50,509 nt of DNA, from positions 1-50,509 of the IMG/VR virus record IMGVR_UViG_3300008107_000272. One strand, 5' to 3'. Position numbers and translations under genes: made by a program. This document shows positions 1 to 50,509 of the stretch, piece after piece. The DNA is from a virus. The notes beneath the pieces were generated by a model, which saw only the letters and a program-made list of their open reading frames with translations, had not been told where the DNA came from and did not search any database. The number at the start of each line of letters is the position of its first letter. Position 1 is the first letter of the stretch.

Positions 1-21
1 GATCCTGATAATACTTGCCAT

Positions 22-249
22 TTAGAAATTTCCCCCGTTGATGTCTAAATTCTGTGTTGCCCCTGGTGTAAGGGTTAATGTAGCGTCCCATTTTCTAGTG
101 GCACCATTATAAACAAGAACCATACCATCAAGTAAATTCGTAGCATTAACGTCACTAAGTTCAGACAAAGAAAGACCTTGAGCACCAGCGAGTGAAGATA
201 TAACTTTTACTGCAGGTTGTTGTCCTACTCTGACCTTAATTTCTGCCAT
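22..249 (-). CDS. Small virion protein, fibre/neck-type, unknown role
   Basis: 75-aa protein beginning MAEIKVRVGQQPAVKV. It carries LSDVNATNLLDGMVLVYN and ends TLTPGATQNLDINGGNF, which resembles the short conserved head of cyanophage fibre or baseplate-fibre proteins ('LSDV..L.DGMVLVYN..T..W'). It is the last gene of the late block in this window. A TATAAATA late promoter motif lies 27 nt upstream of its ATG, so it probably has its own late transcript. There is no transmembrane segment. It could be a free-standing fibre attachment module. The virion role is inferred from context and motif. Confidence 0.72.
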   Translation of the reverse strand: MAEIKVRVGQQPAVKVISSLAGAQGLSLSELSDVNATNLLDGMVLVYNGATRKWDATLTLTPGATQNLDINGGNF

Positions 250-275
250 TTATAAACAGTTCAGGATCTAAAATA

Positions 276-283
276 TATTTATA
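276..283 (-). promoter_or_regulatory. T4-type late promoter (TATAAATA)
   Basis: Minus-strand TATAAATA about 27 nt upstream of the start at 249. It is an exact match to the T4 gp55-dependent late promoter core, at the spacing seen for the other late motifs in this window. Confidence 0.7.
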
Positions 284-479
284 CTTCATCAAATCCAAAA
301 GGTTCAATAGAAGACGCAAATGAAGAAATAACCTCTTGTTGCTTAAAGTACAGTTTTATATAAGATTTTGCAATATTTCTCAGAGTATCAGTACAATCGA
401 TAGAGTCAATTTCTGACGCTGCCTTATAATATTCAAAACTTTTACTTAGATTTTCTAAGTTAATCTTATCTGGATCCAT
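279..479 (-). CDS. Small conserved cyanophage protein, unknown function
   Basis: 66 aa, acidic, mostly helical, with the segment IAKSYIKLYFKQQEV. It resembles small proteins found next to the baseplate genes in cyanomyoviruses. It starts at an ATG that overlaps the end of the gene upstream. There is no signal peptide or transmembrane segment. It may be a chaperone or assembly factor, but nothing in the sequence shows this. Confidence 0.65.
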   Translation of the reverse strand: MDPDKINLENLSKSFEYYKAASEIDSIDCTDTLRNIAKSYIKLYFKQQEVISSFASSIEPFGFDEV

Positions 480-681
480 TAATAATCTCCTTCAATAAAG
501 ATTTAATCTCATCAATGTCTTTCTTAATTTCGTCTATTTCATTTTTTTCTTTTTCTTTGATCTCCTTCAACCTTATATAGTTTAAGTATGCTGACTTATC
601 CTTATTAAGAATTGCGCCAGTGTTTCGATCTCTGAAAAGATTATTATGACCTTCAACGGGTATTAAGTTTGAATCTTCCAT
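466..681 (-). CDS. Small coiled-coil protein of the baseplate cluster
   Basis: 71 aa from MEDSNLIPVEGHNNLFRD. The first 35 residues match a short phage motif (LIPVEGHxNLxRDxxTGAIxNxDKSAY) seen in many cyanophage baseplate clusters. The rest, rich in KEIKEKEKNEIDEIKKD-type sequence, is a Lys/Glu coiled coil. The MED start was preferred over an upstream in-frame Met because it lies just past the stop of the 2522-aa gene (683). It could be a fibre chaperone or a minor virion protein. Confidence 0.65.
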   Translation of the reverse strand: MEDSNLIPVEGHNNLFRDRNTGAILNKDKSAYLNYIRLKEIKEKEKNEIDEIKKDIDEIKSLLKEIINGSR

Positions 682-682
682 A

Positions 683-3600
683 TTATGCCAATGCAATACA
701 TCTAAAATCTTTAAGTTTTACTGGTGTTGATTCATTAGTTGAAGACATTACAATTTTAATTGAAAAACCATTAAACTGGTCAAGATTATTTGCAGTAAAT
801 TGATATTCGGAGAATGATTCCGGTCCATCTGGATTTACAAATGCATCAGCTCTTCCAGTGTTTGCGGATGCATCTAAAACTAAATCACCAAAACCATCAC
901 CATCAGTGTCAGATAGGTTATCATAACCAGGGAATGGTGTATATGTTTGTGGAATGTCACTTGAATCAGCTTTGAACAATCTATAGAATACTCTAAAATC
1001 TGCTTCTGGTTGTCTATTTGCAGCAACAAGAAGTCTTAAACTAGTTGCTGGTTGTTCCAGAGAAACAATCTGTGTTACGAATACTGATCCATGTGGATCT
1101 CCATCAAGTCCATTTGATCTAGAATCTAAAACATAATCCGAAATTGGATTATTGGATTTATTTCTACCAAGAATAAAGGTTGAATTTTGTAAATCCATTA
1201 CTGGAGATAGATTTTCATCTTCTGTTGTAAAATCAACTCTTAATGTTAGAGATTTATTTGATGGGAGTGTTGTCAGTCTAGTAGTTTCATTTATTTTAGA
1301 AGCGACCAGTCTTGGTGTTGGGAAATGTGTAACTCTGTTTAATTGAATTGGTTCATATCCAAGATCTAAGAATGATACTTCAGATCCACCTGCACTAGTT
1401 CCTGAAATTGTTCTTATTTGTGAAGACACAGCAGTTCCCTTACCAGGAGTGATTATATTAAATAATGGTTCAATTGAACTGAATTGATGATTTTGTGAAA
1501 CACCAACAGAATCACCACCAAATCCCTTTTGCGAGTCAAAATTAATCATTGAATCGCCACTGCTTCTATTTGTTGGAGTTAATCTGTCAAATTCTAAGAA
1601 GAAATTATCCAAATTAGAATTTTCGGTGTTATAATATGTTGCAGGGATATCATGAACTTTATTGATTCTCATCAATGAAACACCATTTACTTCATATGGT
1701 TGTATGAACTCTGTGGTAGAATGTGTTGTTTTAACAGTACCATTTAATGCACGTGCCTCAATAGTAAGTGTTCCGGCATTACCAGAAGTTTGAGTTATTC
1801 CACTGTAAGATATAACCTCATTTTCTATTAAAGCATAACCACGACTCGTGGTTATTCCTTCAAATCTTCCAAATACTGTTGTATTTGCAACTGAAACAAC
1901 CGCATCATTTAATCCAAAATCTGCTGTTAAACTAATTTTTTCTCTATCTGGTAAAACATTCTTAACTTCAACTACATTATTACCACCATGATGTGCATGA
2001 TTATATTGCTTAATTCCAAAAACATTCCCAGAGAATTTATCATCAATTAGAGATGAAGTACCATTTACAGTTGCTCCACTACTGCTTCTAGACGATTCAA
2101 CTAGTGGATTTGTATAGTAGACAATGGAAGATGTATTTGTAAAATTCTCACCTTGAACGCCAGTTAAGTATAGTGTATCCGCAGCGCCACGACTAACAAC
2201 AGAAACCTGAGCTCCTTTTCCACTACCAATAGTGCTTGTAGTAATTCCCAGAATATCTCCAGTTACATATCCATTTCCATTTGAAGTTAAAGTCAGTCCA
2301 GTTACTTTACCAGAACTAACAGTGACATTTGCTATTGCACCACTACCCTTACCTGTAATGGAATAAAGAGGAACACTATTAGTCGATGCCGAATATCCAG
2401 AACCTGCGGTTAAAACATTGACTGATGAAAGTGGTCCACCAAGATTTTCGACAATTCCAGTTATACTTGGACTTGAACCCTGACCAATTTTTGTTCCAGG
2501 AACAACGGCAGCATTTAAAGTACCACTAATAGGAAGTTTTAATTTTCTAGGAAGACCCTCAATTGGATTATTTACAAGTGTGGAAACATTTGTTCCTAAT
2601 GCATTAATATCAGTATTATAGAATGTTAAAGTTCCGGATGGTACAAATTTTGCCTTGTAAAGTTTAAATGTCAAATCTTGATATTGACTTGCTGTCCAAA
2701 TAGTTCCATTTTGAGATTTAAATAAAGATCCTCCAATGTATTGTTTTGTCACCACTACATTTTGAACATCAGGAAGATTTTTAGTTTTAACTGTTTTCTG
2801 ACCCATAGTGGCAGTCCACATTTCATATCCATCTGATGCCGGAGAAAGAATTACTATTGCATATTCTTTTCCAGATTCTAGGTAAACCGGAGATGGGAAA
2901 CGAACTCTTGTTGGTACTGGTTCTGGTATAGTTGGTTTTTCATATCTTCCCCAGTTTTGATCTTTCAATACATCTTGCATTTTAGGACCAATAATTCCAG
3001 TATAAACATTTTCTAAGAAATATCTAATGTCGGAATCAGAGAATCCTAATGACTTCGCGTAAGGATAATCATTTTCATATCCAAATTGACCAGGTGTAAA
3101 TCCACTAGCAGCATCATCAAATCCTGCCATACTCTTAACGCCAAATGCGGACTCGGAAACATTTATCTGATCTGGATTTAATGCAACTTGTGCATAATCT
3201 TGAACCAATATAGAAGTTGGTGTTCCCAATTCTACCGTTCTAAGCTCAATATAAATCTTTGCCGAAGGATCCTTAGTTGCAAAATAAAGATCAAATGATG
3301 TCAAGAATGCGCCTTTACCATCAACAGTAAATGATTGTGCTAATGGATCTCTATGAGGAGCTTTTACTTCTACTTTTACATCTGTTGGTAAAGCTGCTGG
3401 TTTGGGTGGATTTCTTACGGAAACTCTTGTAGTTTCTTGTGTTAAGATAGTTCCAGATCCACTATAAGTTCCAATAGCCTCACTAGCAAAAACAGTAGAT
3501 CCTGGTAATGGTGTGACACCGGGAGGAACTGCAGTAATTTTTATAGTCTTTGTTCCACTGGTAACTTTTACTGCTGGTGGTGGATTAGAATTTGGATCTC

Positions 3601-6600
3601 TGAAGAAGAAGTTTGCAATAATATCCCCCCAGTTATCCGAAATCAAATCTGCTTTTGTAATTCTTGCAGTTGCTCCACTTGTTTCTCCAACAATTGTTGC
3701 TCCTGCGGTTACATATCCATAATATTTTTCTGGTTCAGTTGCTAATACTCTTACACCAAAATTAATTAGTTTAGAAGTTGGTGAATAAGCATCTCCTGGT
3801 GCTGATCTTGCTCTATCATATGGATCAACACTATATTCTTCAACAAGAACAGATGGGGAACCTAGTCCAGCTCCAATATCTGGTCTACTTGTATCACCAA
3901 ATTTATGTCTTGGTTTTTGTACTCTAATATATCCAATTTGTTTTCCTCCAAAGTATATGCGAGCATTTTCATATACCTGGAACGTTCCAGATTGCATTTC
4001 AATTTCGCAGAGTTTTGGAATAATATCAACTTGTTGACTATCTAAGTAATGATAATGTTTTGTAAATGGTCTAAGACCATTTGCTGCAAAGTATACGTTC
4101 CTAGAACGCATAAATGGATCAATATTACCGCTGATTTTTACGTCTTCTACATAATTAAATTCTCTTGCTGGACCATTTAATTTTGGTGTGTACTGAGTAG
4201 TGGTAGTTGTAGTAGTAGTTGTTAAAATTCTTCCTTTTCTTCCTTGTTCGTTTTTAACATCAACATTTACGTTTGTTTGAGCTTCTTGGGACCATTCTGC
4301 ACCTGTTGATTCTGTTCTTTGGTCATCAATATAAATTGTTCTAACCCAATTATCAGATGCTGGATCAAGAACAACTCCACCCACAAAAACAATAACATTA
4401 AATGGATTAACGTTTTCGACATTAGTTGCGTGTGGTTGCTCAATCCAATCAACTTCTTCATACTTTAATGTTAGGAGATCGCCAGTTTTTTGAATATTTG
4501 GATCTAATAACTTGAGGTTTTGTGTAAGATCTGCCTTTACCTTATCAATTCCTGGATCTAATGCCAGTTCTGCTGATAGTGACCAAAAATCAACGGGAGA
4601 AATTGCAGTTGCCTCAGAAGCACTAATATCAATAGTGCTATATTTTGAATCTGCAAGAGACTTATCTTTAAAGCTGCTAACAATAAATCCAGATTTAAAT
4701 CTATTGAGTCCATTAGCATCTGTTACTTCTAATGTCTGTGCTTTTAATTCAAGCATACTCAAACTAGTAACTTCTTCTAGATTTTCAATCCTCTCTTCCA
4801 ATTTAGCAATATCTCTCATCGTAAATCTTCTATTGTCTCTCAATAGAATTTGTGGATCTTTTTGAGGATTGAACAAGTATGAAGGATATCTAATTTGTGC
4901 CAATTCCATAGCATCATCTGCTAAAATTGGAGAACGTGGAGTATCGCTAGATTCTCCTTTAACAATCTCAATCTCACCAAAACGATTAACTGTTATAAGA
5001 TCAACTCTTGGCAAATAGTAACTATATCCAATAAATGATGTTTCGTCCGGAGATATTACATATCTGTAGGTACTTTCATATGATCTAGAACTAAATGCAA
5101 ATGGAGATGAAGTTGCAGTAGATGGATCAAATGCAGAAACTCTTGGTCTAAAATCAATAATATCAGAAGCACGTGTTCCATTAGTAAGTAATGGAATATC
5201 ACTAGCATACCTGTCTTCAGTATATGAATTTACTGTGAATATATCCCCACTATTTCCAGCGGAAATTTTATAGTAATCGTAAACAACTAATAATTGGCGA
5301 GAAGGTATTGCACTACCCGTTCTTCTTCTTATCCTGGAATAATCACAATATTGTTCATTATTCCCTTTATCTAAGACATAATTTGAAGTTCTATTAATAT
5401 AATTACCCTTCGTTGAAATTTGAATAGTTGCAGTTATAGAAGATTCTTTAAATCTGACTACTTCACCAACCTGGAAATTATTTTGATTTAGATAAACAAA
5501 TTCTATGGTTGTTGCAGTCTTATTAACTACCTGACCAACTGCTCTACTAGTTTCACCTACAATTTTTTCACCAACAATAGAGTTATTATCTAATGCTAAT
5601 CCAGTTGCAAACTCTAATTTGTCTAAAGTTGGAGCAGAAGAATCTGTTGACTCATAAACTGCCCTAACATTTACAACATCTGGTACATTTAAGCATATTT
5701 CATTATCTTCAACTCTTATGCCATAATATTTACTAGTTGATAATCCACTTGAGGTTGTTCCAGTTTGTGTTGAAATTCCACTAGTTCTAGTAATAGATAC
5801 TTGACTACTTCTTATGAAATCTTTTGATTTATTTGAAACTTGTCTTTTTTGCAATGTAACGATAACAGTTACATTTGATTTTGATGCCTGAAGTTTGGTG
5901 AATGTAATAGATGATCCATCTACACTACGAGTAAACTTGCTGGCAGTCAATTGATCCGTTGTTCCATCAGCATAATGAACTGAATATCTTTCTGCATCAA
6001 AAGATTCAAAAAATACACTAGTAATTCCTGCACTAACATCTAATGCATCAGAAACTGTTAATGTTAATTCGCCATTAGGATCAGTTGATTTGCCGGTGAT
6101 TTGTTTAGTAATAGTGAGATCAGATGTTGATAAATCAACAGATGCTACATTAATTTTTGGAAGATTTGTATAAAGACCTGATGAAGCCAAATTAGTAACT
6201 TTTGGTTCCATTAACGAGAACACAGAATCTACATCATCTTGACTCGCTCTACATACCGATGTAATTGCATAACCGACAGCAGCAAGACTAATAGAAGTTC
6301 CATTAGATGCTATTGAAGTAATTCTATTAAAGTTTGGATCTGTTTGTCCGCCGGTTTGATACTTGACAATTGCTTCTGTTTTAATACCAGTTGTTCCTGA
6401 GAAAAATCTTCCAGGAACTTTTCCAGTACCACTATTAATATTTAATTTGTCGGTAATAGAAAAGTTTGGGGGAGTTCTTTCGTAAAGAACTGTGTCTGCA
6501 AAGAAATCGGTTTGTAATGCAGAATTTAAAGCAGTTGAGTCTTGGTATACTGATTTAATATCTTCAATAGTATATGAATTTATTGCAGTAATACCAACTT

Positions 6601-8251
6601 TAAATTCCGGATTCTCATTAATTATAACTTGTTCACCAATTAAAAATGTTCCGGAAGTTTGTGATAAACTAAATGCAGATCCATTTGGTTTTGCTGCCAA
6701 ATATCCAGTTGCCCCACTAGAAAGTCCTCTAACAAAAGATGTTAAAGGAACTTCTGTTGTAGTATACGATCTTCCAAGATAGAGGGTAGTATATGTTTGA
6801 ACATCAAAAAGATATAAATCCCATTCCGTACTATCAGCACTGTAAGGAGCGTCTGCAACTCCATACCAATATACACGTGCCTCACCAATTTTTAATCCCC
6901 CTCCGCCTGCTGTTCCTGGACCAGGGCCGCTACTATCTCTTCTCCTATTATAAAGTTCTATAATGTTTGCTTGGGTTGTCTGTGACCCACTAACCGATGC
7001 TCCTATGTTAATATATGGAACACCACAAACATTATTTACTTTTAACAAACTTCCCATTGCAAAGGGAATAAGAGATCCATCAACTCTTTTAACGGATCTT
7101 GGTTTTTCTACATCAACAACTGTTGTTCCTACAAGATCAATATCAAATCCTTTAACGTATGCAGTTCCAGAAGAAACCTTAACGCACATTAAATCATCAT
7201 TTGGAATATTTCCCTGCTCTGTTCTTTGACCTTCTACAAATAATCCACCATTTCCAATTTCATCATTTAAAGAATTTGCAACAGATAATGTAAATGGGTT
7301 TATTGCATAATTTCCAGACTCTTCAAAGGTTCTTTTTGCAAAATATTCTTTGATTACACTATATTCCGACTTATTCTGTAATTTTTTAATTTTTCCTTGA
7401 TCAACTTTTACCAATTCTACAAAATTAGTATCATCATAATCCAACAATTGCTTTTTGGATAATTTGACGCTGATTTTCAATCTATCTGCACCAGGAGCTG
7501 CAAAGTTTGTAAAACCTCTGGCATTGTCATTTAGATCTGGATCATCATCCGAAGTAACAATTTCTTCAAGAATATCAAATCCTACACGATATGATGGTTC
7601 ATTACTATATGGATCTAAAACAATTTGAGTATTTGGAACGTCAACAAAAACTCCTCTAATGAAGTAAACTCCCTTTGATACTCCAACAGCATATCCAGTG
7701 TTAGTTGCATCAGTTGAAACTAGTGTAATTACACTATCACCACTATTTAAAGTCGTATTTCCGTATGTAATATTTTCTTCTAATATTAAAACTTCCCCAT
7801 CAGAAAACTCAACAGTTTCTCCGTCAGTTCCACCATCATTGTATTTTACAAAAATTGTGATCTCTTCTACACCTTCTTCTGGTGGTAGCAGATATCCCTT
7901 TAACGTACCAACAACGCCAGAAGATAATCCCCTTACCTTAGTTCCTCTTCCATTATTATAGTTTGTTAATGACTCCAAATAAACAGTAACATCAATACCT
8001 AAATGATCTGGATTTACTTTAATTGTTGTAAATGCATTATCACAGGTAACTCCACCAGGAATCACCATAGAACCTTCTTTGAAGATATGACTTCCGAATG
8101 ATTCTATCTGATTTTGCAGGATCGATTGAAGACCTGTTAATTCTCTCGCCTGAACTGGTCTACCAGGATTGAACAGAACTCTATAATAATTGTCATCCTT
8201 ATTGAAATCATCATAATAAGGATTTACGTTTAGGTTAGTCTTTTGTGGCAT
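683..8251 (-). CDS. Giant baseplate structural protein, DUF4815-type (gp10-like)
   Basis: 2522 aa. The N-terminus (NPYYDDFNKDDNYYRVLF, then FNPGRPVQARELTGLQSILQ) is the signature of DUF4815 virion proteins of T4-like cyanophages, which occupy the gp10 position between gp8 and the fibre genes. The middle and C-terminus are long beta-rich repeats with many SGxxTGxV-type turns, as in fibre or wedge-arm proteins. Near residues 1335-1345 there is a run of nine threonines. It follows the gp8-like gene with a 3-nt gap and is probably co-transcribed with it. Assignment to the wedge periphery is inferred from gene order and family. Confidence 0.85.
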   Translation of the reverse strand: MPQKTNLNVNPYYDDFNKDDNYYRVLFNPGRPVQARELTGLQSILQNQIESFGSHIFKEGSMVIPGGVTCDNAFTTIKVNPDHLGIDVTVYLESLTNYNNGRGTKVRGLSSGVVGTLKGYLLPPEEGVEEITIFVKYNDGGTDGETVEFSDGEVLILEENITYGNTTLNSGDSVITLVSTDATNTGYAVGVSKGVYFIRGVFVDVPNTQIVLDPYSNEPSYRVGFDILEEIVTSDDDPDLNDNARGFTNFAAPGADRLKISVKLSKKQLLDYDDTNFVELVKVDQGKIKKLQNKSEYSVIKEYFAKRTFEESGNYAINPFTLSVANSLNDEIGNGGLFVEGQRTEQGNIPNDDLMCVKVSSGTAYVKGFDIDLVGTTVVDVEKPRSVKRVDGSLIPFAMGSLLKVNNVCGVPYINIGASVSGSQTTQANIIELYNRRRDSSGPGPGTAGGGGLKIGEARVYWYGVADAPYSADSTEWDLYLFDVQTYTTLYLGRSYTTTEVPLTSFVRGLSSGATGYLAAKPNGSAFSLSQTSGTFLIGEQVIINENPEFKVGITAINSYTIEDIKSVYQDSTALNSALQTDFFADTVLYERTPPNFSITDKLNINSGTGKVPGRFFSGTTGIKTEAIVKYQTGGQTDPNFNRITSIASNGTSISLAAVGYAITSVCRASQDDVDSVFSLMEPKVTNLASSGLYTNLPKINVASVDLSTSDLTITKQITGKSTDPNGELTLTVSDALDVSAGITSVFFESFDAERYSVHYADGTTDQLTASKFTRSVDGSSITFTKLQASKSNVTVIVTLQKRQVSNKSKDFIRSSQVSITRTSGISTQTGTTSSGLSTSKYYGIRVEDNEICLNVPDVVNVRAVYESTDSSAPTLDKLEFATGLALDNNSIVGEKIVGETSRAVGQVVNKTATTIEFVYLNQNNFQVGEVVRFKESSITATIQISTKGNYINRTSNYVLDKGNNEQYCDYSRIRRRTGSAIPSRQLLVVYDYYKISAGNSGDIFTVNSYTEDRYASDIPLLTNGTRASDIIDFRPRVSAFDPSTATSSPFAFSSRSYESTYRYVISPDETSFIGYSYYLPRVDLITVNRFGEIEIVKGESSDTPRSPILADDAMELAQIRYPSYLFNPQKDPQILLRDNRRFTMRDIAKLEERIENLEEVTSLSMLELKAQTLEVTDANGLNRFKSGFIVSSFKDKSLADSKYSTIDISASEATAISPVDFWSLSAELALDPGIDKVKADLTQNLKLLDPNIQKTGDLLTLKYEEVDWIEQPHATNVENVNPFNVIVFVGGVVLDPASDNWVRTIYIDDQRTESTGAEWSQEAQTNVNVDVKNEQGRKGRILTTTTTTTTTQYTPKLNGPAREFNYVEDVKISGNIDPFMRSRNVYFAANGLRPFTKHYHYLDSQQVDIIPKLCEIEMQSGTFQVYENARIYFGGKQIGYIRVQKPRHKFGDTSRPDIGAGLGSPSVLVEEYSVDPYDRARSAPGDAYSPTSKLINFGVRVLATEPEKYYGYVTAGATIVGETSGATARITKADLISDNWGDIIANFFFRDPNSNPPPAVKVTSGTKTIKITAVPPGVTPLPGSTVFASEAIGTYSGSGTILTQETTRVSVRNPPKPAALPTDVKVEVKAPHRDPLAQSFTVDGKGAFLTSFDLYFATKDPSAKIYIELRTVELGTPTSILVQDYAQVALNPDQINVSESAFGVKSMAGFDDAASGFTPGQFGYENDYPYAKSLGFSDSDIRYFLENVYTGIIGPKMQDVLKDQNWGRYEKPTIPEPVPTRVRFPSPVYLESGKEYAIVILSPASDGYEMWTATMGQKTVKTKNLPDVQNVVVTKQYIGGSLFKSQNGTIWTASQYQDLTFKLYKAKFVPSGTLTFYNTDINALGTNVSTLVNNPIEGLPRKLKLPISGTLNAAVVPGTKIGQGSSPSITGIVENLGGPLSSVNVLTAGSGYSASTNSVPLYSITGKGSGAIANVTVSSGKVTGLTLTSNGNGYVTGDILGITTSTIGSGKGAQVSVVSRGAADTLYLTGVQGENFTNTSSIVYYTNPLVESSRSSSGATVNGTSSLIDDKFSGNVFGIKQYNHAHHGGNNVVEVKNVLPDREKISLTADFGLNDAVVSVANTTVFGRFEGITTSRGYALIENEVISYSGITQTSGNAGTLTIEARALNGTVKTTHSTTEFIQPYEVNGVSLMRINKVHDIPATYYNTENSNLDNFFLEFDRLTPTNRSSGDSMINFDSQKGFGGDSVGVSQNHQFSSIEPLFNIITPGKGTAVSSQIRTISGTSAGGSEVSFLDLGYEPIQLNRVTHFPTPRLVASKINETTRLTTLPSNKSLTLRVDFTTEDENLSPVMDLQNSTFILGRNKSNNPISDYVLDSRSNGLDGDPHGSVFVTQIVSLEQPATSLRLLVAANRQPEADFRVFYRLFKADSSDIPQTYTPFPGYDNLSDTDGDGFGDLVLDASANTGRADAFVNPDGPESFSEYQFTANNLDQFNGFSIKIVMSSTNESTPVKLKDFRCIALA

Positions 8252-8254
8252 TGT

Positions 8255-9808
8255 TTAAAATTCCAGTACTATTTTGATGTCTTCTTTTTGGCGTAAACTT
8301 CTAGTGATAGAAGGGCGATTATCAATATAAATTATATCCCCAGATCCTTTATTTATTTCAGGACTTGCCATACCTGATGTGAAATTAACACCTAAGTTAA
8401 TTAATTTCGATCCGGTTGGATTAGTCGAAATTCCAGAAAAACCAGTATCAATTGAGGCAGTAAATCCAGAAGATTTGCCAATAACTTGATTGGCGGATGA
8501 TTCGAAGGATAAAGGTCTTCCATTTGTAGAAATACCAACATAATCTTGTTGATCAAAAGTTGTTTGATTAAAATATAGTGATCTATCTCTAAAATATTTT
8601 AAAATTTTTGTCTCAGTATCCCATGAAGCAACATAACCAAATGCTCTTCCCCCAGTAACTACTTGCTCTATTCTTTCGCCAACAGTTGGAGTTCCAGATA
8701 TCAATGAGAATTTTAAAGAATATAAACCAGTAAAAGTATTATCTGTGTATATTTGAGTAGATCCAATTGAAGTTGGATTTTTTACAATTGCAACCTGTGC
8801 AAAACTGGTGTCAACTGGAAAATCTTTCGTTGAATCATCAAATCTAGCATAAACTAGAACTCTATCAGTCCCTAACTCATTGTAAACATCATAACCATGC
8901 CCTCTTGAAGGAGGAATAATTGGAACCAACTTAGCATTACTTCCAGTCGCATTAATGTTTATAGAACCTAAATCAACCAATGCATAGCTATATTCTTTTC
9001 CACCAGAAGTTACTACCGTGTCTGTTATACTACCATTTTCAACATCAATTCGCACTCTAGCACCACTACCATCTCCAATTATTTGAACTTCTTGACCTAA
9101 ACCATTTGAATAATTTGACCCAGATTTGTCAATATAAACTGTCTTGATTTGATTATTATTTAAAAGTGAATCACCAGATTCTCTAACCGCCTGTATTTGC
9201 GAATTCGTAGAAGTCATCCAATCATTCGGAACAGTTATATATTCTGTAGAATCAAATTTTATAATATCACTTGGTGAAATGGTAAAAAGATACTTCCAAA
9301 TATATCCATCACCACTAGTTCCAGCTCTTGATGGTTCTAAATCTGTAAAAGTTGGTTCATCCTGAGAGACATTTCCTCGCAGATTAGTCCCATTAGAACC
9401 ATTTTCAATGCATATGTAAACTCTATACTCCGAGTTCATTACATAATAATTTGCATCATATAATCTAGAAGAATTAGTTATTGGACTTGGTGTCACAATA
9501 CTATAATCATCTCTATACATTTCATATCTACTTCCTGCAATCCAATCAATCCTTCTAATAATTCTTCTAATATTTGCCGAAGTTATTTTTTTACCATATA
9601 AAATGGTGTCACCATAATGGTGAGTGTATGCAAGATTGTCAATCGGTGCAGGAGTATTTGTGTTCCATGCCGTAGACCTACCAAATCCAACGATAGATGG
9701 ATTTGGTAAACCGACAGTGATGTAGTATGAATTATCTGAAGACTCAACAGAATCCACAAAATTACTAGCATTCAAAATTCTGAATTGATCAGTAACAATT
9801 GCTGACAT
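8255..9808 (-). CDS. gp8: Baseplate wedge subunit, gp8-like
   Basis: 517 aa. The start MSAIVTDQFRILNASNFVDS and the segment YEMYRDDYS...YDANYYVMNSEYRVYICI, followed by GYIWKYLFTISPSDIIKF, are typical of the cyanophage gp8 baseplate wedge family (proposed to link gp7 and gp10 in the wedge). It lies between the two giant wedge-associated genes, as expected from the T4 order 6-7-8-10. It is longer than T4 gp8 (about 334 aa), as usual in cyanophages. A TATAAATA late motif lies 18 nt upstream, so the gp8-DUF4815 pair can be transcribed independently of the 4111-aa gene. Confidence 0.8.
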   Translation of the reverse strand: MSAIVTDQFRILNASNFVDSVESSDNSYYITVGLPNPSIVGFGRSTAWNTNTPAPIDNLAYTHHYGDTILYGKKITSANIRRIIRRIDWIAGSRYEMYRDDYSIVTPSPITNSSRLYDANYYVMNSEYRVYICIENGSNGTNLRGNVSQDEPTFTDLEPSRAGTSGDGYIWKYLFTISPSDIIKFDSTEYITVPNDWMTSTNSQIQAVRESGDSLLNNNQIKTVYIDKSGSNYSNGLGQEVQIIGDGSGARVRIDVENGSITDTVVTSGGKEYSYALVDLGSININATGSNAKLVPIIPPSRGHGYDVYNELGTDRVLVYARFDDSTKDFPVDTSFAQVAIVKNPTSIGSTQIYTDNTFTGLYSLKFSLISGTPTVGERIEQVVTGGRAFGYVASWDTETKILKYFRDRSLYFNQTTFDQQDYVGISTNGRPLSFESSANQVIGKSSGFTASIDTGFSGISTNPTGSKLINLGVNFTSGMASPEINKGSGDIIYIDNRPSITRSLRQKEDIKIVLEF

Positions 9809-9825
9809 CTTTAAACTTTTTTATG

Positions 9826-9833
9826 TATTTATA
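9826..9833 (-). promoter_or_regulatory. T4-type late promoter (TATAAATA)
   Basis: Minus-strand TATAAATAC in the 30-nt gap between the 4111-aa gene and the gp8-like gene, 18 nt before the gp8 ATG. It matches the phage late promoter core. Confidence 0.7.
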
Positions 9834-9838
9834 TCCCA

Positions 9839-12800
9839 TTATGGGAGATTAGAAAATTTTCTAATTCCACCACTATTTCTCAATCCAAATGTTCTTCTTT
9901 GGATTGTTGGGAAGGATGATAGTCCCGAATCAACAATCAGACCAGTAACTCCAATAGAAATTGGATTTCTTCTTGATCCAAAATTATATAATCTACCCCA
10001 GGAAATATTTCCTAATGGCATTGTTAAAGATCCGGTTGTTGAAATTCCCAAAATAGCACTATTAGTATGAACATTACAAATTATTTCAGCATTTGGTCCA
10101 GTATTTGTCTTAGAATTTACAATATAAACATTGTCTAAGAAATTAGTGCCTATTCCGACAACTGAAGAATTTCCACTATTTACAGAAGTAACACCAGTTC
10201 CAATTGTTGTATTATAAACAAGTAGAGGATATCCTGGTTGTAAGTCATTCGCATCCGATGCATTGGCACGGAAATTAATTTTCAATGCCAATGGATGTCC
10301 ACCAGTTCCAGTTGTAGTGCTAATTCCAGTAATAATTCCCGAAAATCCTTGGAAATTTTCTATGGTAGTGATAAGTTCAGTTGTTGCGCTAGGAATCTCA
10401 GATATTACTTGTGGTTGAATTGTATATCCTAATCCAGGATTGGTAATTGTAACGGATGTCACACTACCGCCAGATATAGTTGCCAATGCTGTTGCTGTTG
10501 TTCCAATACCTATACCAATGGTTGGTGGAGCTGAAATTTTAACTGGAATTGAAGAAGATGAATATCCAAATCCAGGATTGGTAATTGTAATATTGGAAAT
10601 AGTTCCTGCAACCGAAACTGTCGCAGTAAATGCGGCAGACACAGGATCCGAACCTTGAACAATTAATCCATCAACAGAATTTATAGTTATTCCATAATTA
10701 TTTTCTTCAAAATTGAAGAATAATGCATTATCAACAAATATACTTGAATTTGAACTGTTAATATCCCCGATAATCTTTGCAGTTGGATATATGAATGGTT
10801 CAATAGAGTCTCTTGATTTATAAACAATATCTCCTTTGATATACTTATCTCGTTTTTGCTTTATCCACTCTATTGGCCTATAATTATTCTCATCTACACC
10901 AAATCCAACATAATTATCGGTTTCAACGATATCTGAACCAATAATATCTAAAATGGTTCTATCTCTATCTTGAATTGGAGTATTTGGGTAGAATGGATGT
11001 TTCTGTACAAATACGTCATCTCCGATTTTAATAGTTTCATTGATATCAATAATTGATATATCGACTCCATTTTGCCCAAGATAGAAGAAAATATCAACTT
11101 TGTCTGATGATTTTGGTGGTTCTGTAAATTCAAAAGAAGTTCCTCCTAAGAATCTATATGCATATCCTGGTTGTTGTATTACACCGTTGACAAAAATTAA
11201 TAAGACTGCATCTAAATTGATAGAGCTGGAAAGTGGATTATTTTGATCTATCTCAAAACTAAGTAATTGTCCATTGTAAATAAGTGGGAATCTAGTTCTA
11301 TTTCCATTTTGTAATGATGCTGTGCTATCAATATAATTCATTTCACCAAATGACCAAGATGAGAAGTAGTCTTGGAATGTCTCCACAACTTCCAACTTAA
11401 ATTCTGAAATTGGTTCAGAAAGACCCTTTGCAGTTACAAGACCAACTGGTTTAAAAACATCTCCAACTTGGAAAGCATAACCAGATCTTGCTATTTGGAA
11501 AGAATCTACCAAGAACAATGTTGATCCAATACCAACAGTTGAAGGTGATGGACCAATGTTCACATTTAAGAGAAGATTGGATCCTGTTGTTGTAGTTGAA
11601 CCTATTCCAGCTCTTGAAACACCAATTACTTTAAGATTTTCGTAAATTGGTTCGGGTATTCTGATGTATGGTTCAACATATCCAGATCCTCCATTATTAA
11701 TTGTAAATCCTAGGGTTCCACCTGCACCAACAACAGCAGTAATACTTGCTTCTGTACCCGTATGATTTGGATCTGTCACACCAATAGAAACTGGATCTCT
11801 ATATCCAGAACCTTCAGTTAAATCATACCAAGGAAATACTGTTCCAAATCCAATATAGGAATGTGGTAAAGTACTAGTACCAACATTTGCTGAGAAAGTT
11901 CTTGCCGATACAATTCCTGTAATATCATAAGAATAATCCAACCCAGTTGATGGGAAATAAGAAACTATTCCTGCACCAGATGGACAAGTAAATCCTAATC
12001 CAACCAATTTAATTCTATCTCCACCAACAAAGTTATGATCAATAGATGTGGTAATTTCAACAATACCAGTTTGATTATTGTAAGATGCTGTACTAATTGA
12101 TTGTCCAGGACCTGTATGAGAAATTCCAGTAATACTTACAATAGATCCAGATCCATTAAGATTTGCTCTGACTTTTGCACCCAAAAGTGGTGCATATCCA
12201 AGACCAGGTGTTGATCCAAGTGATACAATTAACCCACCTCTTGGTAATTGATTTTGATTTATATCAAAATCCGATTTAATGTAAGTTCCATCTGTTGATG
12301 TAATACCAGTAAATACAACACTAGAAATTCCAGCAACATTATCATTTTCAAATTCATAATTATTTCCAGAATTGTTAATGGTTGTTGGTGTCTGGAAAAC
12401 TCCGTTAATAAACAATATACCATTGCCAATAGTAACACCAGTTGTATTGATACCTTCAACAGTCATTGTGTAAGTTTTACCTATACCAGTAAACTGATCA
12501 GAAATATCGTCAAATAATATATTTGTATCGTAGTTGGATCTTAGGAAAGTTCTACCAGCATACTGAGCTCTTACATAAGGTAAATTACTTTCATCTCTTC
12601 TTGATCTAGTATTTCCTTTTGGTGGATCAACAAACCAAATTTCAGATCCAACGATATTGAATGATCCTCTATAAACCTGAACATTGGCACCATCACTATG
12701 AATTGTTGATGTACTACCAACTGATGCTCGTACAACTGATATTGTTGGTATAGTTGCTGCTGCTCCAGATTGGATAATTCCATTAATTGGTCCAAGAAGA

Positions 12801-15800
12801 GCACCACCAACATTAGTACTGAATCCAACTTCAATTACTTTCATATATTCATTATCAATTTTTATCAAATCTCTTGGTTGAATTGATGATATTCCACTAA
12901 GATTGAAGGTAGCAATACCAACGGAAATTGATCCACTATTATATTGAAGTTTGTGTGATACTGGTGTAAATGTGATTGGTTGCTGCACAATTCCATCTAA
13001 AGAAACCACACTCTTTGTAAGTTTCTTCGTCATTTCAAGTTCATGAGCATTTCCAAGTCCAGCATCAGTAAAAGTAATTCCAATTCCTAAACTTGCATAA
13101 GATCTCTGAGATGCTAATTTAAAAGTATCTGGTGTTAAAGCAATTGGATATACTTTTTCTGGAAGTCTGTTAGTAACAATTCCTAAGTAATTTGCAGTTG
13201 ATCCAATACCCATAGCACTTTGACCAACACCAATAAATGATGATTTTGCCGTATAAGTCAATTCTTCACCAGTGTTAAACATGTGATCTATAATGGTGAA
13301 TATGCCAGTTGCAAAATCAACATTAGTAGAATCAGAAGGATTGAAAACTTTTTTATAAATTGGTCTACCAAGGTGTGTTAAGTTAAAATTAACTTTATTT
13401 GCACGTGTTCCATTTATACCATCATATGCTGAAAGGAAAACGGTTTGAGTACTATTTCCATAATTCAAAGTTCTAGGAACATTTTCAAAATCACTATAAG
13501 TGTAAAATACTTCATTAAATCCTTGAATTGATGTATTATTATTTGAAATATCTGGATAGAAATTAAGATAGAATTTACTTCCATTAGTTGTGGCACCAAA
13601 AGTTCCAAGTCCTGTTACATTATTTGTTGCAGCAAATGGTCCTGGCATAACAATAATATCTTCAGATCCCTTTACAATAGAAACCTGATGTATTGCTGAG
13701 CTACTTCCACAAGAGACTCTTATAATTGATGTAGATGAAGAGATTAAATCAGATTCAAAAGTTCCAACTCTAATAGAATTTGTTCCAACTCCGATAGTAG
13801 ATTCTAGTCTGGCACTTCTTTCTGCACCAGATGGTTGTCCAGGAACTAAAAATCTATATGTACCAATTCCTGAACTTGTATTAGCAAATCCAATAATATT
13901 TGCTCTAACATCAATAGTGTAATCTTCGTCATTTCTCACTCTAAACGAAACTATTCCGGATACAGAATCATATGTTGCTGTTACTATTCCAATAGATGAT
14001 GCACTATATCCTTGAAGTGTAGTATCAAAATAATATTCACTAATATATGTGTTTGATCCATCAAAATCCAAAGCAGCGTCAATATAATTGACTTCTCTCG
14101 TAAGAGTATTGATAATTTCAATATTTGCAAATAGACCATTGAAATTAGTATTACTAAATTGTGCAATGGTTCTTACATTATTTGTTGTTCCAACGCTAGA
14201 AATTCCAATAACACTACTTCCTATTAAATTAATAGATCCAAAATTTTCAGTTCCAATTCCGGTTGATTCAAATCCAAAAGTCTTCTTTAATACCTTGATA
14301 TCATGATCCCTGGTAAATCTATTAGTTGGAGTAAATATTAAAGTTTTTCTACCACTACTATCCACATTAGCACTAAAATATCCAAGAAGTTCTTTGGTAT
14401 ATTCGGTGTATTTCTCAAATAGTATAGAATCTAAGGTTGTTGTTTGTAAAACTAATTCTGATATTTGTGTTTCAAAAGTATCAGGATCTACAACCTGAAT
14501 AACATATCTAACGTGAGTATCTGCAATATCAATCTCTTCAATTTCTACAAAAGGATCTTCAAATCCTCTACTTGAAAATCTATTACTAATATCATCATGA
14601 ATAATTACCCTATTAGTTCTACATTCGGTGTAATCTGTTAATTTTCTATTTTGTATTTTTAAATATTTTGATCTATCAGGGTTAGTTCTGGTATCATAAT
14701 CAACAACATTGTCAAAATTATTAATGATATCAACTCTTTTTTCGCCAACAATGTCAAGAACTACTAAACTAGTAGTTGTTCCTGCAAATCCTATTGGTCC
14801 TGTTGAAGATAATATTCCAACATCTGCAAAATTTTTAAGTCCAGCTGGATGGACAATACTATTAACAGGTGCAGAAAATTCATTCCAAGTTATTGGACTC
14901 TTAATGGTATATGATAAATTCTGATAGTAATCATTATCTGGCGTTACCTGATAATCTTCACTAATTTTACCAATATCATCGGACCATCCAATATTTTGTC
15001 TTGTGGAATATCCAATTTTAAATCTAGATTTATTGGTAGTTATTGATGTTACATCTGCTAGTACTCCACTAGACTTGCCTTTGATTTTATATCCAGGTCG
15101 TAAATTATATCTTCCGGATACTTTAATAAACTCATCTCTTATTACTTTTACATAAAGATCTTCTTCAAAAAATCCAGATCCAGTATCGACAAAAAGTTTT
15201 TCATTTAATAAAAATCTAGATCTTTTCTTGATTACATTAATAACTGGATAATGTATTTTGTTTATAATAGTAGCATATCCAGATTGGAAAGTTTTAGCTA
15301 TTCCTGGATTTGTGGATAGTCCAACACCAAATTCATCAACAACAGAGAAAGTAATTGATGCTGGATTTGCATTTACATAAGAATCTACTTTAAAAAATCT
15401 ATAATCATAATTTTCAGAGTTATATCCAGTTCCAGTAGAGTTATCAATTAACTCAATACCCTCTATAAAAATTTCATCACCAGTCTTAAATAATGGTGAG
15501 GAGAATCCTAATATTGGTGTTGATATAGTGCAAGTAGCAATTCCAGAATTGTCTGTAATTATTGAGCTTATGCCAACACCATTTGAATTATTAATTGCAA
15601 TTATTTTATGTGGATCAGTTTTTAAACCATATATTGGTGCTATTTGGTTTACTTCTGCAATTGATCCACTTGGAGTAACTGCAACCAGAGAAGAACTATC
15701 AACAACAGTTTTGGTAGTTTCATTAAAAAGTAATAAATCTGGTGCATTTAAATATCTAGTTCCACCAGAAACAATTTCTATTTCACCAATAGTATCTGAG

Positions 15801-18800
15801 TTATCAAGATTTACAATTGGCGAAATAAAAGCTTGTGGATTTAATGTTTTATCTGATGGATATTCGTATCCAATTGTTTTAAATCTAACTTCCTTAATTT
15901 TTCCAATATTTGTTGATATTGCTACCAAGTTTGCATCTGTACCATCAGTACTAGTAACGTCAACAAATTTTGGAATCTTTTTAAATCCAAAACCTTCTGA
16001 AATAATTTTAACTTTACCAATTGATCCATTAATAGCAGTTGATGATTTAGTAGCATATTCTATTTTTTCAACTTGATCTTTTGCATATTTTAATATTGTT
16101 GGAACTTTTGTTGGAGAAATTTTAAAGCTACTAGTCGATATTCCAAAAACACTATAAGTTCCATTATATTCACTGTTAATATAATTAATTTCAGAATGAT
16201 TATCAAAGTAATTATCAGCAGTGCTAATATATCCTGACTTTTCTAATGCATAAAATAATTTTGATGGTACATTTTGTGTGTATTTGATCGATAATGATGC
16301 TGTTCCAAATCCAATAGTTCCAACTCCAGCAACATTAAAATCGTTATTGTCAACGGAAGATATAAATTCACTCTTAAAGTTCTTATCAGAATAAATTTTG
16401 AAATTATATCCTCTCAAAGAAGAATCTGAAATATTAAATTTTAAAGTTGAATTTTTAACAACATTAATTTGTGGATTAACCAATCCAAAGTTATGAATTG
16501 ATGCACCAGTTCCAACGATGTTTACAGGATTTTCAAATCCTGGTTTAGTTTCATATAAAGTATCTGCTAATTTAAATGTATTTGTGCCTGTTTTAATGAC
16601 ATAGTATGATCCTGTTGTTAAACCTGTTGCAACCTCTGCACTTTCATAAAATAGTTTATCACCAGTTTTATAACCGTGATCGGAAATAGTTATTGTATTA
16701 TTAACAGTATTAATCTGAGAAGAATTAATACCAATAGAATTAATAATCAATTTTTTGCCAGTTTCACTAAACTTAATAGATAAAGCTGCTGTTGTTCCGA
16801 GTCCAACAATCGTATTAGGAACAACATTTAACTTAATTGTATCAAATTCTGATAGTCCGTGAGATTGTCCAACACTTACTGTTGTAACAACTCTATCAAT
16901 CTGAGCAGTAACTTGATCAAAAGTTGTCTCTAATGAGTACTCTGAATTATCAGATCCATCACTATAAAAGAATAAACCCTCTGTATTAGTTGTTAATCCA
17001 ACCTGAGTAACTAATCCAATATAGTCTCTACCTCTGTTAATTACATAAACAGATGGAGATGCATCTGGAATTTGGAAGGTATTTAAATTTGATGGATTAT
17101 TGCCAACAATTAACGAATCTACACCTGGATAGTTTGATTTGTCAAAATTTAACCTTTGCCCAGTTTTAAAGGGGTGGTTTGGTAAGTATATGGATCTATA
17201 AGGGATTGAAACTGTTTGTGAAGTTCCACCTATTGTGAATGTTTTCGACATTGCACCACCAGGTGTTGTACCTAATCCAACAGAATTTTTTGCATTAAAA
17301 TAAACTAAATTATTCTTTTGAGATTCAAACTTTGTACTCTTTACTGGTAATGTGATCTTATCACTTAATATATTGAGTTCACTTCCATATGGATGTGCTA
17401 CACCACTAGTTCCATACCTTTTTACCCTAAGTATTCCACCATCATAATAATTAAGAACTCTAACAATCTCATCACCTAAATTCGAATGTACTAAAATACT
17501 ATTACCAATAGATACCTTTGGATTTGAAGAAACAATTATATCCTCAACTTTTCCTTCTGGTGCAGTATAACTTGTCATAGTCTTTGCAAGACCAACAGTT
17601 ACTGTACTAAATCCTATTTTTTTAGATCCAAAAATATTGTTAATTGATGTTGAAATACTACCAACTAAAACAGTGTCGTTATTTCTTAAATTAAAACCAG
17701 ACCCATAGTATGCAGAAACAACGTTATCGTTGTCCCAAATAAGAACACAAGGGTAATATGATTCCAAACTTGTTTCCACGTTGGTAATATTTTTACCAAC
17801 AATTTCCGAAACTTCTGCTCTTAATCCAAATCCAGAAGTTCCAGACTCATCAAAGTTAACTCTGTCTCCTATTTTATATCCACTTCCACCATCAACAACT
17901 TCAATATCATCAACTGAACCTTTATTTATTGATTCTACTACAGATACCTGTGGAAATTTTTCATAAGGTTCAACCAAGAAGTCATATCCAGCATACTGAT
18001 CATTAATTTTATAAGGATAAGTATTTCTAATAATATTTGAATTATTAAAATCAAAAGATTGATCCAAATATGAATTTTCTTCTATTAAGTATGATCTAAA
18101 TGTATTTCCTACAAAATATGGATAAATTGGTTCTAATTTATTTGAAGTAGTGCTAGTTGTTACCCCAGCAAAATAGGCATATACTCCATTTGGAAATTCT
18201 GGAGTTTTACAAAATCTTCCATTATGAAAATCTAAGTCCCCATTTGCAGTATATTGATAATCTTCAATAAAAAATCCATTTGGAAATGATGAGGGTCTAT
18301 CTAAAATAGAAGAAGAATTTAATGTGTAACTGGAATTTATAATTCTGACGCCAGATTGAATATCATCTATTTTTGAATATCCATATGGCCCATAGATTGG
18401 ATTTCCATCATATGCCCATCCAATAATTGGTGAGTGAGAATTTCCAATATCATCATAATTTGTAGCCAGATCCTCAGAGTATCCATAAATTCCATAAATC
18501 AAAGAATTTTTCTCTTTGTTATTACTTAAACTTGAAAATATCTTTGGATTTCTTGTTTTTGCATATTCGGAATATCTTTGAGCATCATTTACCGTAAGAT
18601 CTCTAACTCTAACATCAAAAATAGCCCCAGATCCTCTTGGAACAACTTGAATAGTCGTATTCTTAGGATCGTAACCAATTCCGGAATTTAATACAACTGC
18701 ATCAACAATAGATCCATTAGAAATTACGGGTTTAATAATCGCACCAGTTCCGTCTCCGAGTACAGAAATCTCTGGAATTGAATAATAATCATATCCACCA

Positions 18801-21800
18801 CTCAATACTTGAACTTCCAATACTCTACCGTTAGATATAATTGGATTTAATTGAGCATTCTTTCCAGTTTTGACAGTAATTGATGGTTTTTTATGTAGAT
18901 TTAAGATATTTGATCCGTAACCAGTTCCACCCTCATACAAATAAGAACCAACAATACTTCCAGTAACCACTGGAGTAAAATTGAAACTTCCAGTAAAACT
19001 TGATCCGTAAGATACATTAGCACTGACTACAATTGGTGGATACTCAAAAATTTGATATCCAGATCCATTAGACCCTAAAACTACGTGCTTATTTTTTGCA
19101 ATATTGTCAGTAAGTGTGGCACCTATTCCAACATTAATGAGTTTAAAAGTACTACTGTCAATCACATCAACAAAATAACTATTAACTGTTGATAATCCAA
19201 CAATTGCAGATCCACTAGTGGAGTAATTTACAATGTCTCCAGAAGAAAGTCCATGATTTTGGTATGAAATGAAGTTGTATTCTGTGGATATTCCAGAAGA
19301 ACTAACTCTTAATTTTCTGTATGTATATCCAGATCCACCATTTAAAACTTTAACAGATCTTAGTGTTCTTTTCGGTAGTGTTCTAAATTTATGAATACCG
19401 CCAAAAGTTGTTGAAGTTGAAAATCCAACGGTATTGATTCCAGCAAAGTAATCATTACTACTATTAAAAAGTTTAATAGTTCTAGTATTAACAAATTTAG
19501 CAATATATTGATCGCCACTAACTAATGCCCCAGTTGGTGTATTAGTAATATCTTGAAAAGCACCGGTTAATATAGCACTATTTCCATTTTGATTGTAAAT
19601 TATTGGCTCACCATCATAAAAATTATGTGGGGTTAAAAATGTAATAGTTTCATCATTGAGATCTATCCCACCACCAACATTGAGAGATCTACTATCAAAT
19701 TGAACTTCTCTAAATCTTTCTCCAATTACAGGTTCAAGAGCACACCCAGAACCATTACCCCCAGTCAATGATAGTGAAAGTACATCTTCAATATCAAAGT
19801 CTTGTGGATCTACAAAAATATCTTTAACAGTGCCACTAATTATTGGATCAACTAGAGCAGTAGTTCCGGCACCGGTAGATATAATAATTCTAGGTGGATT
19901 GATAGCATCGTAATTATTTCCACCATTTAAAACATCAAACTGTTTTAATGGACCATAATAAATTTTATCAGTTGACTCTGGATTAGTAATTTCAACACCA
20001 TCTACCAGAATCCCAATACCTCCTGATAAAGTATCAATAGATCTTCTTACATCTTCTTTTGGATTTGTTCTCACTTGGTTTAGTGGGAACTTCCTCATAA
20101 TCTTATTTGCCGATACAGATCTACTTTCTTGCTTTGATAAAGTAAATCTATGAGTTGCTGGATTTAAATTTTCTTCAAAAAATACATATTCTGAACTAGT
20201 TAAAAGAGATTTGGATTCATACAGTCTAATCTCATTACTTGCAATCAATCTTACATAATATTTTGATCCAGAAGATAATCCTTTTAGTGAATTAGAAGAA
20301 GTATATACTACTTGATCACCATCAATAAATTTTACACTTGATGGGAATTTTATACTAGAATATGCTTGAAGAGTGGAATTATAATTACCAAGATAAGTTG
20401 ATGTTCCAGAAGGTAACGAAGACTCTATTAACTCATCATTAATAGTATATGCTGGCAAAGAGTTTGACGCAACATAACCATCATCACTATTAGTATAAAC
20501 ATTCAATACATTGGCAATGTATGTGTCATTGCCATTTACAATATCTACGTTTAGACTTCTAGATTTTTTTAGTTTCCTTCTTATATCATATTCTAAAAGT
20601 GGATCTGGTGTAAATCCACTTATGCCACTCAAAATAATTTGATTAAGTGAGGTATTAATATCTGTTATTGTTGCATTTGAAAAAGCAATATTGTTACTGT
20701 ATCCAAATAAGATATCAATTGTATCTCCAACACTAAGGCTTGACTTATCAATATTACTGTAAACTGTAAAAGTTGAACCACTTATAGATTTTACTTGATA
20801 TCTTGTGCTAGTGTTATAAATCCAACTATTTGCAAATACTTCCTTATAATTTTTTTCATTATTTGCAGGATTCTCAATAATTTCTCCAAGATTTCTGACA
20901 GATATCTCTTCACCTTCATCTAATAAGGAACTATCATCAATCTCTACAAAATCTGAAATTACCCCAGTAATTCTTAAATCAACTCTTTTGCTAGTATCTC
21001 CATTTTCATAACCATAAATTGTTTCGTCAGATCTAATCTCAGATCCTAGTGGAATAATTGAATTGATTCCTGTGCATCCAAAAAACTGATTAACAGACTT
21101 TGATGTATATTTGATTGAATTACCATCTGATATTAAATTCAATGTTCCAGATTCTGGAAATCCAATTGTAGAGTCAACTGAAATTACAGGAGATCCAATC
21201 GATACGTCTTCAAGTATCCGTGTTTTTCCTGGAACAGTGAAAATACCTTCAATTAAATCTCTTTCATCATATCCAACAAATAACTCTAACTTATAAAAAG
21301 TTTCAAGATCTCTTGTAAATATTTCTACATTTGAAACCGCAGCATTTGTATTGGGATCAGTAGATTTAAATATAGTTTGACCCTCTAAATTGAGAGGATC
21401 TCCTGAAATATTTTTGGCAGTAACAACTTCTCTACGAACATAATTTGCAGAAGATGGTTTAATTAACCTACCTTCCAAATCAATTACCTGAGCATCTACT
21501 CCATATAAAACCTTAAAAAGAATTTTAACAGCTTCTTCCGTTCCTTTTGACTGATAAAAATCTCTTGCATGTTTAATAAAGTTTCCTACATCTAAATCGG
21601 AAACAAAATCAAGATTTTCTAAACCAGGAGTAAATGTATATTTTAATTTTTTATAGAACTCCTGTAAAAACAAAACACTCAGATTTTTTACAACTGATCC
21701 TGAAATATGACTTTCTGATACAGTATCCTCAAATACTAAGGATTGCTTATTAGAATTTTCATCAATATCAAAACTAGAAAGGTAGTTATACCCAGTAACT

Positions 21801-22174
21801 CCACTAAATCCACGAATACATCCAGTAAATGTGTTTGTGGTTATTCCAGTATATGTAATAATTTCATCATCTATTTTTAAAAGTCCATACTCTGATGGAA
21901 ATCCTTTGGTTGATGTAACGGTAACAATTCCAGCAGATGCTGAAACATTATCGGTTAATGTCGTTTGTCCGACAATAACTTCCGGAACAAGATTATCAAG
22001 TTTCAAATACTGATCTAAATTGTCAGCAAGATCTACATTTCCTCCCTGAAATTCCTCAGAAATATAGTACTGCTTAAAGAATTCAGTTGCTTTTGGAAAA
22101 TCAGAAACTAAAAATTCTGGAAGTTGACTATCAATAATTTTATTGATCTGTACTCTCTTCTCAAAATTCGACAT
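9839..22174 (-). CDS. Giant baseplate-associated structural protein with YHYH domain (gp7 position)
   Basis: 4111 aa and 12.3 kb, a quarter of the window. The N-terminus (MSNFEKRVQINKIIDSQLPE, FLVSDFPKATEFFKQYY; then GNFIKHARDFYQSKGTEEA about residues 195-215) is the conserved head of the large protein encoded after gp6 in cyanophages, at the place of T4 gp7. Residues about 1245-1335 contain a YHYH-type module (HSPIIGWAYDGNPIYGPYGY, then NGRFCKTPEFPNGVYAYF). The remainder is built of glycine-rich beta repeats of the form GGSGY..P.I.IS.G.G..A. It lies 3 nt downstream of gp6. The reading frame is open throughout. Length varies in this family, and this is a very long member. An adhesive or arm-like peripheral role is inferred. 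Confidence 0.82.
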   Translation of the reverse strand: MSNFEKRVQINKIIDSQLPEFLVSDFPKATEFFKQYYISEEFQGGNVDLADNLDQYLKLDNLVPEVIVGQTTLTDNVSASAGIVTVTSTKGFPSEYGLLKIDDEIITYTGITTNTFTGCIRGFSGVTGYNYLSSFDIDENSNKQSLVFEDTVSESHISGSVVKNLSVLFLQEFYKKLKYTFTPGLENLDFVSDLDVGNFIKHARDFYQSKGTEEAVKILFKVLYGVDAQVIDLEGRLIKPSSANYVRREVVTAKNISGDPLNLEGQTIFKSTDPNTNAAVSNVEIFTRDLETFYKLELFVGYDERDLIEGIFTVPGKTRILEDVSIGSPVISVDSTIGFPESGTLNLISDGNSIKYTSKSVNQFFGCTGINSIIPLGSEIRSDETIYGYENGDTSKRVDLRITGVISDFVEIDDSSLLDEGEEISVRNLGEIIENPANNEKNYKEVFANSWIYNTSTRYQVKSISGSTFTVYSNIDKSSLSVGDTIDILFGYSNNIAFSNATITDINTSLNQIILSGISGFTPDPLLEYDIRRKLKKSRSLNVDIVNGNDTYIANVLNVYTNSDDGYVASNSLPAYTINDELIESSLPSGTSTYLGNYNSTLQAYSSIKFPSSVKFIDGDQVVYTSSNSLKGLSSGSKYYVRLIASNEIRLYESKSLLTSSEYVFFEENLNPATHRFTLSKQESRSVSANKIMRKFPLNQVRTNPKEDVRRSIDTLSGGIGILVDGVEITNPESTDKIYYGPLKQFDVLNGGNNYDAINPPRIIISTGAGTTALVDPIISGTVKDIFVDPQDFDIEDVLSLSLTGGNGSGCALEPVIGERFREVQFDSRSLNVGGGIDLNDETITFLTPHNFYDGEPIIYNQNGNSAILTGAFQDITNTPTGALVSGDQYIAKFVNTRTIKLFNSSNDYFAGINTVGFSTSTTFGGIHKFRTLPKRTLRSVKVLNGGSGYTYRKLRVSSSGISTEYNFISYQNHGLSSGDIVNYSTSGSAIVGLSTVNSYFVDVIDSSTFKLINVGIGATLTDNIAKNKHVVLGSNGSGYQIFEYPPIVVSANVSYGSSFTGSFNFTPVVTGSIVGSYLYEGGTGYGSNILNLHKKPSITVKTGKNAQLNPIISNGRVLEVQVLSGGYDYYSIPEISVLGDGTGAIIKPVISNGSIVDAVVLNSGIGYDPKNTTIQVVPRGSGAIFDVRVRDLTVNDAQRYSEYAKTRNPKIFSSLSNNKEKNSLIYGIYGYSEDLATNYDDIGNSHSPIIGWAYDGNPIYGPYGYSKIDDIQSGVRIINSSYTLNSSSILDRPSSFPNGFFIEDYQYTANGDLDFHNGRFCKTPEFPNGVYAYFAGVTTSTTSNKLEPIYPYFVGNTFRSYLIEENSYLDQSFDFNNSNIIRNTYPYKINDQYAGYDFLVEPYEKFPQVSVVESINKGSVDDIEVVDGGSGYKIGDRVNFDESGTSGFGLRAEVSEIVGKNITNVETSLESYYPCVLIWDNDNVVSAYYGSGFNLRNNDTVLVGSISTSINNIFGSKKIGFSTVTVGLAKTMTSYTAPEGKVEDIIVSSNPKVSIGNSILVHSNLGDEIVRVLNYYDGGILRVKRYGTSGVAHPYGSELNILSDKITLPVKSTKFESQKNNLVYFNAKNSVGLGTTPGGAMSKTFTIGGTSQTVSIPYRSIYLPNHPFKTGQRLNFDKSNYPGVDSLIVGNNPSNLNTFQIPDASPSVYVINRGRDYIGLVTQVGLTTNTEGLFFYSDGSDNSEYSLETTFDQVTAQIDRVVTTVSVGQSHGLSEFDTIKLNVVPNTIVGLGTTAALSIKFSETGKKLIINSIGINSSQINTVNNTITISDHGYKTGDKLFYESAEVATGLTTGSYYVIKTGTNTFKLADTLYETKPGFENPVNIVGTGASIHNFGLVNPQINVVKNSTLKFNISDSSLRGYNFKIYSDKNFKSEFISSVDNNDFNVAGVGTIGFGTASLSIKYTQNVPSKLFYALEKSGYISTADNYFDNHSEINYINSEYNGTYSVFGISTSSFKISPTKVPTILKYAKDQVEKIEYATKSSTAINGSIGKVKIISEGFGFKKIPKFVDVTSTDGTDANLVAISTNIGKIKEVRFKTIGYEYPSDKTLNPQAFISPIVNLDNSDTIGEIEIVSGGTRYLNAPDLLLFNETTKTVVDSSSLVAVTPSGSIAEVNQIAPIYGLKTDPHKIIAINNSNGVGISSIITDNSGIATCTISTPILGFSSPLFKTGDEIFIEGIELIDNSTGTGYNSENYDYRFFKVDSYVNANPASITFSVVDEFGVGLSTNPGIAKTFQSGYATIINKIHYPVINVIKKRSRFLLNEKLFVDTGSGFFEEDLYVKVIRDEFIKVSGRYNLRPGYKIKGKSSGVLADVTSITTNKSRFKIGYSTRQNIGWSDDIGKISEDYQVTPDNDYYQNLSYTIKSPITWNEFSAPVNSIVHPAGLKNFADVGILSSTGPIGFAGTTTSLVVLDIVGEKRVDIINNFDNVVDYDTRTNPDRSKYLKIQNRKLTDYTECRTNRVIIHDDISNRFSSRGFEDPFVEIEEIDIADTHVRYVIQVVDPDTFETQISELVLQTTTLDSILFEKYTEYTKELLGYFSANVDSSGRKTLIFTPTNRFTRDHDIKVLKKTFGFESTGIGTENFGSINLIGSSVIGISSVGTTNNVRTIAQFSNTNFNGLFANIEIINTLTREVNYIDAALDFDGSNTYISEYYFDTTLQGYSASSIGIVTATYDSVSGIVSFRVRNDEDYTIDVRANIIGFANTSSGIGTYRFLVPGQPSGAERSARLESTIGVGTNSIRVGTFESDLISSSTSIIRVSCGSSSAIHQVSIVKGSEDIIVMPGPFAATNNVTGLGTFGATTNGSKFYLNFYPDISNNNTSIQGFNEVFYTYSDFENVPRTLNYGNSTQTVFLSAYDGINGTRANKVNFNLTHLGRPIYKKVFNPSDSTNVDFATGIFTIIDHMFNTGEELTYTAKSSFIGVGQSAMGIGSTANYLGIVTNRLPEKVYPIALTPDTFKLASQRSYASLGIGITFTDAGLGNAHELEMTKKLTKSVVSLDGIVQQPITFTPVSHKLQYNSGSISVGIATFNLSGISSIQPRDLIKIDNEYMKVIEVGFSTNVGGALLGPINGIIQSGAAATIPTISVVRASVGSTSTIHSDGANVQVYRGSFNIVGSEIWFVDPPKGNTRSRRDESNLPYVRAQYAGRTFLRSNYDTNILFDDISDQFTGIGKTYTMTVEGINTTGVTIGNGILFINGVFQTPTTINNSGNNYEFENDNVAGISSVVFTGITSTDGTYIKSDFDINQNQLPRGGLIVSLGSTPGLGYAPLLGAKVRANLNGSGSIVSITGISHTGPGQSISTASYNNQTGIVEITTSIDHNFVGGDRIKLVGLGFTCPSGAGIVSYFPSTGLDYSYDITGIVSARTFSANVGTSTLPHSYIGFGTVFPWYDLTEGSGYRDPVSIGVTDPNHTGTEASITAVVGAGGTLGFTINNGGSGYVEPYIRIPEPIYENLKVIGVSRAGIGSTTTTGSNLLLNVNIGPSPSTVGIGSTLFLVDSFQIARSGYAFQVGDVFKPVGLVTAKGLSEPISEFKLEVVETFQDYFSSWSFGEMNYIDSTASLQNGNRTRFPLIYNGQLLSFEIDQNNPLSSSINLDAVLLIFVNGVIQQPGYAYRFLGGTSFEFTEPPKSSDKVDIFFYLGQNGVDISIIDINETIKIGDDVFVQKHPFYPNTPIQDRDRTILDIIGSDIVETDNYVGFGVDENNYRPIEWIKQKRDKYIKGDIVYKSRDSIEPFIYPTAKIIGDINSSNSSIFVDNALFFNFEENNYGITINSVDGLIVQGSDPVSAAFTATVSVAGTISNITITNPGFGYSSSSIPVKISAPPTIGIGIGTTATALATISGGSVTSVTITNPGLGYTIQPQVISEIPSATTELITTIENFQGFSGIITGISTTTGTGGHPLALKINFRANASDANDLQPGYPLLVYNTTIGTGVTSVNSGNSSVVGIGTNFLDNVYIVNSKTNTGPNAEIICNVHTNSAILGISTTGSLTMPLGNISWGRLYNFGSRRNPISIGVTGLIVDSGLSSFPTIQRRTFGLRNSGGIRKFSNLP

Positions 22175-22177
22175 ATT

Positions 22178-24103
22178 TTATTTCCTCTCGATTTCTCCGT
22201 TAGAATAACTTGAAGTGTAATAATCTCTTGTAAAAGTAACCCCAGAGATTTCCTCTCCGGAGGCAATAACATCCTTAAGCATATTTATCTTGCTATTGGA
22301 AACGCTAAAATTTAGATACAAATCTTTCAATCCAACAATATCATTTGATTCTGGAAATGCTTGAACCTCGATAATTTCATTGTCAGCAATAGTAGAAGTA
22401 ATATTAATCGTATTAACTAATATTTCTCCCGTGCTGTAATCCACAGTTCCAATAGACTTTAAAACAACTTGGTTTTGTCCTCTATCCGTTTGGCGAATGA
22501 CTGCCAGAATACCTTTACCACTTCCATCAAGATTTCCACTTGCGTCCTTATTTGGAACATCTGTGAAATAAACAACATCATTAGAACCTTGTACGGTGAA
22601 ACCAGTACTCTTTATGTTATATCCCTGTGGATTGATATGAAAACGATTACCAAAACATAATTCATATTGTGCAAATTGATTCACAAGAGCTTTCATATCT
22701 CTTCTAATTTTAACCTTTGTAATATTAGAAGTAATCGCTGAGTCAACCCTATCAATTAATTGAAGTATTTTACTATACTTAAATCTTCCACCAAACCGGT
22801 TAATATCAATATTTTTAGAATAATCTGTTAATGAATTAGTAATTAATGTTTTTAATTCATCAACATTCGAAACTTGATTTGAGTTATAGTAAACTGAACT
22901 ATCAATCTCAATATAAAGAATTTTAAGATCAACTATTTTTTGATTAATACCAGAAATAGAATATTGCTTTAACTTTGATAGAATACTTTGTTTATCAAAA
23001 TCAGAAACATATGATCCATTTTTTGGTTTAATACTGATCTGAACCGTTCCAAACTGAGGAGGATTTAATTCTTCTCCACCAACAACTGCTACAGATTCTG
23101 TGTTTGGATAAACTGATTGTATAATCGCTTCATAATCTCTTGCAGTGACTGCTCTGTACTGTGCAGAATATAATCTTGGAGCAAAATATTTTACAGATGA
23201 AACTGGTTCAATATCTCCACCATTTCTAGCTCTATCAATAGTATTAACTGTAACACGTGTTGATGGAATAACTCTTATATTTGATGCATCAACAAAGTTA
23301 CCTTGAAAAGCAAATCCAGATGGTCCATTTCCATCTGTACCCTCTGTTACAATGTATCTTGCTGTGATTACTGCATTATTTTCAAGTTCTTTACCAAAAT
23401 AACCATCACCGAAAAGAAGTTCATACTTTTCATCCTGAACTTCTTGAATTAAATAAATTTCAGAATTCTTATTGATATTTAAAATATTATCAACTTTAAA
23501 ATATTCTCTTCCAAGACCACTATCATTAATACCTTTTACATATACAACAATTTTAGAGGTATCAATACCAGGATTCTCGAGAAGGAATCTTTGATCTTGT
23601 GACTTATCAACTGTCCACTGTTTTGTAAGATAAGTTCCCTGATAAACTAGAATTGGTGCAGAAGATGATCCAAATCTAGCAACACCATCCCTAACAGTCG
23701 TTGTGATATCTTCCGAAATTGAAAATCGATATGATGTGTCATTAAACGCTCCAACACACACCAGACCCGCTTGTAGAGTGAGGAAAGGACTTGTGGTATC
23801 AGTTTGCACATCAAAGGTAATAGATGCCCTAGCGGCGCTTCTGGAACGTGGTACGTACCCAATATTTCTTGCGAGAGAGACAACATTTTCTCTTAATACT
23901 GCAGAATCCAAAAAGGATTCATTCACGATCATATTAGAGTTAAATGCTGTAATATAAGTATTATATGCTAATGTATCAATCAGCACAGAAAAGTTTGATC
24001 CCTCAAAATCAAAATCCGTGAAATTTGAATTAGCACGGAGATAACTCTTGATTTGAGTTTTAATTTGATCGAAATCTAGATTCGTAAACTGTGTAAAAGG
24101 CAT
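22178..24103 (-). CDS. gp6: Baseplate wedge subunit gp6
   Basis: 641 aa, the usual length for gp6. The N-terminus MPFTQFTNLDFDQIKTQIKS, then NSNFTDFDFEGSNFSVLIDT and SLARNIGYVPRSRSAARAS, is diagnostic of T4-like gp6, which forms the baseplate inner ring. The central part contains the ARDYEAIIQSVYPNTESVAV segment shared with gpJ-like baseplate proteins. It begins 1 nt after the gp25 stop and is followed by the giant wedge protein, the expected 25-6-7 order. It is probably transcribed from the late promoter upstream of gp25. Confidence 0.93.
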   Translation of the reverse strand: MPFTQFTNLDFDQIKTQIKSYLRANSNFTDFDFEGSNFSVLIDTLAYNTYITAFNSNMIVNESFLDSAVLRENVVSLARNIGYVPRSRSAARASITFDVQTDTTSPFLTLQAGLVCVGAFNDTSYRFSISEDITTTVRDGVARFGSSSAPILVYQGTYLTKQWTVDKSQDQRFLLENPGIDTSKIVVYVKGINDSGLGREYFKVDNILNINKNSEIYLIQEVQDEKYELLFGDGYFGKELENNAVITARYIVTEGTDGNGPSGFAFQGNFVDASNIRVIPSTRVTVNTIDRARNGGDIEPVSSVKYFAPRLYSAQYRAVTARDYEAIIQSVYPNTESVAVVGGEELNPPQFGTVQISIKPKNGSYVSDFDKQSILSKLKQYSISGINQKIVDLKILYIEIDSSVYYNSNQVSNVDELKTLITNSLTDYSKNIDINRFGGRFKYSKILQLIDRVDSAITSNITKVKIRRDMKALVNQFAQYELCFGNRFHINPQGYNIKSTGFTVQGSNDVVYFTDVPNKDASGNLDGSGKGILAVIRQTDRGQNQVVLKSIGTVDYSTGEILVNTINITSTIADNEIIEVQAFPESNDIVGLKDLYLNFSVSNSKINMLKDVIASGEEISGVTFTRDYYTSSYSNGEIERK

Positions 24104-24104
24104 T

Positions 24105-24503
24105 TTATCTTGTTGCCTCTAATAAGAATGAAAATTGTTGTCTTAAAGTTTCTCCAATAATATCAAAAAAGACCATCACTTCAAATGAGTTTTCATCAGG
24201 TCTTGGTTCGACCTCGACCCGAACATTATTAACTCTTGGTTCAAAGTTCCCAATGGCAGTTATAATTTGATCTTCAATTGCAGATGCAGTACCATAATCA
24301 ACAAATTCAAATAGTGATCTGCGCACATTAGACCCAATATATGGATTAAAAAATCTCTCCGTTAAGTTAGTTTCCACTAAATTACGAACAGATCTTGAGA
24401 TTGCTCTCTCATTGGTTAAAACGGGTAGATCTTTTGTCACAGGATGTGGATCAAAAGAGAAACTAATATCTTTAAATCCTCTGGATATTCGTGTGACTGC
24501 CAT
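24105..24503 (-). CDS. gp25: Baseplate wedge subunit gp25 (GPW/gp25 family)
   Basis: 132 aa, standard family length. The residues DISFSFDPHPVTKDLPVLTN and the following VRNLVETNLTERFFNPYIGS are the GPW/gp25 signature of the lysozyme-like fold that joins sheath to baseplate in contractile tails. The C-terminus FEVMVFFDIIGETLRQQFSF is also typical. It is first in the wedge operon, immediately upstream of gp6. A late promoter motif lies 25 nt upstream of the ATG. Confidence 0.93.
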   Translation of the reverse strand: MAVTRISRGFKDISFSFDPHPVTKDLPVLTNERAISRSVRNLVETNLTERFFNPYIGSNVRRSLFEFVDYGTASAIEDQIITAIGNFEPRVNNVRVEVEPRPDENSFEVMVFFDIIGETLRQQFSFLLEATR

Positions 24504-24527
24504 TGAGAGATATAGATTTTCTCAGAT

Positions 24528-24535
24528 TATTTATT
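24528..24535 (-). promoter_or_regulatory. Late promoter-like motif (AATAAATA)
   Basis: Minus-strand AATAAATAAT, 25 nt before gp25. It differs from TATAAATA at the first base. The same variant recurs upstream of at least four other genes in this window. Confidence 0.55.
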
Positions 24536-24537
24536 CG

Positions 24538-24780
24538 TCATTTCCATGGAATTCCATAAGTTGGTTCAGTTCCATAGTTCCAATCATCATAATCTTCATC
24601 ATTACGAATCTTTTCGTGTAGTTCTTCTTGTTTTTTTAGATCATGCCTAGGCGCAACATCGTGCATGACTTCTTGAATCACTCTTTTTTTCTCCAAACCA
24701 TCATAATCACTTGCTAGTTTTGTGGTTCCCCACATCTGATACATGTAGTTTGAGTCTCTATCGACTGGTAAATTGGACAT
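24538..24780 (-). CDS. Conserved cyanophage protein upstream of gp25, unknown function
   Basis: 80 aa beginning MSNLPVDRDSNYMYQMWGTT and ending TEPTYGIPWK, strongly charged in the middle. It looks like the small protein encoded just upstream of gp25 in many cyanophage genomes, possibly a minor baseplate component. The start is supported by AGGAGC 7 nt upstream of the ATG. Confidence 0.7.
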   Translation of the reverse strand: MSNLPVDRDSNYMYQMWGTTKLASDYDGLEKKRVIQEVMHDVAPRHDLKKQEELHEKIRNDEDYDDWNYGTEPTYGIPWK

Positions 24781-24847
24781 TTTAGCTCCTGTTTTAATGA
24801 ATAAAACAGAACTTTTATAAAGGAGGTTGCTATCTCCTTATGTCTAT
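24781..24847 (-). terminator. Tandem hairpins between speD and the pre-gp25 gene
   Basis: On the minus strand the speD stop is followed by AAGGAG/CTCCTT (6-bp stem) with a short U-rich tail, and then by a second hairpin CTGTTTTA/TAAAACAG (8-bp stem). The first looks like a weak terminator. The second is adjacent to the AGGAG of the next gene and could control its translation. Confidence 0.5.
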
Positions 24848-25174
24848 TTAACGATCGACTTCTCGTAGAGAATATGAGTCTGAATTAAGGTATTTTAGGA
24901 TTTCTAGGGCGATTAAACGTGGATTTCCTTCACCACAAGTGTAGACATCAACTGCCAGACACCCATTTTCTGGCCAAGTGTGGCAAGAAACGTGACTTTC
25001 TGCAAGCGCAATCACGACTGTACATCCTTGTGGAAGAAAACAGTGTGAAAAAGTGTTTAAAATTGTCATTTTGGCACGATTTATGCCTTTGATCATTGCA
25101 TTTTGAAGCGATTCTACATCATTAATCGCTTCAAAATCAACATCGTACACCTCTAAGAGCAGGTGCTTGCCCAT
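24848..25174 (-). CDS. speD: S-adenosylmethionine decarboxylase proenzyme
   Basis: 108 aa from the ATG; a TTG five codons upstream is an alternative start. This is the small bacterial SpeD type, which decarboxylates S-adenosylmethionine to supply aminopropyl groups for spermidine. The self-processing Glu-Ser pair is at residues 59-60 (VIALAESH), followed by VSCHTWPE (62-69) and AVDVYTCGEGNP. The serine becomes the pyruvoyl cofactor, and all key residues are present. speD is a common host-derived gene in cyanomyoviruses. An AATAAATA motif lies 35 nt upstream, so expression may be late. It is not next to another polyamine gene here. Confidence 0.93.
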   Translation of the reverse strand: MGKHLLLEVYDVDFEAINDVESLQNAMIKGINRAKMTILNTFSHCFLPQGCTVVIALAESHVSCHTWPENGCLAVDVYTCGEGNPRLIALEILKYLNSDSYSLREVDR

Positions 25175-25208
25175 TGAATATTTTTTCAACTCAATTTCTT
25201 AAAAAATT

Positions 25209-25216
25209 TATTTATT
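25209..25216 (-). promoter_or_regulatory. Late promoter-like motif upstream of speD
   Basis: Minus-strand AATAAATAAA, 35 nt upstream of the speD ATG, at the very end of the preceding coding region. It is in an AT-rich stretch, so chance occurrence is possible. Confidence 0.35.
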
Positions 25217-25847
25217 TCTGATTCAAATCAGTAATTTCGTACATGTAATGGTCCGAAGTTTCCAATTTTCTCTTATTTTCAACAGAATAGGTGGTCATAT
25301 CAATTTCATATCCAGGATTTTTATCAATTCGATTAAAAGTCCAGGCATTATCATACCAGATAACACGATTATTAGGATATGCATAGTAATTTCCAGTTTC
25401 AACCTTGAATAAATGAGCACATTTATGCTCAGGAGTCTCTGAAAAATTCAAATCTGGAACCCCTTTGTTCTCCCAAGACCAATCAAGAGTAAACATATAC
25501 TCTCCAATTACCTTTTTGCCATCTGGACGAATCAATTGTGCCTGTAATCCTGCTAAACGAGCACGTTTTTGTACATCAACATATGGTGAAAAGCAGTCCC
25601 AATACATAATATCTTCAAGAGGTTCAATCTGGGCGTCTTCTTTCCAGCAAAAAGCGTGAAGAGGACGACGAGTCCAATTCACGCCATTTTCAAGAAATGC
25701 CTCAAATAGAGGAACTCTTTTTTCAATACTTGCGACACAATGAACGTCGCATTTGGTTACTTCACCATGTCCTTTCTTGTGATTGAACAGAAACTCATTA
25801 CGAATATAACAAGACCAATCTGGTAGACTATGGTTTAAGTATGCCAT
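25212..25847 (-). CDS. Conserved cyanophage protein, unknown function
   Basis: 211 aa starting MAYLNHSLPDWSCYIRNEFL. It is rich in Trp, Tyr and Cys, with segments WKEDAQIEPLEDIMYWDCFS and YPNNRVIWYDNAWTFN. The length and N-terminus match a protein carried by most T4-like cyanophages near speD, but I know of no assigned function. No transmembrane segment. Its ATG overlaps the stop of the upstream basic mini-protein (TAATG), so the two are translationally coupled. Confidence 0.8.
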   Translation of the reverse strand: MAYLNHSLPDWSCYIRNEFLFNHKKGHGEVTKCDVHCVASIEKRVPLFEAFLENGVNWTRRPLHAFCWKEDAQIEPLEDIMYWDCFSPYVDVQKRARLAGLQAQLIRPDGKKVIGEYMFTLDWSWENKGVPDLNFSETPEHKCAHLFKVETGNYYAYPNNRVIWYDNAWTFNRIDKNPGYEIDMTTYSVENKRKLETSDHYMYEITDLNQK

Positions 25848-26002
25848 TATCCTTTACCTTGTCCTCTATACTTTTTACGAGCGCCATTGCGAGAAGACGC
25901 TGCATACTTGGTTCCCATACCATCGCCTTGGCGAGACTTTTTGGGAGGACCCGGAATATAAGAAGTTCTTTTGTTCAGACCACCAGTGGATTTTGCAGCC
26001 AT
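25847..26002 (-). CDS. Very basic conserved mini-protein
   Basis: 51 aa: MAAKSTGGLNKRTSYIPGPP followed by a Lys/Arg/Gly-rich tail ending KYRGQGKG. The strong positive charge and PGPPKKSRQG stretch suggest nucleic-acid or virion binding, but this is inference. The stop overlaps the next start (TAATG). The 'KRTSYIPGPPKK' block looks like one shared by many cyanophages. Confidence 0.72.
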   Translation of the reverse strand: MAAKSTGGLNKRTSYIPGPPKKSRQGDGMGTKYAASSRNGARKKYRGQGKG

Positions 26003-26005
26003 TGT

Positions 26006-26170
26006 TTAATTCTCCAAATAAATTTCAGTTTCAAGTTCGCTTGGGTTTGGAGAACCTGTCTCATAAAACTGTTCCGACAGATTCTCCATAGTATCGAAGT
26101 ATTCTTCCTCTGTAAGATTTTGATAAATTTTTCGACCCTTACAGAGAATATTATACCGCTCTTGTGCCAT
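26006..26170 (-). CDS. Small conserved cyanophage protein, unknown function
   Basis: 54 aa, MAQERYNILCKGRKIYQNLT, then EEEYFDTMENLSEQFYETGS and PNPSELETEIYLEN. The pattern (EEYFDxMxxxxxxYYxTGSPxPSE) is shared by small cyanophage proteins. The start at 26170 was chosen because it lies 2 nt past the glycosyltransferase stop. No function is assigned. Confidence 0.75.
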   Translation of the reverse strand: MAQERYNILCKGRKIYQNLTEEEYFDTMENLSEQFYETGSPNPSELETEIYLEN

Positions 26171-26171
26171 T

Positions 26172-26927
26172 TTAGATGACTCTTGTTTTTTCGTGACCGA
26201 CGCGAATACGAGGATCGCACCAGATTTCAAAGCCAGCTTCTTTTGCATCCAAACAGAAGGATACATCTTCTCCACACATATCTTGAACCTCACCAGATTC
26301 AAAGACCTGCATCTTCGGTGCAAACCAAGGATACTTCATCTCTTGATGTTCGAATACACCATTCTTGATCAGAACCCAACCAAAACCAGTGTAATCGACG
26401 GTAAATGGTTTCCGACGCTTCTGAATACTTTCCAGAGTTTCGTGATTCATTACACCACCATTGCCTCTGAAATCATCTTCATCCAGCCAGTGTGCAACAG
26501 AAGTCGTCATACCATCTTCGGTACAATACCAACCAGCAGCAATATCTTGATCCATCAGAACCAGTTGCCAGAACTTTTCGGTATTGAAGACGATATCACT
26601 ATCAATCCACAGTTGCCAATCATAGTTCAGTTTACCGTCCCAAGGTTTTTGATCAGGACCACGCAGAACGTTTGCACCCAGACACTTACAACGTGCAAAG
26701 TTCACCATCGAACTATAATCTTGTGAGATCTGAATACTTGCACCTGCCTGAACGAGATCAAAACAAAGTTGTACAAAGTTTTTCAGATATGTATAGGAAA
26801 CACCACGTCCAGGAAGACAAAATACAATTGTCTTTCCCCGCACCATTTCCCTTGCCTTGTCGTAGTCCCATTCGGATTCTTTTGCGACTACTGGACTCTT
26901 TGCCTTTACAGTAAATCCTTTTGTCAT
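26172..26927 (-). CDS. GT-A-type glycosyltransferase
   Basis: 251 aa. Residues 30-50 (RGKTIVFCLPGRGVSYTYLK) form the first beta strand and loop of a nucleotide-sugar binding fold. The metal-binding DxD is at 109-111 in WQLWIDSDIVF. A distal GEDVSFCLDAKEAGFEIWCD segment matches the acceptor/catalytic motif of GT-A enzymes. Related proteins are common in cyanophages. A role in modifying phage DNA, virion or host surface is unproven. The ATG at 26927 was preferred over a TTG six codons upstream. A TATGAT-like -10 occurs about 30 nt upstream. Confidence 0.78.
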   Translation of the reverse strand: MTKGFTVKAKSPVVAKESEWDYDKAREMVRGKTIVFCLPGRGVSYTYLKNFVQLCFDLVQAGASIQISQDYSSMVNFARCKCLGANVLRGPDQKPWDGKLNYDWQLWIDSDIVFNTEKFWQLVLMDQDIAAGWYCTEDGMTTSVAHWLDEDDFRGNGGVMNHETLESIQKRRKPFTVDYTGFGWVLIKNGVFEHQEMKYPWFAPKMQVFESGEVQDMCGEDVSFCLDAKEAGFEIWCDPRIRVGHEKTRVI

Positions 26928-26974
26928 AACTTGATTAATTTTCAATCATATCATACAGTATTATGTAGTGATTG

Positions 26975-27133
26975 TCAATCAACTACTTCTTTATAATGAA
27001 GGTCCTCTGAACAATATTCTGTCTTCATAATTCCGACCATAATGTTCAGAGTACTCCAAGTCGTTTTGAATTCACTTTCATTTACTGAATGAAAGATACA
27101 TCTATCTTTTACATAGATATCATATTTTTTCAT
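26975..27133 (-). CDS. Small conserved cyanophage protein
   Basis: 52 aa: MKKYDIYVKDRCIFHSVNES, then EFKTTWSTLNIMVGIMKTEY and CSEDLHYKEVVD. It follows a pattern (Y.VY.KD.C.F..L.E.EF..TW..L..MVG.M.T) that recurs in cyanophage small proteins. It is translationally coupled (ATGA) to the AbrB-like gene upstream. No transmembrane segment; function unknown. Confidence 0.75.
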   Translation of the reverse strand: MKKYDIYVKDRCIFHSVNESEFKTTWSTLNIMVGIMKTEYCSEDLHYKEVVD

Positions 27134-27300
27134 TCTGTTTCTGAAAGTATAAGTTCACTTCCCTCTAAATTAAAGGTGATCTCTGTGTCTTCGTACCATG
27201 AAAGTTCGTTAACCATCCATTCTGGCAGTTTAATTGAATACTCACCAGTAATTGGATCAACCTCTACGGGGCGTTTTTCTTCTCCGGATTTTTTTCTCAT
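27130..27300 (-). CDS. AbrB/MazE-like swapped-hairpin protein
   Basis: 56 aa. After a charged start (MRKKSGEEKR), the segment VDPITGEYSIKLPEWMVNEL followed by SWYEDTEITFNLEGSELILS fits the SpoVT-AbrB fold: beta strand, 'ip..l...l.w..gd.v' turn, beta strands. Such domains bind DNA, either as antitoxins or transcription regulators. No toxin gene is adjacent. The 52-aa partner downstream is coupled by ATGA, so the pair may act together. This is the first gene to the left of the GC-rich island. Confidence 0.65.
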   Translation of the reverse strand: MRKKSGEEKRPVEVDPITGEYSIKLPEWMVNELSWYEDTEITFNLEGSELILSETE

Positions 27301-27551
27301 TCTTTGTGATATTTTTTATTTTTTTATATATCAACCTTATGAGAACTTTTTATTGGGGAAAAATTTTTTGATTTCGAGTGTATAAAAGAGCTCGCTTTCG
27401 TAACACTTTGTAGGTTAGGGTAGTTATGGGTTTTTATAATACCCCCCCATCACGCGCCACGCCATCACGTTAACGTTATACCATACCCTGCACCTGCACG
27501 AACCCACCCATAAGGGGGGGCACTGCTGCCCCCGTGTGCTAGGATGGAGGG
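27301..27551. other. Boundary spacer: AT-rich to GC-rich transition
   Basis: No gene is seen in these 251 bases. The left part (to about 27400) is very AT-rich, with a minus-strand TTGATATATAAAA just upstream of the AbrB-like gene. Around 27430-27450 a GGGT...ACCC hairpin surrounds TATAAT. The right part is GC-rich and ends in the terminator-like hairpin at 27516-27533. The base composition changes sharply here. Confidence 0.5.
27516..27533 (-). terminator. GC-rich hairpin closing the island
   Basis: Perfect GGGGGCA-loop-TGCCCCC (7-bp stem) about 20 nt downstream of the gene ending at 27552. There is no long U-tract, so it is a hairpin of the kind repeated in the island rather than a classical intrinsic terminator. 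Confidence 0.5.
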
Positions 27552-27734
27552 TCAGTCCAACTGTGGCGCCACAACGTCGGAAGCGTAGCGGTCAGCGTGG
27601 CAACCTGCCCACCACCATCCCTCAGCGGGGTTGATCTGTCCAGCAAAGGTGCGCTGAGGGGCAAGGTCAGAAGGGCGGGCGACCCACATGGTTTCGCGGG
27701 TCTGGAGGTCAGAGCACTGAGAGTAGATTGCCAT
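27552..27734 (-). CDS. GC-island mini-protein 1
   Basis: 60 aa: MAIYSQCSDLQTRETMWVAR, then PSDLAPQRTFAGQINPAEGW and a C-terminus ADRYASDVVAPQLD. No family recognised. The start was chosen because the promoter-like repeat (27750-27770) sits 16 nt upstream and would be inside any longer frame. It is the last gene of the GC-rich run. Confidence 0.6.
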   Translation of the reverse strand: MAIYSQCSDLQTRETMWVARPSDLAPQRTFAGQINPAEGWWWAGCHADRYASDVVAPQLD

Positions 27735-27807
27735 GATCGGTTCGGGTTGTGAACTGAGAGAATTGTAGCACGAAAGGGGGGCAGGCACGAAACCCGCCCC
27801 GTGGTGA

Positions 27808-27996
27808 TCAGCGGATGGGAACGTAGGCGACGCTCACCTCTACGTAGAGGGGTTCATCAGTATTGTAGTCATCCATCCGCTCCCGCAGTCCAGCGGCATC
27901 CGCCTCTGCCTTCTCAGCGGAGGCATAGAGTCCGAACAGTTCGGGGCGGTCGTAGTAGTCGTTGCCAGTGGTGAAGACGGCGTATGCTTCGGTCAT
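27808..27996 (-). CDS. GC-island mini-protein 2
   Basis: 62 aa: MTEAYAVFTTGNDYYDRPEL, then FGLYASAEKAEADAAGLRER and YVEVSVAYVPIR. The pattern (YAVF...YY.RPELFGLY....AEA) resembles other small cyanophage proteins of the 'AVF..gly.....A' kind. No function known. It starts with the ACCG-ATG leader and a repeat-type promoter 12 nt upstream. Confidence 0.68.
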   Translation of the reverse strand: MTEAYAVFTTGNDYYDRPELFGLYASAEKAEADAAGLRERMDDYNTDEPLYVEVSVAYVPIR

Positions 27997-28045
27997 CGGT
28001 CTGGGGTGTGAACTGAGAGAATTGTAGAGCATCAGGCGGCAGGGG

Positions 28046-28222
28046 TCAATACCCCAACCACACCAGGAATTCGCCAGTATCGACGCGAAAGGGAACCGTC
28101 CCATAGTCGGTGCGGAAGTCATCCCAGCAGGAGTGATCCTTTGCTGCCTGGCAGGCGGTGCTCCAGCGGATGGTGCCATTCTCAGGGTTGGTAGCGTTCC
28201 AGAGGATCTGAGGGAAGGTCAT
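28046..28222 (-). CDS. GC-island mini-protein 3
   Basis: 58 aa: MTFPQILWNATNPENGTIRW, then STACQAAKDHSCWDDFRTDY and FRVDTGEFLVWLGY. No family recognised. The ATG has the same ACCG-ATG context as its neighbours and lies just downstream of the degenerate promoter repeat at 28241-28253. There is a clear coding pattern (GC-rich third positions) and no membrane segment. Confidence 0.62.
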   Translation of the reverse strand: MTFPQILWNATNPENGTIRWSTACQAAKDHSCWDDFRTDYGTVPFRVDTGEFLVWLGY

Positions 28223-28271
28223 CGGTCGGTGTCGGTTGCTTTGAAATTATAGAGGATCAGAGGGCAGGAGG

Positions 28272-28460
28272 TCAATCCTCCATCCCCATCGCCTGCTTCA
28301 GGGTGTTGTAGGCGTTCAGGTAATAGTCGGCATCGGTTCCCTTGCCAGCGGTGCGACAATCAACAGCGAGGCAGAGCACAGCGGTTCGGATGGTGCTCCA
28401 CTGCGCCTCAGTCAGGGTGACGGTGCAGAGGTCCAGGGGCAGGACGTTGGTGCGGGTCAT
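28272..28460 (-). CDS. GC-island mini-protein 4
   Basis: 62 aa: MTRTNVLPLDLCTVTLTEAQ, then WSTIRTAVLCLAVDCRTAGK and a helical C-terminus ADYYLNAYNTLKQAM. No family recognised; probably an alpha-helical cytosolic protein. Own promoter repeat at 28472-28491. Unlike most neighbours, the ATG is not preceded by ACCG. Confidence 0.62.
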   Translation of the reverse strand: MTRTNVLPLDLCTVTLTEAQWSTIRTAVLCLAVDCRTAGKGTDADYYLNAYNTLKQAMGMED

Positions 28461-28510
28461 CAGAGGTCGTTTGAACTGAGAGTATTGTAGCAGATAAAGG
28501 GGCGGACTCC

Positions 28511-28696
28511 TCAGATCATCACCGTCGTGGGCAGCGCCTGAACGATGGGTGAGTGGTGGCGGTAGCAGAATTCCCGCAGGTCGTGGATCGACTCGCCAGC
28601 GAAGTCATCAGCGGTAAAGGTCCGACCGTGGAATTCGCGATCGATCTCAGTCAGGGTGTGAGCAATCAGGGAGCGGAGGTTCTGAGTGGTGGTCAT
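28511..28696 (-). CDS. GC-island mini-protein 5
   Basis: 61 aa: MTTTQNLRSLIAHTLTEIDR, then EFHGRTFTADDFAGESIHDL and REFCYRHHSPIVQALPTTVMI. No family recognised. Starts at ACCG-ATG; its promoter repeat (28707-28724) has a degraded -10 (TAGGAT). Confidence 0.62.
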   Translation of the reverse strand: MTTTQNLRSLIAHTLTEIDREFHGRTFTADDFAGESIHDLREFCYRHHSPIVQALPTTVMI

Positions 28697-28738
28697 CGGT
28701 TTCGTTTGAACTGAGAGAATCCTAGTCGGTCGGTGGGG

Positions 28739-28918
28739 TCAGTCGCGGTCGCTGATGTTCCAGATGCCCCACTGTCCACCGTTGGCATGAGCGTCGCGGG
28801 TTTCGATTGCCTGCTGACGCTGGGCGCTGGTGTAGCGGGTCCAACCCTCAGCGGTCTCGCTTGCCAGGGTGCTGCCATAGCAGGCATTCCAGATCAGGTT
28901 CGCTTCGGTGATGGTCAT
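28739..28918 (-). CDS. GC-island mini-protein 6
   Basis: 59 aa: MTITEANLIWNACYGSTLAS, then ETAEGWTRYTSAQRQQAIET and RDAHANGGQWGIWNISDRD. No family recognised. ACCG-ATG leader; promoter repeat 28933-28951. The frame is open and compositionally like its neighbours. Confidence 0.62.
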   Translation of the reverse strand: MTITEANLIWNACYGSTLASETAEGWTRYTSAQRQQAIETRDAHANGGQWGIWNISDRD

Positions 28919-28955
28919 CGGTCGGTGTCGGTTGAACTGAGAGTATTGTAGCAGA

Positions 28956-29081
28956 TCAGTAGGACTGCCAGGCGGATTCTGCCATGTCGTTTGCCATCTC
29001 CTCCAGATTGTCGGCGGTCACCCGCTCATTGTACCATTCGATCTCAGAGGGGTCCAGGCGGTGCAGATCGCAACCATACAT
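28956..29081 (-). CDS. GC-island mini-protein 7, possibly 5'-eroded
   Basis: 41 aa from the first available ATG: MYGCDLHRLDPSEIEWYNER, then VTADNLEEMANDMAESAWQSY. The frame stays open upstream and would add FKNAIAAE directly after the promoter repeat (29102-29120), but no ATG, GTG or TTG is present there. The N-terminus therefore looks eroded, or a non-standard start is used. NLEEMANDMAE is a motif I associate with small cyanophage proteins. Confidence 0.55.
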   Translation of the reverse strand: MYGCDLHRLDPSEIEWYNERVTADNLEEMANDMAESAWQSY

Positions 29082-29160
29082 CTCAGCAGCGATGGCGTTT
29101 TTGAACTGAGATCAGTATAGAGGCAAAAGGGAAGGGTCATCCCCCTCCGTTGTGCCACTA

Positions 29161-29295
29161 TCAGAACTGGACTTCTTCCAGAGTGGGTTGGGCAGCAGTG
29201 ATGGTATCATCGGCGCCGATGCTTTCCAGGATGCTCAGCAGTTCAGCACCATTGGCAGCGCGATTCAGCAGGGTCAGAGCGAGGTCGGTTGTCAT
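29161..29295 (-). CDS. GC-island mini-protein 8
   Basis: 44 aa: MTTDLALTLLNRAANGAELL, then SILESIGADDTITAAQPTLE and EVQF. Entirely helical and acidic. It resembles short cyanobacterial/cyanophage peptides of the form LAxxLLxxxxxGxExLxILDxI. Promoter: TACAAT at 29352-29357, immediately after the stop of the next gene upstream. Confidence 0.6.
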   Translation of the reverse strand: MTTDLALTLLNRAANGAELLSILESIGADDTITAAQPTLEEVQF

Positions 29296-29357
29296 GCTAG
29301 GATTGTGGGTTGTGGTTGTGGTTGGGAGTCTTTAAGGGCGCTCCCGCTCCCATTGTA

Positions 29358-29546
29358 TCAGGCGACCGCGTAGGCGGATTCCAGGCAGACCTCACGGATC
29401 TCCATCAGAACGTAGTCGATCCCCAGAGCACCGTCATAGAGTTCTGCCTTGTATGCTTCGGCAGCAGAGAGGCAATCGAACAGGCGGAGGGTATCGAAAC
29501 GCTCACCCTCATAATCAGCACCACCGATCACAGCGTAGACTTTCAT
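29358..29546 (-). CDS. GC-island mini-protein 9 (MKVYAVIGG family)
   Basis: 62 aa: MKVYAVIGGADYEGERFDTL, then RLFDCLSAAEAYKAELYDGA and a C-terminus VLMEIREVCLESAYAV. The MKVYAVIGGxDYEG start is a recurrent small-protein type in cyanophages, often in several copies. It is a predicted small alpha/beta protein. Promoter repeat 29561-29579 is a one-off variant (GACTTCAG instead of GATCTCAG). Confidence 0.7.
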   Translation of the reverse strand: MKVYAVIGGADYEGERFDTLRLFDCLSAAEAYKAELYDGALGIDYVLMEIREVCLESAYAVA

Positions 29547-29590
29547 GGGTTCGGGTCGTTTGAACTGAAGTCAGTATAGGGTCAAAGGGT

Positions 29591-29608
29591 GGGGGGTTGG
29601 TGCCCCCC
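29591..29608 (-). terminator. G-run hairpin with TGGCACA lead-in
   Basis: After the stop at 29619 the minus strand reads ACTGGCACAA, then GGGGGG-CACCAA-CCCCCC (6-bp stem), directly before the next promoter repeat. Typical of the island's intergenic module. No long U-tract. Confidence 0.5.
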
Positions 29609-29618
29609 TTGTGCCAGT

Positions 29619-29879
29619 TCAGAGATCGAACACGTCGCCGTTGATCTCAGCGCGGTTGATCTTAGGATCGTTCCACTTTACACCGTCAGGGGTCTCAGTG
29701 GTGCCGAACTCATAAAATGCCTCCAGCAGTTCCTCATAGCAGCAGATCTCATTCTCTTGAATGAAGTTATAGATGCTCTCATCATTCTCAATCCAGAGAA
29801 CAACGTTCCAGGTTTCGTAGTTAGTCCAACCGTTATAGGTGCGGTCGGTGAGGTTGGTCTGGTAGGTTGCGGTTGCCAT
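29619..29879 (-). CDS. GC-island protein with NGWTNYETWNV motif
   Basis: 86 aa: MATATYQTNLTDRTYNGWTN, then YETWNVVLWIENDESIYNFI and TPDGVKWNDPKINRAEING. The NGWTNYETWNVALWI motif occurs in many small phage proteins of unknown function (I believe DUF7249-type). Soluble, acidic. Own promoter repeat at 29894-29912. Confidence 0.78.
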   Translation of the reverse strand: MATATYQTNLTDRTYNGWTNYETWNVVLWIENDESIYNFIQENEICCYEELLEAFYEFGTTETPDGVKWNDPKINRAEINGDVFDL

Positions 29880-29916
29880 TGGTGGTTCGGGTGTGAACTG
29901 AGATCAGTATAAGGGG

Positions 29917-30084
29917 TCAGCGGCGCAGGAGGTCGGCGCTGGTGGACAGTAGGTCTGCTGTCACACTACGGACGGGATACAGTGGACCCCAGAACCCCCA
30001 GAGTAGCAGCGCAGCGATCGTCAGGCGGAGCATTGTGGCACGGTGAAACTCAGGGGATCGTGAGCGGGTCAGGGTGCGGATCAT
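29917..30084 (-). CDS. Small membrane protein
   Basis: 55 aa from MIRTLTRSRSPEFHRATMLR; an alternative start (MLRLTIAALLLWGFWGP) gives 38 aa. One hydrophobic segment LTIAALLLWGFWGPLY. The longer start overlaps the preceding stop as ATGA, which favours it. The C-terminus is SVTADLLSTSADLLRR. It forms a two-membrane-peptide operon with the 27-aa gene upstream. Confidence 0.5.
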   Translation of the reverse strand: MIRTLTRSRSPEFHRATMLRLTIAALLLWGFWGPLYPVRSVTADLLSTSADLLRR

Positions 30085-30164
30085 CGGCGGAGGATACGTT
30101 GCAGGAGCAGGACCTGACCTGCCCCCAGAGCGTAGGCGATCAGGACTAGGATGCCAGTGATCAT
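30081..30164 (-). CDS. 27-aa membrane peptide
   Basis: MITGILVLIAYALGAGQVLL followed by LQRILRR: a single hydrophobic helix with a basic tail. The ATG overlaps the previous stop (ATGA) and its own stop overlaps the next ATG, so it sits inside a translationally coupled three-gene unit. Too short for any family call. Confidence 0.5.
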   Translation of the reverse strand: MITGILVLIAYALGAGQVLLLQRILRR

Positions 30165-30322
30165 CGTTCCAGTTGTGCCAGGGAGGATGGTGCGATGTGA
30201 GAGGGGGAACCACAGGAGAGATAGAACTCTACCATACGGTCTGCCTCCTCCTTAGTGGGGAACCACTGGGAGCGCCACTCACAAGCGTTGTAGGGGGTCT
30301 GGTAGCGGACTTCGAAGCGCAT
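30161..30322 (-). CDS. GC-island mini-protein (MRFEVRYQTPY family)
   Basis: 53 aa: MRFEVRYQTPYNACEWRSQW, then FPTKEEADRMVEFYLSCGSP and SHIAPSSLAQLER. The pattern (YEVRYQTPY..EWRS..F...EDA.RM..FY.SCG) recurs in cyanophage small proteins; probably a small alpha/beta fold. First gene of the three-gene unit, behind a degenerate promoter repeat at 30338-30352. Confidence 0.7.
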   Translation of the reverse strand: MRFEVRYQTPYNACEWRSQWFPTKEEADRMVEFYLSCGSPSHIAPSSLAQLER

Positions 30323-30363
30323 GGGGTTGGTTGCGTTGTGAGAGTATTGTAGCGGGTCGGCGT

Positions 30364-30381
30364 GGGGGGCACGTGCCCCCC
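30364..30381 (-). terminator. Perfect 18-bp palindromic hairpin GGGGGGCACGTGCCCCCC
   Basis: A perfect inverted repeat with no loop, located between the stop at 30395 (followed by CACTGGCACAA) and the next promoter repeat. As RNA it would form a 7-bp stem with a 4-base loop. It could also be a protein-binding site. Confidence 0.5.
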
Positions 30382-30394
30382 TTGTGCCAGTGCC

Positions 30395-30559
30395 TCAGTC
30401 GGCATAGAGGCGCTGGAAGTCCTCGAGGAAGTCCCGTGCCTCATCACCACTCATACGGGCGATCATCTCCTTGGCAACGGTTTCCCAGGAGAAGTCGTCT
30501 GCCAGATCGTAGATGGCGCTCTTTGCCTGGTTTGCGGTGAGGCGGGTTGCGGTGCTCAT
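30395..30559 (-). CDS. GC-island mini-protein, helical
   Basis: 54 aa: MSTATRLTANQAKSAIYDLA, then DDFSWETVAKEMIARMSGDE and ARDFLEDFQRLYAD. All-helical and acidic; resembles small phage proteins with 'W..VA.E.l..MSgde...FLEdf.r.y.d'. ACCG-ATG start, promoter repeat 30570-30588. Confidence 0.66.
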   Translation of the reverse strand: MSTATRLTANQAKSAIYDLADDFSWETVAKEMIARMSGDEARDFLEDFQRLYAD

Positions 30560-30592
30560 CGGTGTTGTGTGAACTGAGATCAGTATAAGGGG

Positions 30593-30772
30593 TCAGCGGG
30601 CAGCAGGCAGGAGGCATTTGGACACTTGACCAGGTGTCACAAGCACCTGCCCACCCTGTGCGGTGCAACGTGCTTCGATGCGAGCATTGCCATTGCGAAG
30701 CAAAGTAACGTAACCAGCGGTTGCCAGTGTGATGACCAGCAGGGCGATGGCGGTTGCTTTGAGGGTCTGCAC
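30593..30772 (-). CDS. Single-pass membrane protein, GTG start
   Basis: 59 aa from a GTG: VQTLKATAIALLVITLATAG, then a polar domain RIEARCTAQGGQVLVTPGQV and SKCLLPAAR. N-terminal hydrophobic segment with an N-in topology likely and a small exported domain with two cysteines. GTG was chosen because the promoter repeat (30785-30803) lies 13 nt upstream and excludes longer frames. It is divergent from the plus-strand RNA element at about 30.9 kb. Confidence 0.58.
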   Translation of the reverse strand: MQTLKATAIALLVITLATAGYVTLLRNGNARIEARCTAQGGQVLVTPGQVSKCLLPAAR

Positions 30773-30834
30773 TGGGTCGGTTGTCTGAACTGAGATCAGT
30801 ATAAGGGCAGAGTGGGGGCAGAGTCGGGGGCAGG

Positions 30835-30856
30835 GTGCCAGTTCAGAAGGTGGCAC
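30835..30856. repeat. GTGCCA-N10-TGGCAC inverted repeat
   Basis: Inverted repeat GTGCCA...TGGCAC between a divergent gene and the plus-strand RNA element. The same arms recur at 34819-34844, 34993-35016 and 41346-41365 (shorter). The half-site TGGCACA also follows many stop codons in this region. Confidence 0.5.
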
Positions 30857-30863
30857 ACTGGTG

Positions 30864-30898
30864 GTTGTATGGGGTCGCCGTGGCCCTATACTGAGGTC
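30864..30898 (+). promoter_or_regulatory. Plus-strand promoter for RNA element 1
   Basis: TTGTAT, a 16-bp spacer, then TATACT on the plus strand, followed by GAGGTCACAAG. This is the only strand reversal in the island and leads directly into the structured element. It is a moderate match to sigma-70. Confidence 0.5.
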
Positions 30899-30901
30899 AC
30901 A

Positions 30902-31009
30902 AGCGAAGGAGGGGCGGGGTAGCCCTGATGACGAAAACGGTCGCCACGCCCCCTGCCATAAAATAAAAAAAAGAAAAAGTATAAAAAAAGGGGGCGGATT
31001 GCACCCCCC
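30902..31009 (+). ncRNA. Candidate structured small RNA, copy 1
   Basis: Plus-strand element with a second copy at 34893-34984. Core 30911-30952 folds as an outer stem GGGGCG/CGCCCC (30911-30916 with 30947-30952) enclosing a short hairpin (30917-30926) and a CGA/UCG hairpin (30932-30943), with the single-stranded segments UGACGA, CGCCAC and the tail UGCCAUAAAAUA identical in both copies. The second copy keeps the pairing through G-U to A-U and C-U changes. It ends in a GGGGG/CCCCC hairpin followed by TTTT. No open reading frame is shared between copies. It does not match the hammerhead core, although CUGAUGA is present here. Function unknown. Confidence 0.55.
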
Positions 31010-31013
31010 TTTT
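30984..31013. terminator. Bidirectional intrinsic terminator
   Basis: GGGGG-9 nt-CCCCC hairpin flanked by A7 on the left and T4 on the right, so it reads as a U-tailed terminator on both strands. It ends the plus-strand RNA element and the minus-strand gene whose stop is at 31021. Confidence 0.72.
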
Positions 31014-31020
31014 GTATCAT

Positions 31021-31182
31021 TCAGCGACCGTCAGTATAGTCTCCGATGATCATACCATTCTGGCGAACCTGAGCGTAACCGTATTCTTCAGAGAGTGACA
31101 GGCACAGGTCCCAGGCACGATCCTCATCGGTGGTAGTGTTCTCCCAAGGAGCGGAAGGGCAGATCACGTCTAGGCGTTGCAT
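31021..31182 (-). CDS. GC-island mini-protein
   Basis: 53 aa: MQRLDVICPSAPWENTTTDE, then DRAWDLCLSLSEEYGYAQVR and QNGMIIGDYTDGR. Resembles small cyanophage proteins in which an 'AWDLCLSLSEEyGYAqvr..g..iGdYt' block is preserved. ACCG-ATG start, promoter repeat at 31193-31211; its stop is followed by the bidirectional terminator. Confidence 0.68.
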   Translation of the reverse strand: MQRLDVICPSAPWENTTTDEDRAWDLCLSLSEEYGYAQVRQNGMIIGDYTDGR

Positions 31183-31249
31183 CGGTTTCGTTTGAACTGA
31201 GATCAGTATAAGGGGTGGAGGGGGTCGGTTGTGACCCCCAGTGGACGGT

Positions 31250-31426
31250 TCAGAGATCGGCCCAGAGAGCGGTGGTGATCTTCTCAGCGCCCTCCAAACC
31301 GTCGCGAACGATCAGGCGAAGGGTCTCAGCACCGTCAGGGGTGCGGTGCATCTGGCGGATCATGCTAGGGGTGAACACGTCCCAGGTGATCACGTGTGCG
31401 GTCTGCAGGAGTTGCTCGCGGGTCAT
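31250..31426 (-). CDS. GC-island mini-protein
   Basis: 58 aa: MTREQLLQTAHVITWDVFTP, then SMIRQMHRTPDGAETLRLIV and RDGLEGAEKITTALWADL. Helical, no family recognised. Promoter repeat 31439-31457. It is the last gene of the GC-rich run before composition returns toward the phage average. Confidence 0.62.
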   Translation of the reverse strand: MTREQLLQTAHVITWDVFTPSMIRQMHRTPDGAETLRLIVRDGLEGAEKITTALWADL

Positions 31427-31495
31427 CGCGGTTGCTTGTGAACTGAGATCAGTATAAGGGGCAGGCGGTGCCCCTTGCTGGTTCAGGTGGACGGT

Positions 31496-32395
31496 TCAGG
31501 CACTGGCACACTGAAAGCGTCCGCTGGTGAAATTGTGGTAGGAAAACACTTCACGATTCACCAGTTTAAACATACCAAACTCATTGGAGAGAACATAACC
31601 TTCAGCATCAATTCGATCCTGTTTGATGTATGCTGCGGGACCATTGTTGCGGCACAGGAATAGGCAATCCTCTTTGATAGATTTAACCAGTTTCCAGAAT
31701 CGGATGAGGTTAGGATCACAATCAAAGGCATCATCCTCAATCTCACGCTGCTCACGAATGCAGGCGTTGATTGCCTTCTTCAGTTCTGCCAGTTGTTTAC
31801 CCTGAACGAACTGGCAGGTGGTTGACATTTGGCGGGCGAAGTTGCAGACTTCTTCTACATCAGCGAACGAAGTCTGACCGTGCAGAATGTAGGCATCGGG
31901 TTTCACGAATAGCACGGAATCAGTAGACTCCAGGTTCACCGTGAGAGGGATTGCCCAACTATCACGAAGGTCATCGTTTGCTTCATAACGGGTGTGAGGT
32001 GCGATGATAATTTGCTGATCAATAACCTCAGGGAACTGATAAGTAATCAGATTGGGAGTGTATTCAGTCTCACCACCAAACCCGATAAAATCACCTTGAA
32101 TGATACCATTCACACGGGGCAGATAATCAAAACACGAATGAAGAATGTTGGCGACATTACCCTCATAGTGTTGATCAATCTCGTCGTGAGAGTGTGCAAT
32201 ACGAATCTTCTTTTTGTTGAAAACTGCTTTCGTTCCAACGAAGAATGTATCAGTTGCAGGATCAATTCCCCACACAATTGCAGGGGCACCGTCAATCTTA
32301 ACGCTCAGATGCCTACGAGCAGTGAACCAATCCAGCACGGAAAGATCACCGTTCAGGATGGTATCTTCGGGGTGCTCTTGGTGCTTGTTTTGCAT
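31496..32395 (-). CDS. RNA ligase-like nucleotidyltransferase
   Basis: 299 aa. Residues 31-46 (SVKIDGAPAIVWGIDP) contain the KxDG motif of covalent nucleotidyltransferases, with Lys33 the likely adenylated residue. FFVGTKAVFNKKK (51-63) and GIIQGDFIGFG (97-107) fit motifs III and IV, and VLFVKPDAYI may be motif V. The EHPED start is typical of a cyanophage family annotated as putative RNA ligase. Such enzymes seal nicked RNA, for example tRNA cut by host anticodon nucleases, but the substrate here is unknown. The start at 32395 was chosen over an upstream in-frame Met because the promoter (CATACT about 25 nt upstream) lies inside the longer frame; ACCG-ATG leader. Confidence 0.7.
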   Translation of the reverse strand: MQNKHQEHPEDTILNGDLSVLDWFTARRHLSVKIDGAPAIVWGIDPATDTFFVGTKAVFNKKKIRIAHSHDEIDQHYEGNVANILHSCFDYLPRVNGIIQGDFIGFGGETEYTPNLITYQFPEVIDQQIIIAPHTRYEANDDLRDSWAIPLTVNLESTDSVLFVKPDAYILHGQTSFADVEEVCNFARQMSTTCQFVQGKQLAELKKAINACIREQREIEDDAFDCDPNLIRFWKLVKSIKEDCLFLCRNNGPAAYIKQDRIDAEGYVLSNEFGMFKLVNREVFSYHNFTSGRFQCASA

Positions 32396-32465
32396 CGGTC
32401 TTGTGTTGATGGAATCAGTATGGCACGAATGGGGAGGCAGCACAAGGGGGGTGTGTGCCAGTTCC

Positions 32466-32639
32466 TCAGGTGTCCTCAGAGTGAAGAATGTCTAGCATTT
32501 GCTGGTGATAGTTGTCAGCATCACGAACCACATTTGCTGCTTCAGATACATCATCAATTTCGTATTGTGTCATTTCCAGAGAGTGAATCACATTGGAGAG
32601 AAGGTCAGACAGTGCCTCAATCTTCTGTGCGTCAGTCAT
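32466..32639 (-). CDS. Small helical protein
   Basis: 57 aa: MTDAQKIEALSDLLSNVIHS, then LEMTQYEIDDVSEAANVVRD and ADNYHQQMLDILHSEDT. All-alpha and acidic; no family recognised. It follows the 82-aa gene upstream after 2 nt, so the two form an operon. Its stop is followed by GGAACTGGCACA and a hairpin. Confidence 0.65.
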   Translation of the reverse strand: MTDAQKIEALSDLLSNVIHSLEMTQYEIDDVSEAANVVRDADNYHQQMLDILHSEDT

Positions 32640-32641
32640 TA

Positions 32642-32890
32642 TCAACCCCCACCGTAGACGTATTCTACGATACCTGCCTCATCAAGTCCTACGCTTTCGA
32701 TGATAGTAACCTTAGCATTGTTGAACTCTTTTTGCACCCTTTCATTCTTCACCCGTTCACCATTACAATCAGTAAAATACCCAAACTCTTCCATAAAGAT
32801 CTGTTCACACTGAGGCATAGATTCTGCTGCGATGATACACATGCCGTCAGTATAATCGTAGAGAACTTCTTTGAGAATGTAGAGTTTCAT
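32642..32890 (-). CDS. Small conserved cyanophage protein
   Basis: 82 aa: MKLYILKEVLYDYTDGMCII, then AAESMPQCEQIFMEEFGYFT and VTIIESVGLDEAGIVEYVYG. Predicted alpha/beta protein; the 'YIL.EVLyDYT.GmcviAA.s...ce.if' pattern recurs in cyanophages. Start at 32890 fixed by the ACCG-ATG leader and a promoter (CATACT) about 22 nt upstream. Confidence 0.72.
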   Translation of the reverse strand: MKLYILKEVLYDYTDGMCIIAAESMPQCEQIFMEEFGYFTDCNGERVKNERVQKEFNNAKVTIIESVGLDEAGIVEYVYGGG

Positions 32891-32971
32891 CGGTCGGGTG
32901 GTTTGCTGATGAACGTAGTATGGCACGAAAAAGGGGGGCGATCAACCCCCCGTGTTCCACTTATCAGACTG

Positions 32972-33538
32972 TCACACCAGCGTCAGAGTGTCCAGGTTGT
33001 TGATGCTAACGGTGTTGAACTCTTGCAGAGTCTTGACACCTTCAATGTCAAAGTACAGGTCGATTGCTTCTACTTTGCCACCGTATTGTGCTTGCAGAAC
33101 GTGGTTAATCTTGGTACGATCTTTGGCACTCACGACATCATCGAAACCCTGAACTTCACCCACTTTGTTGAAACGTGGTGCGATACGGGGAAGTACACTC
33201 ACGAACAACACTTTTTCAAGGTTAAGATCAGGAGCGAACATCAATCGTGCTGCTTCACCTACACTAGTGTTAGCGTAGTTTTTGATGTTTTTGTTGATGT
33301 TGCTGTTAAGTGCTTTTCCAAGAATCGCAACCTTAAGTTCACCATCACGAAACCCAGCAATGTCAATGTCAAAAGTGCCACCGAAACCGTCAACAGGAAG
33401 TTGGTATTCAAACTGCCAATCATACTCTGCCCACGCAGAATTGGCGTTCAGAATCTCATCCAGCAGAACTTTATGAAACTCATCAGTGCGCTTGGAAGAA
33501 CGAACGTTCTGGAAGGAAGTCTCGAGGAAGGTTTCCAT
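32972..33538 (-). CDS. Conserved phage protein, possible nuclease-like fold
   Basis: 188 aa: METFLETSFQNVRSSKRTDE, then WAEYDWQFEYQLPVDGFGGT and FDIDIAGFRDGELKVAILGK. The arrangement of an early Glu helix, DIDIAGF and LKVAILGKA is reminiscent of a PD-(D/E)XK core (D...hxK), but a canonical (D/E)xK is not clear. The C-terminus is a second alpha/beta part (VLFVSVLPRIAPRFNKVGEV). Start at 33538 placed downstream of the -10 CTATACT. Nuclease activity is a hypothesis only. Confidence 0.68.
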   Translation of the reverse strand: METFLETSFQNVRSSKRTDEFHKVLLDEILNANSAWAEYDWQFEYQLPVDGFGGTFDIDIAGFRDGELKVAILGKALNSNINKNIKNYANTSVGEAARLMFAPDLNLEKVLFVSVLPRIAPRFNKVGEVQGFDDVVSAKDRTKINHVLQAQYGGKVEAIDLYFDIEGVKTLQEFNTVSINNLDTLTLV

Positions 33539-33573
33539 TGTTGTGTTGTGTGAACGAATGTAGTATAGGGGGT

Positions 33574-33597
33574 GGGGGGTAGGAATGGCAACCCCCC
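33574..33597 (-). terminator. G-run hairpin in the stop-to-promoter module
   Basis: GGGGGGT/ACCCCCC stem (7 bp) between CGAACTGGCACAA (after the stop at 33612) and the CTATACT -10 of the next gene. Part of the repeated intergenic module. Confidence 0.5.
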
Positions 33598-33611
33598 CTT
33601 GTGCCAGTTCG

Positions 33612-33956
33612 TCAGGCGAACACGAATCCGTTGGTGAACTCATGCTCATTATAGACAGGAGAGGTTCCAATCTGCCCGATGAACTTATGAACGAACCACT
33701 TAAAGTTGCGCTGGTAGACACACTCACCGTTGATTGCGTTCGCTTGAAGAATAGCATTCAAACGGGATTTGGTAGTGCTAGACTGATAACCACCATCGAA
33801 GATGGTCACGTAATCATCACCAATCTCAGCAATCTTGTTGCCGTGCAGATACACGAAGGAAACACCATCACTGTCAGTGTGAACCTCAGTGTTGCCAGAC
33901 TTCCAGTTGCGGGAGTCACGAATGGCAGCGTTCATCTCACGTTCGATCTTACGCAT
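33612..33956 (-). CDS. Conserved phage protein, unknown function
   Basis: 114 aa: MRKIEREMNAAIRDSRNWKS, then GNTEVHTDSDGVSFVYLHGN and KIAEIGDDYVTIFDGGYQSS. The GNTxVxxxxxxxxVYLHGNxIA pattern with 'DGG..S.TT.SRLNAIL' resembles a family found in many phages and some cyanobacterial genomes; I know of no function. A beta-sandwich-like N-terminal half is likely. Start placed downstream of the CATACT -10 at about 33982. Confidence 0.72.
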   Translation of the reverse strand: MRKIEREMNAAIRDSRNWKSGNTEVHTDSDGVSFVYLHGNKIAEIGDDYVTIFDGGYQSSTTKSRLNAILQANAINGECVYQRNFKWFVHKFIGQIGTSPVYNEHEFTNGFVFA

Positions 33957-34025
33957 TGGGGTTGGTTGCGTTGACAAATGTAGTATGGACCAGATCGGGG
34001 AGCATTGCAACCCCCCTTGTGCCAC

Positions 34026-34211
34026 TTAATCGACTGTCACACCCTCCACCAGTTCAGGGTAGTATTCTTGACACTCAGTGATCAATTCTTCGTCAGAATA
34101 CTTAGCATAACCCTCATCCAGATAATCATAACAGAGTTGGGTCATTGTTTTGAGGTCCATGTCATCCAACATCTGCTGAATGAGTTGATCTTGAAGTTCA
34201 GTGCGGTTCAT
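34026..34211 (-). CDS. Small acidic protein
   Basis: 61 aa: MNRTELQDQLIQQMLDDMDL, then KTMTQLCYDYLDEGYAKYSD and EELITECQEYYPELVEGVTV. Helical; the C-terminal 'YS.eELi.E..eYyPeLl' is shared with small cyanophage proteins. The ATG overlaps the upstream stop (TGATG), so it is the third gene in a coupled trio. Confidence 0.72.
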   Translation of the reverse strand: MNRTELQDQLIQQMLDDMDLKTMTQLCYDYLDEGYAKYSDEELITECQEYYPELVEGVTVD

Positions 34212-34357
34212 CAACCTTGAGTAGTGTAGGACAACATGTTGTGGAGTTTGTCATAGAGAGCAGCAACATCTGCCCCCACATTCTCACTCACTTCTTGCCA
34301 ATCATCATGAAACTCAATGAGTTCAAGAATGGCGCAGATTTCGTTATGAGTTAGCAT
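34211..34357 (-). CDS. 48-aa protein in coupled trio
   Basis: MLTHNEICAILELIEFHDDW, then QEVSENVGADVAALYDKLHN and MLSYTTQG. Helical. Both ends overlap neighbouring genes as TGATG, which strongly supports it being translated although it is under 60 codons. No family recognised. Confidence 0.65.
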   Translation of the reverse strand: MLTHNEICAILELIEFHDDWQEVSENVGADVAALYDKLHNMLSYTTQG

Positions 34358-34485
34358 CAGTAATCGTAGTTTGCGTTCAGGTACTCATTGACATCGAACT
34401 TGTTATCTTCACGAAGTTCGGGAATGTCCATGTCAAAAATCTCACCAGGCATGTCTTGGATTTCTTGCCAGAGTTCATCAAACAT
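34357..34485 (-). CDS. 42-aa acidic protein, first of coupled trio
   Basis: MFDELWQEIQDMPGEIFDMD followed by IPELREDNKFDVNEYLNANY. Start placed 20-30 nt downstream of a TACATT -10-like element. Its stop overlaps the next ATG (TGATG). No family recognised. Confidence 0.62.
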   Translation of the reverse strand: MFDELWQEIQDMPGEIFDMDIPELREDNKFDVNEYLNANYDY

Positions 34486-34555
34486 GGTGTGTCTCTCAGG
34501 AACGAATGTAATGTAGAACGAAACGGGGGGAACCACAACCCCCCGTGTGACACTT

Positions 34556-34759
34556 CTAGACCTGGCACATCTCCGCCAGGCGGTTACGAATGTCAAACAA
34601 TTCCATCTCATCCATGTCTGCTGATTGTAAATCAACAGGTGCAAATTCTTCTAGATTAACACTACCGTTTGCATAAATTGGAGCATAATACAACTCATCC
34701 CCATCTTCCTGCGACAGAGTGTATACACAACCGTGATCAGGGTAAGTGATAAAAATCAT
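34556..34759 (-). CDS. Small protein, unknown function
   Basis: 67 aa: MIFITYPDHGCVYTLSQEDG, then DELYYAPIYANGSVNLEEFA and PVDLQSADMDEMELFDIRNR. Looks like a small beta protein. Start chosen after the TATGTT -10-like element at about 34785. Divergent from the plus-strand RNA element copy 2. Confidence 0.65.
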   Translation of the reverse strand: MIFITYPDHGCVYTLSQEDGDELYYAPIYANGSVNLEEFAPVDLQSADMDEMELFDIRNRLAEMCQV

Positions 34760-34818
34760 CGGGGTTTTGTGTTGAACGAATCCAACATAAACCCAGATCG
34801 GGGTGCCTTGGGGCAACA

Positions 34819-34844
34819 TTGTGCCACTAGAAGAACTGGCACAA
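34819..34844. repeat. TTGTGCCA-N10-TGGCACAA inverted repeat
   Basis: 8-bp perfect arms between the divergent gene (start 34759) and RNA element 2. Same family as 30835-30856. Confidence 0.55.
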
Positions 34845-34853
34845 GACCCCTTG

Positions 34854-34882
34854 CAATTGGATCTGGTGTCTGCTATCTTATA
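34854..34882 (+). promoter_or_regulatory. Plus-strand promoter for RNA element 2
   Basis: TTGCAA, a 17-bp spacer, then TATCTT on the plus strand, 20-odd bases before the structured core. The placement is equivalent to that of the promoter of copy 1. Confidence 0.48.
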
Positions 34883-34892
34883 AGAAATTCAA

Positions 34893-34984
34893 TGAGGGGA
34901 GAGGTATCCCTGCTGACGACAATACATCGCCACCGCTCCTGCCATAAAATATTCATTCTCAATAAGAAACCCCTTATTGAGAAT
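34893..34984 (+). ncRNA. Candidate structured small RNA, copy 2
   Basis: Second copy of the element at 30902-31009. Outer stem GGGGAG/CGCUCC (34896-34901 with 34934-34939, one mismatch), inner hairpin AGG/CCU (34902-34911), CGA/UCG hairpin (34917-34929) with a longer loop, and identical UGACGA, CGCCAC and UGCCAUAAAAUA segments. Downstream is a perfect 12-bp hairpin ATTCTCAATAAG/CTTATTGAGAAT (34955-34984) instead of the GC-rich terminator of copy 1. It lies between a divergent and a convergent gene, as copy 1 does. Confidence 0.55.
34955..34984. terminator. 12-bp perfect hairpin, possible bidirectional terminator
   Basis: ATTCTCAATAAG-AAACCC-CTTATTGAGAAT. Long but AT-rich, without a marked U-tract. 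It separates RNA element 2 from the convergent 50-aa gene. Related TTCTCAA/TTGAGAA arms recur at about 35663-35714. Confidence 0.5.
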
Positions 34985-34992
34985 AGAAGGGT

Positions 34993-35016
34993 TGTGCCAA
35001 TTCGAGAACTGGCACA
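34993..35016. repeat. TGTGCCA-N10-TGGCACA inverted repeat
   Basis: 7-bp perfect arms immediately after the stop of the 50-aa gene (35017). Together with 34819-34844 it brackets RNA element 2. Confidence 0.5.
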
Positions 35017-35169
35017 CTACCAGTCGATATCGTGATCTTTGATCTTACAATGGACATCCTCATTGGGTTCGAGTTGCAATAACTCTTTCCAATTAATATC
35101 CTCGATGTCTAGATCATCATAACACATGATGTCGAGTGTGACTGTAACTAGGCGCTTCTGTGCTAACAT
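35017..35169 (-). CDS. 50-aa conserved-looking acidic protein
   Basis: MLAQKRLVTVTLDIMCYDDL, then DIEDINWKELLQLEPNEDVH and CKIKDHDIDW. Alternating strand-helix pattern, acidic C-terminus. The 'VTVTLDI.cyDDLDieDINWkelL.Lep.EdV' pattern is familiar from short cyanophage proteins. The ATG is at the edge of the gene-free region that carries the palindrome array. Confidence 0.66.
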   Translation of the reverse strand: MLAQKRLVTVTLDIMCYDDLDIEDINWKELLQLEPNEDVHCKIKDHDIDW

Positions 35170-35256
35170 ACGTGTCTAGTGCGATGTGTCTAGATTATAT
35201 CATGCATAATGACGATATGCAAGATCTTGATAGTCTTGCCCATCTCGTGCATAATC

Positions 35257-35537
35257 CTCGTCGAGATCACGTACATCTAGTGTATAATGCTCGTCGAGAT
35301 CTGCGTAATCGTTGCCAGTGTATGAGTAGTCGAAATCGTAATCGTCGTACATAGCTCGTCGAGATTGTGTGAACGCTTTCGTATTGTAGCATAAAACTCG
35401 ACGAGATGCAATCTAGTCTAGATGTGTGTCTCGTCGAGAATCATACGAATATATATGTACTCTCGTCGAGTTTTATGTGTATCTCGTAACATAAGGTCTC
35501 GTCGAGATCCTATAAGTCTAGTGTGGGTCTCGTCGAG
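35257..35537. repeat. Array of eight CTCGNCGAG palindromes
   Basis: Copies at 35257, 35290, 35355, 35397, 35430, 35462, 35498 and 35529 (9 bp each). Start-to-start spacings are 33, 65, 42, 33, 32, 36 and 31 bp. The 65-bp gap is twice 32.5 and holds a decayed site (GTAGTCGAA, near 35326). About 32 bp is three helical turns, so the sites would lie on one face of the DNA. The centre is T in seven copies and A in one. I saw none of these elsewhere in the window. Confidence 0.85.
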
Positions 35538-35576
35538 TTTTGTGTGGGTTCTGGGAAATTTCTGCGGGCGGTGGAC

Positions 35577-35605
35577 TTGACAAACTGCGTGTCTTATGCT
35601 ACGCT
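35577..35605 (+). promoter_or_regulatory. Plus-strand promoter-like site after the array
   Basis: TTGACA, 17-bp spacer, TACGCT, followed by AAGGTCACAAG. GGTCACAAG also occurs just downstream of the -10 of RNA element 1. No gene follows on this strand. Confidence 0.4.
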
Positions 35606-35785
35606 CGCTAAGGTCACAAGACCTGGACCCATTTATAAGGTATTATCAGGTATTAGAATGCTTATTCTCAACAATAATACACTATTGATTCTCAATTAAT
35701 TAACACTTATTGAGAACAGTATAATAAACAACTTTATATTTAAAATACCTTTTTTTAATTAAATTTAACCTTTTTTACCCTATTT

Positions 35786-35962
35786 TTAACCTAAATCACT
35801 CTCTTTACGCTTATTTTCCATATCAGCAGTATGCTCTAATTCACCATGAACATGACGCCTTTGTTGACGCTTTGAAATCTCATTTGCTCTTGCTCTTGCG
35901 ACATCCACTGGATTCTGATTCATATGAGGAATCTGTTCCATTAACTGAGCAAACGTCTTCAT
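35786..35962 (-). CDS. Small basic protein with capsid-targeting-like N-terminus
   Basis: 58 aa: MKTFAQLMEQIPHMNQNPVD, then VARARANEISKRQQRRHVHG and a charged tail. MKTFxQxxEx resembles the MKTYQEF-type capsid-targeting sequence of T4 internal head proteins, and the basic remainder fits a DNA-associated internal protein. An AATAAATA late motif lies 24 nt upstream. The internal-protein role is inferred. Confidence 0.6.
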   Translation of the reverse strand: MKTFAQLMEQIPHMNQNPVDVARARANEISKRQQRRHVHGELEHTADMENKRKESDLG

Positions 35963-35985
35963 TGGTCTCTGTGTAAAGTTATGAT

Positions 35986-35993
35986 TATTTATT
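35986..35993 (-). promoter_or_regulatory. Late promoter-like motif (AATAAATA)
   Basis: Minus-strand AATAAATAAT 24 nt upstream of the gene starting at 35962, overlapping the stop region of the preceding gene. Confidence 0.5.
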
Positions 35994-36204
35994 TTTTATC
36001 TTTGATGATTGGTTGTGTATAAGGTACTCTACCTGTCTCTTCATACATTACCATATCATACTTGAACTTACACTCTAATGTCTTCTGATTACAAAGTTTA
36101 AGTGTATTGTTTATAGTTGATTGGGTATACATATTTGCTCCTAATGCAAATGATGTAATACCTGTGAGTATGAGTGCAGGAATGTATATAAGTTTAGTTC
36201 TCAT
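35989..36204 (-). CDS. Small exported or membrane-anchored protein
   Basis: 71 aa: MRTKLIYIPALILTGITSFA, then LGANMYTQSTINNTLKLCNQ and KTLECKFKYDMVMYEETGRV. N-terminal signal anchor followed by a small domain with two cysteines (LCNQKTLECK). Start at 36204 chosen because it overlaps the upstream stop as ATGA. Confidence 0.65.
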   Translation of the reverse strand: MRTKLIYIPALILTGITSFALGANMYTQSTINNTLKLCNQKTLECKFKYDMVMYEETGRVPYTQPIIKDKK

Positions 36205-36359
36205 TGTTGAAACAGTGGTAAGATTTCCGAGTTCAGATAACCCTGTTTCTTGATATGTTCTTCCCATAATGTGGCATCCTCAATGTTATAAAAGATTGCT
36301 TCTTGTTTCGCTTTCTTGTGGTCCTTCTTCAATTTGTAGTATACAACCTGGTATTTCAT
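36201..36359 (-). CDS. Conserved cyanophage mini-protein (FYNIEDATLWEEH)
   Basis: 52 aa: MKYQVVYYKLKKDHKKAKQE, then AIFYNIEDATLWEEHIKKQG and YLNSEILPLFQQ. The block 'ATFYDIEDAxxWExHxKKxGxxNxEIxPxF' is one I associate with small cyanophage proteins. It overlaps the 3' end of the preceding frame (to 36286) in another register, and couples to the next gene by ATGA. Confidence 0.75.
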   Translation of the reverse strand: MKYQVVYYKLKKDHKKAKQEAIFYNIEDATLWEEHIKKQGYLNSEILPLFQQ

Positions 36360-36531
36360 TTTTGTTCCAATGACGAATTACACCTGCAATAATGAATAGA
36401 TTAGTAATCAAATAAGTGGCAAAGATAAGAGTTCGAATCATTGCAATTCGATCAGACTCTTTATCACACTTGGATGCTTTTTCTCCTAATGATTTTGCCC
36501 ACCATCTCCATAATGACTTTTGCCTTTTCAT
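36286..36531 (-). CDS. Membrane protein with overlapping 3' end
   Basis: 81 aa: MKRQKSLWRWWAKSLGEKAS, then KCDKESDRIAMIRTLIFATY and LITNLFIIAGVIRHWNKNEI. Amphipathic basic N-terminus with LWRWWAK, then one transmembrane helix. The last 24 codons overlap out of frame with the 52-aa gene, and their sequence (PGCILQIEEGPQESETRSNL) looks unselected. The gene may have extended by loss of an earlier stop. Confidence 0.7.
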   Translation of the reverse strand: MKRQKSLWRWWAKSLGEKASKCDKESDRIAMIRTLIFATYLITNLFIIAGVIRHWNKNEIPGCILQIEEGPQESETRSNLL

Positions 36532-36782
36532 GCACTTGGATTTTGTTTTCTAAGAATTTGGAGATCTCTTAACTTTTGTCCAGGAGATCTGAGATCTAAT
36601 GGAGTTTGTGTTTTTGGCGGAACCATCTGTGCCTGTCTTGGTGGAAGTCCATACTTCTCACGGAACTTATCAAAACCTTCTGGTGGTTGAGTTGGTTGAG
36701 ATGGTCCTGAGGGTGGAACATAAGGTTTGTTTGGAATACCACCAGTATTGACTTCGAATACAAACTGTCTGAAAGTTTTCAC
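36528..36782 (-). CDS. Proline-rich protein with capsid-targeting-like N-terminus, GTG start
   Basis: 84 aa from a GTG: VKTFRQFVFEVNTGGIPNKP, then YVPPSGPSQPTQPPEGFDKF and REKYGLPPRQAQMVPPKTQT. The MKTFRQFVFE start resembles the T4 capsid-targeting sequence; the rest is proline-rich and probably disordered. A longer in-frame start would overlap the upstream gene. Packaging into the head is inferred. Confidence 0.6.
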   Translation of the reverse strand: MKTFRQFVFEVNTGGIPNKPYVPPSGPSQPTQPPEGFDKFREKYGLPPRQAQMVPPKTQTPLDLRSPGQKLRDLQILRKQNPSA

Positions 36783-36783
36783 T

Positions 36784-37032
36784 TTACTTCTGAATAATTG
36801 CCTCAGAATATTTATCCTCACGATACCCAACGTGATCTAATTCTTTCCATTGTTCCTTATAACACAAGACCATCAGACGATCATTACGATGCAATGCACA
36901 TGCCTCATAGTTTTCTTTATCTTTTGGTTTGACTCCCATCTCAATTGTGATGTACTGCTTATCCTTAAAATAAACCCATCCTTCAATATGTGATTTCCAC
37001 CTTACATAATCATTCACCTGTGGTTCATACAT
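36784..37032 (-). CDS. Conserved cyanophage protein (NDYVRWKxHIEGWVYF)
   Basis: 82 aa: MYEPQVNDYVRWKSHIEGWV, then YFKDKQYITIEMGVKPKDKE and NYEACALHRNDRLMVLCYKE. The sequence looks like a family found in most cyanomyoviruses; its small beta-barrel-like pattern (YVRWK..EGWVYF....YITIE) suggests an SH3- or OB-like fold. Function unknown. ATG 37032 preferred over a GTG two codons upstream; it overlaps the previous gene by 8 nt. Confidence 0.8.
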   Translation of the reverse strand: MYEPQVNDYVRWKSHIEGWVYFKDKQYITIEMGVKPKDKENYEACALHRNDRLMVLCYKEQWKELDHVGYREDKYSEAIIQK

Positions 37033-37369
37033 AGGCACACTCCAATGGTGTACGTTTGGGAATCATTGCAGAATAAGGAGTCGTCTGATCAATGTCTACC
37101 TTATCACCGACTGTCTTGGCGTTGACAGGAGAGTGGTAGCACTTGGTCTTTGTATTGTAGAATCCCCAGATACTACGAGTGATGCCACCACCATTGTAAA
37201 CAAACCTGTAAGAATTATGAATCCACACTGCAATAACATGAGTTTTGAATGAAACGAATTCATAAGAATAACCTTTGGGTGCAGTGTGTGGAAATTCAAG
37301 TGTCACTGGGAATTTGATACCAGGGTTGTGGATTCGGTACGGCACGAAGTGAATTTGGATTATAACCAT
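37025..37369 (-). CDS. Conserved cyanophage protein, unknown function
   Basis: 114 aa: MVIIQIHFVPYRIHNPGIKF, then YSYEFVSFKTHVIAVWIHNS and SIWGFYNTKTKCYHSPVNAK. The tail PYSAMIPKRTPLECAYV and the SIWGFYxxKTxxYxxPxNxKTVG block resemble a conserved cyanophage protein of unknown function. It overlaps the upstream 63-aa gene by 74 nt in another frame. Confidence 0.76.
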   Translation of the reverse strand: MVIIQIHFVPYRIHNPGIKFPVTLEFPHTAPKGYSYEFVSFKTHVIAVWIHNSYRFVYNGGGITRSIWGFYNTKTKCYHSPVNAKTVGDKVDIDQTTPYSAMIPKRTPLECAYV

Positions 37370-37487
37370 CCGCGATCAATTGATCTAACACTTCCTTTGT
37401 CCTCTCTTTTGTCATATCGACATATTTCTCATCGACCAGTTCCCAACCAGTCGTACACAGTTCTTCAATACGATAAAGTCTTTCCAT
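37296..37487 (-). CDS. Conserved cyanophage protein (MERLYRIEELCTTGWEL)
   Basis: 63 aa: MERLYRIEELCTTGWELVDE, then KYVDMTKERTKEVLDQLIAD and GYNPNSLRAVPNPQPWYQIP. A clearly conserved cyanophage type: the 'RIEELCTTGWEL....LTKE.c...L..l...GYNPn.LRAVpd' pattern. Function unknown; the CTTGWE and GYNPxxLRAV parts suggest a small RNA- or protein-binding fold. Confidence 0.8.
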   Translation of the reverse strand: MERLYRIEELCTTGWELVDEKYVDMTKERTKEVLDQLIADGYNPNSLRAVPNPQPWYQIPSDT

Positions 37488-37493
37488 AGTTAA

Positions 37494-37724
37494 TCAAGTC
37501 GTAAATGCATCGATGATACCAGATTCATAATCATCCACAAGTGAGAACTTCTGTGCCTTGACGACATTTGGCATGATCAGATTCTGATAATTCTCATCAA
37601 ATCCTTCCTCCTGCGATAGAATCTCAAATGCCTCCGTATCATTATCTGCAATCAGTGATACAACACCACCATACTCAGAAGAAGGAAACGGAACCCAGTA
37701 GTCAACAATGTAAAGTGATTTCAT
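37494..37724 (-). CDS. Conserved cyanophage protein (MKSLYIVDYWVPFPSSEYGG)
   Basis: 76 aa: MKSLYIVDYWVPFPSSEYGG, then VVSLIADNDTEAFEILSQEE and VKAQKFSLVDDYESGIIDAF. A very conserved cyanophage small protein, predicted alpha/beta; function unknown. Gap of 6 nt to the downstream gene suggests an operon. Confidence 0.8.
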   Translation of the reverse strand: MKSLYIVDYWVPFPSSEYGGVVSLIADNDTEAFEILSQEEGFDENYQNLIMPNVVKAQKFSLVDDYESGIIDAFTT

Positions 37725-37737
37725 TTCTGTCCGTAAA

Positions 37738-37908
37738 TTACTTGATTATTTTAGATGAATGTTGGGTCTTTGTCAACTGTCTTTGCAGTTCAACCTGAAT
37801 TGAAATGAGATGTCCATAAAGAAACTTTTCATACTCATTTCCTTGAAAAAGTGAAGTGAGATTCTCAATCTGCATCAGTGCCAGAATCAGTTTAGTCTGA
37901 TCGTTCAC
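37738..37908 (-). CDS. 56-aa helical protein, GTG start
   Basis: VNDQTKLILALMQIENLTSL, then FQGNEYEKFLYGHLISIQVE and LQRQLTKTQHSSKIIK. The GTG overlaps the upstream stop (GTGA), which supports this start. All-helical, with 'ALMQIENL..LF..NEYE.FLYgHL..i..EL.RQL' typical of small cyanophage proteins. Confidence 0.72.
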   Translation of the reverse strand: MNDQTKLILALMQIENLTSLFQGNEYEKFLYGHLISIQVELQRQLTKTQHSSKIIK

Positions 37909-38087
37909 AGAAACTCCTGCATATAATAATCGACAGTGATCTCTAATTCTGCTGCCTTTTGTTCATAGAAATGATCAGTATACTGTCGTGCAGAAGTCCA
38001 GGCATCGTGATTGAACTTTTCAACCTCTGCATGTTTTGTGAAATCTTCAAAAGCGTTCATAAATTGTTGAATGTCTTCGTCGTTCAT
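37905..38087 (-). CDS. Small helical protein
   Basis: 60 aa: MNDEDIQQFMNAFEDFTKHA, then EVEKFNHDAWTSARQYTDHF and YEQKAAELEITVDYYMQEFL. Start at 38087 fixed by the ATGA overlap with the upstream membrane mini-gene. No family recognised beyond resemblance to other cyanophage small proteins with a 'TVDYYl.EFl' C-terminus. Confidence 0.7.
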   Translation of the reverse strand: MNDEDIQQFMNAFEDFTKHAEVEKFNHDAWTSARQYTDHFYEQKAAELEITVDYYMQEFL

Positions 38088-38230
38088 TTGGCGTAATGGC
38101 AATTTGGATTGTGTGGTTGTTGAGCACAGACTTGATCATATGCCTTGAACATTTCGGCATCACGTCGTGCAATCATACCGTTATACATCAGAATACCAAT
38201 GACGGCAAGAAACCAATAAGAAGTTTTCAT
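38084..38230 (-). CDS. 48-aa single-pass membrane protein
   Basis: MKTSYWFLAVIGILMYNGMI, then ARRDAEMFKAYDQVCAQQPH and NPNCHYAK. N-terminal transmembrane anchor and a short cysteine-containing tail (C..QQPHNPNC). Coupled to the next gene by ATGA and close behind the upstream stop. Confidence 0.68.
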   Translation of the reverse strand: MKTSYWFLAVIGILMYNGMIARRDAEMFKAYDQVCAQQPHNPNCHYAK

Positions 38231-38494
38231 TCAGCAGGCACCATGAAAAGGATTACCCTCTTGGGGGGAGTTTTGATTGTCACCAGTCACCACATAATCG
38301 TGTGCCAGGCGATCACGAATTGCAAGAGTCTTCTCCACACGGTTCAGATACTTCTTAGAGATCCGATCAATACCTTTCCAAGAAAGGATCTGCACACACC
38401 ACTCGGTGCTGATGTCACCATAAGAATCCTGCAGAGGATAGTATCCGACCAGCATCGTTCCGTCTTTGGATTGCAGTGTGGGGAAGTCAGGCAT
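38231..38494 (-). CDS. Conserved cyanophage protein, first of an operon
   Basis: 87 aa: MPDFPTLQSKDGTMLVGYYP, then LQDSYGDISTEWCVQILSWK and RVEKTLAIRDRLAHDYVVTG. Function unknown. A strong Shine-Dalgarno (AAGGGAG) precedes the ATG and a TATAAT promoter lies at 38521-38526, so it heads the operon that runs to about 37.3 kb. Confidence 0.7.
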   Translation of the reverse strand: MPDFPTLQSKDGTMLVGYYPLQDSYGDISTEWCVQILSWKGIDRISKKYLNRVEKTLAIRDRLAHDYVVTGDNQNSPQEGNPFHGAC

Positions 38495-38503
38495 TGGAGG
38501 TCT

Positions 38504-38526
38504 CCCTTGATTACCTTTGTATTATA
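38504..38526 (-). promoter_or_regulatory. Early promoter with TATAAT -10
   Basis: Minus-strand CTATAATACAAAGGTAATCA leading to the Shine-Dalgarno of the gene at 38494. A near-identical 20-odd-bp copy lies at 40208-40230 and shorter relatives at 41472-41495 and 44029-44046. No recognisable -35. Confidence 0.62.
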
Positions 38527-38528
38527 GG

Positions 38529-38732
38529 TCAGAAGGAGGGCACCACATCGTACCGTAGACCAGTTTCGGAAGTGTCCATCCGCTCCCAGAGCGAATAGAG
38601 TTTGTTATACAGTGCCGATGCACTTCCATACTCTCTTGACAATCGAATTTCATCCACATTATCAAGATCTTGAAGTGCAGAAAGAAGAATACCGATCTCC
38701 TGCACATTTAAATTTACATTAACGTCTTTCAT
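38529..38732 (-). CDS. Conserved cyanophage protein (VNLNVQEIGILLSALQ)
   Basis: 67 aa: MKDVNVNLNVQEIGILLSAL, then QDLDNVDEIRLSREYGSASA and LYNKLYSLWERMDTSETGLR. The 'V.v.LnvqEigiLLsaLq.ld..de.rl..eYGS..aLYnkL' pattern is conserved in cyanophages. Small strand-helix fold; function unknown. Confidence 0.77.
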   Translation of the reverse strand: MKDVNVNLNVQEIGILLSALQDLDNVDEIRLSREYGSASALYNKLYSLWERMDTSETGLRYDVVPSF

Positions 38733-38738
38733 TTGTTA

Positions 38739-39110
38739 TCAGTCCCAACTTACATTTTGTACATAGAATCCTGGCATGACATTGGACCAGTTACCAAGTT
38801 GCCCTACTTCACCAATTTTATATTCCCACTTATAGGCAAACTTATTATGACTGTCCCAAGTCATAAATCCTTTTTCTTTATCAAACCACGATTTGATTGT
38901 CAGACCAAATCGATTGGAGAAGATGTTGCGAGTGCGAAGAAATCCACCCTTCTGACGGGTTTCGACCACTACACACAGATCGGTCATTGGTTTACCCTCA
39001 TTCATCAATGCACAAGAAGTCTCATAACGAAATGGTTGATAAGAAGATTCTGTCTGTGCATAGACAGGAGACGACAGAATCAGTGCAGCAAGAATAGCAA
39101 GTTTTTTCAT
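38739..39110 (-). CDS. Secreted (periplasmic) protein with signal peptide
   Basis: 123 aa. MKKLAILAALILSSPVYAQT is a textbook Sec signal peptide (n-region KK, hydrophobic core, VYA cleavage). The mature part has two cysteines (TSCALMNEGKPMTDLC) and a beta-rich sequence ending NVMPGFYVQNVSWD. The start overlaps the RlpA-like stop (ATGA), so the two are co-translated and both may act in the cell envelope. Function unknown. Confidence 0.75.
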   Translation of the reverse strand: MKKLAILAALILSSPVYAQTESSYQPFRYETSCALMNEGKPMTDLCVVVETRQKGGFLRTRNIFSNRFGLTIKSWFDKEKGFMTWDSHNKFAYKWEYKIGEVGQLGNWSNVMPGFYVQNVSWD

Positions 39111-39421
39111 CCAATCACCCTCCAACAAACAGTTGCATTACCTTTCGATGTAGAAGAAATATGAGCAAATGCGGCATAAGAAAGATCTAGGTCTGAATGT
39201 GAATATGGACCACGATCATTCACTCTTACAATTACCTGTTTACCATTATCTTGATTTGTTACTCGTATACGCGAACCCATAGGTAGATAAGGATGAGCTG
39301 CAGTCCAACGATAAGCATCAAACCGCTCACCATTTGCCGTAACTTGTCCATGAAATCCATCACCAACTCCGTAATATGTAGCGATACCACACGCAAGACC
39401 AGCAACTATGGTTTCAATCAT
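39107..39421 (-). CDS. RlpA-like double-psi beta-barrel protein
   Basis: 104 aa. The sequence IATYYGVGDGFHGQVTANGE, RFDAYRWTAAHPYLPMGSRI, RVTN..NGKQVIVRVNDRGP and DLSYAAFAHI follows the DPBB domain of RlpA (ASxYGxxFxGxxTANGExFd...TAAHxtLPfGt.vrVtN..ngrsvvVRinDRGPf...ldLS.aAa). RlpA proteins bind denuded peptidoglycan, and some cleave it. The His and Asp (TAAHP and VNDRGP) needed for the lytic form are present. A short hydrophobic N-terminus (MIETIVAGLACGIA) may export it. Sits between a membrane protein and a secreted protein in one coupled unit. Confidence 0.88.
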   Translation of the reverse strand: MIETIVAGLACGIATYYGVGDGFHGQVTANGERFDAYRWTAAHPYLPMGSRIRVTNQDNGKQVIVRVNDRGPYSHSDLDLSYAAFAHISSTSKGNATVCWRVIG

Positions 39422-39626
39422 TCAAAGTCACCATATTGGAATTTTTAATCTCCCAAGTATAACGACTCAGAGATTGAATGGCACTCATTGTATCAGTTTC
39501 AAGTTGTGTCACCTGATATTGAATTGACAACATTTGACGATAGAGATTCAGACACATTGCCAAATTCAGAAAGACTCCACCAATCAAGATATACTTAACG
39601 ATTTTGTTTTTCTTTTCAATCATCAT
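39414..39626 (-). CDS. Single-pass membrane protein upstream of RlpA-like gene
   Basis: 70 aa: MMIEKKNKIVKYILIGGVFL, then NLAMCLNLYRQMLSIQYQVT and QLETDTMSAIQSLSRYTWEI. Basic N-terminus, one transmembrane helix, then a heptad-like periplasmic helix; topology similar to small spanin-like or anchor proteins. Overlaps the RlpA-like gene by 8 nt and starts inside the upstream stop (ATGA). Confidence 0.7.
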   Translation of the reverse strand: MMIEKKNKIVKYILIGGVFLNLAMCLNLYRQMLSIQYQVTQLETDTMSAIQSLSRYTWEIKNSNMVTLND

Positions 39627-39826
39627 TTCAGTTCGATCCTGTCAAAGATTAGCATACCCAGTTCAAAAAGTAAATCCTCATCCATATCACCCATTGTATT
39701 ACGAATACCTTCAATCACTGCCGTCTGCATATATTCAACATAACCTTCATCAGCATGGATGTATTCAAGCACCGCTGGTTTGAGTGCATCAGCGATTTTG
39801 GAGACAGATTGAGTGGAGAGATACAT
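39623..39826 (-). CDS. Conserved cyanophage protein
   Basis: 67 aa: MYLSTQSVSKIADALKPAVL, then EYIHADEGYVEYMQTAVIEG and GDMDEDLLFELGMLIFDRIE. Helical; follows the pattern YLSTQ.V..IA..L...a...i..DE...d.m.......i....GD.dE.L..EL. seen in cyanophages. ATG 39826 preferred over TTG 39832. Confidence 0.74.
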   Translation of the reverse strand: MYLSTQSVSKIADALKPAVLEYIHADEGYVEYMQTAVIEGIRNTMGDMDEDLLFELGMLIFDRIELK

Positions 39827-39828
39827 AA

Positions 39829-39996
39829 TCAAACAGGAGTGACTTCAACAGAGCGAATCAGATTGGTGCGATCTTGTGCCAGATAATCATCTGCGATCTT
39901 ACCACAAGAAGAGCGGGACTGAATGATCTTCTCTTCAAAGAGATTCTCATCCTCGTCAGGAACCCAGTATTCAATCAGCATTCGGTAGGTTTTCAT
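39829..39996 (-). CDS. Small conserved cyanophage protein
   Basis: 55 aa: MKTYRMLIEYWVPDEDENLF, then EEKIIQSRSSCGKIADDYLA and QDRTNLIRSVEVTPV. Its ferredoxin-like strand pattern (KTYRMLIEYWVP.D) is found in short cyanophage proteins. The start is 4 nt beyond the upstream stop. Confidence 0.7.
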   Translation of the reverse strand: MKTYRMLIEYWVPDEDENLFEEKIIQSRSSCGKIADDYLAQDRTNLIRSVEVTPV

Positions 39997-39997
39997 T

Positions 39998-40198
39998 TCA
40001 GTTACCTTCTACGATTTGATTAAGGACGTTGCGAGCAAACTTCATAAACCCATAAGCAGTCACACCACCATACTCATAACTATCCAACATCTCAGTTTGA
40101 TTGTAGGTATTCACAATCAGTAGGCAGGCACCATACAGTGCTGCCTGATGCTCCTCTTTTGACTGAAACTGAATTGCGTTGTGAGTTGGGAGAGTCAC
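39998..40198 (-). CDS. Small protein (YGFMKFARNVL)
   Basis: 66 aa: MTLPTHNAIQFQSKEEHQAA, then LYGACLLIVNTYNQTEMLDS and YEYGGVTAYGFMKFARNVLN. Helical. A C-terminal 'F.KFARsVL.qI' block is also seen in the 67-aa protein at 48685-48888 (LVSFARSVLESM), suggesting a shared small-protein family. Behind the promoter at 40208-40230. Confidence 0.7.
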   Translation of the reverse strand: MTLPTHNAIQFQSKEEHQAALYGACLLIVNTYNQTEMLDSYEYGGVTAYGFMKFARNVLNQIVEGN

Positions 40199-40207
40199 GG
40201 GTGGTTC

Positions 40208-40230
40208 CCTTGATTACCTTTGTATTATAG
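40208..40230 (-). promoter_or_regulatory. Early promoter with TATAAT -10, copy 2
   Basis: Same sequence as 38504-38526 (minus TATAATACAAAGGTAATCAA). The -10 overlaps the stop codon of the upstream metallopeptidase gene. Confidence 0.62.
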
Positions 40231-40701
40231 TGCCTGCGTCAGGCGGTTCGGGAAGAACTGGACCACTTCCTGAACTGGCACACCCCCAGTTTCTCTTAGA
40301 TACTGAAAATATAGAGTTTCTTCTTGCTCTCGTGCCTCTATTTCATGTGGTTGATACCAATACTCAATATCTTCGACGCATTCTTTACCATAATACATTT
40401 TTCCACGCTTGGATCGCAGGGAACCTACCACCCACTGCCGCAGATGGGTCAGTTCATGCAAAAGAGTTTGTATATACAACTCTTCGTACATATAGGTATC
40501 CAATTCAATCAGGAAATCACGAGGGCGATAAGATTCACCCACATAATCACAATACCCATAAACACATTCACGTTTTAGTCCACGATGTACAATCTCAACG
40601 TTGATTTTATGGCGTGGTAGAAACTTATTCAGAAACCAAGAGGTAACATCCTCACAGAGGAGTTTACGATAACCATATCCAGAATGCGTGATGTAAGACA
40701 T
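40225..40701 (-). CDS. SprT-like zinc metallopeptidase
   Basis: 158 aa. Active-site motif HELTH (residues 82-86) in TLLHELTHLRQWVV; third ligand probably one of the glutamates in QPHEIEAREQE (about 118-126), where an HExxH...E arrangement with 'hEIEArE' is typical of SprT/IrrE-type phage peptidases. No signal peptide, so it acts in the cytosol or virion. Start at 40701 chosen as the first ATG; a longer frame reaches 40722 from a non-ATG codon. Upstream is a 30-aa membrane peptide. Confidence 0.77.
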   Translation of the reverse strand: MSYITHSGYGYRKLLCEDVTSWFLNKFLPRHKINVEIVHRGLKRECVYGYCDYVGESYRPRDFLIELDTYMYEELYIQTLLHELTHLRQWVVGSLRSKRGKMYYGKECVEDIEYWYQPHEIEAREQEETLYFQYLRETGGVPVQEVVQFFPNRLTQAL

Positions 40702-40749
40702 TGCCCCCAGTGAAGAAACCAAATGAAAGAAGAAACGAAGATGAGTTTG

Positions 40750-40842
40750 TCAGTCGTCGTCATCAGTAAATTGCATCAGAACATAATTGAAGGCGACTGC
40801 TCCAAACATTGCAACAGTCCACCAGAAAAAGATCATTAACAT
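40750..40842 (-). CDS. 30-aa membrane peptide
   Basis: MLMIFFWWTVAMFGAVAFNY then VLMQFTDDDD: one transmembrane helix and an acidic tail. It starts 3 nt after the stop of the 146-aa gene, so is probably co-transcribed with it. Too short for a family call. Confidence 0.5.
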   Translation of the reverse strand: MLMIFFWWTVAMFGAVAFNYVLMQFTDDDD

Positions 40843-40845
40843 AAC

Positions 40846-41286
40846 TCACTTCGCATACAAATAAGCACCCGCCCAATCTGCATTTTCAAGCAACCATTCA
40901 CGCTGCTCAATCAAACGCAGATCATAACGAACACCTTTGGCAGGAGACTTCCAAGATGCAGACTTGTAAACCTGACCAGTCTTTTTATCCACAAAAGCGT
41001 GGACAGATCGGGAACCATTGGCAACCATAATAATTTTGTGATACTTGCGACCAGTTTCAGGGTAGAACTCATAACCACAGATACCTTCTTTCAGTTTAGA
41101 AATCTGCTTCTGGTGATACTCATTAGTATCAGCATCATCAATAAACTTTTGATGGGACTTGATGCTGTAATCAATGAAGTTCTGGCGAAGTGCCTCACAG
41201 AGAGCATAGGTGTGCCCCAGAACTGCCTCTGCGATGTTCTTCCGTGCCTCTGCTTGGGCGGAGTAGTCAGCGAAGGTCGTGGTCAT
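40846..41286 (-). CDS. Conserved phage protein (VHAFVDKKTGQVYKSASWK)
   Basis: 146 aa: helical N-terminal half (MTTTFADYSAQAEARKNIAE) and a beta-rich part with YHKIIMVANGSRSVHAFVDK, then KTGQVYKSASWKSPAKGVRY. The second half is a frequent phage module of unknown function. ACCG-ATG leader with TATAAT at 41308-41313, like the GC-island genes although composition here is average. Confidence 0.75.
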   Translation of the reverse strand: MTTTFADYSAQAEARKNIAEAVLGHTYALCEALRQNFIDYSIKSHQKFIDDADTNEYHQKQISKLKEGICGYEFYPETGRKYHKIIMVANGSRSVHAFVDKKTGQVYKSASWKSPAKGVRYDLRLIEQREWLLENADWAGAYLYAK

Positions 41287-41307
41287 CGGTTGGTTGCGTA
41301 TGAACGT

Positions 41308-41313
41308 ATTATA
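41308..41313 (-). promoter_or_regulatory. Early promoter -10 (TATAAT)
   Basis: Minus-strand CTATAATACGTTCA about 22 nt upstream of the ATG at 41286, preceded by a GAGGCACCTC hairpin. Same module as in the GC-rich island. Confidence 0.55.
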
Positions 41314-41339
41314 GGGGCACAGAGGTGCCTCTGGTGGGG

Positions 41340-41465
41340 TCAGTATGCCAGTTCAGAATCTGGCACCCAGTAGTCATCAGAACCCATATAACCCATCCAA
41401 TCTGATGGTTCAGATCCGTAGATTTCAATTTCCCGCAGTTCTTCAATCAGTTCGGACAGATCCAT
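41340..41465 (-). CDS. 41-aa acidic protein
   Basis: MDLSELIEELREIEIYGSEP then SDWMGYMGSDDYWVPDSELA: very acidic, helical start. Promoter TATAATAACAAGG and a Shine-Dalgarno-like GAGGAA upstream. No family recognised. Confidence 0.55.
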   Translation of the reverse strand: MDLSELIEELREIEIYGSEPSDWMGYMGSDDYWVPDSELAY

Positions 41466-41501
41466 GAGAATTCCTCAACTACCTTGTTATTATAGCAGAA
41501 A

Positions 41502-41520
41502 ACCCGCCTTGTGGGCGGGT
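41502..41520. terminator. Intrinsic terminator, stem ACCCGCC/GGCGGGT
   Basis: 7-bp GC stem followed on the minus strand by TTTTC, directly upstream of the TATAAT promoter of the 41-aa gene. It ends transcription of the unit containing the 290-aa late protein. Confidence 0.7.
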
Positions 41521-41530
41521 CGTGTGCCAG

Positions 41531-41611
41531 TTATTGAAGTGGTCTTATTGAGTTATTATACGTGCTTTCTCCAAATAAACTCACTATAAGAAACTCCTGA
41601 AATGTTTTCAT
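41531..41611 (-). pseudogene. 26-codon remnant with duplicated capsid-targeting start
   Basis: MKTFQEFLIVSLFGESTYNN then SIRPLQ. Its ATG overlaps the stop of the 290-aa gene (ATGA), and its first 24 bp (coding for MKTFQEFL) are identical to the start of that gene. After MKTFQEFL the sequence is unrelated. It is probably the start of a second internal-protein gene whose body has been lost, or a recombination scar. It might still be made as a peptide. Confidence 0.55.
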
Positions 41612-42480
41612 TGTGCCGTACCCACAAGAGTTTGAGTAATAGGATTCATTTTTGACATTCTGGATCCAGCGATCTTTTTATAAAGTTTCGCTCTCTTTTC
41701 TCTTCCCAATACTTTATCCTTTTCGCCCCGCATTACTGCTGCTGGATGACCAGTCACTTTGGATCCTGGTGCTACTCCAGATCTACGAAGTTTATCGGGA
41801 ACATCCTTTAATGTTGCGACGAAATCCTTACCTCTTGCAACTAAGAAATCTGGATCATTCTTTGAAAAATCAGCACCTGATCCAACTTCAATATCTGCAA
41901 CTGGTCTGGGAGTTCTTGTTCCTCCCATTTGTTTGCGAAGTTGTTTCAGGAAAAACGCTCTTCTTGCCGTTGGTCTTGCAACACTTTTGATATTACCAAC
42001 TCCTTCACCCTCATACCCAGATTTATCAGGTATTTGTCTTTGTGCATAAGTTGCCTGATTCTTGTGCTTTGAAACTGTTGTGGTATAAAAAGAATCGGAA
42101 TAATCTTTGGCACTACCCTTATTGGGTTCACTATCAAATTGAACTCTCTTTGGTTCTGTACTGCGTCCAGCATCATCCCAGGACGGTACAATTCTGGATT
42201 TGATGTCTTCTTTATTTGCCTTAAAGTTTGCTCTCTTAAATGCCGCAAGATCAGAGTTTATATCTTTGTAATCTCTTCTGGATTGTCGCCCAGCAGGAGG
42301 ACCCTTGGGTGCAACTGCTCTTGGAGTTGCAGTTCTTGCTGCTCTTGCTGCTGATGTAACTCTTCTTCCACCGTCTGCAGTTCTTGCAACTCTACCTGCT
42401 CTTGATGCTGCTCTACCTATACCTTTAAGTGCTAATCTTGCGAGTGCGCTTTCTTCAAGAAACTCCTGAAATGTTTTCAT
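41608..42480 (-). CDS. Putative internal head protein with capsid-targeting sequence
   Basis: 290 aa. MKTFQEFLEESALARLALKG closely resembles the T4 capsid-targeting sequence (MKTYQEFI.EA) that directs internal proteins and Alt into the prohead and is cut by the gp21 protease. The following region is extremely basic and low-complexity (GRAASRAGRVARTADGGRRV, then AARAARTATPRAVAPKGPPA), as in packaged DNA-binding proteins. The C-terminal part (FLKQLRKQMGGTRTPRPVAD and GKDFVATLKDVPDKLRRSG) may be a domain. Late motif CATAAATA 24 nt upstream. The start is inside the upstream gene's 3' end. Confidence 0.68.
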   Translation of the reverse strand: MKTFQEFLEESALARLALKGIGRAASRAGRVARTADGGRRVTSAARAARTATPRAVAPKGPPAGRQSRRDYKDINSDLAAFKRANFKANKEDIKSRIVPSWDDAGRSTEPKRVQFDSEPNKGSAKDYSDSFYTTTVSKHKNQATYAQRQIPDKSGYEGEGVGNIKSVARPTARRAFFLKQLRKQMGGTRTPRPVADIEVGSGADFSKNDPDFLVARGKDFVATLKDVPDKLRRSGVAPGSKVTGHPAAVMRGEKDKVLGREKRAKLYKKIAGSRMSKMNPITQTLVGTAQ

Positions 42481-42913
42481 TCCCATTCTTTTTATCTTTT
42501 AGATATTTATGAAATGGATGGGCATAATTAGTGTTAATATTCTTTAGACCAGGATTAACTGGACACAGTTTGACAAATAATTCACTAGGTTTATGACCAA
42601 AATAAGATTGCAACCACGGACATAACCACACCTCTTCAAAAAGAACCATGTCCAAGTACACGGTTCCCTCTTCATTTGTAGAATTAAATGACAGAACAGT
42701 GTCAGAATCTTCAAAGTCTTCTGTATTAATCATGATGTTCATTTGATCACCAGGAATTGGTTTTCTTTTCATACCAATCTCAAAATACTCATCAATCACA
42801 AGTTCAGTACCATTACATAACGGTTCAGCAACAGTATTCAGATGATCATGATCAAATTCCCAATGACCAAATTCAGTTTTATATGCAATAATTTGAAGAT
42901 TCATAATATTCAA
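42455..42913 (-). CDS. Conserved phage protein, unknown function (possibly DUF6717)
   Basis: 152 aa: NLQIIAYKTEFGHWEFDHDH, then VAEPLCNGTELVIDEYFEIG and VWLCPWLQSYFGHKPSELFV. The 'YKT..GhW.FD......EP...Gt...iD' pattern is one I associate with DUF6717 (moderately sure). The C-terminal third is phage-specific. It overlaps the start of the internal-protein gene by 26 nt. Confidence 0.7.
   Translation of the reverse strand: MNIMNLQIIAYKTEFGHWEFDHDHLNTVAEPLCNGTELVIDEYFEIGMKRKPIPGDQMNIMINTEDFEDSDTVLSFNSTNEEGTVYLDMVLFEEVWLCPWLQSYFGHKPSELFVKLCPVNPGLKNINTNYAHPFHKYLKDKKNGNENISGVS
42504..42511 (-). promoter_or_regulatory. Late promoter-like motif (CATAAATA)
   Basis: Minus-strand TCATAAATATC, 24 nt upstream of the internal-protein ATG and inside the preceding coding region. 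Confidence 0.55.
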
Positions 42914-43321
42914 TCACTTATTCATTTGTAAAGTTGGAACGGGCATTCCACCTTCGGTGGGAACATAGATGGTCACGTTACCATTTTTGCTACCATCTTC
43001 CAGTCCAGTGATATACAGATATTGCAGATACTCACGATTATCTTTCAGCGAATCACCAATGATTTGGTTTGCTTTTGCAACACCAGTAGCACGGATGATT
43101 TCAGCATCGGCAAGTTGTTGAGCACTATCTTTCTTTGCTTGTGCTTCCAGCACTGCTACCTGACGAGTATATTCTGCCTTCTGCAGTTCTGCTTTACCAG
43201 CAAGAGATTGTTGCCACACATTGTATTGGGGACCACCAATAAAGATGATGCCACCAATCACAATCACACCAACAGTAATAGCAACGATAGCAGGGTCAAT
43301 AAATCCGTTTTGTTTGTTCAT
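42914..43321 (-). CDS. SPFH/prohibitin-like membrane protein
   Basis: 135 aa. One N-terminal transmembrane helix (IVAITVGVIVIGGIIFIGGP) followed by a long amphipathic helix (AGKAELQKAEYTRQVAVLEA, then QLADAEIIRATGVAKANQII) and GDSLKDNREYLQYLYI. The 'A.AE..RA.G.A.A..ii..sl..n..yl.yl.i..l' pattern is the C-terminal part of SPFH/band-7 proteins. The SPFH globular domain itself is missing, so this is a truncated form, as in other cyanophages. Third in an ATGA-coupled membrane operon. Confidence 0.75.
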   Translation of the reverse strand: MNKQNGFIDPAIVAITVGVIVIGGIIFIGGPQYNVWQQSLAGKAELQKAEYTRQVAVLEAQAKKDSAQQLADAEIIRATGVAKANQIIGDSLKDNREYLQYLYITGLEDGSKNGNVTIYVPTEGGMPVPTLQMNK

Positions 43322-43404
43322 TTTTTCACTCCATTGTAAATTTTCATAGAAAGGTCCATCACACAATAACCGAAGGCAAATCCTGCCATAATTGCAGTAA
43401 TCAT
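43318..43404 (-). CDS. 28-aa membrane peptide
   Basis: MITAIMAGFAFGYCVMDLSM then KIYNGVKK. One short hydrophobic helix. Overlaps both neighbours by ATGA, the main evidence that it is translated. Second gene of the membrane operon. Confidence 0.6.
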   Translation of the reverse strand: MITAIMAGFAFGYCVMDLSMKIYNGVKK

Positions 43405-43592
43405 TTGGAAGAAACTCCAGAATTTTTAAAAATCATATTCGCAAGAATAATAATAGCAAGGTTTTGCCAGAAGGTCAAGGATACATTAAACCAAGACAAA
43501 ATCAGTCCAAGCAACCACGCTTCAAAAAGAAGTCCAGCAGTAGCAAGGACAATAACAACAAAGGCAGCAGCAAGAGTAGTAGAAGTTTTCAT
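43401..43592 (-). CDS. Small membrane protein, two helices
   Basis: 63 aa: MKTSTTLAAAFVVIVLATAG, then LLFEAWLLGLILSWFNVSLT and FWQNLAIIILANMIFKNSGV. Two hydrophobic helices. First of the three coupled membrane genes (this, the 28-aa peptide, SPFH-like). The WxxLxLILANMIFK end resembles small cyanophage membrane proteins. Confidence 0.72.
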   Translation of the reverse strand: MKTSTTLAAAFVVIVLATAGLLFEAWLLGLILSWFNVSLTFWQNLAIIILANMIFKNSGVSSK

Positions 43593-43595
43593 AAA

Positions 43596-44015
43596 TCAAA
43601 CAGCAAGAGCAGCAGAGGGGATTTCAATAACTTCGGGGAGTTTTGCATCATCAAACTGGTGCATATTATAGCACACCCACTTATTGTAGCGAGTGAACAA
43701 GTATGCAAATTCTTCATTATTTTCGTGAAGAAGATAATCAATCAAAGTAGAATCAAGGCGAGGAGGACAATTATCACCACGCTGAGAATAGTATTGGGGA
43801 CCATATTCTTGTGCCTTAGTCTCACTATTCCAACGATCCTCAGTCCAAGGAGAACTCATATCACCACCATCAATCAGTTCTGCTACTTTCTCTTTGGTGT
43901 TATAGTGAGTGCGAAGAATACGTCCCATCCACTCAGGATATCCATCCCAATGAGAATAAGCAGAAAGAATAGAACCATCAGCGAGTTCAAGACCGATTCG
44001 TGAACGAGTTGCCAT
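43596..44015 (-). CDS. Conserved phage protein (MATRSRIGLE...YSHWDGYP)
   Basis: 139 aa: MATRSRIGLELADGSILSAY, then SHWDGYPEWMGRILRTHYNT and YLFTRYNKWVCYNMHQFDDA. MATRSxIxxxxxDGxxxxxYxHWDGYPxxxGxxLxxHY is a widespread phage family of unknown function. Start fixed by this motif. Promoter TATAATATG about 25 nt upstream (44041-44046). Confidence 0.8.
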   Translation of the reverse strand: MATRSRIGLELADGSILSAYSHWDGYPEWMGRILRTHYNTKEKVAELIDGGDMSSPWTEDRWNSETKAQEYGPQYYSQRGDNCPPRLDSTLIDYLLHENNEEFAYLFTRYNKWVCYNMHQFDDAKLPEVIEIPSAALAV

Positions 44016-44099
44016 TAGGGGCGTTTGTTGATTACCCACATATTATAAGGGGTCCCCAGTGCCCTGAGAACCCCCTATGTGCCAGTTTGAGAACTGTCC

Positions 44100-44252
44100 T
44101 CAATCCATTGTGAACTTTTTCTTTGCTGATTTAACCTCAGATCTTGGTTTAAACTCTACAACATTATCAACCTTTACAGGTTCTGGTGTTGGTGTTGGTG
44201 TTACTTCTGATGCAGGAGTTGGTTCTTGAAGAAGATCAGTAAATCTAGACAT
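44100..44252 (-). CDS. 50-aa Pro/Thr-rich protein with late promoter
   Basis: MSRFTDLLQEPTPASEVTPT, then PTPEPVKVDNVVEFKPRSEV and KSAKKKFTMD. Short helix followed by a TPTP linker and a basic tail. An AATAAATA late motif lies 24 nt upstream, suggesting a minor virion or assembly protein. The SRFTDLLQE start is similar in style to capsid-targeting N-termini. Confidence 0.62.
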   Translation of the reverse strand: MSRFTDLLQEPTPASEVTPTPTPEPVKVDNVVEFKPRSEVKSAKKKFTMD

Positions 44253-44275
44253 TTTCTATTCTGGATAACTAAAAT

Positions 44276-44283
44276 TATTTATT
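44276..44283 (-). promoter_or_regulatory. Late promoter-like motif (AATAAATA)
   Basis: Minus-strand AATAAATAAT 24 nt upstream of the start at 44252, overlapping the end of the CP12-like gene. Confidence 0.5.
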
Positions 44284-44284
44284 T

Positions 44285-44497
44285 TCAATCCTCGTAGACT
44301 CTACACTCTACTGCATCAGGATGAGTATCACAATAAAGTTCAAGTGGTGTAGGATCGTGTGTATCTTCTGGATGATTTGCTTTATATAATCGCAATGCTT
44401 CTAGTTCTTCCTCAGTATGCCTTCTAGACTGTGGAGAAATTAGTGGGTCACTCAGAAGATCCTCATCTTTCTGAATATGTTGATCGATGTTTTCCAT
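44285..44497 (-). CDS. cp12: CP12-like protein
   Basis: 70 aa. The C-terminus LELYCDTHPDAVECRVYED carries the CP12 signature (two cysteines 9 residues apart, C56 and C65, then CRVYED), the disordered redox-sensitive region that binds GAPDH and phosphoribulokinase and shuts down the Calvin cycle. Phage CP12 is thought to divert carbon to the pentose phosphate pathway. The N-terminal cysteine pair of many host CP12s is absent here. The N-terminal part (HIQKDEDLLSDPLISPQSRR) is a helical extension as in phage-type CP12. Late-type motif 21 nt upstream; start at 44497 because that motif lies inside the longer frame. Confidence 0.82.
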   Translation of the reverse strand: MENIDQHIQKDEDLLSDPLISPQSRRHTEEELEALRLYKANHPEDTHDPTPLELYCDTHPDAVECRVYED

Positions 44498-44517
44498 AGT
44501 TTTGTAACGTGATGATA

Positions 44518-44525
44518 TATTTATT
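44518..44525 (-). promoter_or_regulatory. Late promoter-like motif (AATAAATA)
   Basis: Minus-strand AATAAATATA, 21 nt upstream of the CP12-like ATG, overlapping the stop of the preceding gene. Confidence 0.5.
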
Positions 44526-44702
44526 TTATCTTGGTGTGTTGTCTTCCTTACCTTCAAGTGAACGAACCATCAATTCGGTAAATTTTTCCATTTTTTCAGC
44601 AGAAACTGTCTGTGGAGCATAAGTAATAGCATCTTTTAGTGCTACAAGTTCGTTCCATTCTTCTTTTGTAAGAGTTTCAGGTCCAGTTTTTGCAAGAGTC
44701 AT
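44526..44702 (-). CDS. Small conserved cyanophage protein
   Basis: 58 aa: MTLAKTGPETLTKEEWNELV, then ALKDAITYAPQTVSAEKMEK and FTELMVRSLEGKEDNTPR. Helical. The pattern 'LTkeEWneLvaLKdaItyaP..Vs.eKMEkFtelmVRSLeg' recurs in cyanophages; function unknown. Upstream of CP12. Confidence 0.75.
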   Translation of the reverse strand: MTLAKTGPETLTKEEWNELVALKDAITYAPQTVSAEKMEKFTELMVRSLEGKEDNTPR

Positions 44703-44786
44703 AAAGTTTTTGCGATTGATCCCAATGTTAGCATTTCAATATACTATTATCTAGTAACTTAATGTTTTCTTTGGGATCGTGTTACA

Positions 44787-45155
44787 CTACTTCATAAAAT
44801 CTTCAAGGGCATCGAGATCATCTTTCAGTTCTTGTTCTTTTTTCTGATCGTGATAATAAGACCAGAGAGCATTATGAACATCCATCAAATGATCAACCCA
44901 GAAACCGCCAGGATAGATTCCAAGTTCAGATTGCAGTCCACGATGAGAAGTTCCCTCACGTTCTGCCTTACACATAATGTGAGTAATTGCTTCTACCATA
45001 TCAATCCTATCTTCTTCGGAAAGCATAAAATACTTTCCAATTGCTCGTTCTTTTGCTTCTTTGTTTGCTTTTTGAAATTTTTTAAAAGCATCAGAGTCCC
45101 ACCACTCCTGCATTGCTTTACCAAAATCATTTGGTTTTTTTGATTCTTCTGTCAT
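44787..45155 (-). CDS. Conserved cyanophage protein
   Basis: 122 aa: MTEESKKPNDFGKAMQEWWD, then AIGKYFMLSEEDRIDMVEAI and GIYPGGFWVDHLMDVHNALW. All-helical, with 'S.eDR.dmveAI..imc.aE.eGtSHRGLq.elgiYP.GFWvd.LmdvHnaLw.YY'. The SHRGLQ and GFWVDHLMDVHNALW blocks are conserved in style across cyanophages; unknown function. ATG overlaps the previous stop (ATGA). Confidence 0.77.
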   Translation of the reverse strand: MTEESKKPNDFGKAMQEWWDSDAFKKFQKANKEAKERAIGKYFMLSEEDRIDMVEAITHIMCKAEREGTSHRGLQSELGIYPGGFWVDHLMDVHNALWSYYHDQKKEQELKDDLDALEDFMK

Positions 45156-45403
45156 TTGATTTCGGTGAAATCCATACGATAAAGTTTACCAGATTGTGAA
45201 CGATAAAACAACTGATTTGATGGTTTATCATATCCAATGTTTTCTGAATCCAAAGCATTTAAAAATTCTTTAAGAGATTTAGTTTCTTTTTCTCTCCTAA
45301 AAAACCAAACAGTGAATATATCACTCTCGTCTTCTGGCAAAAAATCAAGACCATTGCTTTTTTTAATGGTAAACTTACCATCAAATTCTTTTGGTATTGC
45401 CAT
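45152..45403 (-). CDS. Small protein, unknown function
   Basis: 83 aa: MAIPKEFDGKFTIKKSNGLD, then FLPEDESDIFTVWFFRREKE and TKSLKEFLNALDSENIGYDK. Mixed alpha/beta. Coupled to both neighbours by 1-4 nt overlaps. No family recognised. Confidence 0.68.
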   Translation of the reverse strand: MAIPKEFDGKFTIKKSNGLDFLPEDESDIFTVWFFRREKETKSLKEFLNALDSENIGYDKPSNQLFYRSQSGKLYRMDFTEIK

Positions 45404-45633
45404 TAACCTTTATCTTGAAAAAAATTTCCAAACATACCCGAATCACCTGGTTTACGATTCTCCAATTTGTCCAGAAGTGCATCAGTTGACATCAGAGTAT
45501 CGATACGAGAAATCATATCTGCAACAACACTACAAACCATTGGTCGTTCTTGGCGAGCAGCATATGCAAGTGCATTACGCAGACTTGCTTCTGCTTCTTT
45601 CAAACTTTGTTCTACGCTTTCAGAAAGTGCCAT
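45403..45633 (-). CDS. Small helical protein
   Basis: 76 aa: MALSESVEQSLKEAEASLRN, then ALAYAARQERPMVCSVVADM and ISRIDTLMSTDALLDKLENR. The block SLREAxxxLRNALAYAARxERPxxCxxVAxMIxxID is familiar from cyanophages. Overlaps the upstream 57-aa gene by 14 nt. Confidence 0.75.
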   Translation of the reverse strand: MALSESVEQSLKEAEASLRNALAYAARQERPMVCSVVADMISRIDTLMSTDALLDKLENRKPGDSGMFGNFFQDKG

Positions 45634-45793
45634 TTTTTAGTCTATCCTCACATTTAGTATAAAAGGTTCCATTTACATAACAGGACTTGCCTGGTTCATA
45701 ATATCTTACCACTGGTATTTGTGGTTTTGGATATTCTAGCACATTTTTTACATGACAGAATATATTGTAACCACAAAGAAGAGTTTCAAACAT
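45620..45793 (-). CDS. 57-aa cysteine-containing protein
   Basis: MFETLLCGYNIFCHVKNVLE, then YPKPQIPVVRYYEPGKSCYV and NGTFYTKCEDRLKNGTF. Hydrophobic, Cys-rich N-terminus and C.....YTKC loop, perhaps an exported peptide. TAATG overlap with the upstream stop supports the start. Confidence 0.6.
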   Translation of the reverse strand: MFETLLCGYNIFCHVKNVLEYPKPQIPVVRYYEPGKSCYVNGTFYTKCEDRLKNGTF

Positions 45794-46359
45794 TATTTGA
45801 TAACTTTGCGTAAAGTATATGACCCATCTTTGTTATCAATCCACTGCACTTCATCACCTGCATGAATTCCAGAAACTTGTTGCAAATCTTCTGGGAAGGT
45901 TACAAAATACTCTCCACTTGGTCCATCAAGTTCAACAGGAAGAACCCATTTCTTTTTATTATCATAATACTCTGCCTCACGCAGATTATATTCTTGACAT
46001 TGTTCTTTTTCTTCATTCGATGCTGCTTTGTCGCACATCGCATTCAGTTGTTCTTCAGTGTATTGGGAAGGATTGGCAATCATATATTCTAGATCACTAT
46101 GACCCCACGGTGGCATAGAAGGTTCGTAGTAGTCTCTTTCTTTCAATACATCTTCATAAGATTGTCCAGAATTATTATTCAGAAGAGTAAGAAGTTCATA
46201 ACAACGACTGGCATGAAATTTATAGTGATGGTATTGTTCATCCACAACACTCTTGATTACATCATAGATTTCTTGGGGAGTTGCTTCCGCCGAAGAAATG
46301 GCATCGTGCATCCAATTATCAAGTTGTTCAAGAGAATACTTCTTGTAGTCAAAGGTCAT
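45793..46359 (-). CDS. Conserved cyanophage protein with C-terminal AbrB-like domain
   Basis: 188 aa. Residues 1-70 (YKKYSLEQLDNWMHDAISSA, then EATPQEIYDVIKSVVDEQYH) form a helical module seen in many cyanophages. Residues about 140-188 (VLPVELDGPSGEYFVTFPED, then IHAGDEVQWIDNKDGSYTLR) fit the SpoVT-AbrB swapped-hairpin DNA-binding fold. A DNA-binding regulator is inferred. No toxin partner was seen. It heads the run toward CP12. Confidence 0.75.
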   Translation of the reverse strand: MTFDYKKYSLEQLDNWMHDAISSAEATPQEIYDVIKSVVDEQYHHYKFHASRCYELLTLLNNNSGQSYEDVLKERDYYEPSMPPWGHSDLEYMIANPSQYTEEQLNAMCDKAASNEEKEQCQEYNLREAEYYDNKKKWVLPVELDGPSGEYFVTFPEDLQQVSGIHAGDEVQWIDNKDGSYTLRKVIK

Positions 46360-46507
46360 TGATGTAGTCCTTGATTGCTTCTTGCATAATAACCTGGATT
46401 TCTTTGGAAGTCAACCCATTTAACCATTCCCACTTTGGGTCTTTTGGATCCCAGTCCATTGTGAACGATCCATCTTCATTCTGTGATATTTTGAGAGTGT
46501 CTTCCAT
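46349..46507 (-). CDS. 52-aa conserved-looking protein
   Basis: MEDTLKISQNEDGSFTMDWD, then PKDPKWEWLNGLTSKEIQVI and MQEAIKDYINDL. 'DGSFTMDWDPKDPKWeWLNGLT..Ei...m.eAI..' resembles a short cyanophage type. TGATG overlaps at its start; its end overlaps the AbrB-domain gene by 11 nt. Confidence 0.7.
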   Translation of the reverse strand: MEDTLKISQNEDGSFTMDWDPKDPKWEWLNGLTSKEIQVIMQEAIKDYINDL

Positions 46508-46707
46508 CACATATCAATATGAATATCATTTTCCCAAGTTTTTCTTTCAACCTTGCGAAGTTTTTTAAGATCTTTCATCATATCTTTTATTTCTTGATAT
46601 GCTGTTTCTGGACTCATTTTATCTGAAATTTCAAGTCCAACAATATATTGGACCTTATCACCAAATCTGGCAAGTGCTCTTTCAAATTCAGTCAGAGTTT
46701 CATACAT
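46507..46707 (-). CDS. 66-aa helical protein
   Basis: MYETLTEFERALARFGDKVQ, then YIVGLEISDKMSPETAYQEI and KDMMKDLKKLRKVERKTWEN. Helical, charged. Coupled to both neighbours. The 'FE.AL..FGDKV.YIvgLEi..KMspE.AYqeIK' pattern recurs in cyanophages. Confidence 0.7.
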   Translation of the reverse strand: MYETLTEFERALARFGDKVQYIVGLEISDKMSPETAYQEIKDMMKDLKKLRKVERKTWENDIHIDM

Positions 46708-46934
46708 TATTTGTCAAGCGAAAATCTATCAAGATTATAGGGTTCAGAAGCAAGAATGTCAATACGGGCATCAAGAGAATTTTCCATACGATATAATTCA
46801 TTGGTCAATTCTACATTTTCTTCTTCCAACTTGGCAACTCTGTCTTCTAATTCAATTAGTTTAGAATACACATCAATATCTTCCACAATCGGTTCAGTGG
46901 AAGGAGAGAAAAACCATTCAATAAATTTTTTCAT
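46707..46934 (-). CDS. 75-aa coiled-coil protein
   Basis: MKKFIEWFFSPSTEPIVEDI, then DVYSKLIELEDRVAKLEEEN and VELTNELYRMENSLDARIDI. Amphipathic start, then heptads (IELEDRVAKLEEENVELTNE) that should dimerise. Coupled upstream by ATGA to the 45-aa gene. Confidence 0.7.
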   Translation of the reverse strand: MKKFIEWFFSPSTEPIVEDIDVYSKLIELEDRVAKLEEENVELTNELYRMENSLDARIDILASEPYNLDRFSLDK

Positions 46935-47068
46935 AAAATACCAACTGATTTAAGATAGTTTCGATATGCCATATAACGTTGAAGAGATGGAGTTACACCA
47001 AGACTTTCACAACACCTGATATAAGAAATAAACTCATACCATGGTGCTGTGGGATCAGTATCGCTCAC
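46931..47068 (-). CDS. 45-aa protein, GTG start
   Basis: VSDTDPTAPWYEFISYIRCC, then ESLGVTPSLQRYMAYRNYLK and SVGIL. The GTG overlaps the previous stop (GTGA) and the stop overlaps the next ATG (ATGA). 'PWYeFi.Yi..CE.LG..psL.RYm.YRnYL' is similar to small cyanophage proteins. Confidence 0.6.
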   Translation of the reverse strand: MSDTDPTAPWYEFISYIRCCESLGVTPSLQRYMAYRNYLKSVGIL

Positions 47069-47274
47069 AATTTGCCCCCTACTTGGCCTTCATAAGTTTT
47101 GGTTTCGGGCCATCCTTCTTGTATCCCTTTAAGATAGAAACGAGTTGCTGAAATACATTGCTCTTCGGTAAGAGATGTAATCAGTCCTTTGCCTTCTTTA
47201 TCAGTTGAATCCCAAAGTCCATACCGCTTTTGTTCAACATAAAAGCAATCATCAATTAGTTTCTTTTCGCTCAT
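47065..47274 (-). CDS. 69-aa protein
   Basis: MSEKKLIDDCFYVEQKRYGL, then WDSTDKEGKGLITSLTEEQC and ISATRFYLKGIQEGWPETKT. The 'YGLWDSxDKEGxxLxTSLTEEQCIxATRFYLKGxQEGW' pattern is common in cyanophages and looks like a small DNA- or protein-binding domain; function unknown. Confidence 0.76.
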   Translation of the reverse strand: MSEKKLIDDCFYVEQKRYGLWDSTDKEGKGLITSLTEEQCISATRFYLKGIQEGWPETKTYEGQVGGKL

Positions 47275-47383
47275 TTACTTGTTTCACAGTTTCGTGGAGT
47301 TGTTTTAGTGCTTCAATAGTTTCAGGAGTTTCTTCCCATTCCCAAGAGTTTCCATTTTTATCAATGAATGTTCTAGTTGTCAT
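47252..47383 (-). CDS. 43-aa acidic protein
   Basis: MTTRTFIDKNGNSWEWEETP, then ETIEALKQLHETVKQVNERK. 'DkNG.sWEWEETPE...AL.qLHe' resembles a short cyanophage type. It overlaps the next gene by 23 nt and is overlapped by the previous one by 11 nt. Confidence 0.62.
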   Translation of the reverse strand: MTTRTFIDKNGNSWEWEETPETIEALKQLHETVKQVNERKETN

Positions 47384-47546
47384 ACTTGTAACTCAATTGG
47401 ATGTCTTTCTTTTTAAGGTTGTAGCGATCAATGTGCTTCTTACGATGTTCTTCCGTTTGAAAGTAACATTTGCGTGTTTCTTTTCCATCTTTATGGATCA
47501 ACTTCCAAGGAAACTGATCAAATGGAAATTCTTCGGTGTAATCCAT
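47373..47546 (-). CDS. 57-aa basic/aromatic protein
   Basis: MDYTEEFPFDQFPWKLIHKD, then GKETRKCYFQTEEHRKKHID and RYNLKKKDIQLSYKYDN. 'KLIHKDGkeTRkCYFQtEEHRKKHIDRYNLKkkDI' looks like a compact zinc-finger-like unit (C and several H), but only one cysteine is present. TGATG coupling at its start. Confidence 0.68.
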   Translation of the reverse strand: MDYTEEFPFDQFPWKLIHKDGKETRKCYFQTEEHRKKHIDRYNLKKKDIQLSYKYDN

Positions 47547-47716
47547 CACTTAAACTCATCAATTACGTAGTTGTACGGGATCATTCCCCGTAACTTATCC
47601 AGTATAGCACCATATTCCCTGAAACGTCTATCCCCTGCAATAAAACACCTCTGCCTCCTCCACGATGCCTCAATTAGGAGTTGGATTTCATCATCAGAAA
47701 AAATAGGTTCTTCCAT
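47546..47716 (-). CDS. 56-aa helical protein, paralogue of the next gene upstream
   Basis: MEEPIFSDDEIQLLIEASWR, then RQRCFIAGDRRFREYGAILD and KLRGMIPYNYVIDEFK. Aligns with the 53-aa protein encoded at 47718-47879 over its length (F..d....I..A.rr........d..y...g.ILD.L). Coupled to the following gene by TGATG. Confidence 0.68.
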   Translation of the reverse strand: MEEPIFSDDEIQLLIEASWRRQRCFIAGDRRFREYGAILDKLRGMIPYNYVIDEFK

Positions 47717-47717
47717 T

Positions 47718-47879
47718 TTAAGTTGGTTGTTCTTGTTTTTGTGTGTATACTACATCAAACAGTTCATCAAGTATTTCACCACATTGATGATACTCTTTAC
47801 TATCAAGGATAGTTTTCTCAAACTGATACCGACGAACAGCAGTGAAGATAAGTTTGTATTGTTCAGGTGTGAAGTTCAT
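47718..47879 (-). CDS. 53-aa helical protein
   Basis: MNFTPEQYKLIFTAVRRYQF, then EKTILDSKEYHQCGEILDEL and FDVVYTQKQEQPT. The 'L.p.qYklI..AlR.Yq........Y..c.EiLD.L' pattern is common in cyanophages; probably a DNA- or protein-binding helical hairpin. Paralogous to its downstream neighbour. Confidence 0.7.
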   Translation of the reverse strand: MNFTPEQYKLIFTAVRRYQFEKTILDSKEYHQCGEILDELFDVVYTQKQEQPT

Positions 47880-47960
47880 TCTGTTCCCCCATAAAGTCGT
47901 TGACCTTCATCATAACCCATTTTGTAGGCAGTTTTCATAAAACCAATCATCAAAATCCAT
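47876..47960 (-). pseudogene. Remnant of a small gene, internally deleted and out of frame
   Basis: Two short frames overlap: MDFDDWFYENCLQNGL from 47960 (stop at 47910) and MKTAYKMGYDEGQRLYGGTE from 47938 (stop at 47876, coupled by ATGA to the next gene). The first looks like the head, and the second the tail (GYDEGQRLYGGTE), of one longer small cyanophage protein, so an internal deletion has probably joined them out of frame. Either piece may still be translated. Confidence 0.5.
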
Positions 47961-48154
47961 TAGTCGTAAACATTCTGTTCTTGTTGTATCCTATCTAGGT
48001 AGTGGTAGATTGTTTGTTGGGAATACTTAAACTCACTAAAACGGCGTGGATTATTCTTTTGCATTTTGTGAAGCATATTGATCCAGTCGTAGCGTTTGTC
48101 TACGACCCATCCATATCGGCGTTCGTCTTGCATAATATCGTAGATAGAAATCAT
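47960..48154 (-). CDS. 64-aa basic protein
   Basis: MISIYDIMQDERRYGWVVDK, then RYDWINMLHKMQKNNPRRFS and EFKYSQQTIYHYLDRIQQEQ. 'yD.m.DERRYGWvvDKRYDWinmLHkmqk..P.RFseFkYsqqTiy.YLdr' suggests a small helical nucleic-acid binder. TAATG overlap with the remnant. Confidence 0.66.
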   Translation of the reverse strand: MISIYDIMQDERRYGWVVDKRYDWINMLHKMQKNNPRRFSEFKYSQQTIYHYLDRIQQEQNVYD

Positions 48155-48354
48155 TGAAACCCCTTCTTTTTCTTTTTCTTTTGTGGAATGTCAAGAACTT
48201 CAATGTGACTCAAAAACTGCGCTGGTGTTTGAAACCAATGCGCCTGAACATCCATATAATCCTCTAAAACGATGGACTGCCCATTACTATACATTAACTT
48301 ATAGTGATGCCTATCGTATGGTTTATCGCAGGTTTGTTGAAATGTTTGAGTCAT
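48151..48354 (-). CDS. 67-aa protein with lysine tail
   Basis: MTQTFQQTCDKPYDRHHYKL, then MYSNGQSIVLEDYMDVQAHW and FQTPAQFLSHIEVLDIPQKK. Ends in KKKKKKGFQ. 'HHYKLmySnG.siv.eDymdvqahWFQtp..fLShieVLD' is a strongly patterned short cyanophage family. Start fixed by the ATGA overlap with the upstream gene. Confidence 0.72.
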   Translation of the reverse strand: MTQTFQQTCDKPYDRHHYKLMYSNGQSIVLEDYMDVQAHWFQTPAQFLSHIEVLDIPQKKKKKKGFQ

Positions 48355-48695
48355 TCTTCCCAAGGTGCTTTACGACTTAATAATCTGGCAATCTTTTCGT
48401 CATACTCTGGTGGTTTATTAATTGCTTCCACCAGTTTATCATATGCTTCTTCTGAAACATAGATTGTATGAACATATGGTTTCGCATCCAATCTCAACTG
48501 ACGAACGTGTGAGATAGTAGGATTAAAGGCATCATCATAAGGGTAGATGTATTCCATATACCATCCCAACGATAATCCTTCCCAGAACTCATCATAACCC
48601 CAAGTATCACCATCATTATAACAATCCAGGCAGTTCCAGAAGTTATGGAAACCATCAAGGAAGAGTTCCCATTTTGTTGGATTTTCAAATCTCAT
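48351..48695 (-). CDS. 114-aa protein with DUF1778-like C-terminus
   Basis: N-terminal two-thirds is phage-specific and aromatic (FENPTKWELFLDGFHNFWNC, then GYDEFWEGLSLGWYMEYIYP). The last 40 residues (VHTIYVSEEAYDKLVEAINK, then PPEYDEKIARLLSRKAPWEE) resemble the C-terminal half of DUF1778/TacA-type antitoxins (VS...YD.fv..Ld.PPe....L..L..R.aPWe). No acetyltransferase toxin is adjacent. It may be a DNA- or toxin-binding module. Unproven. Confidence 0.68.
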   Translation of the reverse strand: MRFENPTKWELFLDGFHNFWNCLDCYNDGDTWGYDEFWEGLSLGWYMEYIYPYDDAFNPTISHVRQLRLDAKPYVHTIYVSEEAYDKLVEAINKPPEYDEKIARLLSRKAPWEE

Positions 48696-48888
48696 AACTC
48701 TCGTCCATACTTTCTAAAACACTGCGAGCAAAGGAAACCAAAGCATATTTACTACCATCCTCAAAACAATCTAAACTATCTTCTGGATAATAATAATCCC
48801 CACCACCTTTACCATCATAGCAGTGAGTTTCTCTTGCTATGATTTTGAGTTCTTTAAGCAGGCATGTAAGTTTTTGTTCGTCAGTCAT
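48685..48888 (-). CDS. 67-aa protein (FARSVLESM)
   Basis: MTDEQKLTCLLKELKIIARE, then THCYDGKGGGDYYYPEDSLD and CFEDGSKYALVSFARSVLES. GGGDYYYPEDSLDCFxDGxKYALVSFARxVLxxM is a recurrent cyanophage pattern; the last block is shared with the protein at 39998-40198. Function unknown. Confidence 0.74.
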   Translation of the reverse strand: MTDEQKLTCLLKELKIIARETHCYDGKGGGDYYYPEDSLDCFEDGSKYALVSFARSVLESMDESYEI

Positions 48889-49073
48889 ACTGTTTCATCA
48901 CTCCAATAATACTTCAGTTTATCACCATCCGCAGAAATATTCAAGTGATAGATTTTACCATCATCACCATAAACACCAATCCAGAGTGTGCGTTCATTCA
49001 TACTTTCCAAGTGAAACATCTTCACTTCTTCCAGCACAATCTCATCAGGATTTTCAGTCCAATTAACAATCAC
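48885..49073 (-). CDS. 62-aa beta-rich protein
   Basis: MIVNWTENPDEIVLEEVKMF, then HLESMNERTLWIGVYGDDGK and IYHLNISADGDKLKYYWSDE. Predicted small beta barrel (LWIGVYGDDGKIYHLNI..D...L.YYWSDE); a similar pattern occurs in cyanophages. Coupled by overlap to both neighbours. Confidence 0.72.
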   Translation of the reverse strand: MIVNWTENPDEIVLEEVKMFHLESMNERTLWIGVYGDDGKIYHLNISADGDKLKYYWSDETV

Positions 49074-49282
49074 TTCAATACCTCCAATTCATCAGCAAGT
49101 TCATAAAGTTCATCAGCATAAAATACCACATCTACCACACGAGCATCCTGATGATATTTTACTTCATTATTATGAGCAATCTGTCTCAAAGCAGTCGCAA
49201 GTGCTTCTCTCATATCATCTGTTGGTTCTTGTGTAAGTTCCCCACAAAATGCTTTCCAGATTGTTTGTGCTTTATCAGTCAC
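49070..49282 (-). CDS. 70-aa helical acidic protein
   Basis: MTDKAQTIWKAFCGELTQEP, then TDDMREALATALRQIAHNNE and VVDVVFYADELYELADELEV. 'aiW.AFc.el......MR.ALA.aLRqIA' plus acidic C-terminus; resembles a small cyanophage protein. ATGA coupling. Confidence 0.72.
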   Translation of the reverse strand: MTDKAQTIWKAFCGELTQEPTDDMREALATALRQIAHNNEVKYHQDARVVDVVFYADELYELADELEVLK

Positions 49283-49575
49283 TTCAACACCTCATCAACA
49301 TCAACAGCATCATAATCATCAATACCCAGTTTGAACCTTACAAAATCAGTAAAGTCTGTGGCATCCCGTTCATAAACACAGTGCCCACCATTATTATCAC
49401 TCTCACAGAAGTTAGTGAAGTAATCATCAAACACTACCATAATCGCAAGAGCACGGGATTGGTCATGCTCTGTGATGGTTTTATGAGGATGTGCCACAAT
49501 CTTTGTGATACACTCAAACAGTTCTTCTCTTGTGTAGGAGAATGCTTTTGCTTCTTGATTAAGTGAATAAGTCAT
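49279..49575 (-). CDS. 98-aa protein, unknown function
   Basis: MTYSLNQEAKAFSYTREELF, then ECITKIVAHPHKTITEHDQS and RALAIMVVFDDYFTNFCESD. A His-rich middle (AHPHKTITEHDQSRALA) and an acidic tail. No family recognised beyond general resemblance to cyanophage small proteins. Confidence 0.68.
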   Translation of the reverse strand: MTYSLNQEAKAFSYTREELFECITKIVAHPHKTITEHDQSRALAIMVVFDDYFTNFCESDNNGGHCVYERDATDFTDFVRFKLGIDDYDAVDVDEVLK

Positions 49576-49739
49576 TCTACATCCTCAAAGAAAATTGTAT
49601 GATACTCACCTTCTACTTCTTCAAAGGTGAAGTTCTCGTGCCAAGCATAAGGCAACATCTCTTTTACTGTAAAGATTTGATTGATTTCAAATTTATCTTT
49701 ATATGGACCGAATCCATTATATCTGACTTTGTATGTCAT
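49572..49739 (-). CDS. 55-aa beta-rich protein
   Basis: MTYKVRYNGFGPYKDKFEIN, then QIFTVKEMLPYAWHENFTFE and EVEGEYHTIFFEDVE. Strand-rich with an acidic end; 'FeI.qiftVKeMLPYAwhENFTFEEVEGEY' is strongly patterned, and similar short proteins are frequent in cyanophages. Coupled to both neighbours. Confidence 0.68.
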   Translation of the reverse strand: MTYKVRYNGFGPYKDKFEINQIFTVKEMLPYAWHENFTFEEVEGEYHTIFFEDVE

Positions 49740-49900
49740 TTCAATCTTTCTAATACATTACGAATATGAGATACTGAAAGATAAAACTCTCTGGTGTTTT
49801 GTCCTCCCATTACAATCGCATCAAGTTCTATAAGGGCTTCGTTGATGAGTTCTCTGCGTTCTGCTTCCTCAAACATCGCATCTGGATAAGGTTCAGACAT
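49736..49900 (-). CDS. 54-aa helical protein
   Basis: MSEPYPDAMFEEAERRELIN, then EALIELDAIVMGGQNTREFY and LSVSHIRNVLERLK. All-helical. Coupled to the 55-aa gene by ATGA; starts inside the end of the 89-aa gene. Confidence 0.65.
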   Translation of the reverse strand: MSEPYPDAMFEEAERRELINEALIELDAIVMGGQNTREFYLSVSHIRNVLERLK

Positions 49901-50162
49901 AATTACTCCTATCTCTATACCAATTAAGATCGCGTTTCACACCAATTATATCACAATCAAAGTAAAATCGTCTGTATCTGATTGAAAATCCAAACAAAGT
50001 AGCATCACCAATATGAATATCAATCCGTGGGAACCATTCCTCACCACTATAATCATCCCACTGTAATGTGAAATCTAACAGGGCATATTTACGGTGTGGA
50101 AGGATTTGTAAGAACCATTCCTTACCATAATCCTCGTATGTTTCATAGTCAAAGAGTTTCAT
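49893..50162 (-). CDS. 89-aa beta-rich protein
   Basis: MKLFDYETYEDYGKEWFLQI, then LPHRKYALLDFTLQWDDYSG and EEWFPRIDIHIGDATLFGFS. Alternating strands with many aromatic residues (SIRYRRFYFDCDIIG). The 'LLdf.lqWddy......P.i.i.ig...LfgfsirYrrf.fdcdiig' layout suggests a small beta sandwich. Start chosen by ATGA overlap with the gene upstream. Confidence 0.7.
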   Translation of the reverse strand: MKLFDYETYEDYGKEWFLQILPHRKYALLDFTLQWDDYSGEEWFPRIDIHIGDATLFGFSIRYRRFYFDCDIIGVKRDLNWYRDRSNYV

Positions 50163-50341
50163 TGTTCCCAAGCATAAGATTTCAGAAGTTCGTTGTCCTT
50201 TTCCAACTTCTCAATTCTATCACACAATTCAGTGATAATGTAAATTAGAGAACGATAGTCAATACTCTCAACATCATCTCCATTCTCCATATCAGCATAA
50301 TATGAATACAGAAGTTCTTTGGTAAAATTGCGTTCAGTCAT
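50159..50341 (-). CDS. 60-aa protein with C-terminal coiled coil
   Basis: MTERNFTKELLYSYYADMEN, then GDDVESIDYRSLIYIITELC and DRIEKLEKDNELLKSYAWEQ. Short heptads at the end (CDRIEKLEKDNELLKSYA). Coupled by overlaps to both neighbours. Confidence 0.68.
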   Translation of the reverse strand: MTERNFTKELLYSYYADMENGDDVESIDYRSLIYIITELCDRIEKLEKDNELLKSYAWEQ

Positions 50342-50509
50342 CGTAGTTTCTCCCTAATCATTCGGATACACTCATTCCATTTATAACTGTTAGTATCGTG
50401 TTCTGTCGGCAACCATGCTTCAATTCTGAATACAAGGTCATCAATAGAAGTTTCCATATCATCATTACTGTTGGTCGTAAATACATCCTCCCACCAGTTC
50501 CAGATAACA
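50338..50509 (-). CDS. C-terminal part of a small protein, cut by window end
   Basis: The last 56 codons are visible: VIWNWWEDVFTTNSNDDMET, then SIDDLVFRIEAWLPTEHDTN and SYKWNECIRMIREKLR. The frame is open to the window edge and its stop overlaps the next ATG. 'ai..w.p......YkW.e.i..i' resembles small cyanophage proteins; function unknown. Confidence 0.6.
   Translation of the reverse strand, partial: VIWNWWEDVFTTNSNDDMETSIDDLVFRIEAWLPTEHDTNSYKWNECIRMIREKLR

Follow-up and report, generated by a model that had tools for sequence, protein, structure and literature searches.

A putative family of small structured RNAs in T4-like cyanophages, represented twice in a 50,509-nucleotide viral sequence

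Introduction

Few viruses on Earth are as abundant as the T4-like cyanophages, whose small-gene regions are to our knowledge almost entirely without annotation. In the IMG/VR record IMGVR_UViG_3300008107_000272 (50,509 nucleotides, the whole of which was analysed and is called the window), two similar short elements lie on the plus strand, which raises the question of what they are and how widely they occur. A sequence-only reading of the window had taken them for copies of a structured, phage-encoded small RNA.

Results

The two plus-strand copies, with the identical segments TGACGA, CGCCAC and TGCCATAAAATA that had been described, were confirmed, as was their position on the strand opposite to the genes of the window. 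The window contains two occurrences of TGACGA-N(4-25)-CGCCAC, where 0.05 would be expected, and the neighbours of the copies are DUF6267, Kyano_Gp96 and unknowns.

30899..30965, plus strand: E1, RNA core of copy 1, starting with ACAAGC and ending with CUGCCAUAAAAUA; match to model R1 84.2 bits, E 9.7e-22, the score of a training sequence, as R1 was built from sequences including E1 and E2
34886..34951, plus strand: E2, RNA core of copy 2; match to R1 79.3 bits, E 2.6e-20, likewise a training score
30941..30965, plus strand: conserved single-stranded 3' block of E1, UCGCCAC, five variable bases (30948-30952) and CUGCCAUAAAAUA
34927..34951, plus strand: conserved 3' block of E2, UCGCCAC, five variable bases (34934-34938) and CUGCCAUAAAAUA

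The covariance-model search that had been proposed for the two copies found homologues with covariation in many phages. The family comprises 114 distinct sequences, with 186 matches across 130 retrieved viral stretches, and its carriers are only T4-like cyanophages (Kyanoviridae type), freshwater and marine, among them the isolates S-SRM01, DSL-LC03, P-SSM2 and P-SSM5; it is also present in AG-345-F15. Both S-SRM01 copies (MW015081, 88586-88658 and 90138-90208) and the P-SSM2 copy (AY939844, 66481-66551, predicted start near 66548) map to the minus strand of their records. The marine phages S-PM2, S-H9-1 and S-T4 and the freshwater phage DSL-LC02 were without it, and the best match in S-RSM4 had an E-value of 0.24. 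Among 386 cyanobacterial genomes no match rose above chance (10 genomes at E<=0.05 against about 19 expected), and a host origin of the family was rejected on these grounds. The 3' part of the RNA is a single-stranded UCGnCAC block, followed in most copies by CUGCC and an AU-rich tail. The gap between UCGCCAC and CUGCCAUAAAAUA is exactly five bases in 103 of the 105 pattern hits on viral contigs and scattered in those on genome contigs, which were dismissed as chance hits. Rfam 15 gave no match at or above the gathering threshold in the window or in six divergent homologue loci, E1 and E2 scored at chance level against its models, and our literature search found no paper describing this family. 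E1 and E2 are thus assigned, by sequence comparison, to a cyanophage family of small structured RNAs that had not been listed before.

The structure of the family centres on a hairpin of five base pairs, P2.

30911..30926, plus strand: P2 of E1, GGGGC (30911-30915), loop GGGGUA (30916-30921), GCCCU (30922-30926)
34896..34911, plus strand: P2 of E2, GGGGA (34896-34900), loop GAGGUA (34901-34906), UCCCU (34907-34911)

All five pairs of P2 change on both sides. This holds for 5/5 pairs in an unfitted MAFFT alignment of 42 sequences, where 100% of the cells pair; in the alignment of 96 sequences the figure is 99.6%, and all five pairs are formed in 111 of the 113 parsed members, with 31 distinct stems. 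GU and UG are common among the pairs, so that Watson-Crick and G-U pairing of one strand is kept. In the re-pairing test P2 reached a z of -19.5, against -0.3 for the outer stem proposed earlier, and the predicted hairpin P2 is proven by covariation. The loop is a conserved RRGGUM with few exceptions (GAUGUA in the P-SSM2 group; GGGGCA/AGGGCA). The earlier model of an outer stem enclosing two inner hairpins is reduced by these results to one hairpin: the outer stem competes with P2, does not covary across the family and is the minimum-energy fold of the single E1 and E2 sequences only, and the second hairpin is at best a 2-bp GA/UC contact. We do not claim this second helix (P3), because two of its pairs hardly vary, the third is often unpaired and it is absent in some members, including marine ones (L200, L215, L315, L316, L319, L321). 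A pseudoknot between the P2 loop and the 3' variable block was rejected as well (no covariation, z -0.14), and the folding stability of the cores showed no excess over shuffles (z -1.0 for E1 and 0.1 for E2).

Upstream of each core lies a -10-like box.

30887..30892, plus strand: -10 box TATACT of E1, with the predicted +1 at 30899
34874..34879, plus strand: -10 box TATCTT of E2, with the predicted +1 at about 34886

Of the promoter-like sites reported earlier the boxes TATACT and TATCTT were retained, and the spacer of E2 was corrected from 17 to 16. Across the family the box occupies -12 to -7 relative to an almost invariant +1 A (5'-ACAA) and ends six bases before it. In 104 aligned distinct members T is found at -12 in 74%, A at -11 in 72%, T at -7 in 86% and A at +1 in 99%, and 100 of them score at least 4/6 for the -10 box, compared with about 24% of shuffles. 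Because the box stands at a fixed distance from the +1 A, the family RNA appears to have its own promoter. Conservation of the sequence begins at the predicted start, and this coincidence, together with the covarying homologues, strongly supports the idea of a phage-encoded small structured RNA.

With genes called by codon score, the right-hand one is convergent in 75 of 79 cases, and the position of the RNA is overall antisense to genes; it is therefore not the leader of a gene. That the two copies share no reading frame also held: the linkers are 11-19 bases long and fall in all residues mod 3, and therefore no peptide is expected on either strand. Only some of the members have an open frame across the element. 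A minus-strand ATGGCAGG start (MAGxVA) seemed conserved and was rejected; it is lost in many paralogues (GCAGCC, GCACCC, CUGCG), and in L075 a stop follows at codon 4.

Several hairpins and inverted repeats flank the cores.

30985..31013, no strand assigned: hairpin after E1 whose minus-strand T-run marks it as a terminator of the convergent gene, and perhaps a bidirectional one
34954..34985, no strand assigned: hairpin of 14 bp following E2; only its minus strand carries a T-run
30835..30856, no strand assigned: perfect GTGCCA-N10-TGGCAC palindrome upstream of the E1 promoter
34821..34842, no strand assigned: the same perfect palindrome upstream of the E2 promoter
34994..35015, no strand assigned: a third perfect palindrome, right of E2

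The strong hairpin that had been read as the end of each copy is, judged by its T-run, for the most part a terminator serving the convergent gene on the minus strand, and E2 has no plus-strand T-run. In six marine copies an inverted repeat with a T-run directly follows UCGnCAC; a terminator scan of one marine copy did not list the inverted repeat, and the marine stem carries a bulge. The GTGCCA/TGGCAC repeat is indeed present to the left of each copy, but it is not specific to them, as 26 sites with up to three mismatches were found against 10.3 expected and one of the perfect sites lies right of E2. It is a general intergenic repeat of the region.

The family is linked with a second, unexplained invariant element.

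27391..27436, plus strand: element X, core GTAACACTTTGTAGGTTAGGGTAG, invariant, intergenic and upstream of the RNA genes

The family RNA lies on the strand of X, 1.2-7.5 kb downstream of it, in 46 of 46 cases, and several X-bearing stretches that extend far enough downstream lack the RNA. X was absent from 98 cyanobacterial genomes.

Discussion

It is very likely, from the comparison of sequences, that the family represents a real small-RNA gene, and E1 and E2 are probably independently transcribed, trans-acting small RNAs of T4-like cyanophages. Host RNA polymerase would produce a transcript of approximately 60-110 bases, ended in some copies by a terminator right after the element and in others by a cut within the AU-rich tail or at the hairpin that lies downstream. 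Action in trans, which we consider rather probable, is suggested only by the conservation and by the absence of a downstream gene. Since the sequence of the stem is nearly free while the loop and the flanks are fixed, the latter may be where the RNA contacts a partner that Synechococcus and Prochlorococcus hosts share. This partner could be a host RNA-binding or RNA-processing protein that is titrated or redirected in infection, a host protein being slightly likelier than an RNA. Tentatively, the RNA might belong to an undescribed viral class in which a GGU-type hairpin loop docks onto an invariant cyanobacterial component or onto the phage's X, with a role in host takeover that is common to phages of freshwater Synechococcus and marine Prochlorococcus.

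A narrower version of the trans-acting small RNA is one that base-pairs, through the RRGGU loop or the UCGnCAC/CUGCC strand, with a conserved RNA such as the ACCUC of the 16S 3' end or the UACCCU of the X minus strand. RRGGU is able to pair with ACCYY, and the UACCCU in the invariant core of X is a perfect complement of AGGGUA. However, such short matches are frequent by chance, the loop exceptions given above disrupt the pairing, and the CGnCAC block tolerates C, A, U and GU changes, which makes this form rather doubtful. A target complementary to the conserved 3' strand was rejected: beyond the two copies, TATTTTATGGCAGG had no above-chance match in the window. Like put sites, the element stands precisely where the transcript would begin and is often present twice in a genome, which could instead point to a cis-acting leader of a long antisense transcript, which alters polymerase or termination like the HK022 put RNA or senses a metabolite as a riboswitch. 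In many copies the T-run of the next hairpin is only on the opposite strand, and therefore read-through antisense transcription is possible, but with the right-hand gene on the opposite strand in nearly all cases and with the inverted repeat and T-run directly following the six marine copies we regard a cis leader as unlikely.

The fixed order and orientation relative to X, the promoter with a short conserved transcript and an island at 28-34 kb, abnormal in GC content and skew, that contains or adjoins the element would also suit a site acting at the DNA level, for example a replication origin where a short transcript primes synthesis, as in T4 origins, with X in the origin region. Against this, the covariation keeps the Watson-Crick and G-U pairs of one strand, as RNA does, and the number of copies varies from one to four, with none in several X-bearing stretches; such a site is quite unlikely. 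A decoy against host defence, mimicking a CRISPR repeat (Racr) or a type III antitoxin, would agree with a small, compact, multi-copy phage RNA whose hairpin is GC-rich and whose tail is A-rich, and an abiF-type RNA has been reported from a cyanophage (PMC9964418). Nevertheless, a free stem with fixed loop and flanks is the reverse of a repeat mimic, tandem repeats and a neighbouring toxin gene are lacking, Rfam gave no match to an antitoxin or abiF family, and SR-C6, the host of S-SRM01, has no CRISPR (PMC8557907), and a decoy thus seems very unlikely. A self-cleaving ribozyme is hardly credible: the CUGAUGA...GAAA of E1 resembles a hammerhead core and CUGAUGACGAAAAC occurs in E1 and its close relatives only, but the core is missing from E2 and most members (CUGCUGACGACAA, CUGAACAAUACA), with no Rfam ribozyme match and no hammerhead set of stems.

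Among known phage RNAs, the T4 stable RNAs C and D are small non-coding RNAs with little or no known function. By description the trans-acting small RNA favoured here is like them and phage small RNAs generally, being small, non-coding and from a T4-like phage, and it differs in its own promoter and covarying loop hairpin; it is not known to be related to them in sequence or structure. The HK022 put RNA is similar in its length of about 65 nt, its position at the very start of the transcript and its frequent two copies per genome, but it has two hairpins and precedes operons, whereas in the cyanophage RNA a single hairpin is proven and no operon lies on that strand. The Racr anti-CRISPR RNAs are likewise small, phage-encoded and with a hairpin; unlike them, the family RNA has no similarity to a repeat, and the host of one carrier is without CRISPR (PMC8557907). 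Structured RNAs of T4-like cyanophages also include the wcaG, manA, PhotoRC-II and glnA RNAs, located in the 5' UTRs of metabolic or photosynthesis genes (Rfam; Weinberg 2010, PMC2864571). In contrast, the family RNA precedes no gene and matches none of those models. T4-like cyanophages would thereby gain a structured RNA family with strong covariation, overlooked by annotation even in cultured phages (P-SSM2, S-SRM01). A phage record usually has one or two copies (range 1-4), and the units are single and mostly 1.5-4 kb apart, with one close inverted pair in G001.

A conserved RNA family in cyanophages

The sequence-only reading had described two plus-strand copies of a structured RNA-like element in the window, and both are present, the motif pair TGACGA-N(4-25)-CGCCAC being observed twice there against 0.05 expected.

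Features in the window
30899..30965, plus strand: core of the first RNA copy (E1)
34886..34951, plus strand: core of the second RNA copy (E2)
27391-27436, plus strand: intergenic element X, core GTAACACTTTGTAGGTTAGGGTAG, invariant over 24-27 bases

A scan for TCGCCAC-N(2-9)-CTGCCATAAAAT gave 98 stretches in viral contigs, with a gap of exactly 5 in 103 of 105 matches, whereas a far larger bacterial genome collection gave 19 matches whose gaps are scattered as chance would have it; E1 and E2 are thus members of a real family. The covariance model of the family (R1) recovered both window copies, which were part of its training set, and matched 153 times in 99 phage loci, with E-values almost always far under the cut-off. 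With marine relatives added, the matches rose to 186, representing 114 different sequences with 31 different stems. The covariance search proposed in the sequence-only reading has thus found covarying homologues in phage loci. Neither the window nor the divergent homologues match any Rfam family, and the RNA copies in S-SRM01, DSL-LC03, P-SSM2, P-SSM5 and AG-345-F15 carry no annotation. Cyanophage RNAs described in papers include wcaG, manA, PhotoRC-II and glnA (PMC2864571), and abiF RNA has been reported for a cyanophage (PMC9964418); the present family is none of these. It is a real, conserved and previously unannotated family, of a kind (phage small RNAs) that is already known.

Structure of the RNA

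The first alignment (A1, MAFFT, 42 distinct members), to which no structure was fitted, showed a single hairpin, P2, of five pairs, with changes on both sides at all five and 100% of cells paired, a signal approached neither by 500 shuffles nor by slid partners. RNAalifold returned the identical five pairs and no others. Later alignments were fitted to P2, with the same result as the unfitted A1: all five pairs are formed in 111 of 113 parsed members, and pairing is 99.6% in 96 sequences. Since many contigs are related to one another, member counts do not equal independent events, and more weight attaches to how varied the stems are. The loop is RRGGUM (GGGGUA, AGGGUA, AGGGUC, GAGGUA; rarely AAGGUC, GAUGUA, GGGGCA, AGGGCA).

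An outer stem enclosing two inner hairpins had been suggested earlier, and this outer stem is the minimum-energy fold of both E1 and E2, but it competes with P2 and lacks covariation (z -0.3 versus -19.5 for P2). Pairing of the loop with the 3' block was likewise tested and gave no covariation. A candidate second contact, GA/UC, hardly varies, its third pair is broken in many members, and it is missing from one marine subgroup. Two distinct members only have a GGGC loop, and the same two alone have GCG instead of UCG, a hint of a possible tertiary contact of the loop with the 3' block.

Members with GGGU to GGGC in the loop and UCG to GCG
L045:6876-6945
L167:2661-2730

Promoter and 3' ends

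When all members are aligned on the conserved ACAA, its first A (99%) being +1, positions -12 to -7 hold a -10 box, which scores at least 4/6 in 100 of 104 members versus about 24% of shuffles; conservation in the -35 region is poor. Conservation begins at the expected transcription start. The 3' ends are mixed across the family. The strong hairpin noted earlier after each window copy exists, but its T-run sits on the minus strand at both E1 and E2, and these hairpins most likely terminate the convergent genes, the one after E1 perhaps working in both directions. Six marine copies carry, after UCGnCAC, a short inverted repeat and then TTTTTT; the predicted fold of one contains the inverted-repeat stem, which the consensus terminator scan did not list. 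CUGC-AAAC-TTTTTTTT or a similar sequence is present in several freshwater copies. In copies retaining AUAAAAUA we infer RNA processing or a later stop.

Carriers and genomic surroundings

The window is from a Kyanoviridae-type phage, with megablast matches to S-SRM01, S-PM2 and P-SSM2 and an adjoining Pfam Kyano_Gp96. The freshwater isolates S-SRM01 and DSL-LC03 have two copies and one copy of the RNA, respectively. Single copies occur in P-SSM5, AG-345-F15 and marine P-SSM2; the P-SSM2 match (E 1.1e-6) is weak alone and is supported by its position relative to X. This second element shows almost no variation across many cyanophages, on at least 119 contig stretches, while its flanks diverge, and in 46 of 46 cases where a locus holds both, the RNA is on the strand of X and 1.2-7.5 kb downstream. 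X was not found in 98 cyanobacterial genomes, and for the RNA 10 of 386 such genomes had a match at E<=0.05, below the chance expectation.

A phage record has between one and four copies, most often one or two, spaced mostly 1.5-4 kb apart. Locus L167 (phage record G001, 182500-188500) has four, of which one is inverted and faces a neighbour 70 bases away in convergent orientation. Around 86 distinct members, genes called with a simple codon score are mostly convergent on the right (75 of 79) and divergent on the left (70 of 81). Between E1 and E2 lies a DUF6267 protein (31496-32395; Pfam E 3e-80), whose KIDG motif is reminiscent of nucleotidyltransferase ligases.

Possible function

As no same-strand gene follows it, and as it is non-coding with its own promoter, the RNA is taken to act in trans; a leader, a riboswitch, an origin and a ribozyme were weighed as rival readings. 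The invariant loop and single-stranded flanks on a stem almost free in sequence are the signature of an RNA offering a surface to an invariant partner. It would probably titrate or redirect a host RNA-binding or RNA-processing factor, or else pair with another RNA. S-SRM01 infects a host that lacks CRISPR (PMC8557907), which makes anti-CRISPR action unlikely.

Composition and repeats

Window positions 28001-34000 form a high-GC island (46-56% versus 30-44% elsewhere), which includes E1 and stops just short of E2; its GC skew is +0.01 to +0.16, versus negative values in neighbouring regions with same-strand genes. GTGCCA-N10-TGGCAC palindromes recur intergenically at 28-45 kb (e.g. 34994-35015 and 41345-41366), often directly after stop codons; the window has 26 such sites when as many as 3 mismatches are allowed, versus 10 expected, and one flanks E2 on each side. 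Another palindrome, CTCGTCGAG, has many copies within 300 bases (35240-35540). Upstream of minus-strand small genes, TGAACTGAGATCAGTATAAGG recurs at about 30571, 30789, 31191 and 31441; it includes a minus-strand TATACT box and looks like a shared promoter.

Follow-up and report, generated by a model that had tools for sequence, protein, structure and literature searches.

The CTCGNCGAG array of the window covers the promoter, the ribosome-binding site, and the first codons of a minus-strand gene for a small acidic protein. The array probably consists of operators (consensus AATCTCGACGAGATT) for a sequence-specific and presumably dimeric protein, embedded in the promoter, leader, and first codons of a small early operon, beside a putative replication origin of a T4-like cyanophage. 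The window, i.e., the whole stretch of DNA that was analyzed, is a virus record of 50.5 kb, and its early region contains segments with BLAST matches to T4-like cyanophages, the best of which is to S-SRM01. The best reading of the locus as a whole is that of an exchangeable protein-binding array within an origin and early-promoter control locus of cyanomyophages.

Palindromes, promoter and genes in the window

Eight exact copies of CTCGNCGAG are present in the window compared to 0.06 expected copies, and none of 100 shuffled sequences reached this number. The copies start at positions 35257, 35290, 35355, 35397, 35430, 35462, 35498, and 35529, resulting in spacings of 33, 65, 42, 33, 32, 36, and 31 bp. 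The eight palindromes and their spacings, which had been described in an earlier sequence-only reading, were thereby all reproduced at their exact positions and far beyond chance. Outside the array, no further CTCGNCGAG copy is found in the 50.5-kb window. A ninth palindrome, CTAGTCTAG, is found at 35413 when the motif is relaxed. Among the matches listed, all literature matches to CTCGACGAG and CTCGTCGAG were unrelated to the array.

The region had been regarded as gene-free, which is wrong, as it contains a promoter and a gene start on the minus strand and two ORFs of 50 aa each. The first ORF (35200-35352, minus strand) encodes the acidic protein MYDDYDFDYSYTGNDYADLDEHYTLDVRDLDEDYARDGQDYQDLAYRHYA and is unannotated; it is present in 224 of 231 sequences examined, representing 89 distinct loci. 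The second ORF (35017-35169, minus strand) belongs to phrog_12516 and is the second gene of the small operon; the structural model of its protein has a pTM of 0.52 and a single short helix. A decayed palindrome copy that had been noticed in the 65-bp interval is located inside the conserved acidic ORF and not in gene-free DNA.

Read along the minus strand, the locus begins with palindromes 8 (35529-35537), 7 (35498-35506), and 6 (35462-35470), followed by the late-promoter-like element CATATATA (35450-35457), palindrome 5 (35430-35438), the variant palindrome CTAGTCTAG (35413-35421), the -35 box TTGCAT, and palindrome 4 (35397-35405). Further downstream are the extended -10 box TGC-TACAAT, palindrome 3 (35355-35363), the ATG of the acidic ORF, palindromes 2 (35290-35298) and 1 (35257-35265), and the phrog_12516 ORF. 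Palindromes 6 and 5 thus flank the late-promoter-like element upstream and downstream, respectively; an element of the type TATAAATA is found in 17 of 89 loci. The variant palindrome lies directly upstream of the -35 box of the sigma-70-type promoter (TTGCAT-17-TACAAT, 35383-35411), while palindrome 4 lies within the spacer of this promoter and touches the -35 box. Palindrome 3 ends 2 nt short of the ATG in the ribosome-binding region, a position that is kept across relatives. Palindromes 1 and 2, both reading CTCGTCGAG, lie within the acidic ORF and encode Leu-Asp-Glu (CTC GAC GAG) on the minus strand; both were included in the site count and in the codon test described below. On the plus strand, a divergent sigma-70-type promoter (TTGACA-17-TACGCT) is located at 35577-35605, and a similar pattern occurs in 63 of 83 loci.

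The palindromes had also been proposed to be helically phased and to face one side of the DNA. This part of the proposal is weak. The phasing resultant in the window is 0.21 at 10.5 bp per turn and reaches a maximum of 0.78 over 10.2-10.8 bp (P ~0.014 compared to random spacings). Among 427 adjacent spacings in relatives, some peaks are near multiples of a helical turn (about 21, 32, 42, and 62 bp), but additional off-phase peaks occur at 16-17 and 24 bp and the resultant is 0.28. Spacings of 39-42 bp are largely a consequence of promoter anatomy. Helical phasing was dropped as the chief feature of the array because of the weak signal.

Conservation and selection of the sites

The locus is recurrent, being found in more than 300 IMG/VR stretches and in S-SRM01, S-SKS1, and S-T4. 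A close search for the phrog_12516-type protein yielded 64 IMG/VR loci and a profile search 336 relatives, while a profile search with the acidic protein yielded 516 IMG/VR relatives; the best 80 of the 336 and the best 80 of the 516 loci were carried forward. Loci that share less than 93% ungapped identity across the 150 bp upstream were counted separately, which gave 89 distinct loci among the 224 ORF-bearing sequences, although these counts are not independent as many loci are related. S-SRM01 has the same arrangement with an unannotated acidic gene, and S-SKS1 and S-T4 carry diverged versions of the locus. The suggestion to search related phages for the array at the corresponding position thus had a positive outcome. 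In related records of 90-240 kb, the palindrome is almost restricted to the locus, the exceptions being a second small cluster in some records and two in S-SRM01.

The two additional clusters of S-SRM01 are located in its early region at 88.2 and 90.9 kb (L190, 4160-4260 and 6900-7010), one before a gene for a 62-aa protein and the other at the end of and after a short ORF. A second cluster in another relative (L184, 2540-2660) has a palindrome in the spacer of a TTTACA-18-TATAAT motif, followed by a sequence that reads like a tRNA gene. In general, the extra arrays in S-SRM01 and others, which are 1.4-5 kb away, come after stop codons and are mostly without a clear promoter, which counts against the main reading.

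The placement of the sites relative to the promoter and the start codon is conserved. A forward sigma-70-type promoter with a spacer of 16-18 bp was recognized in 77 of 83 distinct loci, and 69 of these 77 promoters contain a palindrome between the -35 and -10 boxes, mostly touching the -35 box. With looser clustering at identities of 0.75 and 0.65, the spacer palindrome is found in 45 of 53 and 26 of 32 promoters, respectively. Similarly, the gap between the last upstream site and the ATG is 2-4 nt in 83 of the 87 loci with an upstream site, and in 52 of 58 and 32 of 36 loci at the two looser thresholds. A scan of viral contigs for the operator combined with an extended -10 box returned at least 121 matches, and 98 of the matches listed precede the acidic gene. 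When bacterial and archaeal genomes were scanned for the promoter-plus-operator pattern with a host regulator in mind, the one match was outside the cyanobacteria.

Within the acidic gene, Leu-Asp-Glu is written as CTCGACGAG in 123 of 148 cases (83%), while codon usage at the remaining Leu, Asp, and Glu positions in these genes predicts about 6%; with the loosest clustering, the figures are 46 of 56 cases compared to 6%. This codon choice indicates that the DNA sequence itself is under selection. An origin of the array as a by-product of Leu-Asp-Glu repeats in the acidic protein together with chance could account for the two of eight sites that encode this tripeptide, but it is contradicted by the codon choice and by the other six sites, which are non-coding; it is therefore hardly credible.

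The consensus of the sites across loci is AATCTCGACGAGATT, with C->A at position 3 and G->T at position 7 being tolerated. Symmetric co-change of positions 3 and 7 is supported by p values of 3e-6, 0.001, 0.012, and 0.08 as the clustering is loosened, so that the symmetry of the site rests mainly on the consensus because the co-change signal fades once related loci are merged. On the gene strand, the center of the site is A in 264 and T in 113 cases. This preference for a central A, together with the site that ends at the ATG in most loci, would also fit sites that act in RNA, with the transcript being recognized by an RNA-binding protein or a nuclease near the ribosome-binding site. Such a function is improbable, however, as sites also lie upstream of and within the promoter, the consensus is symmetric, and T-centered sites are common in the promoter spacer. 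The palindromes look like operators at the DNA level, given their overlap with the core promoter and a selection of sites beyond coding need. The proposal of an operator for a phage regulator, one of several put forward in the sequence-only reading, has gained support from palindromes in the core promoter and the ribosome-binding region of dozens of distinct loci.

AT-rich stretch, DnaA boxes and the putative origin

An AT-rich stretch adjoining the array had been noticed before and is real. It extends over 35640-35800 and is a candidate DNA-unwinding element; the highest value for any 150 bp within 1.2 kb of the array is 80% AT at 35640. In 50 of the 51 loci with enough flanking sequence for this test, compared to 8 expected, the 150-bp segment with the highest AT content within 2.5 kb is located 150-900 nt upstream of the ATG, and in S-SRM01 no other 150 bp of the genome are as AT-rich as those at the locus.

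Several relatives have DnaA boxes at this place. Perfect boxes were counted as TTTTCCACA, which is the cyanobacterial DnaA-box consensus (PMC4674748), or TTATCCACA, and boxes less than 300 bp apart were regarded as a cluster. Within 3 kb of the gene, 21 of 22 boxes are found in the 500 bp upstream, and seven loci hold two or three boxes; S-SKS1 has three boxes. At least two boxes were found in 6 of 83 loci when a stretch of 550 bp was scanned, and in 5 of 73, 4 of 56, and 1 of 35 loci after clustering, the count varying with the length of the stretch scanned. DnaA-box clusters are thus confined to a minority of lineages. In G002, S-SKS1, and DSL-LC03, the sole close DnaA-box clusters fall in loci of the present kind, while no clustered boxes (<300 bp apart) were found in S-SRM01, G001, S-T4, and S-CAM7. 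The window has no cluster either, but a single box at 40985, which is 5.6 kb from the array. The spot that is occupied by two or three host-type DnaA boxes in several relatives holds TTGAGAAT-type boxes in the window, with three TTGAGAA-type boxes at 35662, 35686, and, inverted, 35707 (35662-35716). A perfect 12-bp inverted repeat, ATTCTCAATAAG/CTTATTGAGAAT, at 34955-34984 shares words with these boxes.

DSL-LC03, which matches the window in BLAST with an E value of 7e-7, has five DnaA boxes in place of the palindromes. Searches from DSL-LC03 in turn led to S-PM2 (7e-6), DSL-LC02 (2e-6), S-RIM32 (0.004), and Sf-FR1 (0.001), and to S-ShM2 with a match that spans just 33 bp of DnaA boxes. In S-PM2 and DSL-LC02, the sole close DnaA boxes are located at the matched locus. 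S-RIM32 has three boxes at 60807-60841 and two more at 61859-61880, at a distance of about 1 kb. In S-ShM2, four boxes are found between 52811 and 53092, and two DnaA boxes immediately precede the ATG of a small gene. As far as can be read from the sequence, the boxes of S-PM2, S-RIM32, and DSL-LC02 adjoin an AT-rich stretch. S-PM2 and S-RIM32 resemble loci of this kind in having DnaA boxes and an AT-rich stretch, followed by a lineage-specific repeat array, ahead of a small gene. Their repeats, however, are different sequences (AAATCTCAAAATCTG-like in S-PM2), which counts against the main reading. The annotation of S-PM2 (L580, 578-734) includes a tRNA-Asn and a tRNA-Leu that overlap both the DnaA boxes and the AT-rich stretch; these entries may be spurious. 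S-CAM7 carries the same phrog_12516 gene but differs in having GCAGYATAT repeats and no clustered DnaA boxes; several repeats of this type lie upstream of the phrog_12516 gene (L194, 1530-1720), forming a different array at a related place.

A replication origin, which had also been proposed for the array region, gains support from the AT-rich stretch in nearly all loci and from the DnaA-box clusters in several relatives, and replication may accordingly start at this locus. GC skew, which had been recommended as a check, gives a divided picture: a skew switch lies within about 1.4 kb of the locus in G002 and in the window, whereas in G001 and S-SRM01 the skew does not mark the locus. As it differs between genomes, GC skew was dropped as proof of an origin. 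Two observations count against an origin of the DnaA type in the window lineage: the window has no cluster of DnaA boxes, and the GC skew is uneven.

With an origin at this place, the palindromes could primarily be iterons, i.e., binding sites of a replication initiator, and their overlap with the promoter would lead to autoregulation as a by-product. This is possible, though rather less likely than an operator function. It would be in line with the five DnaA boxes that DSL-LC03 has at the array position and the two that directly precede an ATG in S-ShM2, with the adjoining AT-rich stretch, with the reach of the sites into the gene, and with direct half-sites (ACGAGAT), which occur in some lineages (L340, L412, and S-SKS1). 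However, the link of the sites to the promoter spacer and to the ATG in dozens of loci is a better fit to transcription control, the spacing is irregular (31-65 bp) and not that of evenly spaced direct repeats as in T4 oriE, and the early region of S-SRM01 contains extra arrays elsewhere. A further and still less likely suggestion is that DnaA boxes of origins of the DSL-LC03 and S-PM2 type were replaced by sites for a phage protein in the window lineage; this binder would then control the early operon and take over origin licensing from the host DnaA.

Candidate binding proteins, proposed mechanism and known systems

A candidate for the array-binding protein is encoded at 27133-27300 on the minus strand. 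This 56-aa protein (phrog_661) may have an AbrB/MazE fold: its model (pLDDT 68) has MazE and AbrB proteins as top Foldseek matches (probability up to 0.97, E >= 0.12) with VIA Z scores of up to 5.0, while Pfam MazE matches of its homologs are below the cut-off. The protein is 46-50% identical to its S-SRM01 counterpart, and relatives are encoded about 7-10 kb from the array in most loci that are long enough to judge, but phrog_661 also occurs in phages without the array locus. Based on synteny and predicted fold, it is only a candidate. Pfam and PHROGs scans of the neighboring window ORFs tested revealed no clear regulator. A comparison of presence and absence across seven genomes revealed no DNA-binding protein with the exact pattern of the array; exact matches were structural-type genes, small ORFs, and the small locus itself, and phrog_661 fits loosely. 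A second candidate DNA-binding protein of 188 aa (45793-46359) weakly resembles phrog_661/MazE at its C-terminus (phrog_661 E 1e-6).

A non-coding stretch of 46 bp (27391-27436), located upstream of the phrog_661 gene at a distance of about 90 nt, shares 93-96% identity with non-coding sequences in P-SSM2, P-SSM5, and Marine virus AG-345-F15, a high DNA identity despite the just 46-50% identity of the phrog_661 protein to that of S-SRM01. The adjacent region at 27400-31500 is a GC-rich (~57%) run of small genes with reversed GC skew, in which a promoter-like stretch of similar sequence, reading TATACTGATCTCAGTTC or TACAATTCTCTCAGTTC on the minus strand, recurs at several genes; the GC-rich stretch is present in G001 and G002, too.

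The ORF scans also bear on the guess of a centromere or ParB-like site. Clustered palindromes broadly resemble parS sites and plasmid centromeres, but the sites are fused to a promoter and no ParA or ParB match was found among the neighboring ORFs scanned, which are a part of the ORFs of a window that is itself a fragment. T4-like phages are not known for partition systems, and a ParB-type segregation function is very improbable.

For the operator function, the most likely mechanism is binding of a dimeric protein to the palindromes. A protein bound in the spacer between the -35 and -10 boxes would block the sigma-70-type early promoter, binding on both sides of the transcript start and in the leader would cover the start, and the bound sites would bracket the late-promoter-like element. 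By this repression, the two-gene operon would therefore be switched off or timed during infection, while the AT-rich stretch could serve as the unwinding element of the origin.

The locus, which is found repeatedly in many lineages of cyanophages, represents a concrete and testable operator and a candidate origin, together with an unannotated gene that is conserved in dozens of distinct loci. According to a review of T4-like cyanophages (PMC2984593), the T4 proteins that regulate the early and middle phases of transcription are absent from these phages, the control of these phases is unknown, and Syn9 was the only one with a predicted origin. If the array does swap with DnaA boxes between lineages, these phages would provide a natural series for the change of origin-binding proteins in phages.

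Origin and early-operator regions of phages are known as such, and the unusual feature here is a palindromic array that extends into a gene. Origin E of T4 (oriE, repEA/repEB) is similar in that a small ORF and an early promoter occur together with unexplained repeats (PMC3016281), but the repeats of oriE are even direct repeats, whereas the window has irregularly spaced palindromes inside promoter and gene. Cyanobacterial oriC is similar to the locus of several phage relatives, in which an AT-rich stretch lies beside at least two TTTTCCACA/TTATCCACA boxes; the window differs in having TTGAGAAT-type boxes instead, and no dnaA or dnaN gene was seen at the locus. The papers found to mention both cyanophages and DnaA boxes concern host genomics, as judged by title. 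Repressor operators between the -35 and -10 boxes are a known layout, which is shared by the window palindrome in the sigma-70-type spacer with its second site near the ribosome-binding region; the window differs from this layout in having up to nine sites, which reach into the coding sequence.
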